DNA from: Hyphomicrobium sp. D-2
GTDB taxonomy: Bacteria > Pseudomonadota > Alphaproteobacteria > Rhizobiales > Hyphomicrobiaceae
Direction of reading: 5' to 3'
Length of the DNA: 64,000 nucleotides
Assembly (NCBI RefSeq): GCF_029872155.1
Contig: NZ_JARXLA010000001.1
Span: 62,001-126,000, forward strand
Below are positions 1-64,000 of this stretch, piece after piece (within the stretch, counting starts at the first letter, position 1; each line of letters starts with the position of its first letter). The notes under the pieces were generated by a model. That model searched no databases and was not told the origin of the DNA. It saw nothing but the letters and a program-made list of their open reading frames with translations. A program made the position numbers and the translations under genes.

Positions 1-3000
1 TCCAGTTATCGCTCAACGCATGTTCAAGACCAGCACCGATTGTCCATCCGGTATAGGTCTCACCTTTGTAGTTCACTGCCGGAGCTGGCGTGATGGCTAG
101 TCCGCTGCCGGTCCAGAAATTAAATTCGTGACTGTATTTTGCCGCGGAAAAACCGCCGGTGATGAACGGCAGGTATCTTCCGATTGCGTAACCAAGTCGC
201 CCCTTCACCGCACCACTCCAATCGAGCTCGGAATTGATACCGGCGAAATGACGTCGATCTATGCCGCTACTGGTAACTGTACCACTCCAGACAACGCTCT
301 CCTTGATCTCAGCGTTGCTCAGCGATAGCCCTGCGTCGATGCCGACAACCAAGCCGGAAGCGAACTGCCGGTCGGCGCCGGCGCGCAGACGACCCGAATA
401 GCCACGGGTGTCCTTGGCGACAAGGAAGCCGGTTGTAGGCAAACGTGCTACCGGAGCCATGATTTTGTCAGTCGCAGCTTCAAGGAACTGATAGCCGCCA
501 TCAAGTCCGATGCGCACACCGCTCCAGTCGTACGCTGTGCTATCCGTTGAACCTTGACCACCAAACGGCAGCAAGCCGGCCAGCACGCTGTTAGAGCCGT
601 TTCCGAACAAGTCGCCTTCGCCGAATTTCACCGACGCGCCGCCGAATATCCGCCGACCCGGGCCCATGTCCTGCGACATTGCCGGCATGTACGCGACGTC
701 GGTTAGGTTGGTCACGTTAGCAAACAGGTTCAAGCGCTCCGATGGCTGGAAGTTGGCGAACAGATCGTACGTCCGATAGGCATCCGTTTGCCAAGTGCCG
801 CCCTCAACAAGTGTGCCTTGCGACACATCGTTCATGCGTGCCCCGAGCGTCAGCTTGCGGTCGAACAGCCGAATGCCACCTGTCAGTGTTGTGTAGTCGT
901 CAGGCAACCGGCTTGGTTCACCCATGCCGCCGATGCCATCGCCAAAAGTGAGATTTGACTCATTCTTCGCGTAGGTGATGGCTGCAAACCCCCACCCGAT
1001 ATCGTAGCTGGCCTCCAGCTCATAACCTGTCAGCAAGCTGGTGCCAGGCGCGTTTTGAAACCAGCATACGGATGCACTCGCAAAACATTTTGCGATAATG
1101 AAATCCTCTACATCCTTGCGATACCACGCTGCCTTGAGGCGGAACGCGTCGTCATCCGTAAGGATGCCATTGCGCAGGATGTTGGCGCCGAACTCCCAGC
1201 CTGCGGCCGTTTCAGGCTGCAGGGCCGGGTTGGGCAGAAAGCTGGCGGTTGCTCCGGCGCCGTGTGAGCCGCCGAAAAACATTTCATTTACGGATGGTGG
1301 CCTGAAGCTCCCCTCGTAGGTTCCATAGAGCTGCAGCCAATCGACTGGCTTGACGGCCAACGTCGCCTTCGGGCTCACCGCATACGTGGTGTCGTCGACT
1401 GAGAAGTCACCTCGCCATGGTGCATTGAACGGAGACTCTGTAATTGTGTAGCGCGCTGGATTGTTCCAGTAGGAGTTCGATGGACGCGTCAGAGTATCCC
1501 TAGTGGAATTCGCGACGCTGTCATAAATCGTCCAGTAGACATCCGACACATTTCCTGTCGATCCCGCGCTCTTCATCGTGAACCGGTCGACACGCACACC
1601 GGGGATGAACTCGAAAATTCCAGACGTCAACGTTGCCTGCACGAACGCACCGCCGACGCTGGAAACGCCATCCGGGTTGGCATCCGCCGTCGTGTTGCCG
1701 GAGAAATCGTCGCGATAATATTCCAGGCCGTAGTGTAGCTTCAGTGCCGCTTGATCGAACTGGAATTTCGATGTGTTGCTGATATCAAATGACAGCCCCT
1801 CGTTGGTGATGATGCGGCCGCCATAGCTCAGGCTACCCGTCCACTGCGAGCTTGTCTCGTTGAAGGCGCCGTTGATGCGCAGGTCGACGAGATCGTTGCC
1901 AGGTGTGTAGGCATACTTCGCTGTCAGCGTCCTGTTGGTGACGGTTTGATCGTAGAAGTTGGCCCTGAAATCCGTCGAATAATAAATGCCACCGACATCA
2001 AGCCGATGCTCGCTGTTTGGTGAGACTGAGAACTTGAACAGACCCGATTTCACATCGCGCCAACTGTTGGTGACGAGCTTGTCGTCGCCGTCCTTGTATG
2101 CGTCGGCGCTTGTTAGATTTACAGCCCCAAACACGCTGCCGCCGGTGGGATTATCTCCAACACCAAATCGCGCACCGCCGGCTTTGGTAATCGACATGTC
2201 GTCGCTGGCATTGCCGCCGAATGTCGTCGTTACGATGCCACCAACCTTCTCGTGTGGATTGAGAACGTCATCGATGCCGAGCGTGCGATAGTTCACCGAT
2301 CCGGCCAGTGTTCCCGCACCGCCCGTTGTCGTTATAGCGCCCTTGGTAATGTCGACGCCTGCCAGCAGTGATGGTTCGATGTACGTGTATCCAGCCGGGC
2401 CGTGACCGGTGAAGCGATAGTTCTGCCGCACACCGTCAATCGTGCTGGTGACGCGACCCATGCCTTCAAGACCGCGGATGTTGACCGCCATACCGGGCTG
2501 GGCTGCATTCTCCCAGCTATATACACCCGCGACGGAACGCATCGCGTCATTGAGATCGTGTCCATAGGTTGCGATTGTGCTGGCATTGATCTGTGCAACG
2601 CTGGCTGGTGTCTCGTAGATCTGATCTGGCGCAGGCTGCCAGCCTGAACCCTGCAGCTGGGCTCCAGCTCCTCCGCTCACATCAATCGTATCAAGAGATA
2701 TTGCGCCATCGACGGTCGCGCCGGTTTCATTGCCCGCGCCCTCGCTGGATGAAATGATAACCGTGTCGTTGCCGCTAAACCTGAAGCTTGCACCCGTTCC
2801 GGAAAGCAGCTGCGACAGCGCCTGATCAGCGGACAACGTGCCGGAAACGCCTGGCGATGTACGGCCTTTGGCGGTCGCCGAACTGACTGAAACCTGCAAG
2901 CCCGACTGTTGGCCAAATTTCGTCAGCGCGCTGGCGAGAGGCTGGGCGGAAATTTGATACGTGCGAACCGCCGCCGTTTCCTGGGCCATAGCCGGTGCGA

Positions 3001-3085
3001 TGACCGATAGCGCTGCCGGCGCCGCTCCGGCAAGCAAAGCTGCAACCAGCCTATGGCTGATCGCCCCCTCAATACGCGTACGCAT
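1..3085 (-). CDS. TonB-dependent heme/hemoglobin-type receptor with STN signalling domain, fused to an Omp25/31-like barrel (partial)
   Basis: Outer-membrane receptor expected to import heme or heme-protein iron and to signal to the neighbouring anti-sigma factor. The frame is open from ATG 3085 to the window edge (1028 codons) with no stop. In order: a signal peptide ending near AMAQE; an STN domain (about residues 40-100, TYQISAQPLASALTKFGQ) as in transducing receptors; a plug with the heme-receptor motif IRGLEGMGRVTSTIDGVRQN; and a 22-strand-type barrel closing at ASVKF (residue 821). Instead of a stop there is a Gly/Ser-rich linker, then from residue 853 (DWSGVRIGLDGGY) a second barrel with Omp25/31 hallmarks such as WSGAVKGRLGYAIGRYLPF and GWTIGAGLEHALSDNW. 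I translated the junction codon by codon and it is in frame. The C-terminus lies outside the window. Family is sure; the ligand is inferred. Confidence 0.88.
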   Translation of the reverse strand, partial: MRTRIEGAISHRLVAALLAGAAPAALSVIAPAMAQETAAVRTYQISAQPLASALTKFGQQSGLQVSVSSATAKGRTSPGVSGTLSADQALSQLLSGTGASFRFSGNDTVIISSSEGAGNETGATVDGAISLDTIDVSGGAGAQLQGSGWQPAPDQIYETPASVAQINASTIATYGHDLNDAMRSVAGVYSWENAAQPGMAVNIRGLEGMGRVTSTIDGVRQNYRFTGHGPAGYTYIEPSLLAGVDITKGAITTTGGAGTLAGSVNYRTLGIDDVLNPHEKVGGIVTTTFGGNASDDMSITKAGGARFGVGDNPTGGSVFGAVNLTSADAYKDGDDKLVTNSWRDVKSGLFKFSVSPNSEHRLDVGGIYYSTDFRANFYDQTVTNRTLTAKYAYTPGNDLVDLRINGAFNETSSQWTGSLSYGGRIITNEGLSFDISNTSKFQFDQAALKLHYGLEYYRDDFSGNTTADANPDGVSSVGGAFVQATLTSGIFEFIPGVRVDRFTMKSAGSTGNVSDVYWTIYDSVANSTRDTLTRPSNSYWNNPARYTITESPFNAPWRGDFSVDDTTYAVSPKATLAVKPVDWLQLYGTYEGSFRPPSVNEMFFGGSHGAGATASFLPNPALQPETAAGWEFGANILRNGILTDDDAFRLKAAWYRKDVEDFIIAKCFASASVCWFQNAPGTSLLTGYELEASYDIGWGFAAITYAKNESNLTFGDGIGGMGEPSRLPDDYTTLTGGIRLFDRKLTLGARMNDVSQGTLVEGGTWQTDAYRTYDLFANFQPSERLNLFANVTNLTDVAYMPAMSQDMGPGRRIFGGASVKFGEGDLFGNGSNSVLAGLLPFGGQGSTDSTAYDWSGVRIGLDGGYQFLEAATDKIMAPVARLPTTGFLVAKDTRGYSGRLRAGADRQFASGLVVGIDAGLSLSNAEIKESVVWSGTVTSSGIDRRHFAGINSELDWSGAVKGRLGYAIGRYLPFITGGFSAAKYSHEFNFWTGSGLAITPAPAVNYKGETYTGWTIGAGLEHALSDNW

Positions 3086-3328
3086 ACACAAACACCCTCA
3101 AACATACTTTTCATCGGGCAGGCGCAGCTGATGTCCTGTCCCCTATGCAAAGAACGAACGGGCTCGGGGCGTTTTCAAAAATTTATGGCAACCGTAGGGA
3201 ACTTTTTTCGCAAGCGCGGGCGATGGGCGCGACAGCAAACCTGCCCGCTGCCATGCGCAGCGTACGCATGGATGGCGGCTAAAATGGCTTGAAGAATTTT
3301 AGAGTAGCGCGGGTGATGGCGTGATCAA

Positions 3329-4402
3329 TCAGCCGCCGTAAACAACAACCAGCCACGGGCTGATCTGCTGGACCGAAGCCCCATTCGCTTCCGCTACGGC
3401 CCGCAATGCGGCGATTGGGTCGTTGAGCCTGTAAACACCGCTGACGCGCTGCTGTCCAAGCGACGCGCTCAGGATTACAATGCGGCCGGAATAGTAGCGG
3501 CGCAGTTCATCAACGACGCTGTCGACCTCTTCATCGATAGCAACCAGCTTGCCATCGCGCCATGCGCCGGCATCTGCGCCGGTACCGCGCTCGATGGCGC
3601 CATTGGCAATGTCCACGCGGGCCCAATCGCCCGGCCCCAGAGGGCCGTCGGACGCTGAAGCACCGACTTGTCCAACGGCGACACTGCCATGATCGACCGC
3701 AATTGTCGCGCCGTCCGATAACACGCGCACATCGAATGCAGTGCCGAGAACTCTCGTCTCGACGCCATTGCCTATCACAGCGAACGGCCGATGCTGGTTG
3801 GGCGCAACCTCAAAAAATGCCTGGCCCGATAAAAGACTGACACGCCGTGCTTCGGCGCTCAGGTCCACCGTGATAGCGCTCGATGCACCGAGATATACTT
3901 CGCTGCCGTCGGCCAGTTCTATACGCCGTACTTCGCCCGTGCCGGTTGCGTAGTCCGCCTCAAGCCAGGTCGAAAACGTCGGCAGGTAAGCGATGGCGAT
4001 GCAAGCCGCCGCCAACGCCGCTGCAACGGATGCCTTGCCGAAATGTCGACCGGTGCCGCCAGCGGATCTACGCAATGCTAGTCGCTGTCGCGCCACGCCT
4101 CTGTTGTTTGCGGATGTTGCGGCAGTGTGCAGGCTCCGTCCACCTGTCACATCGCGACGATGATCGCTCGACGCCGTGGCCTTGCCCGTCGCGCGATGCT
4201 GCGTCGCCTCGGGCAAATTCCCGAGCAGGCTCCAGGTATGCTCGGCTTCTTGCCACGCGCGCTGATGCGCATCGCTGATGGCCAGCCAGGCCTCAAAGCG
4301 GGACCGCAGTTGACGATCATCGGGATCGTCGCGCAGCGCGATAAGCCAGTGCAGCGCCTCGCGAGACAGATCATCGTTTTTCTCGGTCGGCGAAATTGTC
4401 AT
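3329..4402 (-). CDS. FecR-family anti-sigma factor / signal transducer
   Basis: Inner-membrane sensor that holds the ECF sigma factor and receives the receptor's STN signal in the periplasm. The 357-residue protein has a DUF4880 cytoplasmic domain (about residues 14-60, with the FEAWL and HQRAWQEAE signatures), one membrane segment (about 125-142), a periplasmic FecR domain (about 150-245, including IELADGSEVYLG and LSGQAFFEV) and a C-terminal STN-like segment (about 290-357). The segment between DUF4880 and the membrane helix is longer than usual and basic. It lies between the sigma-factor gene and the receptor gene on the same strand, the standard fecI-fecR-receptor order, so all three probably act as one cell-surface signalling circuit for heme or iron. 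Confidence 0.92.
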   Translation of the reverse strand: MTISPTEKNDDLSREALHWLIALRDDPDDRQLRSRFEAWLAISDAHQRAWQEAEHTWSLLGNLPEATQHRATGKATASSDHRRDVTGGRSLHTAATSANNRGVARQRLALRRSAGGTGRHFGKASVAAALAAACIAIAYLPTFSTWLEADYATGTGEVRRIELADGSEVYLGASSAITVDLSAEARRVSLLSGQAFFEVAPNQHRPFAVIGNGVETRVLGTAFDVRVLSDGATIAVDHGSVAVGQVGASASDGPLGPGDWARVDIANGAIERGTGADAGAWRDGKLVAIDEEVDSVVDELRRYYSGRIVILSASLGQQRVSGVYRLNDPIAALRAVAEANGASVQQISPWLVVVYGG

Positions 4403-4510
4403 ATCTCCTGCGCCAACAGTCGTCGCGTTGGGGAATCACAGCGCATCTCATTCATAAAACGAATGGGCACGGCAGTTCTTCAAAAAGTTCTCAAGAAAAT
4501 TTCCGACCGG

Positions 4511-5023
4511 TCAGCGCGCTTTGGGCTGCGCCAGCCGCTGGCGGCAGTGGTCCAGCCCCTCATAGACGAGATTGTGCGCCAGCGCCGGCGAGATGCCGAG
4601 ATGATCGGCAATGTCCTTCAGTTTCCAGCCGTGGAAACGGTGCAATTCCAGCGCGATGCGCGTGCGCTCCGGTAGCTCCGCAACTGCCTGCATCAGCAAG
4701 CGAAGATCATCCCGCGAAGACAGCGCCTGTTCCTGGGTCGGGTTGTCCGCCGCTACCGTCGCCGATGCCTGCTCGCCGTCGAACAAACGTCGTTCGAACG
4801 AAAGCCTGCGCACCCAATCCAGAGCCAGGTTGCGCACAATCCGGCGCAGGTATCCGAGCGGCTCGTCAATCGTGCGATCGGCCGCCATGGAGCGCAGGCG
4901 AATAAACGCGTCCTGGACGATGTCTTCACCGCCCGCGCGATCGCCCACGATGGCCGTTGCGTAGTCGACCAGCTCGCCGCGGTGCAGAAGATATTGGTCG
5001 AAGCGATTTTCCGAGATGGCCAC
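4511..5023 (-). CDS. ECF sigma factor (FecI/HasI type)
   Basis: RNA polymerase sigma factor expected to transcribe the adjacent receptor gene once FecR is activated. Sigma region 2 runs from RFDQYLLHRGELVDYA through GGEDIVQDAFIRL, and region 4 contains LPERTRIALELHRFHGWKLK and the helix-turn-helix DIADHLGISPALAHNLV. I chose GTG 5023, giving 170 residues, because the conserved family begins just after it. The open frame extends upstream to 5221, with an in-frame ATG at 5086, but that sequence does not look like an ECF factor. A 108-base gap separates it from fecR. Family assignment is firm; the exact start is not. Confidence 0.88.
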   Translation of the reverse strand: MAISENRFDQYLLHRGELVDYATAIVGDRAGGEDIVQDAFIRLRSMAADRTIDEPLGYLRRIVRNLALDWVRRLSFERRLFDGEQASATVAADNPTQEQALSSRDDLRLLMQAVAELPERTRIALELHRFHGWKLKDIADHLGISPALAHNLVYEGLDHCRQRLAQPKAR

Positions 5024-5420
5024 AGATGCCCCGCTGACTACGCGATACGAAACAGCCCCCAGAACCCATTGAGTTGGACGCGGCATGGCCTGCGGTAAGA
5101 CAGTTGGAAGGCCACGCAGAGCGCCACTATCCTCCCGATAAACCAGCACTTTTATGCTGGCAACAGCGCGATGAACCATCGCTTGCCGTCCGTGCTGGTG
5201 GGCTAGAATATAACTATACAAAAAAAGTCATTTTTATCGATTGCGGTCAATGCATTGCCGGTTGGGAACGAGTGGGGTGGTGCCCGCCTCCGGCATCTCA
5301 AGCTGTCCAGCGAAACGTACTTTAGGTGCGGCGTGTCGCATTTCGCACACACCCCTTCAGGCGCGGACGTGGCCAGTGTATGGTCAGAGCAGCGCCGTGG
5401 TTGATGGAAGAGTTGGCGTT
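5024..5420. other. Intergenic region upstream of the ECF sigma factor
   Basis: This stretch of about 400 bases lies between the end of ilvA and the sigma-factor start. It must contain the sigma-factor promoter, possibly in the AT-rich part around 5205-5240. I see no convincing gene. If the sigma factor starts at an upstream codon, part of this stretch is coding. I cannot point to a Fur or Irr box with confidence. Confidence 0.4.
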
Positions 5421-6974
5421 CTAGGCCGACTTCGTCTTGGGCAGTCGGCCGTTGCCGTTGCGGTCCGACAGAAACGACGCGTAGGCCGGGTTGTCGCTTT
5501 CGTCCCAATAGGGATACGAAAGCTCATCCAGGCTGCGTTTCAGATCAGCGCGCTCATGCGGTGGCACGTCGATGCCCGCCAGCACGCGGCCATAATCGGC
5601 GCCGTGATTGCGATAATGGAACAGCGTGATGTTCCAGCGGTCGGACAGGCTGTCGAGGAACTGCAGCAACGCGCCGGGCCGCTCCGGAAACTGGAAGCGG
5701 AACACCATCTCGTTGTCGAGCCCTTCGACGCGGCCGCCGACCATGTAGCGCACATGCAGCTTGGCCATCTCATTGTTGCTCATGTCAACGACGCCATAGC
5801 CGTTCTCGGCCAGTGTTTCGATGATCTGCTGCTTTTCTGTTTCGCCGTTGGACAGCCGCACGCCGACGAAGATGTGCGCCGACTTCGGATCGGCAAAGCG
5901 ATAGTTGAACTCGGTGATGGCACGGCGGCCGAGAAGCTGGATAAACCGGCGATAGCTGCCTGGCGTTTCCGGAATGGTCACAGCCAGCAACGCTTCGCGG
6001 TGTTCGCCGAGCTCGGCCCGCTCCGAGATGTGGCGCAGGCGGTCGAAGTCCATGTTGGCGCCGCTGTTGATGGCAACCAGCGTGCGATCTGCAATGTCAT
6101 GTGCTTCGGCGTATTGCTTCAGGCCAGCGAGCGACAGTGCGCCAGCGGGTTCGGGAACTGCACGCGTATCCTCAAAGATGTCCTTGATGGCCGAGCAGAC
6201 CTCATCGGTGGTGACGGTGATGATGTCATCGAGATATTCGCGGCAGATGCGGAACGTTTCTTCGCCCGCAAGGCGCACGGCTGCACCGTCCGCGAAGAAG
6301 CCGACATGGTTCAGCAGCACGCGCTCGCCAGCACGCACAGCGGCCTGCATGCACGCCGCATCATCCGGCTCAACGCCGATGATCTTGATCTCGGGGCGCA
6401 GGAACTTGGTGTAGATGGCAATGCCCGCGGCCAGTCCGCCGCCGCCGATCGGCACGAAGATGGCTTCGATCGGATCGGGATGATGGCGCAGGATTTCCAT
6501 GCCGATCGTGCCCTGCCCGGCGATCACATCTGGATCGTCGTAGGGATGAATGAAGACGAGTCCTTGCTCAGCTTCCAGCTTGCGGGCGTGGGCGGCGGCT
6601 TCGTCGAAGTTGTCGCCATGGAGTACGACATTGCCACCACGGCTGCGCACCGCCTGCACCTTGATGCCGGGTGTGGCGCACGGCATCACGATGGTGGCCT
6701 TGGTGCCCAACATGCGGGCGGAAAGGGCGACACCCTGTGCGTGGTTGCCGGCGGATGCGCAGATAACGCCTCGCTCGAGTGCTTCGGGCGAAAGGCCGGC
6801 CATTTTGTTATAGGCGCCACGCAGCTTGAACGAGAACACCGGCTGCAGGTCCTCGCGCTTCAGAAGCACGCGGTTATGCAGCCGCTTGGAAAGGCGCGGC
6901 ATGTCGTCGAGCGGGCTGTCGATGGCGACGTCATAGACGCGAGCGCCGAGGACTTTTCTGACGTAATCTTGCAC
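5421..6974 (-). CDS. ilvA: Threonine ammonia-lyase, biosynthetic (IlvA)
   Basis: PLP enzyme deaminating threonine to 2-oxobutanoate, the first committed step to isoleucine. The 517-residue length matches the long biosynthetic form. The PLP lysine lies in SFKLRGAYNKM (Lys50) and the phosphate-binding loop region includes SAGNHAQGVALSA. Two C-terminal ACT-like regulatory modules follow, beginning near LLAVTIPETPGSYRRFIQLL and MVFRFQFPERPGALLQFL, the site of isoleucine/valine control in this family. The start is GTG at 6974, directly before the conserved QDYVRKVLGARVYDVA. It is transcribed away from the secreted-protein gene at 7294 and looks monocistronic. Confidence 0.96.
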   Translation of the reverse strand: MQDYVRKVLGARVYDVAIDSPLDDMPRLSKRLHNRVLLKREDLQPVFSFKLRGAYNKMAGLSPEALERGVICASAGNHAQGVALSARMLGTKATIVMPCATPGIKVQAVRSRGGNVVLHGDNFDEAAAHARKLEAEQGLVFIHPYDDPDVIAGQGTIGMEILRHHPDPIEAIFVPIGGGGLAAGIAIYTKFLRPEIKIIGVEPDDAACMQAAVRAGERVLLNHVGFFADGAAVRLAGEETFRICREYLDDIITVTTDEVCSAIKDIFEDTRAVPEPAGALSLAGLKQYAEAHDIADRTLVAINSGANMDFDRLRHISERAELGEHREALLAVTIPETPGSYRRFIQLLGRRAITEFNYRFADPKSAHIFVGVRLSNGETEKQQIIETLAENGYGVVDMSNNEMAKLHVRYMVGGRVEGLDNEMVFRFQFPERPGALLQFLDSLSDRWNITLFHYRNHGADYGRVLAGIDVPPHERADLKRSLDELSYPYWDESDNPAYASFLSDRNGNGRLPKTKSA

Positions 6975-7293
6975 GGTGGGACCTGAGGGTATGAATAATG
7001 CGGGAAATGCCCCGCAACCGCAGCCGGATGCACGCTTGACTTCTCAGGCGCGGGGCTTGCCGTCAACCCGCCCGACGCAACGGCGTTCATGTTTTCTTGC
7101 AATCGGCGCCCAACCCAGGGACGGGTGCGGCATTTGTGGCACCGAGGCGCATGGTCGGTGGGGGCGTCGGAGGGCCCCAGGAGCCGACTGCTGCTGATAG
7201 CGGGCTGCCGGTGCAACGCGTACGCAGACATTAGTTTGGCGGTGGAATATCCTGCTGGAGGATTTACGCCAGCCGATTTGGGGGAAGCACACC
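6975..7293. promoter_or_regulatory. Divergent intergenic region with alternative hairpins in the ilvA leader
   Basis: This stretch separates ilvA (minus) from the gene at 7294 (plus). On the ilvA side two mutually exclusive stems can be drawn: GCCCCGC at 7009-7015 can pair with GCGGGGC at 7050-7056, or the CCCGC part can pair with GCGGG at 7000-7004. Competing stems recall attenuator-type leaders, but there is no U-tract and no clear leader peptide, so this is only suggestive. On the other side GGGGGA at about 7280 is a good ribosome-binding site for ATG 7294. Confidence 0.3.
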
Positions 7294-7752
7294 ATGATTG
7301 CCCGCGCGATGCTTACTGCTGCCGCTCTGTTGTTGTGTGGGAGCGTGCAGGCGGCCGAAGTCAAGGACATCCTTCAGCATGAGCGGCAGTTGCTGGCTGG
7401 CCAGTGCAGCGAGATCGAATTCTATCCCGGCTTCATCGAGATGATGGACCTGAACGGCGATGGCCGTGAGGATGCGATCATCGACTATCAATACGTCCAT
7501 TGCGACGGAGCGACGGAGACCTTCTGCGGATCGGGCGGATGTACGTTGCGACTGTATAGCGGCAGCCGGAATGGCGCGTTCGCCGAAGCCGGCGAGTTTC
7601 TATCCTATGGCCTGAAGTTGCGTGGTAGCGGCAAGAAACGGCGCATCGCCATATCCGTGCACGGCAGCGCATGCGGCAAGGCTGGCGCGGCATCGTGCAC
7701 CATCACCGGGCGTCTGGCGGACGGAAAGTTTGTCATCGAGCGCAAACAGTAA
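7294..7752 (+). CDS. Small secreted protein with an Asp-rich calcium-loop-like motif
   Basis: I do not recognise this 152-residue protein as a named family. It has a clear signal peptide cut near CGSVQAAE, then a helical stretch, then DLNGDGREDAIIDY, which matches the DxNxDGxxD pattern of calcium-binding loops in dockerin, EF-hand and FG-GAP-like proteins. Several cysteines follow (HCDGATETFCGSGGC and GSACGKAGAASC), likely disulfide-bonded in the periplasm. A purine-rich ribosome-binding site precedes ATG 7294. It stands alone, divergent from ilvA. Export is well supported; the role is unknown. Confidence 0.72.
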   Translation: MIARAMLTAAALLLCGSVQAAEVKDILQHERQLLAGQCSEIEFYPGFIEMMDLNGDGREDAIIDYQYVHCDGATETFCGSGGCTLRLYSGSRNGAFAEAGEFLSYGLKLRGSGKKRRIAISVHGSACGKAGAASCTITGRLADGKFVIERKQ

Positions 7753-7880
7753 TGACGCGTGTCGGCGGTCCTCGGAACAGTATTCGAAACGCAAGCGCCA
7801 CTGGCCAGCTTCGCGGCTTGGCTAATGGCGCTCGTGTGATCGACATTGCAGCGTGCGCGTTCGCAATGGCGTTTTCGCGC

Positions 7881-8663
7881 CTATTTGATCTGGTTCAGCG
7901 ACGTATCGAACGACAGGCTGAGCAGGAACCGGTTGCCGCACGAGTCGGCCTGGCCGATGAAGGCAACGCATTCGCTTTTCGAAAGGTCTGAGCCAGTGTA
8001 GCGCAGGTCGAGCGTCATGGCCTTGTGCGTGAAGCCCATGCCGGCATTCCAGAACGTGTAGCCGGGTGCGAAATTGCTGCCCACCCACTGATGGCCGATC
8101 TCACCCGAAACGTACGATGAGATGTCGTAGGGCAGGTTCAACTCCGGCAGCGCGCGACGGGCGAAGAATGACGAGTGAGTGCCATCGACGCCGTTGAAAC
8201 CGATGAATGAGTTCGACCAGTAAAGGTTGGCGCCGATGGTGAGATCGTCGGTGAGCGCATACTTGGCGATGCCGTAGATCTTCCAGAAATCGAGCTGATT
8301 GCCGGGGTTCTCGCCGATGTAGTCGATATAGACGTAGCCAACATCGAGCGAGAGGGCATCGAAGCTGTGGCGGATGCCGCCGTAGTAGTCGAATTCAGCG
8401 TACGGATCTGTCGCGTCGAAGTCGACATTCGATGCCCAGAAGCCAGCGTAAAGACCGTTGGCGAAATTCAGCTCGATGTATCCCTGCGCGGCCGGACGGC
8501 CCTGTGTTTGCGACACGCTGCGCAGATTGTATTCGTTCGCAATCTTAGTTCCGAAAAGCACGTTGAACGGAAGTTGCGAAGACGAAGAATCTCCGGCGAC
8601 GGCGGGCGAGACAGCGGCACACATGAGACCCGCAACCAAAAGCGAAGGCTTGTACGACGACAT
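7881..8663 (-). CDS. Putative outer-membrane porin, TorF/Gcw_chp family
   Basis: The predicted 260-residue outer-membrane beta-barrel starts with a signal peptide (cut near SPAVAGDS). Alternating aromatic strands follow, such as AAQGYIELNFANGLYAGFWA and FDYYGGIRHSFDALSLDVGY, and it ends in a strand-rich RFLLSLSFDTSLNQIK. This is the layout of the TIGR02001 family. ATG 8663 is preferred over 8672 because AGGGGA sits about nine bases before it but abuts the upstream ATG. It lies just beyond the end of the amide-uptake/DMF operon. In Methylophilus the amide operon encodes its own porin (FmdC), so a role in letting amides cross the outer membrane is a reasonable inference, not shown. Confidence 0.8.
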   Translation of the reverse strand: MSSYKPSLLVAGLMCAAVSPAVAGDSSSSQLPFNVLFGTKIANEYNLRSVSQTQGRPAAQGYIELNFANGLYAGFWASNVDFDATDPYAEFDYYGGIRHSFDALSLDVGYVYIDYIGENPGNQLDFWKIYGIAKYALTDDLTIGANLYWSNSFIGFNGVDGTHSSFFARRALPELNLPYDISSYVSGEIGHQWVGSNFAPGYTFWNAGMGFTHKAMTLDLRYTGSDLSKSECVAFIGQADSCGNRFLLSLSFDTSLNQIK

Positions 8664-8700
8664 AGTTGGCATTCCCCTGGATCAAGAACTGACACTGGAA

Positions 8701-8767
8701 AGTCTAGATGGAGTCTAGAAAGAATATCTAGGAGAAATGCTGGCGTTTTGAGGATGTCGCTAGGGTA
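8701..8767 (-). promoter_or_regulatory. Cluster of CTAG motifs upstream of the porin gene
   Basis: Four copies of the usually rare tetranucleotide CTAG fall within 60 bases: 8704, 8715, 8728 and 8760. The first two lie in TCTAGA 11 bases apart and the third in TCTAGG 13 bases further, so spacing is about one helical turn. A similar triple CTAGA cluster is seen upstream of the amide ABC operon (19003-19041). This could be a shared operator or part of the promoter. The function is inferred from clustering only. Confidence 0.3.
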
Positions 8768-8825
8768 GTGGCGCGCAAATCGCAATGAGCTGAATATGTG
8801 CAGTTTTTTAAGGAGAACAGCCCAT

Positions 8826-9122
8826 TTATGCGTCACGCTGGGGCGTGCGCTTGTAGAGGAATATATTAGCTCCGTCGCAGGCGGATGCTGCGTGGTTTAC
8901 GCCCAGTTGTTCGGTCAGGTAGCGGTACACGATACGCGCTGCCGCCGGTGACAGGGCAGGCTTCCAAAGCCAGATGTCATGTTCGGAATCGACGTCAGCC
9001 TGCTCGAACATCGCCTTGGGGGCATCGGGAGCGCATCCGACGTGCCACTCCGCAGGCTGTCCGCCGAATTCCTTTATGTAGCTAAGAAACTCGAACTTGA
9101 TCTGCTGTGCACTGAAGACCAT
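8826..9122 (-). CDS. Hypothetical protein, last gene of the DMF operon
   Basis: The 98-residue soluble protein matches no family I recognise. It has no signal peptide or membrane segment and is tryptophan- and histidine-containing (EWHVGC, HDIWLWKPALSP). A helical middle (AARIVYRYLTEQLGV) and a short beta-like end (GANIFLYKR) follow. Its start lies 12 bases beyond the stop of the Sel1 gene on the same strand, so it is probably cotranscribed with dmfA1A2. That makes an accessory or regulatory role in amide use possible, but nothing in the sequence names it. Confidence 0.65.
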   Translation of the reverse strand: MVFSAQQIKFEFLSYIKEFGGQPAEWHVGCAPDAPKAMFEQADVDSEHDIWLWKPALSPAAARIVYRYLTEQLGVNHAASACDGANIFLYKRTPQRDA

Positions 9123-9134
9123 CGCGTGCGCCTT

Positions 9135-9827
9135 TCAAAAAAGACGCAGGCGCGCGTGGCGGGAAACATCGGCGGTGCGCGAACGCCAGGATCTGACGCG
9201 GGCAGACCCCTGGCGCTTTTCATCCAGCGACATTTGCGGCACGAGCGCTTCGAGAGCGTTCAGTGCGGTGCCGACCCCGTGCTGTGCAGCCAGCGTCAGC
9301 CACAGGTAGCCCTCGACGCGATCCTTTTTGACGCCAATGCCATTGACATAAAAATATCCGAGCCGCGCCTGCGAGGGATAATGGCCAGCCTCGGCTGCTG
9401 CGCGATACCATTTGGCCGCACGCTCATTGTCGAGCGGAATATCTTCGCCCTTGGAATACAATGTCGCCAGATTGAATTGCGCGAACATGTCGTTCTGTTC
9501 GGCCGCTTTTGTCAGCCACGCGATGCCTTCGTTGACGTCGCGTTCAACACCTTGTCCCATGGCCAGCATCGCGCCGAGGTTGGTCTGCGCCTGAACGTTT
9601 CCTGCTGCCGCGCTCTCGCGATAGAAGCAAACCGCTGTAGGCATGGAGGCTGACACACCTTCACCATTGGCATACATCGCGGCGAGCCAGGCTTTGGCGT
9701 CACCATCGCCGTGGTCTGCAAGTTCGGTGAACAGCTCGAACGCTTCTGTGAATGCGCCACGCCCGTAGGCTGTCACGCCTTCGGCCAGCTTGTTGTTCTT
9801 ATCGACGGTGAGTTTGAGCGAAAGCAT
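9135..9827 (-). CDS. Sel1-repeat (TPR-like) protein of the DMF operon
   Basis: About 230 residues, made mostly of Sel1-type helical repeats. About four units can be seen, for example AKAWLAAMYANGEGV, AQTNLGAMLAMGQGVERD, AQFNLATLYSKGEDI and SQARLGYFYVNGIGVKKD. Sel1 proteins act as protein-interaction scaffolds. There is no signal peptide, so it should be cytosolic. I chose ATG 9827, five bases after the stop of the Rieske-like gene. The open frame runs upstream to 9989, but that part lies inside the neighbouring gene and has no repeat. It sits between the degenerate Rieske-type gene and the 98-residue unknown, suggesting a partner for one of the operon's proteins. Confidence 0.82.
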   Translation of the reverse strand: MLSLKLTVDKNNKLAEGVTAYGRGAFTEAFELFTELADHGDGDAKAWLAAMYANGEGVSASMPTAVCFYRESAAAGNVQAQTNLGAMLAMGQGVERDVNEGIAWLTKAAEQNDMFAQFNLATLYSKGEDIPLDNERAAKWYRAAAEAGHYPSQARLGYFYVNGIGVKKDRVEGYLWLTLAAQHGVGTALNALEALVPQMSLDEKRQGSARVRSWRSRTADVSRHARLRLF

Positions 9828-9832
9828 GGCCG

Positions 9833-10939
9833 TTATCCTCTCACTTGCTGAAATATCGGTTGCGCAAACGGTTTTCGCGGCGCACGTACGGCGCGTTCCG
9901 CAAGCATCCGTTGCATCCAGTGACCTTGCTGGCTTGTTTGCAGAGGCATTGCTGCGCCGATCGTTTCCGGCTTGAAGCTCGTGCCCCACCGCGACAGCTG
10001 CACATGTTCTTCCACCGCCGCAGCGGCGCGGCGCTCTATCTCGCTGCGCCAGAACGAGGCGGCATCATCGCGGTTGCTGTTGAAGACGAAGCAGCGACAC
10101 ATCGTTCGACCAAGCGCTGTCGGCTGCAGAACGATCGCGCATGTTTCATCGCCCGCTCGGATCAGGACGAGGTTGGGGAAAAGCCATGCGAACGTTGCCG
10201 GTTGTCCTTGGATTGCGCCGTGCACCAGCCGCCAGATGCCTGCATCGCTGTCAGCCTGGCTGGCACTGCCATCGCCCTCTGACAGATGCTTGCCAAGCAG
10301 TTTCCAGTTGGCATCAAATTCGCACAGCCACGAATCCGTCAGCGCTGGCTGGGGAGTGGCGAAGAAGCCCCCGGCTTGATTAAGCGCCTGCAACGTGTCG
10401 CCAATCGGTGCCGGATAGACGTCGAGGTTGACAAGTATCATCGGCCCGAACGTAAACGTCCGCACATTGAGCAGCCGTTCAGGTCGTAGTCCGAGGTATT
10501 GCTCCATCTCCGGCGTCGCGTCACCCAGATCGCTAGCAGGGATAACGTCGCGATCGCGGCTGTAGCCACACGACGTGAACGAGCATTTGGTTTTCTTGCC
10601 CGTGCGGCATTGCAGCGGAATAGCGCGACAGCCGCCATGCTGGGCTTTGTTGAAGCGTCCGGTCAGTCCGCCATCCTGGCGCTGCACATGGATGCCGTGA
10701 TTGCCGACCGTGAACGGCAGTAGATCGCCGTCGTTTTGAATTTGTTTTTCGTAACCGATGACGACCCAATCTCTGGTCCAGATTGTTTCGTCCTCAAGCA
10801 TGCTGAAGCGCAGCGAGCGAACGGAGATCGGCGATAGCACGCGCGCGGTGCCGAACGGAGCGCAGGCGTCGGCATAGAATGCTGCGCTGGACAGATCGTG
10901 TCCTTCGTCGTGGAAGCCGAGGTCGGGGCGAAGCAACAT
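9833..10939 (-). CDS. Degenerate Rieske-type oxygenase homologue lacking iron ligands
   Basis: The 368-residue protein has the architecture of a ring-hydroxylating oxygenase alpha subunit: an N-terminal Rieske region (WTRDWVVIGYEKQI, then GRFNKAQHGGCRAIPLQC and CSFTSCGYSRDRD) and a C-terminal domain introduced by DANWKLLGKHLSEGD. In active enzymes the cluster is held by C-x-H and C-x2-H. Here the first Cys is Ala99 and the second His is Thr122; only His101 and Cys119 remain, with extra Cys104, Cys111 and Cys124. The ENYxECYHxxxxH iron site is also absent after NWKL. The frame is intact, so this looks like a repurposed family member. ATG 10939 has GGAGGG nine bases upstream. It lies 86 bases after dmfA2. 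Confidence 0.8.
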   Translation of the reverse strand: MLLRPDLGFHDEGHDLSSAAFYADACAPFGTARVLSPISVRSLRFSMLEDETIWTRDWVVIGYEKQIQNDGDLLPFTVGNHGIHVQRQDGGLTGRFNKAQHGGCRAIPLQCRTGKKTKCSFTSCGYSRDRDVIPASDLGDATPEMEQYLGLRPERLLNVRTFTFGPMILVNLDVYPAPIGDTLQALNQAGGFFATPQPALTDSWLCEFDANWKLLGKHLSEGDGSASQADSDAGIWRLVHGAIQGQPATFAWLFPNLVLIRAGDETCAIVLQPTALGRTMCRCFVFNSNRDDAASFWRSEIERRAAAAVEEHVQLSRWGTSFKPETIGAAMPLQTSQQGHWMQRMLAERAVRAPRKPFAQPIFQQVRG

Positions 10940-11025
10940 GCGAAACAACCCTCCACGTTTATGCCATTCGATGGCAGAGAACCGGTGCCCGCGGACGGGG
11001 GCGCGGGCACCGGGCCGATGTGCCC

Positions 11026-13437
11026 TTACGTTGCCGGAGTGAGGGCAGGGCTCTCGTAGTCTGCGCGGCCGCGATGCTTCACCGCGTCAGCGGGTGGTGG
11101 TGGCAACGGGCCATCCATCATGAAGCGGTTGAGCACGTTGCCGACCAGCGTCGAGACATTGTTCTTGCCGTTGTTCCAGGGCAGCGAGCCGCAGAACGCG
11201 ATCGACGAGAACGCGAAGCACGCGCCGCCGTTCGGTGTTTCGTGGAAGGCGATGTCGCCGCGCACGCGTGGATGCGTGGTGCCGTCGAGACCCTGCTGGT
11301 TGAAGCCGAAGTCTTCCATGACGAGGAGGTAGGCTTCGGTGTGCCGGCCAGCGGACGTGGCAACCGCGAGCGTGTGCGGCGGTGAACCCAGCGTAACGTC
11401 GACGATGTCGAGTTCGAGGCCGGCGCAACCGCCGCCGACGAGGCCGAAGTTGCCGATCGGTTCGTCATAGCTAATGCCTTCGAACGCCCACGCAACGCGC
11501 GGGTCCATGCTGTCCGGTGTGCGGCTGTAGTAGGTCGAAACGTCGAAGCCTTCGTTCGTCATGCCGACGCCGGCGACCGAGTACAGCGAGCGACCACGGA
11601 AGCGCCACATGCCGCCCAGTTCGCCGGTGCCCTGGTGGTAGTATTCGCCGGGTTCGGCGCGCCAGGTGCGGATGCCGGATCTGCAGCGCCGCATCTCCGT
11701 GACGACGCCGCGGCCGATGCCTTCGTATGCCGGATGGAACGAGTGCACCCAGTACCACGCGTCGGCGCCCATATACATCAGGCGGCCACCGCGCTGCGTA
11801 TAGTTATGCAGTGCGTCGAGCTGTGTGCCTGAGTTGTGTTCTGGATGCGAACCGGTGATGACGACGTTGTAGTTCTCCAGACGCGCGACGCCATCGTAGG
11901 TTACATCTTCGTCGGTGATGACGTCGTATTCATAGCCCATCGTCTCCAGCCAGTAGATGAGGTGGAGATCGGCGGGATACTGCCACGGCGCCTGCGCAAG
12001 GAAGTGATCGTATTTTGGCCGGATGCTGAGGATAGGCCGCAGACGCGAAGACAGGCAGATGCCCGAGCCATCGGTGTGCGTGTCGTAGATCGATCCGCCG
12101 TACTCGCGGTGCTCGGCCAGGAACATGTTCTGGTGCTGCATGATCGGAACACGATATACAAACAGCTCCGCGCCGCCTGCGTTGCACGCGACGTGCTCGT
12201 TGGCATAGGCCATGTAGCTGATGGTTGGCACCATCACGGCGATCTTGGACTGCTCCTTGCCGATCTTTGGCACGACCCAGAACGGGATGTAATCTTCGTC
12301 GCCTTCGGCTGTGGTGACCTTCAGCGCATAGAAGCGGCTCTTGATGCCTTCGGCTGGAACGTCCCATTCAACATCGACCTGCCAGCGGGCGTTGTCGACG
12401 TCATCGTCGTGGAAGTGGATCGCGCCATATTCCTTCTTGGCGTACTTCCAGTCGAAGTTCTGGCCGGACCAGTTGTAACCGGTCAACGCGCGCGTCGGGC
12501 AGTTGACCAGCTTGGCATCAAAGCGATACGGGCCGTTGTCCTTGGCGACGATGGTGTCGATGCCGTCCCAGAAATCCCAGGCTGCAACGATCACTTCCGA
12601 GAGTGCGCCGGTCGGACCGGAGTTGCGTCGCTCCGTCAGTCCAGGCTGCGCGCCGGCCTTCATCTGTTCGATCTCGAACCGGTTTAGCGCGCGGTTGCAG
12701 ATCCGGGGGCTGTCGATCTTGCCGTTGTACTTGCCGGAAAACCAAACGCCTGACGGCAGCGCTGACTTCGCCAGCGGATCATCGTCGATGCGATCAACGT
12801 AAGCGCCAAGTGCAACCGGCGCCGGGGTGTGAATGATCTTGGTCTTGATGTTCGCCTTCACCGGCTCAATGACCGGATCGAGCGCATAGACAACCTGCGG
12901 CTCGTGATAGAGCACCACTTCGCCGGTTGCTGCGTCGTAGCTTGCGGCCACGAAGTGCCACGCGTGATCGCGGATCGGAACGTTGGTGGTAACTTTGTGC
13001 TCGTTAATGCGCAGCTCAAGGCAGCCCTGATCGTTGATGAACAGGCCGTAGCCTTTGCCGTAACCCTGACCGCTCATCCACTTGGTGACGAGGCCCTGCG
13101 CGCCGTGCTTCCAGTAGCGCGGATGCGTCTTCGGTGTTGTCGGCCAGATCCAGCACTGCAGCGTGAAGCTGTCGACGTGGAGCTGCGGCTTGTCTTCGAC
13201 GTAGCCGTAAGAGCCGCCGTGGATGATCTGCTTGCGGCCTTTGTATGTGCCGGTTGCCTTGGTTTCGATCGGGCGTTCGATGAAGCCGGGGCCGCGCGGG
13301 TTGGTGTCGCCATGGATCATCTGCACGACTTCGGCCTTGAATTCCGAAGGCCCGTCGCAGTTGACGTAGAACTTGATGGTTTCGCCCGGATGAACACCGA
13401 ATTTGTCAGCGTATCCGGTTAGCCTCATCGCACACAT
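11026..13437 (-). CDS. dmfA2: N,N-dimethylformamidase, large subunit (DmfA2)
   Basis: Catalytic subunit of the iron amidohydrolase that splits N,N-dimethylformamide into dimethylamine and formate. About 803 residues, near the size of the Paracoccus enzyme. The N-terminus (MRLTGYADKFGVHPGETIKF) leads into a LamG/concanavalin-like domain (DSFTLQCWIWPTTP) and then the catalytic domain. The known site is mononuclear iron bound by two Tyr and one Glu. By spacing, the candidates here are the second Tyr of SYMAYANEH, the Tyr of GGSIYDTHTDGSG and the Glu of GSHPEHNSG. ATG 13437 has GGAGAAG at good spacing. It follows dmfA1, matching the usual dmfA1-dmfA2 order. Assignment is strong; substrate range (DMF or other small amides) is inferred. 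Confidence 0.9.
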   Translation of the reverse strand: MCAMRLTGYADKFGVHPGETIKFYVNCDGPSEFKAEVVQMIHGDTNPRGPGFIERPIETKATGTYKGRKQIIHGGSYGYVEDKPQLHVDSFTLQCWIWPTTPKTHPRYWKHGAQGLVTKWMSGQGYGKGYGLFINDQGCLELRINEHKVTTNVPIRDHAWHFVAASYDAATGEVVLYHEPQVVYALDPVIEPVKANIKTKIIHTPAPVALGAYVDRIDDDPLAKSALPSGVWFSGKYNGKIDSPRICNRALNRFEIEQMKAGAQPGLTERRNSGPTGALSEVIVAAWDFWDGIDTIVAKDNGPYRFDAKLVNCPTRALTGYNWSGQNFDWKYAKKEYGAIHFHDDDVDNARWQVDVEWDVPAEGIKSRFYALKVTTAEGDEDYIPFWVVPKIGKEQSKIAVMVPTISYMAYANEHVACNAGGAELFVYRVPIMQHQNMFLAEHREYGGSIYDTHTDGSGICLSSRLRPILSIRPKYDHFLAQAPWQYPADLHLIYWLETMGYEYDVITDEDVTYDGVARLENYNVVITGSHPEHNSGTQLDALHNYTQRGGRLMYMGADAWYWVHSFHPAYEGIGRGVVTEMRRCRSGIRTWRAEPGEYYHQGTGELGGMWRFRGRSLYSVAGVGMTNEGFDVSTYYSRTPDSMDPRVAWAFEGISYDEPIGNFGLVGGGCAGLELDIVDVTLGSPPHTLAVATSAGRHTEAYLLVMEDFGFNQQGLDGTTHPRVRGDIAFHETPNGGACFAFSSIAFCGSLPWNNGKNNVSTLVGNVLNRFMMDGPLPPPPADAVKHRGRADYESPALTPAT

Positions 13438-13559
13438 GCTCTTCTCCAGTCTGTCAGGATTTCCTGCATGGCTTTGCCGTTCACGCACTCGGTGGAGTGC
13501 GCGGCAGGAACTTGTTTTGTCAGGTTGGGGCTGAGGCTTGCCTCAGCTCACGAATGGGG

Positions 13560-14000
13560 TCAGGTCACGGGCCAGTTGTCGTCGCGGTGCTTCCAGCCTT
13601 CGGTGAAGTTTTCCGGCATGCCCGCCGTTTCCGGCAATTCGTCGAGGCGCATCACGAATATGTCGTGCTGGATTTCCTGCTCATCGGTGTAGATCTTGTC
13701 GTTGACGAACACGGGTGGCACACCGCGGATGCCGGACAGGCGGCCGATGCGCCATTCCTTGTCGATCTTCGTGCAGATGACGATCAGCTTGCCCTTCGGT
13801 GACTCGCCGCGCATACGCAGCAGCACACGCCGCAGAACCGGATGCTCATGCACACCGCCCGATACAACCGTGGTGTCGCCCGGTTCACCGCACTTCAGCA
13901 CCGAGAAACCTGCGACGCCCTTCATAGAGTCGACGCACTCCCTGTGCAGCCGGATAAGTTCTTCGCGCTCGGGCGTACCTTTCTTCGGGATTGAGATCAT
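13560..14000 (-). CDS. dmfA1: N,N-dimethylformamidase, small subunit (DmfA1)
   Basis: The 146-residue protein sits immediately upstream of the large subunit gene on the same strand. Its size is close to the roughly 15 kDa alpha subunit of known dimethylformamidases. It is a soluble, charged protein with a helical start (KKGTPEREELIRLHRECVDS) and internal strands (KGKLIVICTKIDKEWRIGRL). In Paracoccus the two subunits form alpha-beta pairs that assemble further, and the small subunit is needed for a stable enzyme. Assignment rests on position, size and general resemblance rather than a catalytic motif. It lies 70 bases downstream of urtE, so it appears to be in the same transcript as the transporter. 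Confidence 0.8.
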   Translation of the reverse strand: MISIPKKGTPEREELIRLHRECVDSMKGVAGFSVLKCGEPGDTTVVSGGVHEHPVLRRVLLRMRGESPKGKLIVICTKIDKEWRIGRLSGIRGVPPVFVNDKIYTDEQEIQHDIFVMRLDELPETAGMPENFTEGWKHRDDNWPVT

Positions 14001-14070
14001 TCTTCGCTCCGTAGGTTTGGTTTTGATATTTGTCTCCGCAGAGACGAGCGGATTGAGCGTGTGGTGCGGC

Positions 14071-14769
14071 CTAGATCGTCATGTGCCGCTCCACCAGTTC
14101 ATCGGTCATTTCGCCAATCGGCCCCCGTGCAACGACGCGGCCGTTGTCGACCATGAGGAAAGCATCACCCAGTTTGCGGGCGACCTTGATGTGCTGCTCG
14201 GTGAGGATGAGGCTGATGCCGAGTTCTTTGTTCAGCATCCGCAGAATTTCACCTATCTCGTGCACGATGTTGGGCTGAATGCCTTCGGTCGGCTCGTCGA
14301 GCAGCAACACCTGCGGACCGACAGCAAGCGCGCGCGCGATAGCGAGCTGCTGCTTCTGTCCACCGGATAACAGCCCGGCGCGTCGGTCGAGGTTTTCTCG
14401 GAGGTAAGGGAAAATGCGCAGGCAGAGTTCAGGGATTTCCGGTGCGCTGTCCTTGCGCGCGAACGTGCCCAGCAGGATGTTTTCTCGCACGGTGAAATCC
14501 GCGAGGATGCCGCGTCCCTGCGGGACATAGCCGATGCCGTAGCCAGCGCGCTGATACGGCGGTCTATTGGCGATGGCTTCGTCGCCCATGGTGATCGATC
14601 CGGTCGTGCGATCGGTCAGCCCCATGATGGTGCGCATGATGGTTGTCTTGCCGACGCCGTTGCGGCCTAGCACGCACAGGCATTGCCCCTGTTCCAGATC
14701 GAACGAGACGTTGCGCAGGATCTGGGTGGCGCCGTAATAGGATGAAACTTTGTCGAAGCTGAGCAGCAT
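14071..14769 (-). CDS. urtE: Amide/urea-type ABC transporter ATP-binding protein (UrtE-like)
   Basis: Second ATPase of a branched-chain-type (HAAT) importer; 232 residues, like LivF/UrtE. The Walker A motif is GRNGVGKTT, the signature is LLSGGQKQQLAIARAL and Walker B is VLLLDEPTEGIQP, the last typical of UrtE. It overlaps urtD by one base (TGATG-type junction), which implies translational coupling, and leads 70 bases later into dmfA1. The cargo is inferred to be a short-chain amide such as DMF because of the cotranscribed amidase; urea cannot be excluded. Confidence 0.92.
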   Translation of the reverse strand: MLLSFDKVSSYYGATQILRNVSFDLEQGQCLCVLGRNGVGKTTIMRTIMGLTDRTTGSITMGDEAIANRPPYQRAGYGIGYVPQGRGILADFTVRENILLGTFARKDSAPEIPELCLRIFPYLRENLDRRAGLLSGGQKQQLAIARALAVGPQVLLLDEPTEGIQPNIVHEIGEILRMLNKELGISLILTEQHIKVARKLGDAFLMVDNGRVVARGPIGEMTDELVERHMTI

Positions 14770-15515
14770 CAGGCAGCCTCCTGCTCGCCGAGATAAACTG
14801 AGCGCACGCGTGGATCGGCTTCGATCTCATGCAGCGAGCCCTGCGCGAGAAGCGTTCCCATGTGCATGACGGTGACGACATCGGCGATCTCGCGCACGAA
14901 GCCCATGTCGTGTTCCACCACGATGAGCGTCGTGCTCTTGCGCAGATCTTTGAAAATGCGCGCGGTCTTTTCGATCTCGCCTTCGGTCATGCCCGCGATG
15001 GGTTCATCCATCAGCATGAGGCGCGGCTCCTGCATCAGCACCATGCTGATTTCCAGCCACTGCGTTTCGCCGTGGGAGAGGATGCCGGCCTTTTCGCCGA
15101 GCCGATGCGTGAGATCAGCGAGTGTTGCGATCTCGTCGATCTTCTGTTCGAGGCCCGGCACCTTGAAGCGGCACAGGTTCCAGAACGGATTGGTCTGGCG
15201 GCTGTAAGCGACGGAAAGATTTTCACGCACCGTCAGGTCGCGCAGCACCGCAGGCACCTGGAATTTGCGACCGATGCCAGCGCGGGCGATAGCGTGTTCG
15301 TCGGCGCCGGTGATGTCTTCGCCCGCGAAAATGATCTTGCCGGAAGTCGGCTTGATGCGCCCGGTGATGAGATCCATCGTTGTCGTCTTGCCAGCGCCGT
15401 TCGGGCCGACGAGACAGCACAGCGTGCCTTCCGTAACCTCAAGGCTGAAGTCGTCGATGACCTTGATGGTGTCGAAGCTTTTGCAGAGGTGAGAGATTTC
15501 AAGCAATCCGGCCAT
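14769..15515 (-). CDS. urtD: Amide/urea-type ABC transporter ATP-binding protein (UrtD-like)
   Basis: First ATPase of the importer, 248 residues, LivG/UrtD type. Walker A is GPNGAGKTTTMDLITG. The signature is ILSHGETQWLEISMVL, with the HGE-Q-W form that marks UrtD rather than the usual SGGQ. Walker B is LMLMDEPIAGM, and the switch histidine lies in IVVEHDMGFVREIA. It starts three bases after the urtC stop and overlaps urtE by one base. It should pair with UrtE on the cytoplasmic face of the UrtB/UrtC permease. Confidence 0.92.
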   Translation of the reverse strand: MAGLLEISHLCKSFDTIKVIDDFSLEVTEGTLCCLVGPNGAGKTTTMDLITGRIKPTSGKIIFAGEDITGADEHAIARAGIGRKFQVPAVLRDLTVRENLSVAYSRQTNPFWNLCRFKVPGLEQKIDEIATLADLTHRLGEKAGILSHGETQWLEISMVLMQEPRLMLMDEPIAGMTEGEIEKTARIFKDLRKSTTLIVVEHDMGFVREIADVVTVMHMGTLLAQGSLHEIEADPRVRSVYLGEQEAA

Positions 15516-15518
15516 GGC

Positions 15519-16673
15519 TCACTCCGAGGGAACAGGTTTGACGCCGCTGGGTTCGCGGAAGGACGTTTCTTTCGGCTTGCTGGCCAGCATGCCCAGTCCG
15601 GCTTCGACCAGACTTGCGAGGCCGTTCGGCAGAAAGCGTACGACGACGATGAAGAAGCCACCGAGGATGAGCAGCCAGGTGGAGAGGAACGCGTCGCCCA
15701 GATAGCTCTGGCCGCCCTGGATGAGAAACGCGCCAATGATGGCCCAGAGTAGTGACATGCGCCCGCCGATCGCCGCCCAGATCACCATCGAGATGCTCAA
15801 GCCAACATCGAGCTGTGCAGGCGACACGTACTGCACCACCATGACCCAAAGGCAGCCGGCAACTGCAGCGATGAGGCCGGAGATTGTGTAGATGGTGGTT
15901 TCGTAGCTGGAGACGCTGTAGCCGAGAAAGCGTACGCGCTCCGCATCATCGCGGATGGCTTGCGTCACCAGGCCGAAAGAACTCTGCGTGATCAGTTTGG
16001 CGATGACGGTCGCAATCAGCAGTGCGAAGAAAACTGTCCAGTACGCAGCGGGGCTGTATGGATCGATCTGGAACGAGCCGAGCTGCAGCGGCGATGGCGG
16101 CGTGATGCCGTTGACGCCACCGGTGTAGGCCTGCTGATCCAGTATGATCGTGTAGAAGGCTGACAGCATCGCCAGCGTCATGATGGCGAAGAATGCTCCC
16201 GACACGCGGGCCTTGAACATTATCCGTCCAAACACGGCGCAGAACAGCGTCGGAATGCCTACGGCGAAGATCAAGCCGCTGACCGTGTTCTGGAACGGCC
16301 ACCAAAGGAACGGCAGATAGTCGAGGCCGTTGTTCAGCATGATCGGCGGGATTGGATTTTCGGCCGTCTGCGTCTGCATCTGCATGGTCATCGCCATGCC
16401 ATAGGCGCCGAGACCGAATGCGATGCCCTGGCCGAGATTGAGAATGCCGCCGAAGCCCCAGCACAGGCTGATGGATAGCGCCAGCATTCCATATACGCCG
16501 TACGTCGCGAGCTGGTTGAGCAGAAAGTCGTCGTCAACGCTGAACGGTATGGCTGCGAGCGCGAGGAAGAAGAGCGCGTATGCGATCCATTGCGCGGTTT
16601 TGTTGTGATACGGATTGCCCATCGTCGTCTCGCTGTCTGTTCCAACGCCTTTTGCTGATGTTTTCGTGTTCAT
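15519..16673 (-). CDS. urtC: Amide/urea-type ABC transporter permease (UrtC-like)
   Basis: Inner-membrane permease of 384 residues with about ten predicted hydrophobic segments (for example IAYALFFLALAAIPFSV and LATYGVYGMLALSISLCWG). LNLGQGIAFGLGAYGMAM is the family signature of LivM/UrtC. The long loop with TAENPIPPIMLNNGLDYLPF and the segment GVNGITPPSP are typical of the urea/amide branch. The start overlaps the urtB stop by four bases. The C-terminal tail (about 30 residues) is cytosolic and polar. It pairs with UrtB to form the channel. Confidence 0.92.
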   Translation of the reverse strand: MNTKTSAKGVGTDSETTMGNPYHNKTAQWIAYALFFLALAAIPFSVDDDFLLNQLATYGVYGMLALSISLCWGFGGILNLGQGIAFGLGAYGMAMTMQMQTQTAENPIPPIMLNNGLDYLPFLWWPFQNTVSGLIFAVGIPTLFCAVFGRIMFKARVSGAFFAIMTLAMLSAFYTIILDQQAYTGGVNGITPPSPLQLGSFQIDPYSPAAYWTVFFALLIATVIAKLITQSSFGLVTQAIRDDAERVRFLGYSVSSYETTIYTISGLIAAVAGCLWVMVVQYVSPAQLDVGLSISMVIWAAIGGRMSLLWAIIGAFLIQGGQSYLGDAFLSTWLLILGGFFIVVVRFLPNGLASLVEAGLGMLASKPKETSFREPSGVKPVPSE

Positions 16674-17545
16674 CGGCGTACCCCGCCTTTTGCGAACAGG
16701 CCCTGAGGGCGGAACCGCAGGAAAACCACGATCAGCAGGAAGATGACGAAGCGCGCGAAGGTGTCGTTGGTGATGAAGGCGAAGACGGATTGGAGCTCAC
16801 CGGTAAAGCCACTGGCGATGACGGTGCCGGCCAACGTTCCACCGCCCGCGACAACCATGAGGAAGGCTTGCACGACGTAGCTGTCGCCCATGGTCGGGAG
16901 CACGATGTTCAGAACGCCGAACAGTGAGCCGGCGACGCCCGCAAGACCCGCGCCAAGAGCGAACGTCATCATGTAGATGCGGCTGGAGTTGATGCCGAAC
17001 GATGCGGCCATCTCCTTGTTCTGCATCACCGCGCGCACCTGGATGCCGAAGCGCGTTTTGTAGAACAGTATCCACAACGCGAGCACCAGTAGCGCGGTGA
17101 CGGCAATCACGACAACGCGGAATGTCGAAATGTTTGCGAAGCCGAGCGAGATGTTTGACGAGAAGATCTCGGGCACTGCGAGATATTTCGGGTCCGATCC
17201 GAAGATCAGGCGCACACCCTGCACCAGAACGAGCGATACGCCGTAGGTTGCCAGCAGCGTGTCGAGCGGGCGATCGTATAAATATTGAATGAGGCCGCGC
17301 TCAAGTATCAGGCCGATGATCGCGACGATCACGAACGAAGCTGGAATGCACAGCAGATAGGGCACACCAACATAGTGCTGCAGCATGTAGGAGCTGTAGG
17401 CGCCGAGCATGATCAGCGCGCCGTGTGCCATGTTGATGACGCCGGCTGCGCCGTAGATGATCGTCAGGCCCAAGGCGGCTATCAGCCATATGCTTGCGAT
17501 GCTGACGCCTAGGATGAGCGCGTTCAGAACTGAGCCAAAATCCAC
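16670..17545 (-). CDS. urtB: Amide/urea-type ABC transporter permease (UrtB-like)
   Basis: Inner-membrane permease of 291 residues, LivH/UrtB type. It has a first helix (LNALILGVSIASIWLIAALG), the signature IYGAAGVINMAHGALIMLGAY and several further hydrophobic segments up to the basic end FRPQGLFAKGGVRR. It lies 92 bases after the binding-protein gene, with a strong hairpin in that gap, and overlaps urtC by four bases. Cargo is inferred from the operon. Confidence 0.92.
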   Translation of the reverse strand: MDFGSVLNALILGVSIASIWLIAALGLTIIYGAAGVINMAHGALIMLGAYSSYMLQHYVGVPYLLCIPASFVIVAIIGLILERGLIQYLYDRPLDTLLATYGVSLVLVQGVRLIFGSDPKYLAVPEIFSSNISLGFANISTFRVVVIAVTALLVLALWILFYKTRFGIQVRAVMQNKEMAASFGINSSRIYMMTFALGAGLAGVAGSLFGVLNIVLPTMGDSYVVQAFLMVVAGGGTLAGTVIASGFTGELQSVFAFITNDTFARFVIFLLIVVFLRFRPQGLFAKGGVRR

Positions 17546-17593
17546 ATCAACCCCCTGCGACCGCGGCCGGTCGCGTATCCAGCGTCCGGATCA

Positions 17594-17627
17594 GGCCGCC
17601 CCGCCAGATCGGCGAGGCAGGGCGGCC
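17594..17627 (-). other. Intercistronic hairpin between binding-protein and permease genes
   Basis: GGCCGCCC (17594-17601) pairs with GGGCGGCC (17620-17627), and inside the loop CGCC (17602-17605) can pair with GGCG (17611-17614). There is no U-tract, so it is not a classic terminator. Such hairpins after a binding-protein gene commonly stabilise the upstream message or thin out downstream transcription, giving more binding protein than permease. That role is inferred here. Confidence 0.5.
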
Positions 17628-17637
17628 CGCTCTCACC

Positions 17638-18945
17638 TCAGATCACGCCCTTACGGATCTTGCCGTCCGGCGCTTTGAGGCCGTCTTTGGTGCACACACC
17701 GGACTCCGGGTAGATGGAGAACGGATCGGGCGCGACGTGGGTGTCGGCGGACTTCAAAACCTTGAAGGTGCCGTCGCCCTGACACTGGGCAATTTTCGGC
17801 TTCAGCCAGGTGTTGAAGTTGTTTTCGTCGATCCAGACTTCACCCTCGGGCGAGATGTCATCGCTGATGCGAATACCGCCCGAATGATCGCGAATTGCGC
17901 GCGGGGTGACGTTCTCAAAGCCGACCGCAGCAGCGGCTTTCTCGAAGCCGGCCTTGAACACGTAGGCTGAGAGATACGTCTCCTCCATGTTGTAATGGGT
18001 GACGCCGTTCTTGCCGTACTTGCTCTTCAGGAAGCCTTCGACGAACTTGTGGTTGGTCGGATTGTCGAGCGTCTGCACATAGGGCGCCGACAGGAAATGG
18101 CCAGCACCGAACTCGGCACCCATTGCGCGCGTTTCGATCTCGCCGGTGGTCAGCGATGCGATGGGCATCTGATCGACCTTGAAGCCTTCCTGCTTGAACT
18201 GCTTGTGGAAGGCGACGTCGGAAGCACCCACAACGGTGGAGAAGATGAAGTTCGGCTTGGCGTCGCGGATCTTGTTCAGGACCGGACCAAATTCGGAGCT
18301 GCCGAGCGGAATGTATTCTTCGCCGACCAGTTCTCCGCCGACCTGTTCAAGCCAGATCTTGGCGTTCTTGTTGGATTCCTTCGGCCACACATAATTCGAG
18401 CCGACAAAGAAAACCTTCTTGCCGAAGTTCTCGACCATGTACGGGATCAAGTCCTTCGAATGCTGGTTGGCGATCGGGCCGGTGCAAATGGCGTTCTGCG
18501 TGCATTCGGCGCCTTCGTAGCAGGTCGGGTAATAGAGCAGATGGTCCCGCTGCATGATCGTCGGCAAAATGGCCTTGCGGCTTGCAGACGTGTAGCAGGC
18601 GAACAGGGCGATAACCTTTTCGCGCAGGATCAGCTCTTTGGTTTTCTCTGAGTAGACGCTGAAGTCGGACTTCGCGTCGACAATCACCGGTTCGACTGGA
18701 ACGCCGCCGATGCCGCCCGCCTTGTTGATCTCGTCAAAGGCATATTGAAGGACGAGGGTGGAGTCTTCTTCAGGAACCGCAAGTGCGCCGGTGAGCGAAA
18801 AGAGGACGCCCACCTTAAGCGGCGCGCCCTTCTTCAGCGTCGCGCCCCAGGCATCGCGTGAGCCCGGGATCCATACATGCGGCATTCCAACTGCCGCCGA
18901 GGCGGCCAAGGTGGTGGTTAGCAGTTTGCGCCGGGTAATCTTCAT
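17638..18945 (-). CDS. urtA: Amide/urea ABC transporter substrate-binding protein (UrtA/FmdD-like)
   Basis: Periplasmic binding protein of 435 residues that delivers substrate to UrtBC. The N-terminus MKITRRKLLTTTLAASAAVG is a Tat-type signal with the twin arginine. The mature part is a Peripla_BP_5 fold (KVGVLFSLTGALAVPEEDST, later MEETYLSAYVFKAG). The ligand loop YYPTCYEGAECTQNAI differs from the YYPTYYEG of ordinary UrtA and carries extra cysteines, closer to amide-binding FmdD. Start ATG 18945 has AGGGGG eight bases upstream. It is the first gene of the operon that ends with dmfA1A2 and accessory genes, so DMF or a related amide is the likely cargo. Confidence 0.9.
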   Translation of the reverse strand: MKITRRKLLTTTLAASAAVGMPHVWIPGSRDAWGATLKKGAPLKVGVLFSLTGALAVPEEDSTLVLQYAFDEINKAGGIGGVPVEPVIVDAKSDFSVYSEKTKELILREKVIALFACYTSASRKAILPTIMQRDHLLYYPTCYEGAECTQNAICTGPIANQHSKDLIPYMVENFGKKVFFVGSNYVWPKESNKNAKIWLEQVGGELVGEEYIPLGSSEFGPVLNKIRDAKPNFIFSTVVGASDVAFHKQFKQEGFKVDQMPIASLTTGEIETRAMGAEFGAGHFLSAPYVQTLDNPTNHKFVEGFLKSKYGKNGVTHYNMEETYLSAYVFKAGFEKAAAAVGFENVTPRAIRDHSGGIRISDDISPEGEVWIDENNFNTWLKPKIAQCQGDGTFKVLKSADTHVAPDPFSIYPESGVCTKDGLKAPDGKIRKGVI

Positions 18946-19327
18946 TACAGGTACCCCCTGGGATCTGGCGGAGTGAGTGAGCGCGTCCCCACGACACGTT
19001 CGCTAGAATTATTTTTATAACCAACTAGAGCTATCGACTAGACAAAACGCATGAGTTGTTGCCCAAGGGGTATGCGATTTTACGTTTTTTCCGATGCATT
19101 CGCCGTATAAGTGTGCAGATGCGGATGGAGCCGAGATGGATGTTGCCGGGAGGGTTCAATGGGTGGAGCGCCGCTCGCAGGCCGTCAGAAATTACGGGCG
19201 TTCGCTTGGAATCAGCGGCAAAGTGTGACCATTGTGGAATCTGGGCAGTGGTTAATCGAAGGTCAGCGTTGGGCGCCTCGCATCTAGAGGCTCTGGCTGA
19301 TGCAACGAGCTAGCGAGCGATTAAACG
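18946..19327. promoter_or_regulatory. Divergent control region between the amide-uptake operon and the sensor genes
   Basis: This 382-base stretch holds no convincing gene; a short open frame at 19056-19313 is unsupported. It has three CTAGA copies (at 19003, 19025 and 19038) around an AT-rich stretch ATTATTTTTATAA that could hold the minus-10 region for the leftward operon. AGGGGTA at 19066-19072 reads TACCCCT on the other strand, matching the TACYYMT heptamer bound by NarL-type regulators. A regulator with that type of DNA-binding domain is encoded next door. Sites are proposed from pattern only. Confidence 0.4.
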
Positions 19328-19981
19328 ATGAAGGTCATTATCGCGGACGACCACTGGGTGGTCAGGCAATCCCTCAAGCAGGTGATGCGTAGACTTAACC
19401 AGACGCTTGAAACGTACGAGGCGGAAACCTTCGGCGAATTGACTGCTCTTTTGGGCCAGCATCCGGACACGAGTCTGGTGCTGCTCGACCTGGTGATGCC
19501 GGGGTTCGAGGAGCTGGGTGGTCTGCGGGCACTGCGAACCAAGTTTCGAGACGTTCCGGTTGTTATCGTCTCAGTGCATGAAGACGTTGAGTATGTCATC
19601 CGCTCGGTAGAGCAAGGCGCGATCGGCTACATTCCGAAATCGTCCGATGGGCCCGAGATAGAGCGTGCGCTGGAGCGTGTTCTGGCCGGAGAAGTCTCGT
19701 TTCCGCGGCGCATCTTGGAACGTTCGCGCTCATCTTCGCCGCCACCGCCAAAGCCGCAGACGTCAACCACTCGCGATGTCGATACGTTGACGGAGCGCGA
19801 GCGTGATGTTCTTTCGCTGCTGGGCAGCGGTTCATCTGTGAAAAATATCGCCGAGAAGCTGGGGCTCAGCAGTCAGACCGTGCGTATCCATATCGGCAAT
19901 GCAATGAAGAAGCTCAATCTCCCGGACCGGACGAGCGCCGTGCATTATGCGGTGACGCACTTCGGCCGCGCGCCTGTTTAA
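19328..19981 (+). CDS. NarL/LuxR-type response regulator
   Basis: DNA-binding response regulator of 217 residues. The receiver domain (about 1-120) has the acidic pocket IIADDH, phosphoacceptor Asp54 in LVLLDLVMPG and the conserved Lys in GYIPKSS. A proline/serine linker (SSSPPPPKPQ) leads to a LuxR-type helix-turn-helix (TERERDVLSLLGSG, NIAEKLGLSSQTVRIHI). Three bases separate it from the histidine-kinase gene, which is therefore its probable partner. The adjacent, divergently transcribed amide-uptake/DMF operon is the obvious target. Confidence 0.92.
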   Translation: MKVIIADDHWVVRQSLKQVMRRLNQTLETYEAETFGELTALLGQHPDTSLVLLDLVMPGFEELGGLRALRTKFRDVPVVIVSVHEDVEYVIRSVEQGAIGYIPKSSDGPEIERALERVLAGEVSFPRRILERSRSSSPPPPKPQTSTTRDVDTLTERERDVLSLLGSGSSVKNIAEKLGLSSQTVRIHIGNAMKKLNLPDRTSAVHYAVTHFGRAPV

Positions 19982-19984
19982 TCG

Positions 19985-21541
19985 ATGCGTGATACTTCCG
20001 ATCGACGATCTGTCGACGACGAGAAGCTCGATGCCATCTGGGCGGGGCTTGATGCCACTGATGACGGCATCTTCGTTTGGTCGGCTGAGCGTGCGCTCGT
20101 TTTCATCAACGAAGGCTTTCGCCGCAACTGGGATTTGCCGGTCCGCATCGGGATGGATTACGAAGAGTACGCTTCGCTCATTGCCCATTCGCAGGAGTGG
20201 ATGATCCCCGGCGAACCGGATGAGCGGTTTCAGAACACACTCAACGATTTCGGCGTCGCCACTGACGCCGATTATGAGTGCGCTTCAGGGCATATTGTAC
20301 ATGTCCGGCAGCGGCCATCAGCGCCGGGCGGTATGGTCGTTACATTCACCGATGTGACCGCGATCAAGCGCAACGAGCGGGAGTTGCGCGAGGCGAAGGA
20401 AGCTGCGGAAGCGATGGATGAGGCGAAGTCGCGTTTTCTGCGCGCCGCCAACCATGATCTCCGCCAGCCGCTCGCCTCTCTGAAGATCCTGATCTACAGC
20501 TGCGTGCGGGAGCAGGACGACGAGAAACGCGCCGAGATGCTGCACGCGATGGGCGTGGCGACATCGATCATGGAAGACCTGCTCGGCGCGCTGCTTCAGA
20601 TCGGTCAGCTCGATGCCGGACGCGTGCAGCCGCGCATCACCTCGTTTCAACTTTCGGAGCTGTTCGAGCGCCTGCATATCCAGTTTAATCATCAGGCGTC
20701 GGAGAAAGGGCTGCGCCTCAGGTTCGTGGCGCCAAGCAAGACCGTTGCAACCGATCGCGCGCTGCTGGAGCGCATCCTCAGCAACTTCGTCGGCAATGCG
20801 ATCCGTTTCACTGAGCTTGGTGGCGTGCTCGTAGGGTGTCGCAAGGAAGGGCATGGGTTGCGCATCGACGTTCTCGATACCGGGCGCGGGATCCGTCAGG
20901 AAGATTTCGGGCGCATATTCGAGGAGTTTTATCGCGTCACCGACAATAATCAGATCCAGAAAAAGGGGCTGGGGCTCGGTCTCAATATTGCAAAACGTCT
21001 GGCGGATCTTCTGGAGCTGCCGATCGGGTTGCGCTCTGAGGTCGGCCGCGGATCGACGTTTTCGGTCTGGGTTCCGCTGGGTAACATCTGGCACAGTGAT
21101 ATCAGCGCTGAGGTGGATATCAGCGAGACGGTCGCGGGTGAGTTCGCAGGCATACCGATGCTGCTCATCGAGGACGATGATTTTCTGCGCGAGTCAATGA
21201 CACAGTTGCTGCGGCGCTGGGGGATCGACGTGCATGCTGCCGCGAACGAGGACGAAGCGCTGGAGCTGGTTGAGGATGGCGCGGTCGCGCCCCGCATGAT
21301 CATCGCGGACTACAATCTTGAAGTACGCACAGGGCCGGACGTAATCGCTGCAATTCGCGCCAGGACCGGCGAAGATACGCCCGCCATAATCGTTACGGCA
21401 GATGCTGAGCCGCGGGTGATTGCCGGCATCCGCGACGCGGGTATTCCCGTCTTGATCAAGCCGGTTAGTCCGCCACGACTGCGCGTGATGATGCACAATC
21501 TGCTTTTCGAACCTGATCTTTTGAAATCGGCCGACATCTGA
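19985..21541 (+). CDS. Soluble hybrid histidine kinase (PAS-HisKA-HATPase-receiver)
   Basis: The 518-residue signalling kinase has no signal peptide or membrane segment, so it should sense inside the cell. In order: a PAS-like domain (about 15-125, DDGIFVWSAERALVFINEGF), a HisKA helix with phosphoacceptor His157 in AANHDLRQPL, an HATPase domain (about 260-365, with GNAIRFT and GLGLNIAKRLADLL), then a C-terminal receiver (about 390-505) with LLIEDDDF and phosphoacceptor Asp in IIADYNL. It lies between the response regulator and an AmiC-like binding protein, all on the plus strand. The binding protein may supply the ligand signal; direct interaction is inferred. Confidence 0.9.
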   Translation: MRDTSDRRSVDDEKLDAIWAGLDATDDGIFVWSAERALVFINEGFRRNWDLPVRIGMDYEEYASLIAHSQEWMIPGEPDERFQNTLNDFGVATDADYECASGHIVHVRQRPSAPGGMVVTFTDVTAIKRNERELREAKEAAEAMDEAKSRFLRAANHDLRQPLASLKILIYSCVREQDDEKRAEMLHAMGVATSIMEDLLGALLQIGQLDAGRVQPRITSFQLSELFERLHIQFNHQASEKGLRLRFVAPSKTVATDRALLERILSNFVGNAIRFTELGGVLVGCRKEGHGLRIDVLDTGRGIRQEDFGRIFEEFYRVTDNNQIQKKGLGLGLNIAKRLADLLELPIGLRSEVGRGSTFSVWVPLGNIWHSDISAEVDISETVAGEFAGIPMLLIEDDDFLRESMTQLLRRWGIDVHAAANEDEALELVEDGAVAPRMIIADYNLEVRTGPDVIAAIRARTGEDTPAIIVTADAEPRVIAGIRDAGIPVLIKPVSPPRLRVMMHNLLFEPDLLKSADI

Positions 21542-21567
21542 AACCGCCAGCGAAGGACAGCTCTTAC

Positions 21568-22803
21568 GTGGATGATCGCTCCAAGCCCGTTCCGATCGGG
21601 AGCATGGTTCCGCTTACAGGCCCGTCAGCAGCGGATGGTGCCGAATTCCGCAACGGCATGATCTTGGCCTGCGAAGAATTGAATGCACGCGGCGGTCTTT
21701 TCGGGCGCCCGTTTCAACCCATCTTCGCCGATACGTGCCGGCAGACCGCCAAAGAAGTTGTGACGGCCGCTCGCTGGCTGATCGAGAAGCATCAGGTTCA
21801 CGCGATCATCAACGGATACAATATCGGCGCGCAGAATTCGGAATACGAGCCGATAGCGGATGCCGGTATCATTTACGTGCATGCCAACACGCTGCTGCAA
21901 CACCACGACACGGTGATGAGTGATCCGCAGCGATATTTCGGCTGCTTCATGGCCGATCCGGCCGAGTATTGGTATGGCCCGGGCTTCATCAAGTTTCTAT
22001 CGTGGTTGCGCGACACCGGCCAATGGATTCCAAAATCGGATCGTATTGCGATCATATCGGGATCGACGCCGTACAGTATCGTCATCGCCAACGCGATGGC
22101 GAACTCGGCCACAAGTTTTGGCTGGAAGGTGTGCTTCGGCCCGAAGATCGTGCAGACGCCGACAAGCCAGTGGCGCGATGTCATTGAGGAAGTGCGGGCG
22201 ACAGATCCTGCCGTGCTCGCCAACACGCATTTCTATGCTGGCGATCTGGCATATTTTCAGCGGCAGTTCGTAGAAAACCCGATCGATTGCCTTGTTTATT
22301 TGCAGTACGGGGCTGTTCACCGCACCTTCACAGACATCGCGCAGGAAGCAAGTGTGGGCGTGATCGTCTCGTCGATCGTGGGGCTGCTGCGCGATGAAAT
22401 GGGTAAGCGTTTCGAGGAGCGTTACACGGCGCGCTTTGGTTCCGGCTCGACGGCTTCCATCGGATGCCAATCCTACAGCAACATGCATCACTATGCGGTT
22501 GCAGCGGCGATGGCGGGGGGCTCCGGTGCGCCGGGGAATTTCGAACAGAACAGGAAAGTGGCGTTCGCGTTGCGCGGCATGATCTATCGCACCGTGCACG
22601 GCACGATCCGCTATCATCCCGATTGGCAGGCGGTCGTGCCTTATCCCGTGGTTACGCGCGATCCATCGCTTGGCATGCCGCATATATTCTATCAGATCCA
22701 GGATCTGAAAGAGCGGCTGTCGATGATTGCGCCGGAGCCATACAACACGGAGCGCTTCGTCTATCCACCGTGGATGAGCAAGGGTGCGCCACGCCGTCTG
22801 TGA
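21568..22803 (+). CDS. AmiC-like amide/urea-binding protein without export signal
   Basis: Peripla_BP-type ligand-binding protein of 411 residues, beginning directly with the fold (KPVPIGSMVPLTGPSAADGAE). It lacks the signal peptide seen in the transporter's own binding protein, so it should stay in the cytosol like Pseudomonas AmiC, which binds amides and controls AmiR. Motifs include NGYNIGAQNSEYEPIADAGI and GCQSYSNMHHYAVAAAM, the latter shared with amide/urea binders. The start is GTG 21568, 26 bases after the kinase stop. No AmiR-type RNA-binding antiterminator is present; the neighbouring kinase and LuxR-type regulator seem to take its place. The ligand is inferred. Confidence 0.82.
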   Translation: MDDRSKPVPIGSMVPLTGPSAADGAEFRNGMILACEELNARGGLFGRPFQPIFADTCRQTAKEVVTAARWLIEKHQVHAIINGYNIGAQNSEYEPIADAGIIYVHANTLLQHHDTVMSDPQRYFGCFMADPAEYWYGPGFIKFLSWLRDTGQWIPKSDRIAIISGSTPYSIVIANAMANSATSFGWKVCFGPKIVQTPTSQWRDVIEEVRATDPAVLANTHFYAGDLAYFQRQFVENPIDCLVYLQYGAVHRTFTDIAQEASVGVIVSSIVGLLRDEMGKRFEERYTARFGSGSTASIGCQSYSNMHHYAVAAAMAGGSGAPGNFEQNRKVAFALRGMIYRTVHGTIRYHPDWQAVVPYPVVTRDPSLGMPHIFYQIQDLKERLSMIAPEPYNTERFVYPPWMSKGAPRRL

Positions 22804-22816
22804 TGGTGCGTGTACG

Positions 22817-22847
22817 AAAAAGGGAGCCGGCCCAGGAGACGGCTCCC
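22817..22847 (-). terminator. Rho-independent terminator of the mgs-gmaS operon
   Basis: On the minus strand GGGAGCCG (22847-22840) pairs with CGGCTCCC (22829-22822) across a 10-base loop and is followed by five T residues (22821-22817). It lies about 20 bases past the gmaS stop, the position expected for the operon end. It also sits just after the convergent AmiC-like gene but lacks a T-tract on that strand. Confidence 0.8.
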
Positions 22848-22869
22848 CGATTATGGTGTTTTGACAAGA

Positions 22870-24246
22870 TCAAACGTCGAGCGTGTTTTCCCGCTCCCAC
22901 TGGGTGAAGTGAGACGCATAGGCGTTCCACTCGGTATTCTTCAGCTTCACATAGGCGTTCGCAAATTCGTTGCCGAGCGCGCTTTTCAGTTCACTGTCCT
23001 TATCGAAGCTGCGCAGGGCATCGAGCAGGTTCAGTGGCAGCTTCGGCGCGTCCGTCACCGTATGGCCGAGCTGATACATATCGATGTCGTAGCGTTTACC
23101 CGGATGCGCCTTGAGCGCGATGCCAGAGAGGCCCGCAGCAATCACCGAAGCCTGCAGCAGATACGGGTTTGCCGCGCCGTCTGGCAGACGAAACTCGAAG
23201 CGACCCTTGCCCGGAACGCGCACCATGTGCGTGCGGTTGTTACCGGTCCACGTAACCGAATTCGGTGACCACGTGGCGCCGGAGATGGTGCGCGGCGCAT
23301 TGATGCGCTTGTAGGAGTTGACGGTCGGGTTGGTGATCGCTGCCAGCCCCTCGGCGTGACGCATGATGCCGCCGAGGAAATTGTAGCCCTGCTGCGACAT
23401 GCCAACTTCATCGGTGTTGTCGAGGAACATGTTCTGCGTGCCGGTTTTGTCCCACACTGAAATGTGCACGTGGCAACCGTTTCCGGTAAGGCCGGAAAAC
23501 GGCTTCGGCATGAACGTGGCGCGCAGTCCGTGCTTTTCTGCGATCGATTTGACCATGAACTTGAAGAACGAATGTCGGTCGGCGGTGATGAGCGCATCAT
23601 CAAAGTTCCAGTTCATTTCGAACTGGCCGTTGGCATCTTCGTGATCGTTCTGATACGGGCCCCAGCCGAGTTCCTGCATGTAGTCGCAAATTTCGGCGAT
23701 GACGTCGTAGCGGCGCATCAACGCCTGCTGATCGTAACAGGGCTTTGCGGCAACGTCCTTGCTGTCGGAGATGGCGGTTCCATCGACGTTGATCAGAAAG
23801 TATTCGCACTCAACGCCGGTCTTGATGCGCAGACCCTGACTTTCCGCATCAGCCAGCACTTTCTTGAGAACCACACGCGGGGCTTGCGCGACGCGCTTGT
23901 CATCCATCACGCAGTCGGCTGCCAGCCACGCGACATCCTTTTTCCACGGCAGCTGGATGAGCGTTGACGGATCGGGCACGCCAAACATATCCGGATGCGC
24001 AGGCGTCATGTCGAGCCACGTCGCGAAGCCAGCGAAGCCCGCACCGTCTTTCTGCATGTCGGCAATGGCGGATGCCGGAACCAGCTTGGCGCGCTGCCCG
24101 CCGAACAGATCGGTGTAGGAAATCATGAAGTAGCGGATGCCGCGCTCTTTCGCGACTTGTGCCAGGTCCTGTGACATGTCTTCTCTCAATTCCTCAGCTA
24201 GCTGCGGCAGTTCCAGAGATTGTCTTTTCCAGAAATCGAAAGACAT
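22870..24246 (-). CDS. gmaS: Gamma-glutamylmethylamide synthetase (GmaS)
   Basis: Glutamine-synthetase-family enzyme that joins methylamine to glutamate with ATP, the entry step of the N-methylglutamate pathway. About 458 residues, shorter than bacterial type I GlnA forms. Motifs include GVECEYFLINVD (catalytic glutamates), NDHEDANGQFEMNW, FMPKPFSGLTGNGCHVHIS (metal/ammonia site) and the ATP loop NSYKRINAP. The best start is ATG 24246, two bases after mgsC; the open frame extends to 24273. Sequence alone could suggest a type III glutamine synthetase, but the tight linkage to mgsABC and the divergent mgdABCD makes GmaS much more likely. Confidence 0.92.
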   Translation of the reverse strand: MSFDFWKRQSLELPQLAEELREDMSQDLAQVAKERGIRYFMISYTDLFGGQRAKLVPASAIADMQKDGAGFAGFATWLDMTPAHPDMFGVPDPSTLIQLPWKKDVAWLAADCVMDDKRVAQAPRVVLKKVLADAESQGLRIKTGVECEYFLINVDGTAISDSKDVAAKPCYDQQALMRRYDVIAEICDYMQELGWGPYQNDHEDANGQFEMNWNFDDALITADRHSFFKFMVKSIAEKHGLRATFMPKPFSGLTGNGCHVHISVWDKTGTQNMFLDNTDEVGMSQQGYNFLGGIMRHAEGLAAITNPTVNSYKRINAPRTISGATWSPNSVTWTGNNRTHMVRVPGKGRFEFRLPDGAANPYLLQASVIAAGLSGIALKAHPGKRYDIDMYQLGHTVTDAPKLPLNLLDALRSFDKDSELKSALGNEFANAYVKLKNTEWNAYASHFTQWERENTLDV

Positions 24247-24248
24247 GC

Positions 24249-25574
24249 TCAGAATCCCTGTCCCGGTATCCAATTCGTTCCTGCCAGAGGCACGCGTGCC
24301 ATGGCGGCGGCTTCAATAGTGAGCGCACACAGATCTTCAGGCTCAAGATTGTGTACGTGGTTGTGCCCGCAGGCGCGCGCGATCGTTTGCGCTTCCAGCG
24401 TCATGACCTTGAGGTAGTTTGCGAGGCGTCGCCCGGCGAGTTCGGCGTCTAGGCGCGTGGCGAGTTTCGGGTCCTGGGTTGTGATGCCCGCGGGATCGCG
24501 ACCCTCGTGCCAATCGTCGTATGCACCGGCCGTTGTGCCGAGGGCCTGATATTCGCTTTCCAGCGCCGGATCGTTGTCGCCAAGAGCAACGAGCGCCGCA
24601 GAGCCGATTGCAACGGCATCGGCCCCGAGTGCGAGAGCCTTTGCTACGTCGGCACCGTTGCGGATGCCGCCGGAGACGATGAGCTGCACCTTGCGATGCA
24701 TGCCGAGATCCTGCAGCGCCTGCACCGCCGGACGGATGCATGCGAGCGTCGGCTGGCCGACATGCTCGATGAACACTTCCTGCGTTGCTGCCGTGCCGCC
24801 CTGCATGCCGTCGACGACGACGACGTCGGCACCGGCCTTCACCGCCAGCGCAACATCATAATAAGGACGCGCACCGCCAACCTTGATGTAGATCGGCTTT
24901 TCCCAGTCGGTGATCTCGCGCAGCTCAAGGATCTTGATTTCGAGATCGTCCGGGCCGGTCCAGTCCGGATGCCGGCATGCCGAACGCTGATCGATGCCCT
25001 TGGGCAGCGTTCGCATTTCAGCGACGCGATCGGAAATCTTCTGTCCGAGCAGCATGCCGCCGCCGCCCGGCTTCGCGCCCTGACCGACGACAATCTCAAT
25101 GGCATCCGCTTTGCGCAGATCGTCTGGGTTCATGCCGTAGCGTGACGGCAGATACTGATACACCAGCGTTTTGGAGTGGCCGCGTTCTTCCGGCGTCATG
25201 CCGCCATCGCCGGTGGTCGTGGATGTGCCGGCGATGTTTGCGCCGCGTCCGAGCGCTTCTTTTGCGTTACCGGAAAGCGCGCCGAAGCTCATGCCCGCGA
25301 TGGTGATCGGGATCTTGAGATGGATCGGCTTCTTGGCGAAGCGTGTGCCCAGGACGACCTCTGTGGAGCATTTCTCGCGATAGCCTTCGAGCGGGTATCG
25401 CGACATCGATGCGCCGAGAAACAGTAGGTCGTCGAAGTGCGGAAGCTTGCGCTTCGCGCCGGCACCGCGAATGTCATAAATTCCGGTGGTGGCGGCGCGG
25501 CGGATTTCAGACAGGGTGTAGTCGTCGAACGTGGCCGACTTGCGCGGCGTGGTTGGCGGGTTGTGATAGCTCAT
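24249..25574 (-). CDS. mgsC: N-methylglutamate synthase subunit C (FMN-binding, GltB-like)
   Basis: The 441-residue homologue of the FMN/iron-sulfur core of glutamate synthase transfers the methylamine unit onto 2-oxoglutarate. Visible are the FMN-barrel segments ITIAGMSFGALSGNAKEALG, GRGANIAGTSTTTGDGGMTP and ADVVVVDGMQGGTAATQEVF and the phosphate-binding LIVSGGIRNGADVAKALALG. A cysteine-containing stretch near the end (ARACGHNHVHNLEPEDLCAL) could hold the iron-sulfur cluster. Its ATG overlaps the mgsB stop by one base and its stop is two bases before gmaS, so the four genes are translationally coupled. Confidence 0.93.
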   Translation of the reverse strand: MSYHNPPTTPRKSATFDDYTLSEIRRAATTGIYDIRGAGAKRKLPHFDDLLFLGASMSRYPLEGYREKCSTEVVLGTRFAKKPIHLKIPITIAGMSFGALSGNAKEALGRGANIAGTSTTTGDGGMTPEERGHSKTLVYQYLPSRYGMNPDDLRKADAIEIVVGQGAKPGGGGMLLGQKISDRVAEMRTLPKGIDQRSACRHPDWTGPDDLEIKILELREITDWEKPIYIKVGGARPYYDVALAVKAGADVVVVDGMQGGTAATQEVFIEHVGQPTLACIRPAVQALQDLGMHRKVQLIVSGGIRNGADVAKALALGADAVAIGSAALVALGDNDPALESEYQALGTTAGAYDDWHEGRDPAGITTQDPKLATRLDAELAGRRLANYLKVMTLEAQTIARACGHNHVHNLEPEDLCALTIEAAAMARVPLAGTNWIPGQGF

Positions 25575-26260
25575 CAGTAGGCGTCCGCGTTGTCGATGTT
25601 GAAGTTGTAAAGTTTGCGGGCAGATCCGTAGCGCCGGAATTCACTGGGCTTCACGCCGGTGATGCCGGAGCGCTGCAGCAGGTCTTCGAGCAGTTCGAGA
25701 TGCTCATCGCGCATCTCTTTCTGGACGCAGTCGGCGCCCAGGCTCTGCACGTTGCCGCGCACGAACAGGCGCGCTTCATAGATGGAATCGCCGAGCGCAT
25801 CGCCCGCATCGCCCAGCACGACAAGGTTGCCTGTCTGCGCCATGAACGCCGACATGTGGCCGATGCTGCCCTTGACGACGATATCGATGCCTTTCATCGA
25901 TATGCCGCAGCGGGAAGCGGCATTGCCTTCCACCACCAGCATGCCGCCGCGTCCGGTTGCGCCGGCGTATTGGCTGACGTCGCCTTTAATGACGACCTTG
26001 CCGGACATCATATTTTCGGCGACGCCGGGGCCGGCAGAGCCGTGCACAGTTACGGTCGCCTGCTTGTTCATGCCGCCGCAGTAGTAGCCAACGGGTCCGC
26101 GGATATCGACGCTGACTGGCGCATCAATGCCGACCGCTACGGCGTGGCGACCGTCCGGGTTCAGCACTTCCCATTCGGTTTCGCTGGAGCCTTCGGCGAG
26201 CGCGTGCAGAGATTGGTTGAGTGCGCGCAGCGGCGTCGTAGAAAGATCTATCGCTGGCAT
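25574..26260 (-). CDS. mgsB: N-methylglutamate synthase subunit B (GXGXG domain)
   Basis: The 228-residue protein corresponds to the C-terminal GXGXG beta-helix of glutamate synthase alpha chain. Repeated glycine ladders are visible: GPVGYYCGGMNKQATVTVHG, AGATGRGGMLVVEGNAASRC and GSIGHMSAFMAQTGNLVVLG. It has a structural or channel role in the three-subunit synthase. The true start is ATG 26260, one base after the mgsA stop; the open frame continues upstream only as a shadow of mgsA. In ordinary GOGAT this domain is fused to the others; the split into three genes is characteristic of MgsABC. Confidence 0.93.
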   Translation of the reverse strand: MPAIDLSTTPLRALNQSLHALAEGSSETEWEVLNPDGRHAVAVGIDAPVSVDIRGPVGYYCGGMNKQATVTVHGSAGPGVAENMMSGKVVIKGDVSQYAGATGRGGMLVVEGNAASRCGISMKGIDIVVKGSIGHMSAFMAQTGNLVVLGDAGDALGDSIYEARLFVRGNVQSLGADCVQKEMRDEHLELLEDLLQRSGITGVKPSEFRRYGSARKLYNFNIDNADAY

Positions 26261-26261
26261 T

Positions 26262-27158
26262 TCAGCGCTCCCAGAAGTAGACGGTTGCAGGCTCAGGTTC
26301 CCAGACCTTCGCGGTGTCAATGCCCGGCAAGCCGACGAGGGCCCGGTATTCGGAACCAAACGCGACATAGTCGTCGGTTTCCGCCAGTACGGCGGGCTTG
26401 CATGCGATGGGATCGCGCAGAACGCCGAAACCGTTCTTGGTGCCGACGACGAAGGTGAAAAATCCGTCGAGATCGTCGAGGCTTTTCTCAAGCGCCTGGC
26501 CGAGATCCAGTCCCTGCTTCATGCGCCAAGTCAGATAAGCAGCAGCAACTTCGCTGTCGTTCTGCGTTTCCAGCTGAATGCCATCATGGGCGAGCGAACG
26601 GCGCAGGTTATTGTGGTTCGACAGCGAGCCGTTGTGCACGAGGCATTGATCGGGGCCGGTAGAAAACGGATGCGCGCCGAGCGTGGTGACGGCTGACTCG
26701 GTTGCCATGCGCGTGTGGCCAATGGCGTGCGTACCCTTCATGCTCTTGAGTTCGAAGCGCTCCGCAACTGCCGTCGGGTAGCCCACTTCCTTGTAAATCT
26801 CGATCGCTTCCCCGACGCCCATGACGCGCACCGACGGCGCCAGCCGCCGCACGGCGGCGCGGATGGTGTCAAGTTCGTCACGCTGACAGGTCAGCACCGC
26901 ATGAGTGGCGCGCTGAGTAAGATTCACAGCGCCAGCGATTTCATTTTCGAGAGCTTTGGCGAGGGCTGGGAAGTCGACCTCGGGAGAGGAAGACTGCAGC
27001 GTAATTTTTGCTTCGCCGTCCAGTGATTGTCCGTAAACGGCAAATCCGGCCGAGTCCGGTCCGCGCTCGCACATAGTGGCGAGCATCGCTGAAGTTAAAG
27101 CGCCGAGCTGAGGCTCGAGAGCTTCATTCTTCAGGAACAGTCCAACAATTCCGCACAT
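26262..27158 (-). CDS. mgsA: N-methylglutamate synthase subunit A (class II glutamine-amidotransferase-like)
   Basis: The 298-residue N-terminal-nucleophile amidotransferase domain releases methylamine from gamma-glutamylmethylamide. ATG 27158 puts the catalytic cysteine at position 2 (MCGIVGLFLKN), as required; the longer open frame to 27218 would bury it. Other motifs are CERGPDSAGFAVYG, GHTRMATESAVTTLGAHPF and LVHNGSLSNHNNLRRSL. It is the first gene of mgsABC-gmaS and faces mgdA across a 246-base divergent promoter region. Confidence 0.93.
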   Translation of the reverse strand: MCGIVGLFLKNEALEPQLGALTSAMLATMCERGPDSAGFAVYGQSLDGEAKITLQSSSPEVDFPALAKALENEIAGAVNLTQRATHAVLTCQRDELDTIRAAVRRLAPSVRVMGVGEAIEIYKEVGYPTAVAERFELKSMKGTHAIGHTRMATESAVTTLGAHPFSTGPDQCLVHNGSLSNHNNLRRSLAHDGIQLETQNDSEVAAAYLTWRMKQGLDLGQALEKSLDDLDGFFTFVVGTKNGFGVLRDPIACKPAVLAETDDYVAFGSEYRALVGLPGIDTAKVWEPEPATVYFWER

Positions 27159-27404
27159 CCGGTGCACCTGATGAGTTTGATCTTGATGCGATGGACGGTA
27201 ACAGCGCGAATACATCAATTCAACTGTGATGAATAATATTTTCCTGACAGTATAGTAGGCAACTGCCCAAAATTATTGCAGCGAGAAGCCTACATCTTGG
27301 ACTTGAATGGCCGGAAACATTTTTGCATTTTAGGAATGGAAAGATCGCATCCCAATGCTCGCTGCACGCGGGCAAGACATCTCAGCCAAAGGCATCCATC
27401 GTCC
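27159..27404. promoter_or_regulatory. Divergent promoter region between mgsA and mgdA
   Basis: About 246 bases, AT-rich in the middle (around 27215-27275: TGATGAATAATATTTTCC and TATAGT), quite unlike the flanking GC-rich genes. This is where the promoters of the two halves of the N-methylglutamate pathway must lie. I cannot assign exact minus-35 and minus-10 boxes. The XRE-cupin regulator at the end of the mgd operon is the natural candidate to bind here. Confidence 0.5.
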
Positions 27405-28658
27405 ATGCCGTTTGCCCTTCTGAAATACGCCACGCGCTCCGCCTTCAAAGGTGATCACGCGGCAGAGCGCCACTTCCGCCTAAGTCCAGATCTGAAACCA
27501 ACGTATGACGTCGTGATTATCGGTGCCGGTGGGCATGGCCTGGCGGCGGCCTACTATCTCGCGACACGACATGGCATCACCAACATCGCCGTGCTCGACA
27601 AAGGCTGGCTTGCGGGCGGCAACACTGCGCGCAACACAACCATTGTGCGCGCTAATTATCTGACGCCGGAAGGTGTCGCGTTCTACAAGGAATCGGTCGA
27701 TCTGTTTCGGTCGCTTTCGAACGAACTCGACATCAACGTGATGTATACCGAGCGCGGGCATTTCACGCTTGCGCACACCGACGCCGCGATGAACACGGCG
27801 CGTTGGCGTGCGGAAGTGAACAAGCACATGGGCGTGTCGTCGGAGGTTATCGGACCGGACGATGTCAAGCGCATATGCCCTACGCTCAACGTGTCGGATG
27901 ACGTGCATTATCCCATCATGGGTGCGCTGTATCATCCGCCCGGCGCCATTGCGCGGCATGATGCCATGGCCTGGGGATATGCGAAGGAAGCGGCGCGGCA
28001 TGGCGTCGAGATTCACACGCAGACCGGCGTCAATCGCATTCTGATCGAGAACGGTCGCGCGGTGGGCGTGGAAACAAATCGCGGCACGATACATGCCGGT
28101 CGCGTTTTGCAGGCAGTTGCTGGCTCATCTAGCGTTGTCGCGAACATGGCGGGGCTGAAGCTGCCCATCCGCACCATTCCGCTGCAAGCCTGCGTGTCGG
28201 AGCCCGTAAAGCCGATCCTCGATCAGATCGTCGTGTCGGGGTCGTTGCACGTTTACATTTCGCAATCGGCGCGCGGCGAGATGGTGATGGGCGGCGCAAC
28301 GGACGCCTACGGCCTTTATTCAACCCGCTCGACGCTCGACTTCAAGGAAAGTCTGATGGCGCACATGCTGGAGCTGTTCCCCTTCATGGGCGAACTCAAG
28401 GTGCTGCGGCAGTGGGCTGGCATGGCGGACATGACGCCGGATTTCTCGCCAGTCATGGGCGTAACGCCAATTGAAAACTTCTTCATCGATGCCGGTTGGG
28501 GCACGTGGGGCTTCAAGGCGACGCCGGTCTCGGGGCTGCGCATGGCCGAATGCGTAGCCACCGGCCGCCAACCGGATCTGCTCAAGCCATTCGCGCTCGA
28601 CCGCTTCGGATCATTCGATCTCGTCGGCGAAAAGGGCGCGGCCTCGGTCGGGCATTGA
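27405..28658 (+). CDS. mgdA: N-methylglutamate dehydrogenase subunit A (SoxB-like flavoprotein)
   Basis: FAD protein of 417 residues homologous to sarcosine oxidase beta. The dinucleotide-binding motif is YDVVIIGAGGHGLAAAYYLA, then GITNIAVLDKGWLAGGNTAR, which includes the flavin-binding signature, and near the end a glycine-rich GWGTWGFKATPVSG. ATG 27405 matches the start of the family (MPFALLKYATRSAF); the open frame upstream to 27276 has no family resemblance. With MgdBCD it oxidises N-methylglutamate to glutamate plus a formaldehyde-level C1 unit. Linkage to mgsABC-gmaS separates it from true sarcosine oxidase. Confidence 0.92.
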   Translation: MPFALLKYATRSAFKGDHAAERHFRLSPDLKPTYDVVIIGAGGHGLAAAYYLATRHGITNIAVLDKGWLAGGNTARNTTIVRANYLTPEGVAFYKESVDLFRSLSNELDINVMYTERGHFTLAHTDAAMNTARWRAEVNKHMGVSSEVIGPDDVKRICPTLNVSDDVHYPIMGALYHPPGAIARHDAMAWGYAKEAARHGVEIHTQTGVNRILIENGRAVGVETNRGTIHAGRVLQAVAGSSSVVANMAGLKLPIRTIPLQACVSEPVKPILDQIVVSGSLHVYISQSARGEMVMGGATDAYGLYSTRSTLDFKESLMAHMLELFPFMGELKVLRQWAGMADMTPDFSPVMGVTPIENFFIDAGWGTWGFKATPVSGLRMAECVATGRQPDLLKPFALDRFGSFDLVGEKGAASVGH

Positions 28659-28672
28659 GAGGAACGCTACGC

Positions 28673-28954
28673 ATGAAAATCATGATTTGCCCGGTGAACG
28701 GGCCGCGCAACATTGCCGAGTTTGCCTGGGGCGGTGAAGTGAAGCCTGACGTCGATCCGGCAACGTGCACCGATCAGGCATGGACAGACCATCTGTTCCT
28801 CGAAGCAAACATCGCGGGCATGGTCACCGAATGGTGGCTGCACACACCGACGAACACCTGGTTCATCGCTCGTCGCAACACGCTGACCGACGAAATCATC
28901 GAAACCATGACGCTTGACGCATATTACATGCGCGAAGGGGCAATCTCCGCATGA
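28673..28954 (+). CDS. mgdB: N-methylglutamate dehydrogenase subunit B (SoxD-like)
   Basis: Small 93-residue subunit homologous to sarcosine oxidase delta, which binds zinc in that family. Visible motifs are ICPVNGPRNIAEFAWGGE, a central DHLFLEANIAGMVTEWWLH and TWFIARRNTLTDEI. It has few cysteines (the ICPVNG Cys and the TCTDQ Cys). ATG 28673 is 14 bases after mgdA, and its stop overlaps the mgdC start (ATGA), indicating translational coupling. Confidence 0.92.
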   Translation: MKIMICPVNGPRNIAEFAWGGEVKPDVDPATCTDQAWTDHLFLEANIAGMVTEWWLHTPTNTWFIARRNTLTDEIIETMTLDAYYMREGAISA

Positions 28955-31881
28955 CAGGCTCTTCCAATAAAGTGAGTGTGCGGCTTGACGGTTCGGAGTG
29001 GGGGCTGTTCATCGACAAGAACGCGCCTCTCGCCTTCACCTTCGATGGCAAGCTGCACATGGGATATGCGGGCGATGTGATTGCGTCGGCGCTATATGCC
29101 GGCGGGCAGCGCCTGCTGTCGCGTTCGTTCAAGTATCATCGCCCTCGCGGTGCGCTGACCATGAGCGGGCATGACGCGAACACAATTGTTCAGGTAGCGG
29201 ACGAACCGAATGTCCGTGCGGATCGATACAACCTTCGCGACGGAATTTCTGTTGCGTCGGTCAACAGGCTTGCCTCGCTCAACTTCGACATGCTTGCGGT
29301 TATGGGCGCATTCAAGCGCTTCCTGCCCGTCGGCTTTTATTACAAGACGTTCTTCCGTCCAAAAGGCATTTGGCCCTGGTTTGAAAAGCCGATCCGGCAC
29401 ATGGCTGGGCTTGGCTATCTGGAGCCTGCAGCGAAGCCACGATCTTATGACAAGGCATACAAGTTCACCGATGTGCTTGTTGTCGGTGGTGGTGCAGCCG
29501 GCATGGAAGCAGCGCTGGCGGCCGCCGAGAGCGGCGCGGAAACATTGCTGATTGATGAGTGGCCGGAGTTGGGCGGATCGCTGCTCTATGGCCGCGGCGA
29601 GTTTTCGCGTGGTCTCACCGATGAGGTGCGGCGCGATCTGCTGGCGCGCGTGCAGCAAGCTGAAAATCTGCAGGTGATGACGGGCACGACGGTCAGCGGG
29701 GTGTTTGCTGACAACTGGGTTTCGGCACTCGACGCCAACCGACTTTACAAGATCCGGGCCAAGCAAATCGTGCTTTCAACGGGCGCGTTTGAGCAGCCGC
29801 TCGTGTTTCCGAACAATGACCGGCCGGGCATCATGTTCGCAAGCGCGGCGCAGCGCCTGATGCGTCTTTACGGCGTTTGCCCGGCCAATCGCGCGGTCAT
29901 CGCAACCAGCAATCGCTTCGGCTATGAGGCGGCGCTGGACCTGCTCGATGCCGGTGTTGCCGTGGCGGCGGTTGTAGATCTGCGCGCGAAACCCGAAGGC
30001 GGCATGGCTGAAGACGCCGTGCGTGCCCGTGGGGTACGCGTTTTGACCGGAGCCATGCCGGTTAACTCAAAAGGGCGTCGCGGCATCACAAGCGTTGCCA
30101 TTGCGCGTATTGCGGATGACGGAAAAACGGCGGGTCAGGCTCAGTGGATCGATTGCGACGCGCTGCTGATGGCGGTGGGTTTCGCGCCGCAGCTTAATCT
30201 GGCGTGCCATGCCGGAGCGCGTGCGGTGTATGACGCTGAGACCAACATGCAGCGGGCCGAAGGTGTGCCTGACGGCATTACGCTTGCCGGTAGCGCTGCC
30301 GGACACTGGGACGCTACCGATGTCCGCGCTGGTGGAGCTGTCGCGGGCAAACGTGCAGCAGCCCGCGCAAAAAATGAAAGCGCCTCTGGCGATGAGCCGT
30401 TGCTGTCATCGGGGGCAAGCGCCAGCAATATCTCGCATCCCTATCCAATTTTCAGCGCGGCAACCGGCAGTAACTTCGTCGACTTCGACGAGGATCTTAC
30501 TGTCAAGGATATCGTCAACACGGTTAAAGACGGTTACGACGACATCCAGCTCGTAAAACGATATTCAACCGCGGGGCTCGGGCCGAGCCAGGGCCGGCAC
30601 GCCAACGTCAACACCATTCGTATTGTTGCGCGCCAGATCGGCAAGCCGGCTGCTGCAATAGGCACGACAACTTATCGGCCACCGCTGGTGCCGGAGAAAT
30701 TCGGTATGTTGGCGGGGCGCGCTTTTGAACCCCGACGTCTGACTGCGATGCATCATCGGCATATTGAACTCGGCGCTCAGATGATGAGCGCGGGGCTTTG
30801 GATGCGTCCCCGCTATTACGGCGCCAAATCCGACGCCGAGCGCTCAATCGCGCGGGAGGTGGAAGCGGTTCGGCGCGGCGTCGGCATGATCGACGTGTCA
30901 ACACTCGGCAGCCTTGAGGTGCGCGGACCGGATGCGGGTGCATTCATGGATCGCGTGTATACCTGGGCGTATGAAAAGCAGCCTCTCGGACGCGCACGCT
31001 ATGCGCTGATGACCGACCAGACCGGCGTCATCATCGATGATGGCGTTGCCGCGCGTCTTGGTGAGCGCCACTATTACGTGACGGCGACGACGGGAGCGGT
31101 CGATCAGGTTTACCGCCAGATGTCGTGGTTCAACGCGCAATGGCGGATGGATGTCGATGTGGCCAATGTCACGGCGGCCTACGCGGGTATCAATCTCGCC
31201 GGACCGCAGGCGCGCGCCGTGATTGAGACGCTGGCAAGCGACATCGATTTCTCGGCGGCCGCATTTCCATACATGGCGGTGCGTACAGGGACGCTGGCGG
31301 GTATTTCCGTCCGCATCCTGCGTGTCGGTTTCGTGGGCGAGCTTGGCTACGAGATCCATTGTCCGTCGGGACAGGGCGAAGCTCTGTGGGACAATCTTAT
31401 GCAGGCTGGCAAGCCGTTCGGCATTCGTCCGTTTGGCGTCGAGGCGCAGCGCATTCTGCGGCTTGAAAAAGGCCACATCATCGTCGGTCAGGATACGGAC
31501 GGGCTTACGCATCCCGCTGAAGCCAACATGGAATGGGCGCTCGGTAAGAAGAAGCCGTTTTACATCGGTAAGCGCGCGGTCGACATGCAGATGGCTAAGG
31601 GCGTCGCGCGCAAGCTCGCTGGCTTCGCGCTGGTCGATAGCACGGCGCCGACACCGAAGGAGTGTCATCTCATTATCCGCGATGGCGACATTGCAGGGCG
31701 CGTTACGTCCGTCACGCGGTCGCCGACGCTCGGCAAGGTGATCGGGCTTGCATATGTGCCGCCTGAACTTGCGCAGCCGGGCAGTCGCTTTGAAATCCGT
31801 GTGGATGGCGGGCAAATGGTTATGGCGGAGACCGTTGCCACCCTGTTCTACGATCCTGAAAACGCGCGGCAGGAGCTGTGA
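28951..31881 (+). CDS. mgdC: N-methylglutamate dehydrogenase subunit C (SoxA-like)
   Basis: Large subunit of 976 residues, sarcosine oxidase alpha type. In order: a small ferredoxin-like N-terminus (FTFDGKLHMGYAGDVIASAL), a pyridine-nucleotide/FAD domain with VLVVGGGAAGMEAALAAAES, and a C-terminal GCV_T/aminomethyltransferase half (GMIDVSTLGSLEVRGPDAGA, VGFVGELGYEIHCPSG, IVGQDTDGLTHPAEANMEW) that in sarcosine oxidase handles the C1 unit with folate. It is coupled to mgdB by a four-base overlap and leads directly into mgdD. Length and order match the known mgdABCD. Confidence 0.93.
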   Translation: MTGSSNKVSVRLDGSEWGLFIDKNAPLAFTFDGKLHMGYAGDVIASALYAGGQRLLSRSFKYHRPRGALTMSGHDANTIVQVADEPNVRADRYNLRDGISVASVNRLASLNFDMLAVMGAFKRFLPVGFYYKTFFRPKGIWPWFEKPIRHMAGLGYLEPAAKPRSYDKAYKFTDVLVVGGGAAGMEAALAAAESGAETLLIDEWPELGGSLLYGRGEFSRGLTDEVRRDLLARVQQAENLQVMTGTTVSGVFADNWVSALDANRLYKIRAKQIVLSTGAFEQPLVFPNNDRPGIMFASAAQRLMRLYGVCPANRAVIATSNRFGYEAALDLLDAGVAVAAVVDLRAKPEGGMAEDAVRARGVRVLTGAMPVNSKGRRGITSVAIARIADDGKTAGQAQWIDCDALLMAVGFAPQLNLACHAGARAVYDAETNMQRAEGVPDGITLAGSAAGHWDATDVRAGGAVAGKRAAARAKNESASGDEPLLSSGASASNISHPYPIFSAATGSNFVDFDEDLTVKDIVNTVKDGYDDIQLVKRYSTAGLGPSQGRHANVNTIRIVARQIGKPAAAIGTTTYRPPLVPEKFGMLAGRAFEPRRLTAMHHRHIELGAQMMSAGLWMRPRYYGAKSDAERSIAREVEAVRRGVGMIDVSTLGSLEVRGPDAGAFMDRVYTWAYEKQPLGRARYALMTDQTGVIIDDGVAARLGERHYYVTATTGAVDQVYRQMSWFNAQWRMDVDVANVTAAYAGINLAGPQARAVIETLASDIDFSAAAFPYMAVRTGTLAGISVRILRVGFVGELGYEIHCPSGQGEALWDNLMQAGKPFGIRPFGVEAQRILRLEKGHIIVGQDTDGLTHPAEANMEWALGKKKPFYIGKRAVDMQMAKGVARKLAGFALVDSTAPTPKECHLIIRDGDIAGRVTSVTRSPTLGKVIGLAYVPPELAQPGSRFEIRVDGGQMVMAETVATLFYDPENARQEL

Positions 31882-31883
31882 CT

Positions 31884-32576
31884 ATGATCGATCCATTTGC
31901 CTACTATCGCCGTTCGCCGTTGCAGCGTCGTCTCGGCAGTCAGGGCGCAAACTGGGCCGCACTGGCCGATGAGGTGGCGTACGCTGAACGGTTCGGCCGG
32001 GACGATACGCTGCCCGCAATCGCCGTCGCGGATTTATCGCCATTGCCTCGGCTTGGCTTTAAGGGCCGAGGCACGATTGCAGCCATGCAGACGCGCGGTG
32101 TTGTTTTGGACGCCACGCCAAATCGCTCCTTCCGTCAGCCGGATGGCAGCGTCTGTCTCGTTCTGGCGCCGAGTGAAGTGCTGCTGTTGTCGCCATTGGA
32201 TGGATCGGGAGAACGGCTGGAGCAACTCAACGCCAGCTGGAACATTGACGACGGTGAACGTACTTACCCGCTCCCGCGCCGGGATAGTCACGCATGGCTT
32301 GCTGTTGCGGGCGACGCGGCTCCGGAGATGTTTGCGAAATTGTGCGCCATCGATCTGCGGCTGCATAAGTTTCCTGACCTGTCGATTGCGCAGACATCTG
32401 TCGCCAGAATGAACGCTATTCTGGCGCGAGTTGACCTGGGTGCGACGCCTGTTTTTCACTTGCTTGTAGACAGTGCGGCGTCCCAATACTTCTGCGATTG
32501 CATTGTTGATGCGGCTGACGAGTTCGACGGCCGCCTCGTTGGACTTGGCGCATTTCAGAAGCTGGCTGGCGGATGA
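31884..32576 (+). CDS. mgdD: N-methylglutamate dehydrogenase subunit D (SoxG-like)
   Basis: About 230 residues, homologous to sarcosine oxidase gamma (MIDPFAYYRRSPLQRRLGS, later SRQPD-type loop FRQPDGSVCLVLAPSEVLLL and DSAASQYFCDCIVDAADEF). It completes the four-subunit dehydrogenase. ATG 31884 is preferred; a GTG at 31878 overlapping the mgdC stop is also possible. Its own stop overlaps the start of the regulator gene by four bases. Confidence 0.9.
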   Translation: MIDPFAYYRRSPLQRRLGSQGANWAALADEVAYAERFGRDDTLPAIAVADLSPLPRLGFKGRGTIAAMQTRGVVLDATPNRSFRQPDGSVCLVLAPSEVLLLSPLDGSGERLEQLNASWNIDDGERTYPLPRRDSHAWLAVAGDAAPEMFAKLCAIDLRLHKFPDLSIAQTSVARMNAILARVDLGATPVFHLLVDSAASQYFCDCIVDAADEFDGRLVGLGAFQKLAGG

Positions 32577-33343
32577 AAAGACCTACGACGTTGAAAAAAT
32601 CTCCCGGTAAGCCGCCTCAGGCAAAGACCGCTGCAAAGGCTGTCGGCAAGCCGCTTCCAGGTGAGGCGGGCAACGGCGAAATAGAAGCCGTTTTGCGTGA
32701 TGTCCTTGCGCAGAACGTGGCTGTTGTGGGCGAGCAGGATCCGCATGCGCTTACTGGTGCGCGCGACAACCTGCTTGAAGTGGCCATTGGCCGTGAGGTG
32801 CGTACGTTCCGTAACAAGCTGGGCATCACCGCTTCGGATCTGGCGCGCGCGGCGGATCTTTCGCTCGGCATGCTGTCGAAGATCGAGAACGGCGTAACAT
32901 CGGCATCACTCACAACGCTGCAGCGGCTTTCGAAGGCACTGGGTGTGCCGGTGACGTCGCTGTTCCGGCGCTTCGAGGAGCGGCGCGATGCGGTTTTTGT
33001 TTCGGCCGGGAAGGGGCTGCAGATTGAGCGCCGGGGCACGCGGGCCGGGCATCAGTATCAATTGCTCGGGCATACCGGTGGCTTCTCCGGCAGCGTCATT
33101 GTTGAGCCATATCTTATTCAGCTCACCGAGAAGTCAGATGTGTTTCCGCTGTTCCAGCATAGCGGCCACGAGCTGATTTATATGCTGGAGGGTGAGGTTG
33201 TTTATCGGCATGGCGATCGGCTTTATCCGATGAAGAAGGGCGACAGCCTGTTCTTCGACGCCGATGCGCCGCATGGTCCGGAGGAACTGACCAGGCTGCC
33301 GATCCGGTTCCTGTCGGTCATCAGCTACGCGCGCGAACAGTAA
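32573..33343 (+). CDS. XRE-type helix-turn-helix regulator with C-terminal cupin domain
   Basis: The 256-residue transcription factor has a basic, proline-rich N-terminus (about 40 residues), then an HTH_XRE domain (FRNKLGITASDLARAADLSL, GMLSKIENGVTSASLTTLQ) and a cupin sensing domain (SGHELIYMLEGEVVYRHGDR, GDSLFFDADAPHG). Family members often sense small metabolites such as polyamines, amino acids or their derivatives. The ATG overlaps the mgdD stop (ATGA), so it is made with the dehydrogenase and probably controls the divergent mgs/mgd promoters in response to a methylamine-pathway metabolite. Target and effector are inferred. Confidence 0.9.
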   Translation: MKRPTTLKKSPGKPPQAKTAAKAVGKPLPGEAGNGEIEAVLRDVLAQNVAVVGEQDPHALTGARDNLLEVAIGREVRTFRNKLGITASDLARAADLSLGMLSKIENGVTSASLTTLQRLSKALGVPVTSLFRRFEERRDAVFVSAGKGLQIERRGTRAGHQYQLLGHTGGFSGSVIVEPYLIQLTEKSDVFPLFQHSGHELIYMLEGEVVYRHGDRLYPMKKGDSLFFDADAPHGPEELTRLPIRFLSVISYAREQ

Positions 33344-33483
33344 AGCTGTTGCACGCGTCGTGCGAAGGTTGCCAAGCGAGAAGTGTCCGGGACAATTCCG
33401 GGACACTGGTGTCCGCGCTGTCCATTTGTTTCGCGTCTGTTTAATTTTTGGAGCGCGTGGGGGCTTGAAAAATCACAATAAAA

Positions 33484-33558
33484 TGGAGCGGGCGATCGGG
33501 ATCGAACCGACGACATTCAGCTTGGGAAGCTGACGTTCTACCACTGAACTACGCCCGC
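33484..33558 (-). tRNA. tRNA-Gly (anticodon CCC)
   Basis: The minus strand folds as a tRNA: acceptor stem GCGGGCG pairs with CGCCCGC (33494-33488), D-arm with AGTTCAGTGGTAGAA, anticodon stem TCAGC/GCTGA closing the loop TTCCCAA (anticodon CCC), and T-arm with GGTTCGATCC. The 3' end TCCA is encoded (33487-33484). It stands alone between the XRE-cupin gene and mscL. No gene is seen in 33559-33774. Confidence 0.96.
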
Positions 33559-33774
33559 AACACCGTAACGCCCGCGCCAAAAAGGATTTAGCGGGCCGTC
33601 ACCAGCGTGGGCTCGTTTGTAGCCTATTCGGTTGTTCCGGCAAATGGTCTTGATCTGCCAAACGGCCGCACGAACAGGCCATCCCACATCAGCGCCACAG
33701 GCGAGCTATGGACCGGAAAGCCGCTGACCCAAGGCGTTGGGCCCAGGTCAGCGGCGAATGGATCGAGCGCAGAA

Positions 33775-34167
33775 TCAGGACGTCTGCTTCACGAGCGCGT
33801 CGCGGATTTCCTTGAGGTACACCTCGGAGGGCGGCGGTGGCGGCGGTGCGGCATCAGCCTCAGCGGCCGGTTTGCGCATCATATTGATGCCCTTGATCAG
33901 GAAGAACAGCGCCACTGCGGTGATCATGAACTGCACGATGGCGTTGAGGAACAGGCCGTATTTGATTTCGACGCTTTCGATCGGTGTGACCGCGAGCGAA
34001 GAAAAGTCAACGCCGGCCGTGACATAACCGATGATGGGCATCATGACGTTCTCGACCAGTGTCGAGACAACTGGAGAAAAGGCGGCGCCGATGATGACGC
34101 CGATGGCGAGATCGAGAGCATTGCCCTTGACTGCGAAAGTCTTGAATTCTTCCCACATCTGCTTCAT
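33775..34167 (-). CDS. mscL: Large-conductance mechanosensitive channel MscL
   Basis: Membrane channel that releases solutes on osmotic downshock. About 130 residues. The first helix carries GNALDLAIGVIIGAAFSPVV and the second NAIVQFMITAVALFFLIKGI, followed by a proline run and a C-terminal amphipathic helix (PPPSEVYLKEIRDALVKQ). The loop is shorter than in E. coli. ATG 34167 is preferred because GGGAGAAG lies just upstream; the open frame runs to 34182. Confidence 0.95.
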   Translation of the reverse strand: MKQMWEEFKTFAVKGNALDLAIGVIIGAAFSPVVSTLVENVMMPIIGYVTAGVDFSSLAVTPIESVEIKYGLFLNAIVQFMITAVALFFLIKGINMMRKPAAEADAAPPPPPPSEVYLKEIRDALVKQTS

Positions 34168-34362
34168 TTGCTTCTCCCTCACTGGATGCGGACACTAACT
34201 TTTGGCCCCGGTGGAACCTTATGCGAAGAACGGCATATGCGGTGCTTCGGGGCAAGCACAGTCGGTCGCGTATCCCGCCTTATCTGCGTCGCAGTATTGA
34301 CGTGACCTAAGGCACTGTGCTGGACCGGTTGCAGCACGCAAGGATGGGGGATCTGGCAGGCC

Positions 34363-34623
34363 ATGATGGAACGCAAAGAGCGTAAGCCGTACTGGCGGCA
34401 CACGAAATGGCAGATGATCGCCAGCGTGGTTCCGTTCCTTGTTCTTATTATTGTGCTGCCGCTTTACGCCGACAGCCTCAACTCCAGCCGGTTTCTCGGC
34501 TTTCCGCTTGGCTATTTCCTCAGCTTGCACGGGGTCTTCGTGCTTGCGGTGTTCACCGTTGCCAGCTTCGTCAATCGCCAGGATGCGATCGACCATTGGC
34601 ACGGCGCGCACGAGGACGGTTGA
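34363..34623 (+). CDS. DUF4212 small subunit of a sodium:solute symporter
   Basis: The 86-residue protein has two membrane helices (MIASVVPFLVLIIVLPLY and FFLSLHG-like GYFLSLHGVFVLAVFTVASF) and a conserved RKPYWRHTKWQM start. DUF4212 proteins precede and probably pair with the VC_2705-type acetate/solute symporter. The large subunit follows here 20 bases downstream, but frameshifted. Substrate is unknown; monocarboxylates are common in the family. Confidence 0.88.
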   Translation: MMERKERKPYWRHTKWQMIASVVPFLVLIIVLPLYADSLNSSRFLGFPLGYFLSLHGVFVLAVFTVASFVNRQDAIDHWHGAHEDG

Positions 34624-34642
34624 GCTGGCGGGATAACAGCCC

Positions 34643-36473
34643 ATGCCCACAACATCGCGCGCCCGCGTCGTCAATCCGCGGCTTGGCACCTATTTCGGCA
34701 TCTTCGTCAGCCTGCTGGTCGGGCTGACGCTGCTGCTGCTCATCTTTGAAGAGCTGGGCACATCGGATGCGCTGCTGCGCTGGGGCATGCTGCTTGGTCC
34801 GCTCGTCCTCTATATGGCGATTGCACTGTGTGCGCCCACGCAGGACTCGCTGGAATTTTTCGCTGCCGGGCGTCGCGTTCCCGCCGGATATACCGGGCTT
34901 GCCATCGGCGTAGCGGCGTTGGGCGCCACGGGCATCGTTGCCTTGACGGGCGTGTTCTTTCTGATCGGTTTCGACGGCCTGTTTTTCTCCATCGGCGGGA
35001 TCGCGGGCTTTGTGATCATGGCGGTGATGATCGCGCCATTGCTTCCGCAAGTTCGGAACCTTCACCGTGCCGAGCTATCTGGGCCGCCGCTTTGAAAGCA
35101 AGATTGTGCGACTGCTTGCTGCCGCGCTCATGGCGGTGCCAGCGCTGCTGATGATCGCTGCTGAACTGCGCATGGGTGCGATGGCCGCTGGCTGGCTTTC
35201 CGGACAGCCGCAAACCCTGATGATCATTCTGCTGGCGTTCGTGTTTGTCGTTACCGGTGCCATTGGCGGCATGCGCTCGCTGAGTTGGTCGGGCAGCGCT
35301 GCAGCCATCGCGGCGGTGCTGGCGCTGCTGGTGCCGGTGGCCATCGTGGCGGTGATGGTAAGCAACTTCCCGCTGCCGCAGTTGACCAACGGTCCGCTGC
35401 TTCGGTCGCTGAATTATCCGGAAATCGCGCAGGGCCTGCCAACGGTTGAGACCACGCCCTTTGCATTTGCGGTGCCGGGCGAAGGCATGACGCACCTTGC
35501 GAAACGCTACGCGGTACCGTTCGGGGCGGTGGGTTCAGGCGCATTCGTAATGGCGATGCTGACGGTCATGGCTGGCATTGCCTCATCGCCCTGGCTGCTG
35601 CCGCGCGTGACGATGACACCCGGCGTTTATGAAACGCGCAAGTCGCTCGGCTGGGCCACCGTCTATTTCGGTTTGATCGCAATGACGGCCGCTGCTGTCG
35701 CGGTTTACATGCGCGATTATCTGATGGATCTGGTCCGGCAGGCGCCGGCTACGCTGCCGGAGTGGATGCAGGAGCTGACCCGGCTGGGGTTTGCCGATCC
35801 CGGTGCGAGCATGCCGCCGGCCTATACCGGCTTCGGTTTCATGCGTGACAGTGTGCTGCTGTCGCTTCCCGTTGTTGCCGAGCTGCCCTCGATTGCGCTG
35901 TTTGCGGTCGCTGCGGGTGTCGTTGCGGCGGCTCTGGTTGGTATCGGAGCCGCTGCGAGCGCGCTGGGCAACGTGGTGGCCGAGGACGCGGTGAACGGTC
36001 TTTCGTGGGAGCCGCTACCGCGCGCTGCACGGGTTCATCTTGGGCGCCTGACAATTGCCGGTGTCGCCGGTCTGGGCGTGGTGGTGGCGCTGGCTGCGCC
36101 TACCGATCCGCTGCGTCTGTTGTTGTGGTCATTGGCGTTGAGCGCGTCGACGTTCTTTCCGGTGCTGGTGCTGTCCATCTGGTGGAAGCGCGCCAACGCC
36201 TTCGGCGCCATGGCCGGTATGGCTTGCGGCTTCGGCGTTGCGTTCCTCATGATTGTTGCCAGCACTTCCGGCGTTATCGGATTGGATGGCGCGCTTGCGG
36301 CAATGCTTGGTCTGCCTGCCGGAGCGCTGGCGGTGGTGGCTGCAAGTCTGGCGACGCCCGCTCCGAGCCGCAGTGAACTGGAACTGGTGCGGGAGATTCG
36401 GATTCCCGGCGGCGAAGGCATCTATGACCGTGAGATGCGTCTACTGCGCCTGAAAAACCGCGAACGGGCCTAG
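34643..36473 (+). pseudogene. Sodium:solute symporter large subunit (VC_2705-like), frameshifted
   Basis: Two consecutive open frames together make one SSS-family permease. The first (34643-35095) ends in nonsense after VMIAPLLP. The second resumes with the conserved KFGTFTVPSYLGRRF and runs to 36473 with the remaining helices (for example MAVPALLMIAAELRMGAMA, GMACGFGVAFLMIV). The shift is at 35045-35046 in GCTTCCGC: removing one C restores a continuous protein of about 609 residues. No slippery sequence is visible. Everything else in both halves is well conserved, so this is either a very recent mutation or a sequencing indel. It is paired with the intact DUF4212 gene upstream. Confidence 0.85.
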
Positions 36474-36553
36474 TCTGCTGCCTTTGGCAGCGTGCGCTGT
36501 CCCTTGCGTGCGCGCTGCATCTCACGGGCGCAGCGGCTGGTGGCGGCGCCAGT

Positions 36554-36979
36554 TCAATCGGCGAACGTACCGAGATAGTGCATCAGCACCTCGCGCCGAT
36601 GCGGGCGATCGCGGTGCTCTACAACATATATGCCCTGCCAGGTGCCTAGAGCCATTTGCCCTGACTGCACGGGGATCGAGAGGGACGTCTGCAGCACGGC
36701 GGCTTTGATGTGCGCCGGCATATCGTCCGGGCCTTCGACGCTGTGTACATAGGCATGGTGGCGGGGCGCAAGCCGCTCAAAGGCCGCCAGCAAATCGACA
36801 TGGACATCGGGGTCGGCGTTCTCCTGGATCAGCAGAGATGCCGACGTGTGCCGGATGAAAAGCGTCAGCAGACCGTCGCGCGCCGCGATCTGATCAAGCC
36901 ATTGCCGCACGGCGCCGGTTTGCTCCAGCAGCGCCGGTCCATGGGTGGCGACGCGCAGAGTTTCGAAGGTCTGAGACAT
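36554..36979 (-). CDS. YjbQ-family protein (UPF0047)
   Basis: About 141 residues of the YjbQ/UPF0047 family, which has thiamine-phosphate-synthase-like activity reported for some members but no settled role. Signatures are LFIRHTSASLLIQENADPDV, HSVEGPDDMPAHIKAA and LGTWQGIYVVEHRDR, including the conserved His, Asn and Asp residues. ATG 36979 (MSQTF) fits the family start; an upstream ATG at 37006 is possible. It converges with the symporter gene. Confidence 0.9.
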   Translation of the reverse strand: MSQTFETLRVATHGPALLEQTGAVRQWLDQIAARDGLLTLFIRHTSASLLIQENADPDVHVDLLAAFERLAPRHHAYVHSVEGPDDMPAHIKAAVLQTSLSIPVQSGQMALGTWQGIYVVEHRDRPHRREVLMHYLGTFAD

Positions 36980-37244
36980 CGGCTGATGCAACCTGTGGCC
37001 ACCCATTGAGCGCTCCCTGTTAATCTTTTGATAGCGGTTCACTTTTGAACTTTGGTCTTAAAGACTGTTTTTTCGCGCAAATTTTGCCCCTCAGTACGAT
37101 TTTTGTCCGGCGCTTAACCTCGCGTTTACCGCGACTCGCAAAGCCTGAGGACGATCGGAATTTTGTATCCGCGTCCCGATTCGGCCAACGCAGCCCGCCG
37201 TACCGCCTCGGTAGGGCACTAGCCACAAGCGCCAAGGGATTGAG

Positions 37245-40200
37245 ATGTCGAACCAAGCCTACAATGGAATTTATGGCGTGCGCGCGGACGCTGCTGCCAT
37301 TGCTGCTCACGAGACTTCTCAGGCGGCCATGCTCGATCAGATGCGCGACCGGCTCGCTGCGCTGACCGAAGAAGCACGCTCCATCCGGGCTCAGATGCCG
37401 AATGAATTCGGCCCCGATGTCGAGCGCATTCAGCAGCAGATGCACCGCTTGGGCGAGCGTTTGTCCGATCTGGGACGTGGCGCGCTGGTGCCTTACAATC
37501 TTGCCGATCCTGAGAAGCGCACGGCCTCGGCCCGCTTCAAGGCGATCCGCTATGTCACCGAAGACGACGTCCGGGTTGCCCGCGTGACGCCTGACGAGGT
37601 CATCGCGCTGGGTGATCGCTATGGCATGGCGCACAGGGTTCCGGCGCAGCCGATGCCGCGCCACCGCGCCAGCCCGGCCGACGCATCTGCCTACATCCGC
37701 GATTATGGTCAGCACCTCGATGAAGCTGCGGCCAGCGCGCTGATGCGGCTCTACGAATCCGGTGAGGCCTTCAACCACGAAGCCCGCCACGAAATGGCGG
37801 CGCCTGTCCGCGCACGTGCGCAGTCATCGTCGGGCTCCAGGCCGCCGCAGGCTATGCCGCAACCGCATGGCGGCGCGATGGGCATGCAGGTCAGCGACAG
37901 CGCCAGGCCGGCGCCGCGCGGCTGCGCCATCGATTCCGGACTGCTGGATCAGCGCTTTGCGGAAATTGCAGTCCGCATCGAAGAAACGCTGGCACAGATC
38001 CACCCTGATAAGGCGCTGGCATCGCTTGGCCGTCGCTTCGATGATCTGGAAGCGCAGATCACCGGCATGGCTGGCCAGATGGCTACACGTGCCGACATCG
38101 AAGAAATTCGCGCACTCGAAGGCCAGATCGAAGAGATCGCAGGTCATCTCGACCAGTTCCGCCGCCAGCTGGCGCGCCTCGACATGATCGACGCGCACCT
38201 CGGAACCCTGACGTCGCAGCTTTCCGATGAACGCCTGACGCGCCTGATCAACGAGGGCGTGCAGGTAACCGACGTTGGCCGCCTCGACGCAATCGATGCC
38301 CAGCTTCGCATCATCGCCGTGCAGCTTTCCGACGAACGCCTTTGCGGGCTTGTGAGCCGCAACGCCAATCGCGAACTCGACTACGACGATCTGGCCGACG
38401 CGACGGCGCGTCGCGTCATGACGAACTTCACCGAGATGACCAGCGGCAGCGACGCCGGTAATGCGCGCGACATCGGCGAGATGCGCGGCATGATCGAGGG
38501 CCTGATCGCCGAGCGTCGCAACAGCGACGAAAACAACGCCAGCATGCTGGATACGATGCAGCAGGCGATCATCCGTGTGCTGGACCGTATCGACGAGCTT
38601 GAAGAGACGCACCGGCAGGCAGCACAACAGGCCGCCGAAGCCGCAGCCACCGTATCGTCGTCGGTTGCAGCCATCACGGCGCCTGCGAAGTCCTCGTCGG
38701 CCTATGCTGTCGACCATTATGCTGATGTCGAAGCGCAGCCTGTCCGCTCGCCGCGCGCGGCCGGTTACGGCCGTTCGTTGCAGGAGGTTGTTGCCGCTGC
38801 CGAGCCGGTCGAGGAGGATTACGATCCGCTGGCCCAGGCCGCTCCGCCAGCGCCGCAGCCGATTGCCACTCCGGTTCAGGCAATGGATGAGGACGATCTG
38901 ATCCCGGCCACCGCGCGTGTGTTTGCGCAGATGCCTTCGTCATCGCGCGCGGCTGCTGTTGTCCCTGCGGCCCCGATGGCAGCGCCGGTCGTCATTGCTT
39001 CACAATCGGTTGGCGATGAGTTCCGGGCAGAAGTTGCCGAGGAACAGGACGATACGGACTTCCTGCCGCTTGAGGATGTGGTTGAAGCCAACGTCCGCGC
39101 CTACCGCGAAGACGCTGCCGCTGAGAAGGCGCCGCGCGTTCCGGTTTACACCACGTCTGGCTTTGATCTCGACGCTGCCTTCTCGCGCACGGCTGATGCC
39201 GAGGCCGAGAACCTCGGCGAGGCGAAGCGGTCGATGGAAGTGCTGCGCCACGACTTCATCGCCGATGCGCACCGCGCGAAGCTGAAGGCCGCTGCCCGTC
39301 CTGAAGGTGCGGACGCTGACCTGCGTGCCGGCAAGCTTTCCGTCGCTGGCGATGAGGGGCCGTCGAAGCCACGCGCACGCCGTTCGATCTTCAGCTTCCG
39401 TTCGCAGCGGGCTGCGATGGGCCTGCTGATCCTGCTGGCAGCAATTCCGGCGGCAATCTTCTTCATGCCGCGCACAACGACCTCCACGGCCGTAGAACAT
39501 CCGACGGCGACGATTGCGCCGGCGCCTGCCGATTTTGACGATGGCAGCACCGCAACCATCCCCGCTGAGATAGAGCCCGCGCCGCTCGGTGGCGTAGCGC
39601 CTGCCCCCGCGCAGCGCGAAAATCAGATTGTGCCGCCAATCGAGCAGGGTGCGAACGAGTTTGAAAGCGTGCCGATGTCGAAGGACGGCCCGTTTGAGAC
39701 GGCGGCGATTCCGAACGGCATCACCATGCAGGAGGGCGGGGTTTCGCCCGAGCAGCTTGCGCAGATGAGCGAGCAGGCGCGGATGGCTTACCTCTCCGGT
39801 CAACTCGGCATTGCCGCTGCACAGACCACACCCGCAGCGCTGATGGAACAGAACATCCTTGAGCAGCATGGTGGCGCTGCACCCTCGGCCATGACCGAGG
39901 AAGAAGAAATTGTTGCCGCGCCGGGGGCTTCCAAGCTTCCGCCGGCGACTGTTGGACCGTTCTCGATGCGCCTGGCTGCGGCTCAGGGCGATGCCTCGGC
40001 TCAGTTCGAGGTTGCTTCGCGCCTCGCCGAGGGCAAGGGCACCGATCAGGATCTGCGGGAAGCTGCGCAATGGTATCAGCGCTCCGCTGCCAATGGCTTT
40101 GCACTGGCCCAGTTCCGTCTGGCAACGCTTTATGAGCGCGGCCTGGGCGTGAAGGCTGATCGCCAGCGGGCTCAAATCTGGTATGAGCGCGCGGCGACGC

Positions 40201-40589
40201 AGGGCAATGTGAAGGCCATGCACAACCTGGCTGTGCTTGCCGCTTCCCGCAGCCCCAACGGCGACTATGAAACCGCAGCGCGCTGGTTCAAGGCCGCAAG
40301 CGAGCACGGCCTGGCCGACAGCCAGTACAATCTGGCGGTGCTGTACGAGAACGGCATGGGCGTGAAGCAGGATCTGGAAGAGTCCTACAAGTGGCTGATC
40401 CTGGCTGCCAAGGCCGGTGACACCGATGCTGCAGGCCGCCGCGACACCATTAAGAAAAAGCTGGACGCCAAGGCTGCCAGCGCTGTGGAGCAGGGTGCTG
40501 CTGCATGGCGGGCCAAGCCGATGCAGAACATGGTCAACGATGCACGGCTCGCCGGGCAGGCCTGGCAGGGCGGCGCCAAGCGCGGCTGA
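37245..40589 (+). CDS. PodJ-like polar scaffold: coiled coil, one membrane segment, Sel1 repeats
   Basis: The 1114-residue protein is organised like the PodJ/PodJL polarity factors of alphaproteobacteria. The N-terminal 480 residues are helical and coiled-coil-like, with internally similar segments (LGTLTSQLSDERLTRLI and LRIIAVQLSDERLCGLV). A Pro/Ala/Glu-rich acidic region follows (about 490-640). One membrane helix (about 722-742, GLLILLAAIPAAIFFMP) is preceded by arginines, so the C-terminus is periplasmic. Four or so Sel1 repeats occupy about 906-1065 (AQFRLATLYERGLGV, SQYNLAVLYENGMGVKQD). A role in organising a cell pole or division/budding site is inferred from family. It stands alone. 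Confidence 0.82.
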   Translation: MSNQAYNGIYGVRADAAAIAAHETSQAAMLDQMRDRLAALTEEARSIRAQMPNEFGPDVERIQQQMHRLGERLSDLGRGALVPYNLADPEKRTASARFKAIRYVTEDDVRVARVTPDEVIALGDRYGMAHRVPAQPMPRHRASPADASAYIRDYGQHLDEAAASALMRLYESGEAFNHEARHEMAAPVRARAQSSSGSRPPQAMPQPHGGAMGMQVSDSARPAPRGCAIDSGLLDQRFAEIAVRIEETLAQIHPDKALASLGRRFDDLEAQITGMAGQMATRADIEEIRALEGQIEEIAGHLDQFRRQLARLDMIDAHLGTLTSQLSDERLTRLINEGVQVTDVGRLDAIDAQLRIIAVQLSDERLCGLVSRNANRELDYDDLADATARRVMTNFTEMTSGSDAGNARDIGEMRGMIEGLIAERRNSDENNASMLDTMQQAIIRVLDRIDELEETHRQAAQQAAEAAATVSSSVAAITAPAKSSSAYAVDHYADVEAQPVRSPRAAGYGRSLQEVVAAAEPVEEDYDPLAQAAPPAPQPIATPVQAMDEDDLIPATARVFAQMPSSSRAAAVVPAAPMAAPVVIASQSVGDEFRAEVAEEQDDTDFLPLEDVVEANVRAYREDAAAEKAPRVPVYTTSGFDLDAAFSRTADAEAENLGEAKRSMEVLRHDFIADAHRAKLKAAARPEGADADLRAGKLSVAGDEGPSKPRARRSIFSFRSQRAAMGLLILLAAIPAAIFFMPRTTTSTAVEHPTATIAPAPADFDDGSTATIPAEIEPAPLGGVAPAPAQRENQIVPPIEQGANEFESVPMSKDGPFETAAIPNGITMQEGGVSPEQLAQMSEQARMAYLSGQLGIAAAQTTPAALMEQNILEQHGGAAPSAMTEEEEIVAAPGASKLPPATVGPFSMRLAAAQGDASAQFEVASRLAEGKGTDQDLREAAQWYQRSAANGFALAQFRLATLYERGLGVKADRQRAQIWYERAATQGNVKAMHNLAVLAASRSPNGDYETAARWFKAASEHGLADSQYNLAVLYENGMGVKQDLEESYKWLILAAKAGDTDAAGRRDTIKKKLDAKAASAVEQGAAAWRAKPMQNMVNDARLAGQAWQGGAKRG

Positions 40590-40880
40590 TTTTTTCTAGC
40601 GCTCAGAGGCTCCGCTTCCCGCCGATGCATGCCCCACATCGGAAGGCATGAGCCACCCTCGCGTTTCGAGGCAAAGTGCGGGGGCTTCAATCACAACAGA
40701 TGCGCTGCGGACAACGTGGCGCATTTTTTGTTGGCGAAGCGCCTATTTTTACTTCCCTCGCGTATGCTGTAACGAACACCGTCGCTGCCTTGACATGCCA
40801 GCGGGGCAGAAGCATCAGGCAGCGGCAATCCCAGGGCGACCGATCCGGGCGCCGCAAAGGAAAATGCGCAAGCGAAGCGG

Positions 40881-41810
40881 ATGAACATCTACCTGCCCAT
40901 TGCCGAGATGTCCGTCAATGCAGCGCTCCTTCTGGGCCTGGGCGGAGCAGTCGGTTTTCTTTCGGGGCTGTTCGGCGTTGGCGGCGGATTTCTGCTAACC
41001 CCGCTGCTGATTTTCCTCGGTGTGCCGACGTCGGTTGCGGTCGGCACCGGCTCGATGCAGATCCTTGCGTCTTCCGTTTCAGGTGCGATGGCCCAGTACC
41101 GGCGTAACAACGTCGATGTGAAGATGGGCATGGTGCTGGTGGCGGGCGGCGTCGTCGGGTCGTTCATCGGCGTATCGCTGATGAGAATCCTGCGCCAGAT
41201 GGGCCAGTTCGAGCTGTTCGTGTCGCTGTGCTACGTCACGTTCCTCGGCGCGGTGGGCGCGCTCATGCTGATTGAAAGCGTGGGCAGCATTCAACGGCAG
41301 CGCTCCGGCCAACCCGTGCCGACGCGTCAGACCGGCCAGCACAGCTGGGTGCACGGCCTGCCGTTCAAGATGCGCTTCCACCGCTCAAAGCTTTACATCA
41401 GCGCGGTGCCGCCAGCGATGATTGGCGCGTTCGTCGGCTTCATGGCGGCGATCATGGGCGTCGGCGGCGGCTTCGTGATGGTGCCCGCGATGATCTATCT
41501 GCTGCGCGTTCCCACCAGCGTGGTGATTGGCACGTCGCTGTTCCAGATCGTGTTCGTCATGGCGGTGACAACGCTGCTGCAGGCGATAGAGAATAAATCC
41601 GTCGATGTGGTGCTGGCGTTGATCCTCATCGTGGGCGGCGTTGTCGGCGCGCAGTTCGGCGCGGCAGCGGGCGGCAAGCTCAAGGGCGAGCAGCTACGCT
41701 TCATGCTGGCGGCGCTGGTGCTCCTGGTGTGTCTGCGCATCGCCTGGGATCTGATGGTGACGCCGGCGGAAATATTTTCCATCGGCCCTCTGATCGGGGG
41801 CACGCTATGA
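40881..41810 (+). CDS. TauE/SafE-family membrane permease
   Basis: Predicted anion exporter or permease of 309 residues with two homologous halves, each beginning with the glycine-rich signature: GFLSGLFGVGGGFLLTPLLI and MAAIMGVGGGFVMVPAMIYL. About eight hydrophobic segments are seen. The family moves sulfite, sulfoacetate and similar anions; the substrate here is unknown. Its stop overlaps the start of the TIGR02186 gene by four bases, a pairing often seen in Hyphomicrobiales. Confidence 0.9.
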   Translation: MNIYLPIAEMSVNAALLLGLGGAVGFLSGLFGVGGGFLLTPLLIFLGVPTSVAVGTGSMQILASSVSGAMAQYRRNNVDVKMGMVLVAGGVVGSFIGVSLMRILRQMGQFELFVSLCYVTFLGAVGALMLIESVGSIQRQRSGQPVPTRQTGQHSWVHGLPFKMRFHRSKLYISAVPPAMIGAFVGFMAAIMGVGGGFVMVPAMIYLLRVPTSVVIGTSLFQIVFVMAVTTLLQAIENKSVDVVLALILIVGGVVGAQFGAAAGGKLKGEQLRFMLAALVLLVCLRIAWDLMVTPAEIFSIGPLIGGTL

Positions 41811-42670
41811 TGCGGTCAGCGATCATCGCGGTGATGTGTCTTTGCATGGCACTTAACGCGGCGCGGTCATCGGCGCAGGAGGCAGAGGCCACACCGCCGC
41901 CCAACCTGCCGCCGCCGACAGTCGTGACGCCTCCGTTGCCGCCGATGGAAACGGTCGAGGCCGACATCTCAACCCGCAGTCTTGAAGTGACCACCGGCTT
42001 CACCGGGCACGAGATCGTCGTGTTTGGCGCCATCGACAACAGTCAGGCTCCCAAGGACGATGCCGGGAGCTACTATGACGTTGTTGTGGTGGTTGAGGGC
42101 ACGCCGTTCCCGATCGTCGCACGCCGTAAAAGCGAAGTGGCCGGTGTGTGGATGAACACGTGGTCGATCACCTTCAATTCGGTGCCGAGCTATTATGCGA
42201 TCGCGTCATCGAAGCCGATTGAGGAGATCGCGGGGCCGGCCGTTCTGGAGCGCCATGCCATCGGCTTCCGGCACATCAAGATGATGCCTGCGGGCAATAG
42301 CGGCGTCGGACTGAAGGATTCCCAACTGGCGGCGTTCCGTTCAGCGGTGATCCGGCTCAAGCATCGCCAGGATCTTTACGTGCTGGAGCCGGAAGGCGTC
42401 GACTTCGTGGGGCGCAGCCTGTTCCGCAGCACGATTGCGCTGCCCGCCAACATTCCGGTGGGGCCGCTGGTGGCGCGCACGTATCTGTTCCGCGACGGTG
42501 AAGTGGTGAGTGCGCATATCGCGCGCGTAACGCTGCACCGCGCCGGTATCGAGCGGCTGGTGCACAACTTCGCGTTCGTTTATCCGGCGAGCTATGGCCT
42601 GATCGCCGTGATCATCGCCGTATTGTCGGGTCTGCTGGCTTCGATGCTGTTCCGACGCAAAACGGCGTGA
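41807..42670 (+). CDS. TIGR02186-family periplasmic protein with C-terminal anchor
   Basis: The 287-residue protein has a signal peptide (IIAVMCLCMALNAARSSAQE) and a proline-rich linker. A conserved beta-rich domain follows (TRSLEVTTGFTGHEIVVFGA, YDVVVVVEGTPFPIVARRKS), and it ends with a membrane helix SYGLIAVIIAVLSGLLASML plus basic tail. The start is ATG 41807, overlapping the permease stop; the open frame upstream is a shadow. Function is unknown, but it is regularly linked to TauE/SafE permeases, so it may be an accessory to export. Confidence 0.88.
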   Translation: MMRSAIIAVMCLCMALNAARSSAQEAEATPPPNLPPPTVVTPPLPPMETVEADISTRSLEVTTGFTGHEIVVFGAIDNSQAPKDDAGSYYDVVVVVEGTPFPIVARRKSEVAGVWMNTWSITFNSVPSYYAIASSKPIEEIAGPAVLERHAIGFRHIKMMPAGNSGVGLKDSQLAAFRSAVIRLKHRQDLYVLEPEGVDFVGRSLFRSTIALPANIPVGPLVARTYLFRDGEVVSAHIARVTLHRAGIERLVHNFAFVYPASYGLIAVIIAVLSGLLASMLFRRKTA

Positions 42671-42718
42671 GGCGTTGGTTGCTGCGCCGCGCGATTTTGT
42701 TGTCGCAGCGGCGGCGGC

Positions 42719-43441
42719 TCAGTCCTCGCGCAGCAGTCGCGAAGCAACCGGATACAATCCTTCCTGACCCAACATCCACGCCTGCATGCCTTCCAGCCCG
42801 AACAGCGGCGCAAATGGCTCGGCCAGAATATTGAGACCACCGGCGTAGCTGCCGAACGCAGGCAACACCAGCCTGCGGCCATTGCCGACAAAGCATGGCC
42901 GCCGCAGCGTGTAACCGTGCATCGATATTTTCGCGGCGGGATGCAGATGGCCGGCGATCTCGTGAGTCATGTGTCCGGCGTGGGGTTCGTGCCGCAACGT
43001 GATGCCCTCAACGACAATGTCGCCGACAACGTGTCCGCCGAGACGCTCGGTGATGTGCGGATCGTGATTGCCCGTCACCCAGATCCACTCGCGGTCTTCC
43101 TGCATGATCTGCAGAATTTCCAGATCCTCAATGCCGATGCGCGTCGCAGCGTCAATATCGTGCAGGCTGTCGCCCAGAGCGATGACTGTCGCGGCGTCAT
43201 AGCGATCAATGGCGGCGGCCAGTTTGTTCAGCGTCTCGCGCGTGTCATAGGGCGGCAGCAACTGGCCGCGGCGGGCATAGGACGAGCCCTTTTCCAGATG
43301 CAGATCGGCTACGATGAGGGCGTTCTCGGCAGGCCAGTAAAGTGCGCCCGACATGTCGGCGCGAAACAGCTTGCCGCAGATGGAGATTTCCTGATCCTGG
43401 TAATCGTCGAAGGCCAGCCGCTCGGGCTTCAGCTCCAGCAT
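42719..43441 (-). CDS. pdeM: Ligase-associated DNA damage response endonuclease PdeM
   Basis: Calcineurin-like metallophosphoesterase of 240 residues. The metal-binding motifs are IVADLHLEKGSSYARRG, VIALGDSLHDIDA and WVTGNHDPHI, then GHLHPAAKI. It belongs to a repair module in which PdeM works with a DEXH helicase, an exonuclease and an ATP-dependent ligase; the helicase gene lies 53 bases upstream on the same strand. The ligase and exonuclease are not in this window. Confidence 0.92.
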   Translation of the reverse strand: MLELKPERLAFDDYQDQEISICGKLFRADMSGALYWPAENALIVADLHLEKGSSYARRGQLLPPYDTRETLNKLAAAIDRYDAATVIALGDSLHDIDAATRIGIEDLEILQIMQEDREWIWVTGNHDPHITERLGGHVVGDIVVEGITLRHEPHAGHMTHEIAGHLHPAAKISMHGYTLRRPCFVGNGRRLVLPAFGSYAGGLNILAEPFAPLFGLEGMQAWMLGQEGLYPVASRLLRED

Positions 43442-43494
43442 TCAGTTCCCTCTGCTTCCTCGTCGTCGCGCGCAGCAATTGATTGGCCCGGCGA

Positions 43495-46146
43495 TCATTC
43501 CTGTTCGCTGGCGTAAAGGCCTGCCGCTTCACGCAACAGTTCCTCACGGGCAAAACCAGCCACAGCCTCGCGGCCGATTTCCAGCAGGATGGGCACCGAA
43601 AGCGGCGACACCCTGTCGAGCGGCTGGTGCTGTATCCTACCCTCGATCTGTCGCAGAAAATCCCCCAGTCGCGCAATATCCAGAAGGCCGGTTGCGGCAT
43701 CTGACCATGTAGCCTCCAGGAGCACATGGTGCGGGTCGTGCCGCCGCAGCACATCATAGATCAGGTTGGTGGAAACCGCGATCTGGCGCCCGCTTTTTTC
43801 CCGGCCTGGATGCCGCCGCTCCACCAGCCCGGAGATAAGCGCGACATGGCGGAAGGTGCGCTTCATCAGATTGGATTCAGCCAGCCATGCATCGAGATCA
43901 TCGCCCAGCATGTCCTGATCGAACAGTTCTTCGAGGCTGAGCTTGCCGTCGGCGACGAGGGCCGAAAGATCGCCGAGAGTCCACAGCGCCATGCCGTAAT
44001 CGTTGGCGACGAAGCCGAGCGGCGATGCGCCGATGCGGTCCAGCCGCCGGGTCAGCAGCATGCCAAGCGTCTGATGCGCCAGCCGTCCCTCGAATGGATA
44101 GGTGACGAGATAGTGCAGGTTGCGCCGCTGGAATGTCTCGATCAGCAGTTCGTCGCGGCCGGGGATGGCCGAACGCTGCTGCTGCAGGCGCAGCCAGTCT
44201 TCCACCGATGTGGGCAGACGCGACCATGCGTTTTCGTCCGCCAGCATTACGCGCACCCGCTCCGCCAGATGCGTTGAGAGCGGAAACTTGCCGCTGTTGT
44301 AAGCGGGAATGATGGGCGAGCGCGCCGTGGCCCGCGTGACGTAGGCTTCGTTTTCGCCCATGCCTTCAAAGCGCAGCACCTCTCCCGCCAGAACGAACGC
44401 CTCTCCCGGGCGCAGCTGCTCGATGAAATATTCGTCCACCTCGCCCATCACGCGGCCGCCCATAAGCGTTGAGCGCGACGCGCTGCGCTTGCCGATCAGC
44501 CGAACCTTGATCAGCGGCTCGGCGACGATGGTGCCCGCGTTCATGCGATAGGCCTGCGCGAACCGCGGATGCGTCAGCCGCCACAATCCATCGGGTGTCG
44601 GTTTCAGCTTGGCGAAGCGCTCATAATTTTTGAGGGCATAGCCGCCGTCGGCAACAAAGCCGAGAACGCGGTCGAAGGTGGCGCGGCTCAGCCCGGCATA
44701 GGGCGACGCTGAGATAACTTCGGCGTAAAGGTCGTTGGCGTTGAATGGTCCGGTGCAGGCAACGCCCAAAATGTGCTGCGCCAGAACATCGAGCGCCCCG
44801 GGACGTGTGAAGGTTACATCCTGCGCACCAGCCTTCGCCGCCTCAACCGCCGCGCGGCACTCCAGCACCTCGAAGCGGTTGGATGGCACGAGTACAGCCT
44901 TCGAAGCTTCATCGAACCGATGGTTGGCGCGGCCGATGCGCTGGGCGAAGCGGCTTGCCCCCTTCGGCGCTCCGACGTGAATGACCAGATCGACATCGCC
45001 CCAGTCGATGCCCAGATCCAGCGTTGAGGTGGCGACGACGGCACGCAGTGCGCCGGATGCCATCGCTGCTTCCACGCGGCGCCGCTGTTCGGCATCCAGC
45101 GATCCATGGTGCAGCCCAATCGGCAGAGACTTTTCATTGTTGCGCCACAGGTCTTGAAACAGCAGCTCCGCCTGCCGCCGCGTATTCACGAACAGCAGGC
45201 TGAGGCGGTGCGCTTCAATCGCCTTGTAGATTTCTTCGATGGCGTAAAGGCTGGTGTGGCCGACGGTCGGAACGGTTTCGTCCAGTTCCAGAATTTCAAT
45301 GTGCGGTTCGGCGCCGCCACCAACGTGAATGAGGTCCGCCAGCTCGATGTGCGATTGCGGCGACTTCTGCCCCACCAGAAAGGCGCGCAATTCCGTGGGG
45401 CGGGCAACCGTGGCCGATAGCCCGACGGTGCGCAGATCCGGATTGATGGCACGCAGGCGCGCGAGGTCCAGCGACAGCAGATCGCCGCGCTTGGTTGCGG
45501 CCAGCGCATGGATCTCATCCAGAATAACGGTGTCGAGACCGGCGAACAGCGCGTCGCTGTCGGGATGGCTCAGCAGCAGCGCAAGCTGCTCCGGCGTCGT
45601 CATAAGAATGTGTGGCGGCGCGCGGCGTTGGCGGGCCTTGCGTGCAATGGAGGTATCGCCGGTGCGTGTTTCGGTGCGGATCGGCAGGCTCATTTCCGCA
45701 ATCGGTTGGGTGAGGTTGCGCGCAACGTCCTCCGCCAGTGCCTTCAGCGGCGAGATGTAAAGCGTGTGCAGGCCCGGAGCCCTGTTGCCGCGTCGTCCGC
45801 CCTTAGCAGCCAGATCGATGAGGCTGGGCAGAAACCCGGCCAGCGTTTTGCCGGCTCCGGTGGGGGCGATCAACAGGCTGGAACGGCGGTCCCGCGCGGC
45901 TTCCAACAATGCCAGCTGGTGGGCGCGCGGTGTCCAACCACGGTTCGCAAACCAGCCGGCAAACGGTTCCGGCAGCTCTACGGGTGGGGCTGCGGCTGGG
46001 GATGCAGGCTTTGCAGTGCCGGCCGCTTCAGCCTCGTTCTTGGTCCGAAGCTTGGCGCGCTGAGGTGCGGACGCCGCCACGCGCCCGCGCGTCAAAGGCT
46101 TGGCGCGGGATCGAGGGGCAGAGGCGGGCTTTGCGGCGGACGGCAT
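43495..46146 (-). CDS. Ligase-associated DNA damage response DEXH-box helicase (Lhr-like)
   Basis: The 883-residue superfamily 2 helicase starts with a basic, alanine-rich N-terminal extension (about 60 residues). Motif I is LLIAPTGAGKTLAGFLPSLI, the DEXH motif is VILDEIHALAATKRGDLL, and motif VI lies in RFAQRIGRANHRFDE. A C-terminal Lhr-like region with ERRHPGREKSGRQIAVST follows. It partners PdeM downstream. I found no obvious alphaproteobacterial LexA box (GTTC-N7-GTTC) in the 200 bases upstream. Confidence 0.93.
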   Translation of the reverse strand: MPSAAKPASAPRSRAKPLTRGRVAASAPQRAKLRTKNEAEAAGTAKPASPAAAPPVELPEPFAGWFANRGWTPRAHQLALLEAARDRRSSLLIAPTGAGKTLAGFLPSLIDLAAKGGRRGNRAPGLHTLYISPLKALAEDVARNLTQPIAEMSLPIRTETRTGDTSIARKARQRRAPPHILMTTPEQLALLLSHPDSDALFAGLDTVILDEIHALAATKRGDLLSLDLARLRAINPDLRTVGLSATVARPTELRAFLVGQKSPQSHIELADLIHVGGGAEPHIEILELDETVPTVGHTSLYAIEEIYKAIEAHRLSLLFVNTRRQAELLFQDLWRNNEKSLPIGLHHGSLDAEQRRRVEAAMASGALRAVVATSTLDLGIDWGDVDLVIHVGAPKGASRFAQRIGRANHRFDEASKAVLVPSNRFEVLECRAAVEAAKAGAQDVTFTRPGALDVLAQHILGVACTGPFNANDLYAEVISASPYAGLSRATFDRVLGFVADGGYALKNYERFAKLKPTPDGLWRLTHPRFAQAYRMNAGTIVAEPLIKVRLIGKRSASRSTLMGGRVMGEVDEYFIEQLRPGEAFVLAGEVLRFEGMGENEAYVTRATARSPIIPAYNSGKFPLSTHLAERVRVMLADENAWSRLPTSVEDWLRLQQQRSAIPGRDELLIETFQRRNLHYLVTYPFEGRLAHQTLGMLLTRRLDRIGASPLGFVANDYGMALWTLGDLSALVADGKLSLEELFDQDMLGDDLDAWLAESNLMKRTFRHVALISGLVERRHPGREKSGRQIAVSTNLIYDVLRRHDPHHVLLEATWSDAATGLLDIARLGDFLRQIEGRIQHQPLDRVSPLSVPILLEIGREAVAGFAREELLREAAGLYASEQE

Positions 46147-46272
46147 CCAAACTCAGGTACGTTGGTTAAATGGCGCTGTCGAAATGGACCGGCAACTATG
46201 TTAGATCCGTTTCGCTTCGCCTGAGGTATTCAGGCCTTGGGGCTTAGATGGTGGTTCGGTGCGCCAACCGCC

Positions 46273-46303
46273 ATCCCGCAAGGCAAACCACGATCCCGCA
46301 AGG
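46273..46303. repeat. Pair of 11-base direct repeats upstream of the DUF6460 gene
   Basis: ATCCCGCAAGG occurs at 46273-46283 and again at 46293-46303, 20 bases start to start, which is two helical turns. It lies in the 216-base divergent gap between the helicase gene and the small membrane protein. It could be a regulator binding site or a chance duplication. Confidence 0.3.
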
Positions 46304-46362
46304 GAAGACACAATTAACGCGCCGGAATATTTGCCAGGCCGCGCAACGGGAGATTGACCAGC

Positions 46363-46659
46363 ATGGATCGCGAGACATTCCTTGGGGGCAGCGTAGCGGG
46401 CGTCATCATCCGTCTGGTGCTGCTGTCCGTCGTGGTCGGCGTCATCCTCTCGGCGCTGGGAATAACGCCCGACAACATCTTTGAGCGTATCAACGTTCTG
46501 CTGCAACGCATCTACGATCTCGGCTTCGGCGCGATAGATTCGCTGCTTGGCTACTTTATCCTTGGCGCCATCGTGGTGGTGCCGATCTGGTTCATTTCAC
46601 GCCTGCTTAAAACCGCAGGCAAGTCAGACGGAACGCCCCGGGATGGCGGGCAGGCTTGA
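46363..46659 (+). CDS. Small membrane protein, DUF6460-like
   Basis: About 98 residues with two hydrophobic segments (GGSVAGVIIRLVLLSVVVGV and LGYFILGAIVVVPIWFISRL) separated by an amphipathic helix (DNIFERINVLLQRIYDLG). It resembles small hypothetical proteins common in Hyphomicrobiales; no function is known. ATG 46363 is chosen because GGGAGA lies 11 bases upstream; TTG 46354 would be too close to it. Confidence 0.75.
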   Translation: MDRETFLGGSVAGVIIRLVLLSVVVGVILSALGITPDNIFERINVLLQRIYDLGFGAIDSLLGYFILGAIVVVPIWFISRLLKTAGKSDGTPRDGGQA

Positions 46660-46746
46660 GGCCGCAGCGCCAGTTGCGCAGGTTGGGTTGAACGGCCTTC
46701 GCACAGGCCGCGTCCCGATCCTTTGCACGATAGAGTAGGAATGCCG

Positions 46747-47838
46747 CTAGCCCTCCAGCGGCTTTGCGGCCCATTCGGCGGAACGACGTCCGGTGAGTTG
46801 CGAGACCGACGCCGCGCCAGCACGTTTGGCGGCAGCCGCGAGCGTACGCTTGATGTCGCCGATCAGCGCCGGTCCTTCATAGATCATGCCGGTATAAAGC
46901 TGCAGCAGCGTAGCGCCCGCTTCGATCTTTGCGAGCGCAGCTTCACCGCTGTCGATGCCGCCGATGCCGATCAGCGGAATGGCGCCGCCGGTGATCTGAT
47001 GCACGCGCGCCAGCATCACCGTTGCGCGGTGAAACACCGGACGTCCCGATAGTCCACCGGCTTCGCGTGCATTGGCATCGCGCAGCCCGGCGCGAGCTAG
47101 CGTTGTGTTCGAAACCGCGATGCCATCGACACCCAGCGTGACGAGCGGCGCTATGACCGCTTCAAGATCGCCTTCAGGAATATCAGGCGCCAACTTTACG
47201 ATCAGCGGACGCTTAGCTTTGCCCGCGCGCATTTGTTCGGCGCGTGCATCCATAACGCGTTGCACAAGATCGCTCAGCGCGGCCGGATCTTGCAGATCGC
47301 GCAGGCCCGGCGTGTTGGGCGATGAAATGTTGATCGTAAAATAGCTCGCGACATCATAGAATGTGCTGATGCCGCGCACATAGTCGGCAATGCGATCGCT
47401 GGAATCCTTGTTGGCGCCGATGTTGACGCCGACAACGCCGCGATTTGGCTGACGCTTGAGGCGCTCCAGCGCTGCCGCATGGCCACCGTTGTTGAACCCT
47501 AAGCGATTGATGACGCCGCGATCCTCAAGCAGACGAAACACGCGCGGCTTTGGATTGCCCGGCTGCGGCAGCGGCGTGACAGTGCCGATTTCCGAGAAGC
47601 CGCATCCAAGACGCAGCAGCGCATCCGGCACGCGCGCATCCTTGTCGAACCCCGCCGCGATGCCGATCGGATTGGGTACGCTAAGCCCTGCGAAGTTAGT
47701 CGCCAGCACAGGGTCATCCGGTGTATGCGAGGTGGGAAACGCACCAAATTCAAGCGCTTTCAGCGTCACTTCATGCGCTTCTTCCGGAGCAAGCAGGCGC
47801 AGCGCTCTGGGCGTCAGCTCGAACAGTTTTTTCAGCAT
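46747..47838 (-). CDS. pyrD: Dihydroorotate dehydrogenase, quinone type (PyrD, class 2)
   Basis: Membrane-associated FMN enzyme of pyrimidine synthesis that oxidises dihydroorotate with quinone as acceptor. 363 residues from ATG 47838. The amphipathic N-terminal helix (MLKKLFELTPRALRLLAPEE) marks class 2. FMN and substrate motifs include NPIGIAAGFDKDARVPDAL, NRLGFNNGGHAAALERL, TINISSPNTPGLRDLQ and LIGIGGIDSGEAALAKIEAG. Its ATG overlaps the stop of the DUF952 gene by one base (TAATG), so the two are coupled. Confidence 0.95.
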   Translation of the reverse strand: MLKKLFELTPRALRLLAPEEAHEVTLKALEFGAFPTSHTPDDPVLATNFAGLSVPNPIGIAAGFDKDARVPDALLRLGCGFSEIGTVTPLPQPGNPKPRVFRLLEDRGVINRLGFNNGGHAAALERLKRQPNRGVVGVNIGANKDSSDRIADYVRGISTFYDVASYFTINISSPNTPGLRDLQDPAALSDLVQRVMDARAEQMRAGKAKRPLIVKLAPDIPEGDLEAVIAPLVTLGVDGIAVSNTTLARAGLRDANAREAGGLSGRPVFHRATVMLARVHQITGGAIPLIGIGGIDSGEAALAKIEAGATLLQLYTGMIYEGPALIGDIKRTLAAAAKRAGAASVSQLTGRRSAEWAAKPLEG

Positions 47839-48191
47839 TACAAAAAGCCTTCTGGAAGCGAGGGAATTTCTCCCTCCAGCTTCAGCTCGTCCGCAGATAT
47901 GGCATGGCGGGTGGGAAGCGGTGCGTAAAGATGGGGAAACAGCGCGCCGCCGCGCGATGGCTCCCACTTTAGTGCATCGCCCAGGTCATCGACATCAAAC
48001 CGAACAAGCAGCAGATCGCTTTGCCCGCGATAGTGTTTGGCCAATGTTCCGGGCAACTGATCACGCAACGAAAAATGTATGAAGCCGTCGCGCAGGTCGT
48101 CGGCCGATCCAGTATAGACACCATCGTTGCAGGCCGCTTGCCATGCATCGCGCGGAACAACCTTGAAGATGTATTTGGTGTCTGTGTGCAT
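47838..48191 (-). CDS. DUF952 family protein
   Basis: The 117-residue DUF952 protein has the family hallmarks FKVVPRDAWQAA, GFIHFSLRDQLPGTL and LLLVRFDVDDLG. It is cytosolic, with an ADP-ribosyltransferase-like fold proposed for the family, but its role is unestablished. It overlaps pyrD by one base as the upstream gene of a two-gene operon, an arrangement frequent in alphaproteobacteria. Confidence 0.9.
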   Translation of the reverse strand: MHTDTKYIFKVVPRDAWQAACNDGVYTGSADDLRDGFIHFSLRDQLPGTLAKHYRGQSDLLLVRFDVDDLGDALKWEPSRGGALFPHLYAPLPTRHAISADELKLEGEIPSLPEGFL

Positions 48192-48495
48192 CTGCTTGCG
48201 CTGCTTTATCGTTGCCTGTGAACGTGTTTGATCAGAGTGGAGGCTGCACGTCTAACACAGGCGATACCGGCGTCGCAGTCTCCGGTCGTCAACACTGCGT
48301 AGTGAAGCCAACACGCAGCGACACATTTATTGCATCTCATCTGTTGTACGGCCCGCAGGCGTGATAGACCTCGAAGGTCTTGCGCTTAGGCTCCCCCGGC
48401 ATCTGCGCGAGTAAGCAAAACGACACGACAGTTTATCAGCTCCTGTCGCCTTTAGCGTCAGGCCAGTAGAACATCAAAAACAAAAAAGCGGCTCT
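48192..48495. other. Intergenic region upstream of the DUF262/DUF1524 gene
   Basis: About 304 bases without a convincing gene. It contains a short perfect hairpin AGACCT-CGA-AGGTCT at 48366-48380 with no T-tract, and an A-rich run just before the start at 48496. Base composition is less GC-rich than the flanks. I see no attachment site or terminal repeat. Confidence 0.4.
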
Positions 48496-50254
48496 ATGTT
48501 CCCCGGTCTTCCAACAGCGTCCCTGACCCTAACGGATTTGTTCTCTTCGCCGTTTCATTTTTCGGTGCCTGCTTTCCAGCGCCCGTATTCCTGGACGACC
48601 GGTGAGGCGGGGCAACTGCTGGAGGACATTCTTACCGCTGCCGGTCTGGCTGGTCGCGCGGGTTGGGAAGAGCCCGACTACTTTCTGGGCACAATCCTTC
48701 TGCTCGACAATGCCGATCGCGGCTTGCCGAAGGAGCGCGAGCGCAGAGCGCGGCTGTTCGAGATCATCGATGGTCAGCAGCGGCTTGTGACGCTTGCAAT
48801 TCTTGTGGCCGTAGCTGCGCGACCTGGGAACAGAGCGCTGGCGTTGGGGTGCGCGTAATCGGCTCGACCACATGGTATTGGCCGATGGGCTCGCTTCGCC
48901 GTTGCATAGCGGGAAGTTCCGCATTGAGCTAAGCGCGCGGGAACAGGAGTTCCTGGAGAATTATATTCAGGTGCGCGGTGCGTGCACGGTCGTCCCGCCG
49001 GAAGACACCCTCGCCGAAGCGGAGGAGCGTCTGCTCGCGGTCCGCGATTATTTCATGCGCGAGGTGTCATCCCTCAATGAAGCCGACCGCCGCAGTCTGG
49101 CGGACTATCTGTGCGGGCAGTGCCATTTCGTAGTTGTGCTCACCCGCGATATCGATCGGGCGCACCGTTTGTTCACGGTGTTGAACGAGCGCGGCCGTGC
49201 GCTGCAGCGCAACGACATCCTGAAGGTTGAAATACTGAAGGGTGTGCCGCAGCAAGGCATGGAAGCGGCCAATGAAAAATGGGAAACGGCCGCAGCGTTG
49301 CTCGGTCCGCACTTCGAGACGCTGTTCAGTCATATCTTCACGATCTACGGCCGCGAGGACGCGAAGATCATCGCCGGCGTACGTCGCACGATCCGGGATG
49401 TGGGTGGCGCCGAAACGTTCTTGAATGACGTGCTGGCACCGCTATCGAAAGCCTACGATACAGTTCTGCGCGCTACCGACGTGAACCTGAATATCGACGC
49501 CGAGGTGCGCCGCTATCTCGTTTATCTCGGTCGCTTGCCAGAAGGTGATTGGGCGCCTGCCGCCATTCTGACGCTAAGCCAATACGCCGATGATCCGAGG
49601 CGCGCGGCACAACTGCTGAAGGAAATTGACCGGCTGGTGCATCTGATGCGCGTGTTGTGTCTGGGCACGGGCAAGCGCATCCGCCGGATGAGCGCCGTGC
49701 TTCAAATCATCAAGTCCGGCGAGCCGATTGATCCTCAGCGCGGGCCGTTTGCCATCAGCCGCGACGAGATGCGCAACATCGGCTACCATCTGCGCTCGAT
49801 GTATCGCCGTGATGCGCAGGTCTGCAAGCAACTGTTGCTGCGCCTCAACGATGAGTTGACGCGCTCGGCCACGGTGCTAGATCCGCGCGATTACAGTGTC
49901 GAGCATGTGCTGCCGCAACGGCCCGGCGCCTCAAGCGAATGGCGGCGCTGGTTTGCTGATGCGGAAGAGCGCGAGGCGTGCACCGACAGTCTCGGCAATC
50001 TCGTGGCCGTATCGCAGAAACAGAACGACCGCGCACGTAATCAGGAATTCGACCGTAAGCAGGAGATCTACCGCGGCTCGGTCAACGATCCTCCGGTGTT
50101 GCCGATTACGCGCGATGCCGCTGAGGCAGCCACGTGGCGCGCCGAGGATATCCGCGCCCGTGAGGCGAAGTTGCTTGGCCTGATGCGCGACATGTGGGGC
50201 ATCGATGTGCAGGGAATGTCGCAACCGGCACCCGTGCGCAGCGTCGTCGCCTGA
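48496..50254 (+). pseudogene. DUF262/DUF1524 (GmrSD-like) nuclease-family gene, frameshifted
   Basis: The two halves of one DUF262-DUF1524 protein are in different frames. The first (48496-48858) has the DUF262 signatures VPAFQRPYSW and EIIDGQQRLVTLAIL. After GTA 48811 one extra G (48814) shifts the frame; reading on as LRDLGTERWRWGARNRLDHM joins it to the second frame, which runs to 50254 and carries the HNH-like DUF1524 motif YSVEHVLPQ, then SLGNLVAVSQKQN. Restored length is about 585 residues. Relatives include type IV restriction enzymes that cut modified phage DNA. It lies alone between pyrD/DUF952 and lysK. Either a decayed defence gene or a sequencing indel. Confidence 0.82.
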
Positions 50255-50364
50255 CGCGGATATCACACCACGCTGAAAGCCGTGCCGCCACCGAGGGAGG
50301 CATGGCTATTCAGGTCATGAACTGGACCCGTCTTGCAGGCCCAGCTTCGAAGAAGGGTTCGCCA

Positions 50365-52010
50365 TCAGGCGAGTAGTTCGCCCTTCAACGCCTTATCGAT
50401 CAGCGCGCGCGTTTCACTGATGCCGTAAACCTGCACGAAGCTACCGAAGCGCGGGCCCTTCTCTTCGCCCAGAAGCACCTGATAGATCGCGCCGAACCAT
50501 GCGTTCGAGACGCCCGGCCGCTCCGGCGTTGCATTCTTGGCGTTGAAGTCCTGATAGCGCGGGATGGCGCGGCCAACGTCATAGATGACCGCTTGCAGAT
50601 CTTCTGCGGATGCAGCGGGATCGGTGTTGGCCAGAGCTTCAGAAAGCGCGCGCAGGGCTTCAACTTCAACTTCGTCGGCCGGGCGATACTTCTTCTGCGG
50701 CTTCACGAAGTCGGTGTAGTAGCGCACTGCGTATCCGGCGAGCTGATCGAGCAGCGGATGTGTCTCCGGGCTGACCCCTTCGACATGCCGGCGAATGAAT
50801 CCCCACAGCACTGCCTTGTCGTCGGCATTTGAGGCCGCAACGAGGTTCAGCAACAGCGCGAATGTCAGCGGCACATCGCCGGTCGGCGGGTTGCCGGAGT
50901 GAATGTGCCAAATGGCGTTATCAAGCCGCGCCTTGTCTTCCTGACGCGGATAGGCGGCCAGCAACTGCAGATATTCGTCAACCGCGCGCGGGATCACATC
51001 GAAGTACAGCCGCTTGGCCGACTTCGGCTTCTGATACATGAACAGCGACAGGCTTTCCGGACTGGCATAGCTCAGCCATTCGTCGATGGTCAGTCCGTTG
51101 CCCTTGGACTTTGAGATCTTTTCGCCGCGATCGTCGAGGAACAGCTCGTAGTTGAAGCCTTCCGGCGGTGTGCCGCCGAGGGCCTTGCAGATGCGCGAAG
51201 AAAGCTGAACGCTTTCGATCAGATCCTTGCCCGCCATTTCGTAGTCGACGCCGAGTGCGGTCCAGCGCAAAGCCCAATCGGCCTTCCACTGACACTTTAC
51301 AGCGCCGCCGGTTACGGTGGTTTCAATCTTCTCGCCGCTGTCCGGATCGATGTAGACGATCGTGCCCCTCTTGGATCGCGCTCGATCATCGGCACTTGCA
51401 GCACCTTGCCGGAGGTGGGCGACACGGGCAGGAACGGCGAATAGGTGGCGCGGCGCTCCGGGCCGAGCGTCGGCAGGATGATATCCATGACCTTGTCATA
51501 GACCTCCAGCATACGCAGCAGCGTCTCGTCGAAGCGGCCCGACGTGTAGGCGTCGGTCGCGGACATGAACTCGTAGGAAAACCCGAACTGGTCGAGAAAC
51601 GCGCGCAACATCGCGTTGTTAGGATGCGCAAAGCTCTCGAACTTGCCGAACGGATCGGGTACGCGCGTCAGCGGCCGTTCAAGCGCCGCGTGCAGCAACT
51701 CCTGATTGGGTACGTTGGTCGGCACTTTGCGCAGACCGTCCATATCGTCCGAGAAACAAATCAGGCGTGTCGGGCGCTTGCCCTCCGTCAGCATCTCGAA
51801 GGCATGGCGAACCATGCTGGTGCGCGCCACTTCGCCGAAGGTGCCGATGTGCGGCAACCCTGACGGGCCATACCCCGTCTCGAAAATGACCGTTTTGTCC
51901 GCACCGTCCTTGATCTTGTCGAGACGCGCGATCAGTCGACGGGCCTCTTCAAAGGGCCAGGCGCGCGCGTTTGCCAGAGCTGACGACAGGTCGGGGGAGG
52001 AAGCGGACAT
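50365..52010 (-). pseudogene. lysK: Lysine--tRNA ligase, class I, frameshifted
   Basis: Class I lysyl-tRNA synthetase, the archaeal-type enzyme used by many alphaproteobacteria. The N-terminal part (ATG 52010) has the HIGH-type motif [17 protein letters not shown]. The C-terminal part has the KMSKS-type [12 protein letters not shown] and ends at 50365. The frame breaks near 51364-51373: after MIERDP the sequence needs one more base to continue as [20 protein letters not shown] and on to the downstream frame. Both halves are otherwise intact and full length (about 549 residues). A cell needs a working enzyme, so unless a second copy exists elsewhere this is most likely a sequencing deletion. 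Confidence 0.88.
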
Positions 52011-52152
52011 TGAGCAGCTATCTTTGGTTCGAGGATTGGGGAGGTCGTGAATTTTTCGTGCCGGGAACCTATGTTCCACGCGGTGTCGGCGTCAATGTCC
52101 CTGAGGCAAAGGGAGCCGCCCATTCTGTCTGCAGCATACGGCGGAGGATCAT

Positions 52153-52593
52153 TTGAATAGCGACCGAACAAGTTCTGGGGTTCTGACGCCGCAGGAAGCA
52201 CTGATATACGCGATGTTTGCCGCCGCCGCATCGGACAGAACGGTTTCTCAGCCGGAGCTGTTGCGCATCAATTCCATGGTCGCGGAGCTGCCGGCCTTTC
52301 GCGCTTTGAGTGGCGATTGGATGAGCCGGGAGGCCCAGGATTGCGGTCGGCTGCTTTCAAAGCCTGACGGCATGGGCAAGGTCGTTCAAATGATAGTTGC
52401 CGCGCTGTCCCCCGATCTTCGCGAAACAGCTTATGCATTGGCCGCTGAAGTGGCCGCCAGTGATCTGGCAATCAAGGATGGTGAAAGGGAGTTTCTAAAG
52501 CTACTGGAGGAGGCGCTGCAACTTGATGCGCTGCTTAAAGCTGCATTGGAAAAGGCCGCTCTGGTTCGCCATCGCAGCATTCCCGAAAATTAA
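52153..52593 (+). CDS. TerB-like protein
   Basis: The 146-residue all-helical protein resembles the TerB/tellurite-resistance fold: ALIYAMFAAAASDRTVSQPE at the first helix and LAAEVAASDLAIKDGEREFL at the second acidic pair, positions that bind metal in TerB. The start is TTG 52153 with GGAGG five bases upstream, a better fit than any ATG. No other ter gene is nearby, so tellurite resistance should not be assumed. Confidence 0.8.
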   Translation: MNSDRTSSGVLTPQEALIYAMFAAAASDRTVSQPELLRINSMVAELPAFRALSGDWMSREAQDCGRLLSKPDGMGKVVQMIVAALSPDLRETAYALAAEVAASDLAIKDGEREFLKLLEEALQLDALLKAALEKAALVRHRSIPEN

Positions 52594-52760
52594 TTAAAGG
52601 CGTGATCGGAGATAATTAATTGGCGTTTTATAAGGCGATTTGGCACTGAAAATAACAGCTGTGCTTTTTTGTTGCACCGCAAATAAGGTTTTTGCACGTA
52701 TATCGGCGGAGTTTGTAACCTATTTTTATCGCGCATTGGGTTCGAATTGCTTTAGCGCGG

Positions 52761-54953
52761 ATGCGCGTCATACCAACTGCGGGGGCTTGGGCGATGGCCA
52801 TGGGCCGATATGCTGCCGATATCCAACTTGCGCCTCACGCGCCGGTGGCATTGTTTGATGAGGCCGGAAGAATTCAAGGCTGGTCGCCAGCCTTCGCCGA
52901 CCATTGCATCAGCATCATTCAAGACCTGAACCACTGCAGAGCCGGTGACGTTTGGCCGGAGCTAGCGGATCGATGGGATGAGATCTGGGCCAATAGCAAT
53001 CTGGACCGGCACATCGCTGTTCTGGAGGTCGCGCCAAGATCCGTGTCGGGGTCCGGGGGCATGGCCGACGCGGTAAAGCTGGAGATCAGCCAGTTCATCG
53101 GTCCGGTCGGCCGGCTTGCGAAAGTGGAAGCGTGTAACTCGGCTGCTTCGCGGCTACACGTGCTTCAGCAAGAAATGTTGCAGGCGATGGCCAACGGCAC
53201 CCAACTTGTGCCGGTGCTGGAAATGATGTGCCGCAAGGTTGAAGCGCTCGCGCCTGGCATCATCTGCAGCATTCTCGCGGTCGACGGTGGCAGTCAGCTC
53301 CGTCATCTGGCCAGTCCGGGGCTTCCTTTCCATTATTCAAAAGCTGTCGATGGCGCGCTCATCGGTCCGAAAGTGGGCTCCTGCGGCACCGCTGCCTTTC
53401 TCGGTGAAGCCGTAGAGGTTGCCGATATTGCAACTGACCCGCTGTGGGAGTTTTTCCGTCATCTGGCTTTGCCATTAGGCCTGCGTGCATGCTGGTCCCA
53501 TCCGATCAAGAATAAAGCAGGCCGGGTGATTGGCGTGTTTGCGCTGTACTGCGTGGAAGCGCGTGGCCCCACACCGCTTGAGCGGCAGATCATTGCTTGC
53601 TGTCAGCAACTGGCGCTGATCGCGCTGGAGCAGGACGAGACGCGCACCCGCGCCTACGAGCATGCATTCACGGACGCGTTGACCAAGCTGCCCAACCTGG
53701 CGCGCATTCAGCAGAGATTAGCCGAGACGATCTCGATCATAGGCAACAGCGGCCAGTCGGTAGCATTGCTTTATATCGCGCTTGACCGCTTCCGGTCGAT
53801 GAATGAGCAGTTCGGATACGGTGGCGGCGACGAACTGCTTCGCCTCGTTGCCGCGCGATTGCGTGAGCTTATACGCGACCAGGATGCTGTCGCGCGCGTT
53901 GGCGGCGATGAGTTTGCGGTCATTTTTGTCGGAGACATCAAACCGCTCGACGCTGCCCGGCGTGCCCGCGAGATCATAGATGCCGTCAGTGCGCCGGTGC
54001 TGCTGGACGGACGGCGAATTCAACTGAAGGCCAGCATTGGCATTGCATTCGGACAGGAGTCCATCAGCGCTGATGAAATGATCCGCGATGCCGCCAACGC
54101 CATGCAGCGCGTCAAGGCAACGGGCAGCGGCACATACTTCTTCCACGAGAAGGAAATCAACGCGCAGATGCACGCGCGCCACCGCGCCGAAACGGATCTG
54201 CGTCTGGCGATTGAGAGCGAGCAGCTCGAAGTTTATTATCAGCCGGTTTTCTGCCTGGAACGCGGCCATATCATCGGCGCCGAAGCGCTGGTGCGCTGGA
54301 ACCATCCGACGCGGGGGATGGTGTCGCCGGCAGAGTTTATTCCTTTGGCCGAGCAGAGCGGGTTGATTGACGAAATCGGGGGCTGGGTTCTGCGCCGCGC
54401 GTGCAATCATGCCAAATCGTGGCGGGAAGATCTGCGGGTTGCGGTTAACCTGTCGCCAGCTCAGTTCGAAAACCCCGCACTCGCGCTAACGGTCGCGTCG
54501 ATACTTGAACAGACGGGGCTTGAGCCATCCCGCCTGGAACTGGAAGTGACGGAGTCGGTGCTTCTGCGTGACAACGCGGTCAACATCGCAGTTCTGGATG
54601 AGTTGAGCGACCTGGGCGTTTCCATCGCCCTCGATGATTTTGGAACCGGCTATTCCTCGCTGAGCTATCTGCATCGATTTTCATTCGATCGCATCAAGAT
54701 AGATCATTCGTTTGTGCGGGATATCACCCGCAATGGTGGCTCGCTCAAGATTGTGCGGGCCATCATCATGTTGGCGCACAGCCTTGGTTTGCATGTTACC
54801 GCCGAGGGTGTCGAAACCGACGAGCAGTTCGCGATCATGCGCGGTGAAGGTGCGCAGCATATTCAGGGCTTCTACATCGGCGCTCCGATGCCGGTCTCAG
54901 ACTTTCTGGCAAGAGTTCAAAATCCCGAAACGCCCTTCATCTCTGCTGCCTGA
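52761..54953 (+). CDS. Cyclic-di-GMP protein: PAS-GAF-GGDEF-EAL
   Basis: The 730-residue signalling protein has no membrane segment. It has a short PAS-like region (about 20-70), a GAF domain (about 140-295, with GSCGTAAFLGEAVEVADIAT), a GGDEF domain and an EAL domain. The cyclase motif is intact (RVGGDEFAV, about 379-387) and is preceded at five residues by an inhibitory I-site RDQD. The phosphodiesterase has EALVRW, NLSPAQF, DDFGTGYSSLSYL and AEGVET, so both activities are possible. The upstream 167 bases are AT-rich and probably hold its promoter. Which activity dominates cannot be read from sequence. Confidence 0.93.
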   Translation: MRVIPTAGAWAMAMGRYAADIQLAPHAPVALFDEAGRIQGWSPAFADHCISIIQDLNHCRAGDVWPELADRWDEIWANSNLDRHIAVLEVAPRSVSGSGGMADAVKLEISQFIGPVGRLAKVEACNSAASRLHVLQQEMLQAMANGTQLVPVLEMMCRKVEALAPGIICSILAVDGGSQLRHLASPGLPFHYSKAVDGALIGPKVGSCGTAAFLGEAVEVADIATDPLWEFFRHLALPLGLRACWSHPIKNKAGRVIGVFALYCVEARGPTPLERQIIACCQQLALIALEQDETRTRAYEHAFTDALTKLPNLARIQQRLAETISIIGNSGQSVALLYIALDRFRSMNEQFGYGGGDELLRLVAARLRELIRDQDAVARVGGDEFAVIFVGDIKPLDAARRAREIIDAVSAPVLLDGRRIQLKASIGIAFGQESISADEMIRDAANAMQRVKATGSGTYFFHEKEINAQMHARHRAETDLRLAIESEQLEVYYQPVFCLERGHIIGAEALVRWNHPTRGMVSPAEFIPLAEQSGLIDEIGGWVLRRACNHAKSWREDLRVAVNLSPAQFENPALALTVASILEQTGLEPSRLELEVTESVLLRDNAVNIAVLDELSDLGVSIALDDFGTGYSSLSYLHRFSFDRIKIDHSFVRDITRNGGSLKIVRAIIMLAHSLGLHVTAEGVETDEQFAIMRGEGAQHIQGFYIGAPMPVSDFLARVQNPETPFISAA

Positions 54954-55026
54954 GCGGTTAAAATGCTTCGTTCCGACGCGCGCGCCGGGGCGGAAAACGT
55001 GTGGGCTGATAGCCCGGGAGAACACC

Positions 55027-55551
55027 ATGAAACTGCCAATTGCCGCTGCCCTTCTTTCCATCGCAATGCTGCCGTTCGCCGGTGGCGCGCAGGCGCATCA
55101 CCTTACTTCCAAGGAGGATGTGGAAGTTAAGGTCGACAAGAACAAAAATGCTGAAGAGCGCAAGGCGCTGTGGGGCCAGTTCGGTGACTGGTGCGCGATT
55201 GCCGATTGGCATCCGGCGGTAAAGACCTGCGAAGAGATCAAAGAAGGCGATGACATTTTCCGCAAGCTCACTTTGCAGGATGGCGGCGTCATCAAGGAGA
55301 AGCTCATCGAGAAGGGCGATACCAGCTACACCTATGTCATCACCGAGAGCCCGCTGCCGGTGAAGAACTATCAGGCGCAGTTCTCGATCGTGCCCGATAA
55401 TGACGATGCCGATGAGGTCAAGATCCTCTGGACTGCCAAGTACGACGCGGTCGATGGCAAGAAAGACGGTGAAGCCACCGATACCATCGACGGCATTTTC
55501 AAGGATGGTCTGAAGAGCATCAAAGCGAAGCTCGGCAAGAAGGCTGACTGA
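55027..55551 (+). CDS. Exported SRPBCC/START-like protein (MxaD-like)
   Basis: 174 residues with a signal peptide (AALLSIAMLPFAGGAQAHH). An SRPBCC domain follows: ERKALWGQFGDWCAIADWHP at the start, FRKLTLQDGGVIKEKLIEKG in the middle and FKDGLKSIKAKLGKKAD at the end. Periplasmic SRPBCC proteins of this kind include MxaD, linked to methanol dehydrogenase in methylotrophs. No mxa genes are in the window, so the link is only by resemblance. ATG 55027 follows GGGAGAAC; a strong terminator lies about 80 bases downstream. Confidence 0.78.
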   Translation: MKLPIAAALLSIAMLPFAGGAQAHHLTSKEDVEVKVDKNKNAEERKALWGQFGDWCAIADWHPAVKTCEEIKEGDDIFRKLTLQDGGVIKEKLIEKGDTSYTYVITESPLPVKNYQAQFSIVPDNDDADEVKILWTAKYDAVDGKKDGEATDTIDGIFKDGLKSIKAKLGKKAD

Positions 55552-55630
55552 TCTGCAATGGCATTGCCGTGCGTCCGCTGTGTTTCGCGGTACGCATCAT
55601 TGCCAGTCCGCAGTATCCGCCGTTTTGGAG

Positions 55631-55661
55631 CGCCTCCGGCAGTGTTGCCGGAGGCGTTTTT
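55631..55661 (+). terminator. Rho-independent terminator after the MxaD-like gene
   Basis: CGCCTCCGGCA (55631-55641) pairs perfectly with TGCCGGAGGCG (55646-55656) over a GTGT loop and is followed by TTTTT. It is an 11-pair stem in the classic position for the plus-strand gene ending at 55551. Confidence 0.9.
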
Positions 55662-55719
55662 CGTTTCAGTGGCGGAGCGGGCTTCCGACGCCAGTGCAGT
55701 GGCGGCATTGCACCACGTG

Positions 55720-56391
55720 TCAGCCACGCGTGGCAAAAGCTGCAACAGCATCCGCGGCGAGCGCCAGATTGCCTGCGCGCGTAAACCCGCTGCCCCGGCG
55801 CGGTGCGAAGTCATGGTCGCCGTCGGGAATCCAAACCATTTCGATTGCTTGCGAAAGGTCATAGCCCGCGTGCCCATCGGTGCCGGTCACCTCGGCGCGT
55901 GTACCGAACGGGTCGCGCTCTCCCTGCACAATCAACGTCGGGCACGTGATGTCGCGCAAATGGGCTGTACGCAGATTTTCCGGCTTTCCGGGCGGGTGAA
56001 ACGGATATCCAAGACAGACTAGCCCGGATATCTGCTGCGACGCATACAGTTCCTGGGCAACCATGCTGGCAACGCGGCCGCCCATGGATTTGCCGCCAAT
56101 GATCAGCCGCTGGTTCCCGTTTTTCAGTGCAGGTGTTTGATCGTGAAGCGCTTTGACAGCAAGCAGGTATTCCGTTGTCAGCCGATCGGCGCGGGGCGGC
56201 GGTTTGCGTTTGCCGCCATCGCGGCGCGCTGCCATATATTCGAACTCGAATCGCGATACCTGCAGGCCATGCTCGCAAAGCAGGTCGCTCACGGCGTTGA
56301 GATATGGGCTTGTCATTGGCGCGCCTGCGCCATGTGCCAGCAACACATGCGCGAAAGCTTTGTCAGAACCTGCGGTCAAAAAGTTGATCAA
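55720..56391 (-). CDS. Alpha/beta hydrolase, Tex30/KANL3-like
   Basis: The 223-residue alpha/beta hydrolase has an N-terminal HVLLAHGAGAPMTSPY strand-turn, the nucleophile elbow GGKSMGGRVAS (Ser in GxSxG), an acid in VQGERDPFG and the histidine in WIPDGDHDFAP, so the catalytic triad is complete. It resembles the bacterial Tex30/KANL3 group of unknown substrate. No export signal. It is divergent from mepA. Confidence 0.85.
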   Translation of the reverse strand: MINFLTAGSDKAFAHVLLAHGAGAPMTSPYLNAVSDLLCEHGLQVSRFEFEYMAARRDGGKRKPPPRADRLTTEYLLAVKALHDQTPALKNGNQRLIIGGKSMGGRVASMVAQELYASQQISGLVCLGYPFHPPGKPENLRTAHLRDITCPTLIVQGERDPFGTRAEVTGTDGHAGYDLSQAIEMVWIPDGDHDFAPRRGSGFTRAGNLALAADAVAAFATRG

Positions 56392-56469
56392 ATCTGCTCG
56401 CCAATTGTTTTCCTGGGTTAACGAACGCTTCCAGTCGGAGGTCGCTTTTTAACGGTATGGAACTATTAT

Positions 56470-56501
56470 GGCCTGAACCTTGCTAGGCCTGAACCTTGTT
56501 A
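56470..56501. repeat. Tandem 16-base duplication in the mepA leader
   Basis: GGCCTGAACCTTGCTA (56470-56485) is directly followed by GGCCTGAACCTTGTTA (56486-56501), differing at one base. It ends three bases before the GGGGGAG ribosome-binding site of mepA. It looks like a recent slippage duplication; any regulatory meaning is speculative. Confidence 0.6.
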
Positions 56502-56512
56502 AAGGGGGAGCT

Positions 56513-57484
56513 ATGCAACGCACCCGTGCCCTTTGCCTGATCGGATCGCTGTGTTTGATCCCTTATTCTGCTACGGCGGAACCGCAAGCGGCAAAACCGC
56601 ATGCTACCAAACCGGCAGCGGCGGCGAAGCCTGCGCCGGCCAAGTCAGCCATCAAGGCGCCAGTTCCCGTTGAGGCGCAACGGGCGGCGGTTGCCGTGCC
56701 CGTGCCGGAAAAGAAAAATCCTCCGCCGCTGGCCAAGGAGCTGTTCGGCAAGCCGAAAGTTGCCGCCGATCTCAGTCCGCGCGCCATTGGCTCGTATGCG
56801 AAGGGCTGCCTTTCCGGAGGTGTGCACCTTGCTGACAACGGCCCCAACTGGCAGGCGATGCGGCTGTCGCGCAATCGGGCCTGGGGGCATCCCAAATTGG
56901 TCAAGCTGCTGCAGCGCTTTGCCGGTGAAGTGAAACAGGACGGCTGGAACGGACTGCTCGTCGGCGACATCTCGCAGCCGCGTGGTGGCCCGATGCTGAC
57001 CGGACACGCCAGCCATCAGATTGGTCTTGATGCCGATATCTGGCTTACGCCGATGCCGAACCGTGTGCTGACGCGCAAGGAGCGCGAGGAAATTTCAGCG
57101 ACGTCGATGCTGGATAATACCAAGCTGGCTGTAAATCCCAAGGTGTTCACGGCTTCCCATGCTGCCGTGATCAAGCGCGCTGCCTCGTACCTATCGGTTG
57201 AACGCGTGTTCGTTCACCCCGCGATCAAAAAGTCACTGTGCGAAACAACCAAGGACGATCCCAATCGTGCGGTTTGGCTGGGCAAGGTGCGGCCGATCTG
57301 GGGCCACCATTATCACTTCCACATCCGCATCGGTTGTCCGAACGGTGGCTGCGAACCGCAGGTGCCGGTCAAGGGTGACGATGGATGCGGCGCTGAGGTG
57401 ACAGGCTGGCTCAAGAAGGTTGAGGCTTCCCTGAAGCCGCCGCCTCCGCCAAAGCCGGGACCTGAAATGGGTGCCGCCGAGTGA
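56513..57484 (+). CDS. mepA: Penicillin-insensitive murein endopeptidase (MepA)
   Basis: Periplasmic zinc endopeptidase that cuts peptidoglycan cross-links. About 323 residues with a signal peptide (ALCLIGSLCLIPYSATAEPQ), an Ala/Pro/Lys-rich linker and the M74 catalytic domain. The zinc motifs are GHASHQIGLDADIWL and GHHYHFHIRIGCP. ATG 56513 has GGGGGAG directly upstream; the open frame from 56480 covers a tandem repeat and is not used. The proline-rich tail (LKPPPPPKPGPE) is unusual but not disruptive. Confidence 0.93.
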   Translation: MQRTRALCLIGSLCLIPYSATAEPQAAKPHATKPAAAAKPAPAKSAIKAPVPVEAQRAAVAVPVPEKKNPPPLAKELFGKPKVAADLSPRAIGSYAKGCLSGGVHLADNGPNWQAMRLSRNRAWGHPKLVKLLQRFAGEVKQDGWNGLLVGDISQPRGGPMLTGHASHQIGLDADIWLTPMPNRVLTRKEREEISATSMLDNTKLAVNPKVFTASHAAVIKRAASYLSVERVFVHPAIKKSLCETTKDDPNRAVWLGKVRPIWGHHYHFHIRIGCPNGGCEPQVPVKGDDGCGAEVTGWLKKVEASLKPPPPPKPGPEMGAAE

Positions 57485-57647
57485 GCGCCGCCGCATCACT
57501 CTCGACCAACTGCCACAGGAATGCCGGGTCGTGATTGAAAGCCCGGGGGTTCCGGTTGTTACGGAGGCAATGGCCGGCACCACGACCGGCGCAACCCCGC
57601 CGAAAAAGAAATAGCGGCGTACGATTTGCGGCCTGATCTGACTATAA

Positions 57648-57680
57648 AAAAGCCAGGGGAAGCCCTGGCTTTTGTTTTTT
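57648..57680. terminator. Bidirectional terminator between mepA and msrA
   Basis: AAAAGCCAGGG (57648-57658) pairs with CCCTGGCTTTT (57663-57673) around a GAAG loop, followed by GTTTTTT on the plus strand and by TTTTTAT on the minus strand. It lies between the convergent ends of mepA and msrA and can serve both. Confidence 0.85.
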
Positions 57681-57746
57681 GCCTGACGCGTTGTTTCGAG
57701 CCGACATCGCGCGTCCGACACATCCCATCGCCGCCGCCGCGAGCAG

Positions 57747-58409
57747 TTATCCTTCGACGCTGACGCCGGTTGGCATTGGGCAGCTCACGCCCGTTCCACC
57801 CAGCCCGCAGTATCCCTGCGGCACCTTCGAGAGGTACTGCTGATGGTAGTCCTCGGCGAAAAAGAACTCCGGCGCCGGCAGAATTTCGGTCGTGATCTGG
57901 CCCAGCCGGTTCTGCGTCAGTGCCTGCTGATAGGCAGCTCTTGAGGCTTCGGCAGCCTGCCGTTGCGCTTCGGTGAACCAGTAAATCCCCGAGCGATACT
58001 GTGTGCCGATATCGTTGCCCTGCTGCATGCCCTGCGTGGGATTGTGGTTTTCCCAAAACGTCTTCAGCAGCGCCTCGTAGCGGATGAGCTTGGGGTCGTA
58101 GACGACCAGCACAACCTCGTTGTGGCCGGTCTGCCCGGAGCAGACTTCAGGATAGGTCGGGTTGGGCGTGTAGCCGCCAGCGTAGCCGACGGCGGTGATC
58201 CATATGCCGGTGCCCAGCGACCAGAACTTGCGTTCTGCGCCCCAGAAGCAGCCGATGCCAAACATCGCCATCTCAAGCCCGGCCGGATATGGCCCTTTGA
58301 GCGGGCGCGAGAAAATGTCGTGCGCATCGGCGGTGGGGATCGGTGCCGGGCGGCCCTTCAAAGCCGTTTCAGGCGTTGGCATCATCGGTTTTGGCTTGCG
58401 AAAAAGCAT
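57747..58409 (-). CDS. msrA: Peptide-methionine (S)-S-oxide reductase MsrA
   Basis: Repairs oxidised methionine (S-epimer) in proteins using thioredoxin. About 220 residues. The catalytic cysteine lies in [13 protein letters not shown], and the recycling cysteines are in [13 protein letters not shown]. Other conserved parts are [20 protein letters not shown] and [17 protein letters not shown] 58409 (MLFRKP) fits the family better than the upstream start at 58442. No signal peptide, so cytosolic. Confidence 0.94.
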
Positions 58410-58566
58410 GTCTCCAATCCGGATCTGGTGTGGCTGTGGCACTGATATAGTATCGCGCCGGACCGATCGTCAGTGGTGGGCGAGGTCATGTTGTCGTGAA
58501 AATTGTTGCGTAAGCGCTGCTAGGGACTGCTGGAAGCGTCGGTGGTTGAGTTTTGAGGGGATGACA

Positions 58567-59406
58567 ATGGCGGATGTAGCGGTCGTCGATGGGACGGCGC
58601 CCTCAGTGCCCGATAGCAACGGGCAGGTACACGAGCGCACCGTTTATGAGGCCACGCGTGGGCGCAAGCTGGCGTTCTGCCTTGTGTTCATTCTGCTGCT
58701 GCCGTTTTACCTCAGCCTGGCCCCGATGCTGTTCTGGCGCCTCTCCCAAGGCGTGTGGACCGGTACGTTCGGACTGTTGGTGCTGGCGGCCGGGTTCAGC
58801 GCCATCATGTTTCTGCTGCTGATCGAAGTGATGCATTCACTGCGCACGCGCATCGAACTGGGGCCGAAGTCGGTGAAGATGACGCTGCCCGCCGGACGTG
58901 GTCCGACGCCGATCGTGAAGTATCGCAACTTCGACATCCCCTACGACGATATCGAGGCGGTTGAAACGCGGCGTGAGATTTATGGCGGCTCGGTTGCACC
59001 GGTGTTGCTGCAGGGAGCGCGCATCATTCTGAAGGATCAGTCGGCGCTGCGCCTCGGCTACATCAACGAAGCCAACACAGATCCCTGCTTCCCCTATCCC
59101 GTGATCGCGGAACAGATCGCGCATCGCGCCGGGCTGGAGGTGCGCAATCGCGGCAATGTGCGCCGTTCAGTGCAGAAGAAGTTTCTAGGGCTCAATCGCG
59201 ATTTCATCAGTGAAAGCGAAGGTGAGGTGCCGGAAACGGAAATCGCCGCGCTCAATGCAACGCATCGGCGCTGGGTGATGCGGACCATCGCATTGCTGCT
59301 GGGGATGGTTGTTGTCGGAATCGCGCTCGACATTGCCTTCCCGCCCAGCAGCGGACTGCCGCCCGCATTGACCAGCGTAACGAAGGCCATCATGGGCGGC
59401 TTCTAG
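58567..59406 (+). CDS. Membrane protein of unknown function
   Basis: About 280 residues that I do not recognise as a named family. Two close membrane helices near the N-terminus (LAFCLVFILLLPFYLSLAPM and FGLLVLAAGFSAIMFLLLIE), a cytosolic central domain with a PH-like beta pattern (KYRNFDIPYDDIEAVETRRE) and a third helix near the C-terminus (TIALLLGMVVVGIALDIAF). ATG 58567 is chosen because GAGGGG ends seven bases before it; ATG 58561 is too close. Single gene. Confidence 0.72.
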   Translation: MADVAVVDGTAPSVPDSNGQVHERTVYEATRGRKLAFCLVFILLLPFYLSLAPMLFWRLSQGVWTGTFGLLVLAAGFSAIMFLLLIEVMHSLRTRIELGPKSVKMTLPAGRGPTPIVKYRNFDIPYDDIEAVETRREIYGGSVAPVLLQGARIILKDQSALRLGYINEANTDPCFPYPVIAEQIAHRAGLEVRNRGNVRRSVQKKFLGLNRDFISESEGEVPETEIAALNATHRRWVMRTIALLLGMVVVGIALDIAFPPSSGLPPALTSVTKAIMGGF

Positions 59407-59433
59407 AGCTGTGAAATTTTGCGCCAGCGGCGA

Positions 59434-59748
59434 TCAGTTGATGTGAATGCGCAGCTCTTCGCGGCGGCGACCGAAGTAGCCGCAGAGCACTGCAAGGCTC
59501 GCAAACAGCAGCGACATCGGGAAGTTGAGGATGCTGGTCAGCACCGGGTCCCACACCCACGGCCGTGTCATGGCGGTGATATTGGCTTGCGTCGCAGCCA
59601 GTGAGGCGGGCGCCAGTTCCGACCAGTAGCTCATCACGCTGTGCGAGATGAACGGCGCATTGCCGTTAAGCGCCGGGGTCACGTCCGCTACGAACGCAAC
59701 TACGGCGATGAGCGCAAACAGACTGGAAAGAAAGCGCAGGCTTGCCAC
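59434..59748 (-). CDS. Small membrane protein of unknown function
   Basis: 104 residues with an N-terminal hydrophobic segment (FLSSLFALIAVVAFVADV), a periplasmic-looking middle (ISHSVMSYWSELAPASL) and a second helix (SLLFASLAVLCGYF) followed by a basic tail (GRRREELRIHIN). Similar short proteins are common in Hyphomicrobiales and have no assigned role. It lies 83 bases downstream of mutA on the same strand. Confidence 0.72.
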   Translation of the reverse strand: MASLRFLSSLFALIAVVAFVADVTPALNGNAPFISHSVMSYWSELAPASLAATQANITAMTRPWVWDPVLTSILNFPMSLLFASLAVLCGYFGRRREELRIHIN

Positions 59749-59831
59749 GTATTTCCTCCGTGAGATGCGTAATCAGGGCGTGCGCCGAACCTATATCAGC
59801 TTCGCCCCGACTTTCCCCAATGGTCCTGTCT

Positions 59832-61727
59832 TCACCCGATGGTCTTGTGCAGACCGCCCAGCACTTCAACGGCATTCTGTCCGGCGAAGATGAAGTCATT
59901 GACGCCTGCAGCGCGCAATGCCGCTTCCAGCTCACCCGGCTTACCCGCCAGCAGAATTTGCTGAGCTCCTGCGGCCTTCAATGCCTTGGCGACAGCCTCG
60001 GCGTCGCGTGCGTAGACATCGTCGGATGAGCAGATGCAGGCGACGGTGGCGCCGGATGCCTTGAAATCGGCGGCAGCCTCGTCGGCGGACTTGTATCCTT
60101 CGCTGCTGGTGAGGCCCTCGATGCCACCGGCAGCGAGGAAGTTCCACATCCACTGCGAACGGCGATTGTGTTCGGCAATCTCGCCCAGGTTGGCCATGAA
60201 CACGGCCTTGCGCTTGCCGGTGCTGGCCTCGAACGCATCGCCGGCATCGCGCAGCGCCTCAAAGGCTTCGCTGGTGCGGTGAGGGGCCAGCGGGCGGATA
60301 ACGGCAGCGCCCGTCGCCTCAACCTGCGGATAGGGCGTAACCTTCACGCCATCGTTGCCGAGGAACGGGAACACCGACACGCCGGTCAGCTCCTGACGGC
60401 CGGTTGCGACAGCCTTGGTGCGGGCCTCGACCATCTTCGCGATGTCGTCCTGTAGTGCGCCGGAGTTGAGTACGGCGAGCAGTCCGCCCTTGGCCTCGAT
60501 GTCCTGGAACAGGCCCCACGCCTTCTGCGCCAGATCGTTTGTCAGCTTTTCGACGTACCATGAGCCGCCGAGCGGATCGACGACACGGCCGAGCTGAGAC
60601 TCTTCCTGCAGCACAAGCTGCGTGTTGCGCGCGATGCGGCGAGAGAACCGGTCCGGCAGGCCGAGCACCCAGGTGTAGGGCAGCACGGTGATGGCGTTGG
60701 CGCCGCCGAATGCAGCCGCCGCGCAGGCTGATGTGGTGCGCAGCATGTTCGTCCACGGGTCGCGCTTGGCCATCATGCGCGATGACGTGATCGCGGTGAT
60801 GTGCAGGTCGGCAGCCGAGGCGCCGCTTGCCTCCGCGATGCGGGCGATGATGGTGCGGGCAGCGCGCACCTTGGCAGCATTCAGGAACAGGTCGGTATCG
60901 ACTGACAGCGCGAACGCGATCTGCGGGAAGGCGTCGTTGGCAGAAACACCGGCGGCTTCAAACGCGCGCAGATAGGTGACAAGCGCTGCGGCAAGGAAGG
61001 CCAGTTCCTGCGCTTCGCTGGCGCCTGCTTCATGCGGCACGGTGGCATCGACCAGCACCGAGCTGATCGGGCGATCTGCCTGAGCTGCTTCCTGGGCGAA
61101 CGCGACCGTTTCCGCCAGCGCGGTTTCAATCGGGGCCCAGGTCGAGCCGTAGCGGGCGAAGGTGCCGACGGGATCGACGTTGAGGCGCGAGACGGCCGTG
61201 CCGCCTTCTTCCTTTTTGATCGCAGCCAGTGCGCCGAGAAAATATTTCGCGGCCTCAAGGCCACCAATGCCGCCGACAAGCTGGATCGGCGCGTAATCGA
61301 CATAGACGCCAGGCAGGCACGTCGCTGCATCGCCTACGCTGGTGATGCGGATGCCGTTTTGGCCCGGACCGGCGATCTGCAGCACGAGGCCGTTGGCGCC
61401 GCCATCCAGCTCATCCATTATGACCTTGTTGGCCGCAGCCGGATCGGCTTCCACGACGCGCTGGTGGATCTGCCATCCCAGATCCTGCGCGGACTCGGAG
61501 GTGCCACGGGTGAACGGGGCCCCGCCCGGCGCGATGCCATCGACGCCAGCCAGGGCGTCGGCGCGAGTGTAGATCGGATCGATCCGCAAACCGTCGGCGG
61601 TCTTGGCCACGAGGCGGCGCTCGTAATCGGCGCCTTTGAGCGCCTTGTCCACGAGTTGGCGCCACGTGTCGAACGATACCGGGTCGAATCCGGAAGCGAG
61701 GTCGATAGCGGCGGTCGTCTCGGTCAT
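59832..61727 (-). CDS. mutA: Methylmalonyl-CoA mutase, small (beta) subunit
   Basis: The 631-residue non-catalytic partner of the B12-dependent mutase interconverts methylmalonyl-CoA and succinyl-CoA in propionate and ethylmalonyl-CoA metabolism. The N-terminal barrel has the family order (FDTWRQLVDKALKGADYERR, GGANGLVLQIAGPGQNGI, TNMLRTTSACAAAAFGGANA, DPLGGSWYVEKLTNDLA). The C-terminal domain is B12-binding-like (ASGATVACICSSDDVYARDA) but, as usual for the beta subunit, lacks the DxHxxG cobalamin motif. No large subunit is adjacent, which is also so in Methylobacterium. Confidence 0.93.
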   Translation of the reverse strand: MTETTAAIDLASGFDPVSFDTWRQLVDKALKGADYERRLVAKTADGLRIDPIYTRADALAGVDGIAPGGAPFTRGTSESAQDLGWQIHQRVVEADPAAANKVIMDELDGGANGLVLQIAGPGQNGIRITSVGDAATCLPGVYVDYAPIQLVGGIGGLEAAKYFLGALAAIKKEEGGTAVSRLNVDPVGTFARYGSTWAPIETALAETVAFAQEAAQADRPISSVLVDATVPHEAGASEAQELAFLAAALVTYLRAFEAAGVSANDAFPQIAFALSVDTDLFLNAAKVRAARTIIARIAEASGASAADLHITAITSSRMMAKRDPWTNMLRTTSACAAAAFGGANAITVLPYTWVLGLPDRFSRRIARNTQLVLQEESQLGRVVDPLGGSWYVEKLTNDLAQKAWGLFQDIEAKGGLLAVLNSGALQDDIAKMVEARTKAVATGRQELTGVSVFPFLGNDGVKVTPYPQVEATGAAVIRPLAPHRTSEAFEALRDAGDAFEASTGKRKAVFMANLGEIAEHNRRSQWMWNFLAAGGIEGLTSSEGYKSADEAAADFKASGATVACICSSDDVYARDAEAVAKALKAAGAQQILLAGKPGELEAALRAAGVNDFIFAGQNAVEVLGGLHKTIG

Positions 61728-62008
61728 ATCGGGTGGTCTCAGTCCTGACGTGGTGTTTCTGGCCGTTGCAGGGCATCGGCCGGCGATTTTGTGAACCTTC
61801 TATAGGCTTTCCAGCCCCGGATCACCTGCGGAATTTAGAATGCCTGCGGTGTCGCGTCGCTTCGGCGCGGTGAAGCATGGCCCTCAACCCACATACTTTT
61901 CCACCAGTCCGCCATGCAACTGCTGTTTGCAAAGGGTACTATCCCATGCCAAGAGCGAAATGAGCCCGTTTCTTCCGAGTCGCGCCACTATGGAGGCCAG
62001 AACCCGCT

Positions 62009-63505
62009 ATGAGCCAATCGGTGCTGCAGGACGGCAAGATCTTTATCGGTAAAAGTATCAAGCCGGAGTATCTCGATCTCAGCCTGGCGAACCGGCACGG
62101 TCTGGTTACCGGCGCGACCGGCACCGGCAAAACCGTGACGCTGCAGGTGCTGGCGGAAGGTTTTTCGCGCGCCGGTGTGCCGGTGTTCGCGGCCGACATT
62201 AAGGGTGACCTTTCCGGCATCGGCGAAGTGGGCGAGCCGAAAGACTTCCTGCTCAAGCGCGCAGCTGAAGTGGGCCTCGATGACTACAAGAACAGCGCCA
62301 GCCCGGTGGTGTTCTGGGACGTGTTTGGCGCCAGCGGGCACCCGATCCGTGCCACGGTCGAGGATATGGGCCCGTTGCTGGTTTCGCGCATGCTCGACCT
62401 TAACGACGTGCAGGAGGGCGTGCTCAATATCGCTTTCCGCGTTGCGTCCGAGGAAGGTCTGCCGCTCATCAATCTGGGCGATCTGCGCGCCATCGTCACA
62501 AATGTCGGCTCACGCGCCAAGGAGCTTTCCGTCAAGTACGGCAACGTTGCCATCCAGTCCGCTGGCGCCATTCAGCGCCGCCTGCTTGTGCTTGAGGAGC
62601 AGGGTGCCGACCACTTCTTCGGCGAGCCGGAAATCGACATCTGGGATTTGATCCGCACCGGGCCGGACGGCAAGGGCGTGGTGAACATTCTGTCGGCCGA
62701 CAAGCTGATGGAGCGTCCGCGGCTTTATGCAATCTTCCTGCTGTGGCTGCTGACCAAGCTGTGGCAGACGCTGCCGGAAGTGGGCGATCAGCCCAAGCCG
62801 CGGCTGGTGTTCTTCTTCGACGAAGCGCATCTTTTGTTCGATGACGCGCCCAAGGCACTAATGGAACGCATCGAGCAGATTGCGCGTCTGGTGCGCTCAA
62901 AGGGCGTCGGCGTCTATTTCATCACGCAGAACCCGATGGACGTGCCGAACTCCGTTTCGGCACAGCTCGGCAACCGCGTGCAGCATGCCCTGCGCGCATT
63001 CACGCCGCAGGAGCAGCGGGCCGTGCGCGCTGCCGCTGAAACCTTCCGCCGCAATCCTGAGCTCAATACCGAGCGCGTCATTCTGGAGCTGAAGGTGGGC
63101 GAGGCGCTTGTTTCCACGCTGGAAAACAAGGGTGAACCGTCAATCGTGCAGCGCACGCTCATCCGACCACCAGAGGGACGCATCGGCCCGGTTACAGACG
63201 CCGAGCGCCGCGCGCTGATGGCCGCCAGCCCGTTCAGCGGCAAGTATGACACGGTAAAAAATCGCGAAAGCGCTGAAGAAATGTTGGCCAAGCGCAATGC
63301 CGAGGCCACAGCGGCAAAGGAAGCCGATGCTTCCGGCGGTGGCGGTTGGCTCGACACCATCTTCGGTGGCGGGCGCGGACCAACCGGCCGCAAACGGCAA
63401 GGCATGGGCGAGATGATCGGGCGTGAAGTGCAGCGCTCGTTGGCGCGCACGGTCGCGTCGACGATCCGCAGCATCATCATGAAGAGCATCGGTATGAGGC
63501 GCTAA
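62009..63505 (+). CDS. HerA-like (DUF853) DNA-translocating ATPase
   Basis: ATPase of 498 residues of the HerA/DUF853 family. Walker A is HGLVTGATGTGKTVTLQVLA (about 30-45) and Walker B is LVFFFDEAHLLFDD. Conserved RSKGVGVYFITQNPMDVPNS and GNRVQHALRAFTPQEQRAVR follow. The C-terminal 80 residues are glycine-rich and basic. Relatives act in DNA repair or as uncharacterised translocases; no NurA nuclease is nearby, so the partner is unknown. The 281 bases upstream hold no gene. Confidence 0.9.
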   Translation: MSQSVLQDGKIFIGKSIKPEYLDLSLANRHGLVTGATGTGKTVTLQVLAEGFSRAGVPVFAADIKGDLSGIGEVGEPKDFLLKRAAEVGLDDYKNSASPVVFWDVFGASGHPIRATVEDMGPLLVSRMLDLNDVQEGVLNIAFRVASEEGLPLINLGDLRAIVTNVGSRAKELSVKYGNVAIQSAGAIQRRLLVLEEQGADHFFGEPEIDIWDLIRTGPDGKGVVNILSADKLMERPRLYAIFLLWLLTKLWQTLPEVGDQPKPRLVFFFDEAHLLFDDAPKALMERIEQIARLVRSKGVGVYFITQNPMDVPNSVSAQLGNRVQHALRAFTPQEQRAVRAAAETFRRNPELNTERVILELKVGEALVSTLENKGEPSIVQRTLIRPPEGRIGPVTDAERRALMAASPFSGKYDTVKNRESAEEMLAKRNAEATAAKEADASGGGGWLDTIFGGGRGPTGRKRQGMGEMIGREVQRSLARTVASTIRSIIMKSIGMRR

Positions 63506-63553
63506 CGCGCAGACTTCAGTCTGTTGCAGGAATGCTGAGCTTAGGGGAGCGTC

Positions 63554-63979
63554 ATGGCTGAAACATTCGCAGGCCGTGGAAGTTCTGGCCGCGCAGTTAA
63601 GGCCAGCGTGGTCTTGCCGGCGCTGTTGCTGGGGTTGACGCTGCTGGCCGCGTATCAGCCCCTGGCTGCGGCCGATGCTGGCACGGATGCCGCCGCCGCT
63701 GCGCCGGTGGCGCAGGCTGACGCGATCGAAAAGGGGCGTGGTCTGCTGACGGAAAACTGCGCGCGTTGCCATGCGATCGGTGCGGAGGGAGCAAGTCCGC
63801 ACAAGGAAGCGCCGCCGTTCCGCGTGGTTGTTACCCGCTATCCGCCGGACAATCTCGCCGAGGCGTTGGCGGAAGGGCTGGTGTCGGGGCACCCGGACAT
63901 GCCGGAGTTCGTTTTCGAAGTGGAAGAGGTCGGCGCCATCACGGCCTATCTCAATTCGCTGGAGCCGAAGACGGAGTAG
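63554..63979 (+). CDS. Exported c-type cytochrome (monoheme)
   Basis: The 141-residue protein has an N-terminal hydrophobic export signal or anchor (VVLPALLLGLTLLAAYQPLA), an Ala/Asp-rich linker and a class I cytochrome c domain. The heme motif is CARCH, with the distal methionine probably in GHPDMPEFVF. ATG 63554 follows TTAGGGGAGCG. It lies 48 bases after the herA-like gene. The partner is unknown; electron carriers of this sort serve many dehydrogenases. Confidence 0.88.
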   Translation: MAETFAGRGSSGRAVKASVVLPALLLGLTLLAAYQPLAAADAGTDAAAAAPVAQADAIEKGRGLLTENCARCHAIGAEGASPHKEAPPFRVVVTRYPPDNLAEALAEGLVSGHPDMPEFVFEVEEVGAITAYLNSLEPKTE

Positions 63980-64000
63980 CTCCAGGGTGCGGCGCGGGCC

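Follow-up and report, generated by a model that had tools for sequence, protein, structure and literature searches.

A HasR-like TonB receptor fused in frame to a second, small barrel in Hyphomicrobium

A single reading frame in a Hyphomicrobium genome encodes two barrels, a TonB receptor of the HasR-like class and, behind a short linker, a small barrel of the OMP_b-brl family. The fusion is real. The frame lies at the edge of the window, the whole stretch of 64 000 nucleotides that was analysed (positions 62001-126000 of contig C1 in the host genome G000), and it runs on the minus strand from a TTG at 3091 to that edge with no stop codon. A sequence-only reading of the window had claimed the in-frame join, and had proposed to extend the contig in order to reach the C-terminus. 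With the neighbouring sequence added, the frame meets its own stop 157 bases beyond the window edge. The join is thus confirmed in a full protein of 1082 amino acids counted from the TTG (locus L009:9843-13091), the C-terminus of which is ...FNVGIAYRF.

We favour, with a probability of about 0.55, the reading that this is a HasR-like transducer heme receptor bearing a complete small barrel as a tethered C-terminal accessory surface module, an optional add-on. It builds on the domain order, the intact frame, the order of the FecI and FecR genes and the purifying selection in relatives, all of which are shown at the level of sequence. The receptor would import heme, and would signal via FecR to FecI so that its own expression is raised. 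BAM would insert both barrels from the single chain. The small barrel would then sit tethered beside the receptor, where its loops may help to capture a carrier, or may shape or shield the receptor surface. As an optional add-on it would have been repeatedly gained or lost in the receptor clade.

Two barrels in one chain

Within the window the fused gene (1..3085, minus strand, as are all its features) is cut by the edge, and encodes in order a signal peptide, an STN domain, a plug, the TonB receptor barrel, a linker and the second barrel. The sequence-only reading began at the ATG at 3085 and our residue numbering begins at the TTG at 3091, adding two, so that what it numbered 821 and 853 becomes 823 and 855. 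A putative signal peptide can be read by eye at approximately residues 3-36 (2984..3085), with a predicted cleavage site AMA/QE. The STN signalling domain follows at residues 65-115 (2747..2899; Pfam PF07660, 40.5 bits, cut-off 28.4), and the plug domain at residues 159-264 (2300..2617; PF07715). The receptor barrel covers residues 354-823 (623..2032; PF00593, TIGR01785). Its last strand in the model, residues 814-824 (620..652), is where unfused receptors end. Here it is succeeded by a linker of 26 residues (826-851; 539..616) that is modelled with low confidence, and then by the second barrel, OMP_b-brl (1..538; PF13505), of which residues 852-1030 are in the window and the last 52 residues fall outside. 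For the full protein the Pfam matches are STN 65-115, Plug 159-264, TonB barrel 354-796 and OMP_b-brl 851-1082, all above cut-off. The claimed arrangement of receptor first and small barrel second in a single chain is borne out by the order of the Pfam and TIGR01785 domains and by the alignment with HasR.

The two halves had been described as heme-type and Omp25/31-like. The first term stands, through TIGR01785, and the second stands in the form of the broader family PF13505, which the second barrel matches with 52.0 bits (cut-off 28.7) over profile positions 16-175 of 175; no Omp25/31-specific model came up in the libraries scanned. Of the relatives listed (in one search the best 80 of 554), those nearest to it that stand alone are Hyphomicrobiales barrels, often with a length of 220-400 amino acids.

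The model of the window protein, without the last 52 residues, has a mean pLDDT of 58.8 and contains six strands of the second barrel before the window ends. In the model of L111, a complete relative, the receptor ends at 829, a low-confidence linker spans 832-845, and the second barrel is predicted to have eight long strands within 850-1114 together with two short strands in the last loop. Residues 137-828 of L111 align with HasR 113-865, and hence to the C-terminus of HasR (VIA-align 2; Z 37.9, rmsd 2.7, 649 aligned). The structure searches were dominated by the receptor, so the fold of the second barrel was barely compared with solved structures; when the second barrel by itself was searched against PDB sequences, a single match came up that is due to chance (E 0.076). 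Judged from the signal peptide, the end residues and the model, both barrels would be inserted into the outer membrane.

The receptor half

Receptor barrels of the present class have 22 strands. The receptor matches TIGR01785 over the whole profile (1-677 of 677; residues 133-823) with 368.7 bits against a cut-off of 316.85. Its best sequence match in the PDB is HasR (E 3.8e-58), which is also the top Foldseek match of the window model. His230 of the plug (2402-2404) shares a column with residue 189 of HasR in the 5c58/3csl alignment, as counted by eye, and His610 (1262-1264), in the FRPP...NPAL loop, is one column off HasR residue 603, beside a gap. The histidines of the plug and of the FRAP-NPNL loop are presumably heme ligands. 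There is no match to the HasA hemophore (PF06438) at E <= 1 in the host genome, and the six scanned neighbours include no gene for heme transport. We class the receptor as HasR-like, not as a Has system.

Both candidate ligand histidines are present in one of the 31 fused receptors, namely the present one. The plug position is Tyr in 29, four of which have the loop His (L044, L055, L056 and L063), while L041 has the plug His and lacks that of the loop. The heme specificity of the fused receptors is therefore doubtful on these residues, and as a property of the whole fused family it finds no support in the histidines, with 30 of the 31 lacking the pair. Other heme-ligand pairs exist, such as His-Tyr in PhuR, so that a missing histidine pair does not exclude heme.

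The second barrel could itself capture heme in the manner of Omp31 or the Bartonella Hbp proteins and pass it to the receptor. Hemin binding is reported for Omp31, with ~32% identity to HbpA, in PMC9728373. The present receptor keeps His230 and His610, and TIGR01785 is matched by all 14 members of set A1 (matches not sorted by cut-off). Yet the histidine pair is not shared by the other fused receptors, and PF13505 is a broader family than Omp25/31; we consider heme capture by the barrel unlikely.

Recurrence of the fusion

A search for the same fusion in relatives had been proposed from the sequence alone, and the fused form indeed recurs; the two barrels are thus not always the products of separate genes. 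The host genome has eight of these fusions. In seven further Hyphomicrobium genomes all candidates were scored; G003 and G006 have one each, and the remaining five have none. The junction is spanned by at least 23 named contig loci. Four of them (L105, L110, L113 and L115) are split by frame changes, and thus this type of locus can decay. We collected 31 intact fusions, different in sequence and alike in domain order, with linkers of 13-26 residues; such tallies are lower bounds, with at most seven candidates per genome scored in one survey and at most two in another. Complete plasmids also bear the fusion. The frames of 34 complete unfused STN receptors stop 0-2 residues past the same strand (L002, a truncated copy of L025, was left out of this set); a further eight frames, in which the receptor barrel is incomplete, were excluded from the receptor comparison.

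The four broken relatives could be taken to favour a sequencing or assembly artefact, or a neutral read-through fusion. However, a junction that recurs in 31 intact relatives of one anatomy, its occurrence in complete plasmids, and dN below dS in all of the pairs compared rule this out for practical purposes.

A ninth candidate in the host genome, L203 at C3:202741, was rejected as a cross-match. Its receptor barrel reaches residue 848 of 852, and re-examination gave no PF13505 match at E 0.01, despite earlier plug and OMP_b-brl matches. No intact close orthologue that could serve to measure selection on the present gene was found among the genomes searched, and a genome-contig search with P0001 alone gave no match; the syntenic locus in G001 retains just 333 and 175 bases of the fused gene. 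Phage records had no match spanning 80% of the fused protein. The 3′ flanks of 35 unfused rows, normally 1500 bases (171-648 bases for L011, L025, L027, L030 and L188, and none for L002), contained no remnants of a lost barrel and no adjoining separate barrel gene.

Signalling genes

Directly upstream of the fused gene is that of a FecR-like anti-sigma factor (3329..4402, minus strand; PF04773, E 1.2e-19, with an NF007296 match under its cut-off), and beyond it that of a FecI-like ECF sigma factor (4511..5221, minus strand; Sigma70_r2/r4_2, and TIGR02937 above cut-off). The two adjoin the fused gene on the same strand; the downstream genes are set convergently to it. Of the 31 intact fusions, 30 are preceded by FecI and FecR in the same orientation, and in the other, L109, FecR is visible and then the contig begins.

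Eight of the 17 STN receptors in the host genome are fused, compared with none of the 16 other plug frames (Fisher p 0.0027). As all eight fusions of this genome are on STN receptors, there is room for some tie of the fusion to signalling receptors. Confinement to such receptors did not hold up on account of L204 in G058, a ZnuD-like plug/TonB receptor with a C-terminal OMP_b-brl (its ZnuD-type match is far below the model cut-off), which lacks an STN domain and has neither a FecI-like nor a FecR-like frame within 8 kb. Since similar fusions occur on L204 and on receptors without the histidine pair, the barrel appears to be a general add-on, probably specific neither to heme nor to signalling.

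Gain, loss and selection

In the receptor tree the fused receptors are interspersed with unfused ones. The tree, built quickly and after the removal of two rows, has long branches, those of L043 and L188 joining one another; it has 11 changes of fusion state, at least eight of them forced, and rejects a single fused clade (p 3.5e-12). The barrel tree is compatible with a single clade of fused barrels (p 0.327) in a set restricted to barrels that match at least 75% of the profile, after the further removal of six rows, of near-copies (over 75%) and of all stand-alone barrels beyond 55. A single fusion inherited by all was not retained, the receptor tree being against it and the barrel tree neutral. 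A single capture with later losses or exchange is therefore as open as several captures, and gain is indistinguishable from loss in these trees. L042 and L043 are 40% identical in the receptor and 69% in the barrel, reaching 97% solely in windows over approximately the last 60 residues. Transfer of the whole barrel was rejected on this limitation to the 3′ end, and the pattern can be read as exchange there.

In eight pairs of relatives dN/dS was 0.015-0.119 for the receptor and 0.061-0.217 for the barrel. The barrel was the higher in all eight, though the pairs overlap in members and are not independent. For both linker and barrel dN was less than dS in every pair, and by this measure they are under purifying selection in the relatives. 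That the barrel evolves faster may also reflect a weaker constraint on it.

Alternatively, the second barrel might serve as a structural anchor, or as a contact to neighbours, and so fix the position or the partners of the receptor in the membrane while leaving the substrate untouched. Such a role is consistent with a barrel that is found on receptors of differing ligand signatures, the ZnuD-like one included, and whose presence varies across the receptor tree. Against it, divergence in the compared pairs is faster for the barrel than for the receptor, and 19 of the 31 fusions have a pair of cysteines 41-52 residues before the end, where the L111 model has a long last loop. Together the divergence and the Cys pair suggest surface loops that have a function in their own right, and an anchor, while possible, seems the less probable role.

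The C-terminal strand

Barrel assembly is usually ascribed to a signal carried by the final strand, at the C-terminus. Receptors that are unfused and complete end in F or Y at the place where the fused ones run on. The residue at this receptor end is L or I in 14 of the 31 fused receptors and in none of the 34 complete unfused ones (Fisher 4.3e-6, L002 excluded). With kinship allowed for, 8 independent pairs yield a median p of 0.0625 for the change of beta-signal, and the loss of the terminal aromatic in fused receptors is therefore only suggestive. The second barrel has a terminal F in all 31 fused proteins.

These end residues bear on the possibility that the protein is a precursor which is cleaved within the linker once exported, leaving an ordinary receptor and an independent small porin. 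Short linkers of low model confidence would suit such cutting. But no cleavage motif common to the linkers was seen by eye, and a terminal F kept on every second barrel, together with L or I at 14 receptor ends, suits one chain better; we think cutting very unlikely.

Related receptors with and without the second barrel thus differ at the last-strand position, so that they offer natural material for testing what a free C-terminal strand does. They are also a natural case for how two barrels in a single chain are built and used, and iron receptors that repeatedly gain or lose an entire barrel would be changing the surface at uptake sites in a modular way. We suggest, tentatively and at well under even odds, that the small barrel acts as an exchangeable surface cassette on TonB receptors, chiefly on those that signal. 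The C-terminal assembly signal would have shifted to the end of the second barrel, making the terminal aromatic of the receptor dispensable, with one signal building two barrels; fused receptors would expand quickly to vary the surface met by carriers, phages and bacteriocins. If so, the eight fused receptors of the host genome would be such a quick expansion.

Relation to known systems

The closest comparison is with HasR of Serratia marcescens (3csl, 5c58). STN, plug and barrel align in three stretches, HasR 865 falls on residue 823, and the plug His is in the same column as His230. The Has gene order is hasI-hasS-hasR, that is sigma, anti-sigma and receptor, in PMC9249621, and this order is common to the present locus. 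However, hasR is followed by hasA, hasD, hasE and hasB, of which no HasA was found in the host genome, and HasR stops at the last strand of the receptor without a second barrel, where the present protein runs on. Transducing receptors of the FecA/FpvA type share the STN domain and the upstream FecI-FecR, but have no second barrel; the FecA equivalog model gives 52.8 bits on the present receptor against a cut-off of 1100. The small barrels of Omp25 and Omp31-Hbp share PF13505, but the present barrel lies behind a receptor and is without a signal peptide of its own.

Multi-barrel outer-membrane proteins, for example GfcD/YjbH, were reportedly described by Solan et al. in PNAS in 2021, a work also cited in PMC10745669. 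They form a described class with two barrel domains per polypeptide, according to PMC11494523 and PMC9603273. The present fusion, with two complete barrel domains in one open chain and a concordant L111 model, is a variant of this class, and its novelty is accordingly smaller than the sequence-only reading implied. A TonB receptor fused to a second barrel was not found among the titles and abstract openings listed from an open-access library. GfcD has barrels of 12 and 13 strands joined via a periplasmic domain, whereas the present protein has only a short linker between its receptor, which bears a plug and a signalling domain, and the small barrel.

A receptor and a second barrel in one chain

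The gene at the start of the window encodes a single chain with two barrels and a signalling architecture, and this arrangement is conserved in relatives. Its frame is open on the minus strand from 3091 to the window edge, and with the adjoining sequence included it reaches its own stop, giving 1082 residues with the C-terminus ...HDFNVGIAYRF (numbered from the TTG at 3091; a start at the ATG at 3085 makes the numbers two lower). The sequence-only reading, which had followed the frame as far as the window edge, proposed two barrels in one uninterrupted polypeptide, and the full frame bears this out. On the minus strand there are Pfam matches over cut-off to STN (residues 65-115), Plug (159-264), the TonB barrel (354-796) and OMP_b-brl (851-1082). 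The placing, in the sequence-only reading, of the receptor's normal last strand ahead of the linker also stands. The match to TIGR01785, a heme receptor subfamily, covers residues 133-823 and reaches the last profile position, and the final residue (865) of HasR, the best solved relative by sequence, aligns to residue 823. Both barrels are thus whole, the receptor ending ahead of the linker and the second one following it. G+C content is 57.2% in the gene (55.6% in linker and barrel) against 60.5% for the window, which occupies positions 62001-126000 of contig C1 in a genome of 3.79 Mb.

The predicted structure of the part within the window is poor (mean pLDDT 58.8). It places the last receptor strand at 814-824; residues 828-852 form a linker of low confidence, and six second-barrel strands follow before the window edge. 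A better model (mean pLDDT 73.5) was obtained for the complete fused relative from Ancylobacter rudongensis (L111); its region 850-1114 contains eight long strands, and two further, short strands lie in the last loop. Its residues 137-828 align with HasR 113-865 (VIA-align 2; Z 37.9, rmsd 2.7, 649 residues).

Complete unfused receptors stop 0-2 residues past their last strand whereas fused ones run on for 193-318 residues, and no separate barrel gene or barrel remnant was found behind the unfused receptors. The last receptor position is F or Y in all 34 complete unfused rows, whereas in the fused receptors it is F in 17 of 31 and L or I in 14; the true C-terminus is F in 31 of 31 fused proteins. 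When this contrast is restricted to the 8 independent pairs on the tree, its median p is 0.0625. Judged from sequence, L or I at this position would fit, rather than prove, a relaxed internal assembly signal. The window protein retains F823.

Genomic setting and occurrence in the genus

Upstream on the same strand, profile matches identify a FecR-like anti-sigma gene (3329-4402) and an ECF sigma gene (4511-5221), with a threonine dehydratase gene beyond the latter; histidine kinase and response regulator genes lie downstream, convergent with the fused gene. FecI and FecR are found upstream on the same strand in 30 of 31 intact fusions (including that of L174), and the fusion of locus L109 has FecR upstream and then the contig start. 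Since FecI and FecR also accompany several of the unfused STN receptors at these loci, the association is with the receptor clade and not with the barrel. One locus of the same genome (L044, G000:C8:718000-737990) holds four tandem FecI-FecR-receptor units within 20 kb, with one receptor fused and three unfused.

The genome has 33 plug matches and 17 STN matches, 16 of the latter over cut-off. Eight frames combine STN, plug and C-terminal OMP_b-brl matches (C1:61846, C1:9522, C2:629171, C2:785313, C3:254443, C3:369937, C8:591439 and C8:728184), so that fusions make up 8 of 17 STN receptors versus 0 of 16 other plug frames (Fisher p 0.0027). A possible ninth, C3:202741, has plug and OMP_b-brl matches and was rejected as an ordinary receptor ending at its barrel. 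Another STN/plug receptor (G000:C4:353777-354533) is interrupted by a stop and looks broken. With every candidate scored, G003 and G006 of the same genus have one fusion apiece; the five remaining genomes of the genus have none at E 1e-30.

We found no intact orthologue of the window gene. At the syntenic locus of the sister genome G001 (L054:9651-10144), only two stretches, of 333 and 175 bases, match the receptor gene (L009:12652-12984 and 11568-11742) and the flanks match at 88-90%; there is no DNA match there to FecR or to most of the FecI frame.

How general is the fusion?

Among the matches listed from 297 genomes drawn evenly from the order, those to the junction model that start at positions 1-13 come from this genome and G210 only, which is a lower bound. 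The whole-length model matches strongly in 49 of the 297, extending to its end in the same two genomes (two candidates scored per genome). The fusion also recurs in named contigs: the junction is spanned in 23 of 79 loci kept from the best 80 of 554 relatives. These belong to Hyphomicrobium, Pseudochrobactrum, Ochrobactrum/Brucella, Hoeflea, Kaistia, Azorhizobium, Rhodoplanes, Xanthobacteraceae, Afipia, Brevundimonas, Ancylobacter, Croceibacterium, Mesorhizobium, Novosphingobium, one unassigned Hyphomicrobiales and one contig labelled Bacillus subtilis. Frame changes split four of the 23 (L105, L110, L113 and L115), including the sole copy from Brevundimonas (Caulobacterales); these are either decaying genes or sequencing errors. 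The fusion of L112 is truncated by the end of its contig. The contig labelled Bacillus subtilis (strain SK6B4, L099) carries a fusion that is almost the same as the Pseudochrobactrum one, and it looks as if the label is wrong or the assembly contaminated. Intact copies occur on plasmids of Ancylobacter, Shinella, Pseudochrobactrum and Novosphingobium, both annotated ones labelled only 'TonB-dependent receptor'.

A further fusion lies in another family of the order (L204, genome G058). This frame of 1071 residues encodes a plug, a TonB barrel and, at 830-1064, a C-terminal OMP_b-brl. It lacks STN and has no match to plug or receptor profiles built from the main-family fusions, and its 8 kb contain no FecI- or FecR-like frame; its best match is the ZnuD exception model, far below cut-off (220.4 versus 950 bits). 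Thus two kinds of receptor, at least, have acquired a small barrel at their C-terminal end.

Other frames, including some of this genome, couple the small barrel with a second outer-membrane barrel family. An N-terminal OMP_b-brl is followed by an OprB carbohydrate porin, both over cut-off, in L207:291-2282 (G000:C2; 663 aa) and L090:214-2289 (G133; 691 aa), and among the matches listed, several genomes of family f35 have frames (674-722 aa) that match a barrel of this kind. Two more frames of this genome begin with OMP_b-brl and continue for ~300 residues, L206:1470-3227 (585 aa) with an Omptin match just under cut-off and L205:413-2116 (567 aa) without a clear match there.

Selection and history

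Eight pairs of relatives, which share members, give dN/dS values of 0.015-0.119 for the receptor and 0.061-0.217 for the barrel; in all eight linkers, of just 17-24 codons, dN is lower than dS. It follows that those relatives translate the second barrel and maintain it. On a tree of 64 receptors (30 fused, 34 unfused) the two kinds interleave with 11 changes, at least eight forced by well-supported branches, and a single fused clade is rejected. A barrel tree compares 36 fused barrels with 55 stand-alone ones. In it, 30 of the fused barrels form one clade (98), the barrel of the window falls together with three from its own genome and four stand-alone barrels (96), and those of L047 and L061 sit on long branches. 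This tree does not reject a single clade of all fused barrels. The paralogues L042:5169-8447 and L043:5437-8730 (both minus) share 97% identity in roughly the last 60 residues but 40% in their receptors. Their DNA is 93-96% common near the 3' end, and the 1500-base 3' flanks are unrelated, a sign of recent exchange at the barrel end.

Substrate and function

The receptor half probably imports heme and signals. His230 of the window protein aligns with HasR residue 189, and His610 is adjacent to the column of HasR residue 603; these two HasR residues are taken to be its heme ligands. In the family alignment both histidines occur in one of 31 fused receptors, the window protein; the L041 receptor has the plug histidine only, and 29 of 31 have tyrosine in the plug column. 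Both are present in L025, an unfused paralogue in the same genome, so barrel and histidine pair do not go together. Because heme ligand pairs other than His-His exist, absence of the pair does not show that the other receptors do without heme. No HasA gene was found in this genome.

Both barrels would sit in the outer membrane, with the small one acting as a tethered accessory surface module. Nineteen of 31 fusions (L044, L046, L055, L056, L060, L062, L096-L101, L103, L104, L108, L111, L114, L116 and L174) have a cysteine pair 41-52 residues from the C-terminus, in most cases with an NGR motif after it; the window protein lacks the pair. The faster change of the barrel, the cysteine pair and the patchy presence point to a putative surface role for the second-barrel loops; a purely structural role is possible.

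Comparison with known systems

Outer-membrane proteins with several barrels per chain, such as GfcD and YjbH, form a class described in PMC9603273, PMC8592465 and PMC11494523, which cite Solan et al. (PNAS 2021), and hemin binding is reported for Omp31 in PMC9728373. Among the open-access titles and abstract openings listed, none described a TonB receptor joined to a further barrel. We file the window fusion with the multi-barrel proteins, as a combination of TonB receptor and small barrel for which no description was found. Its sigma, anti-sigma and receptor genes stand in the same order as that reported for hasI-hasS-hasR in PMC9249621.
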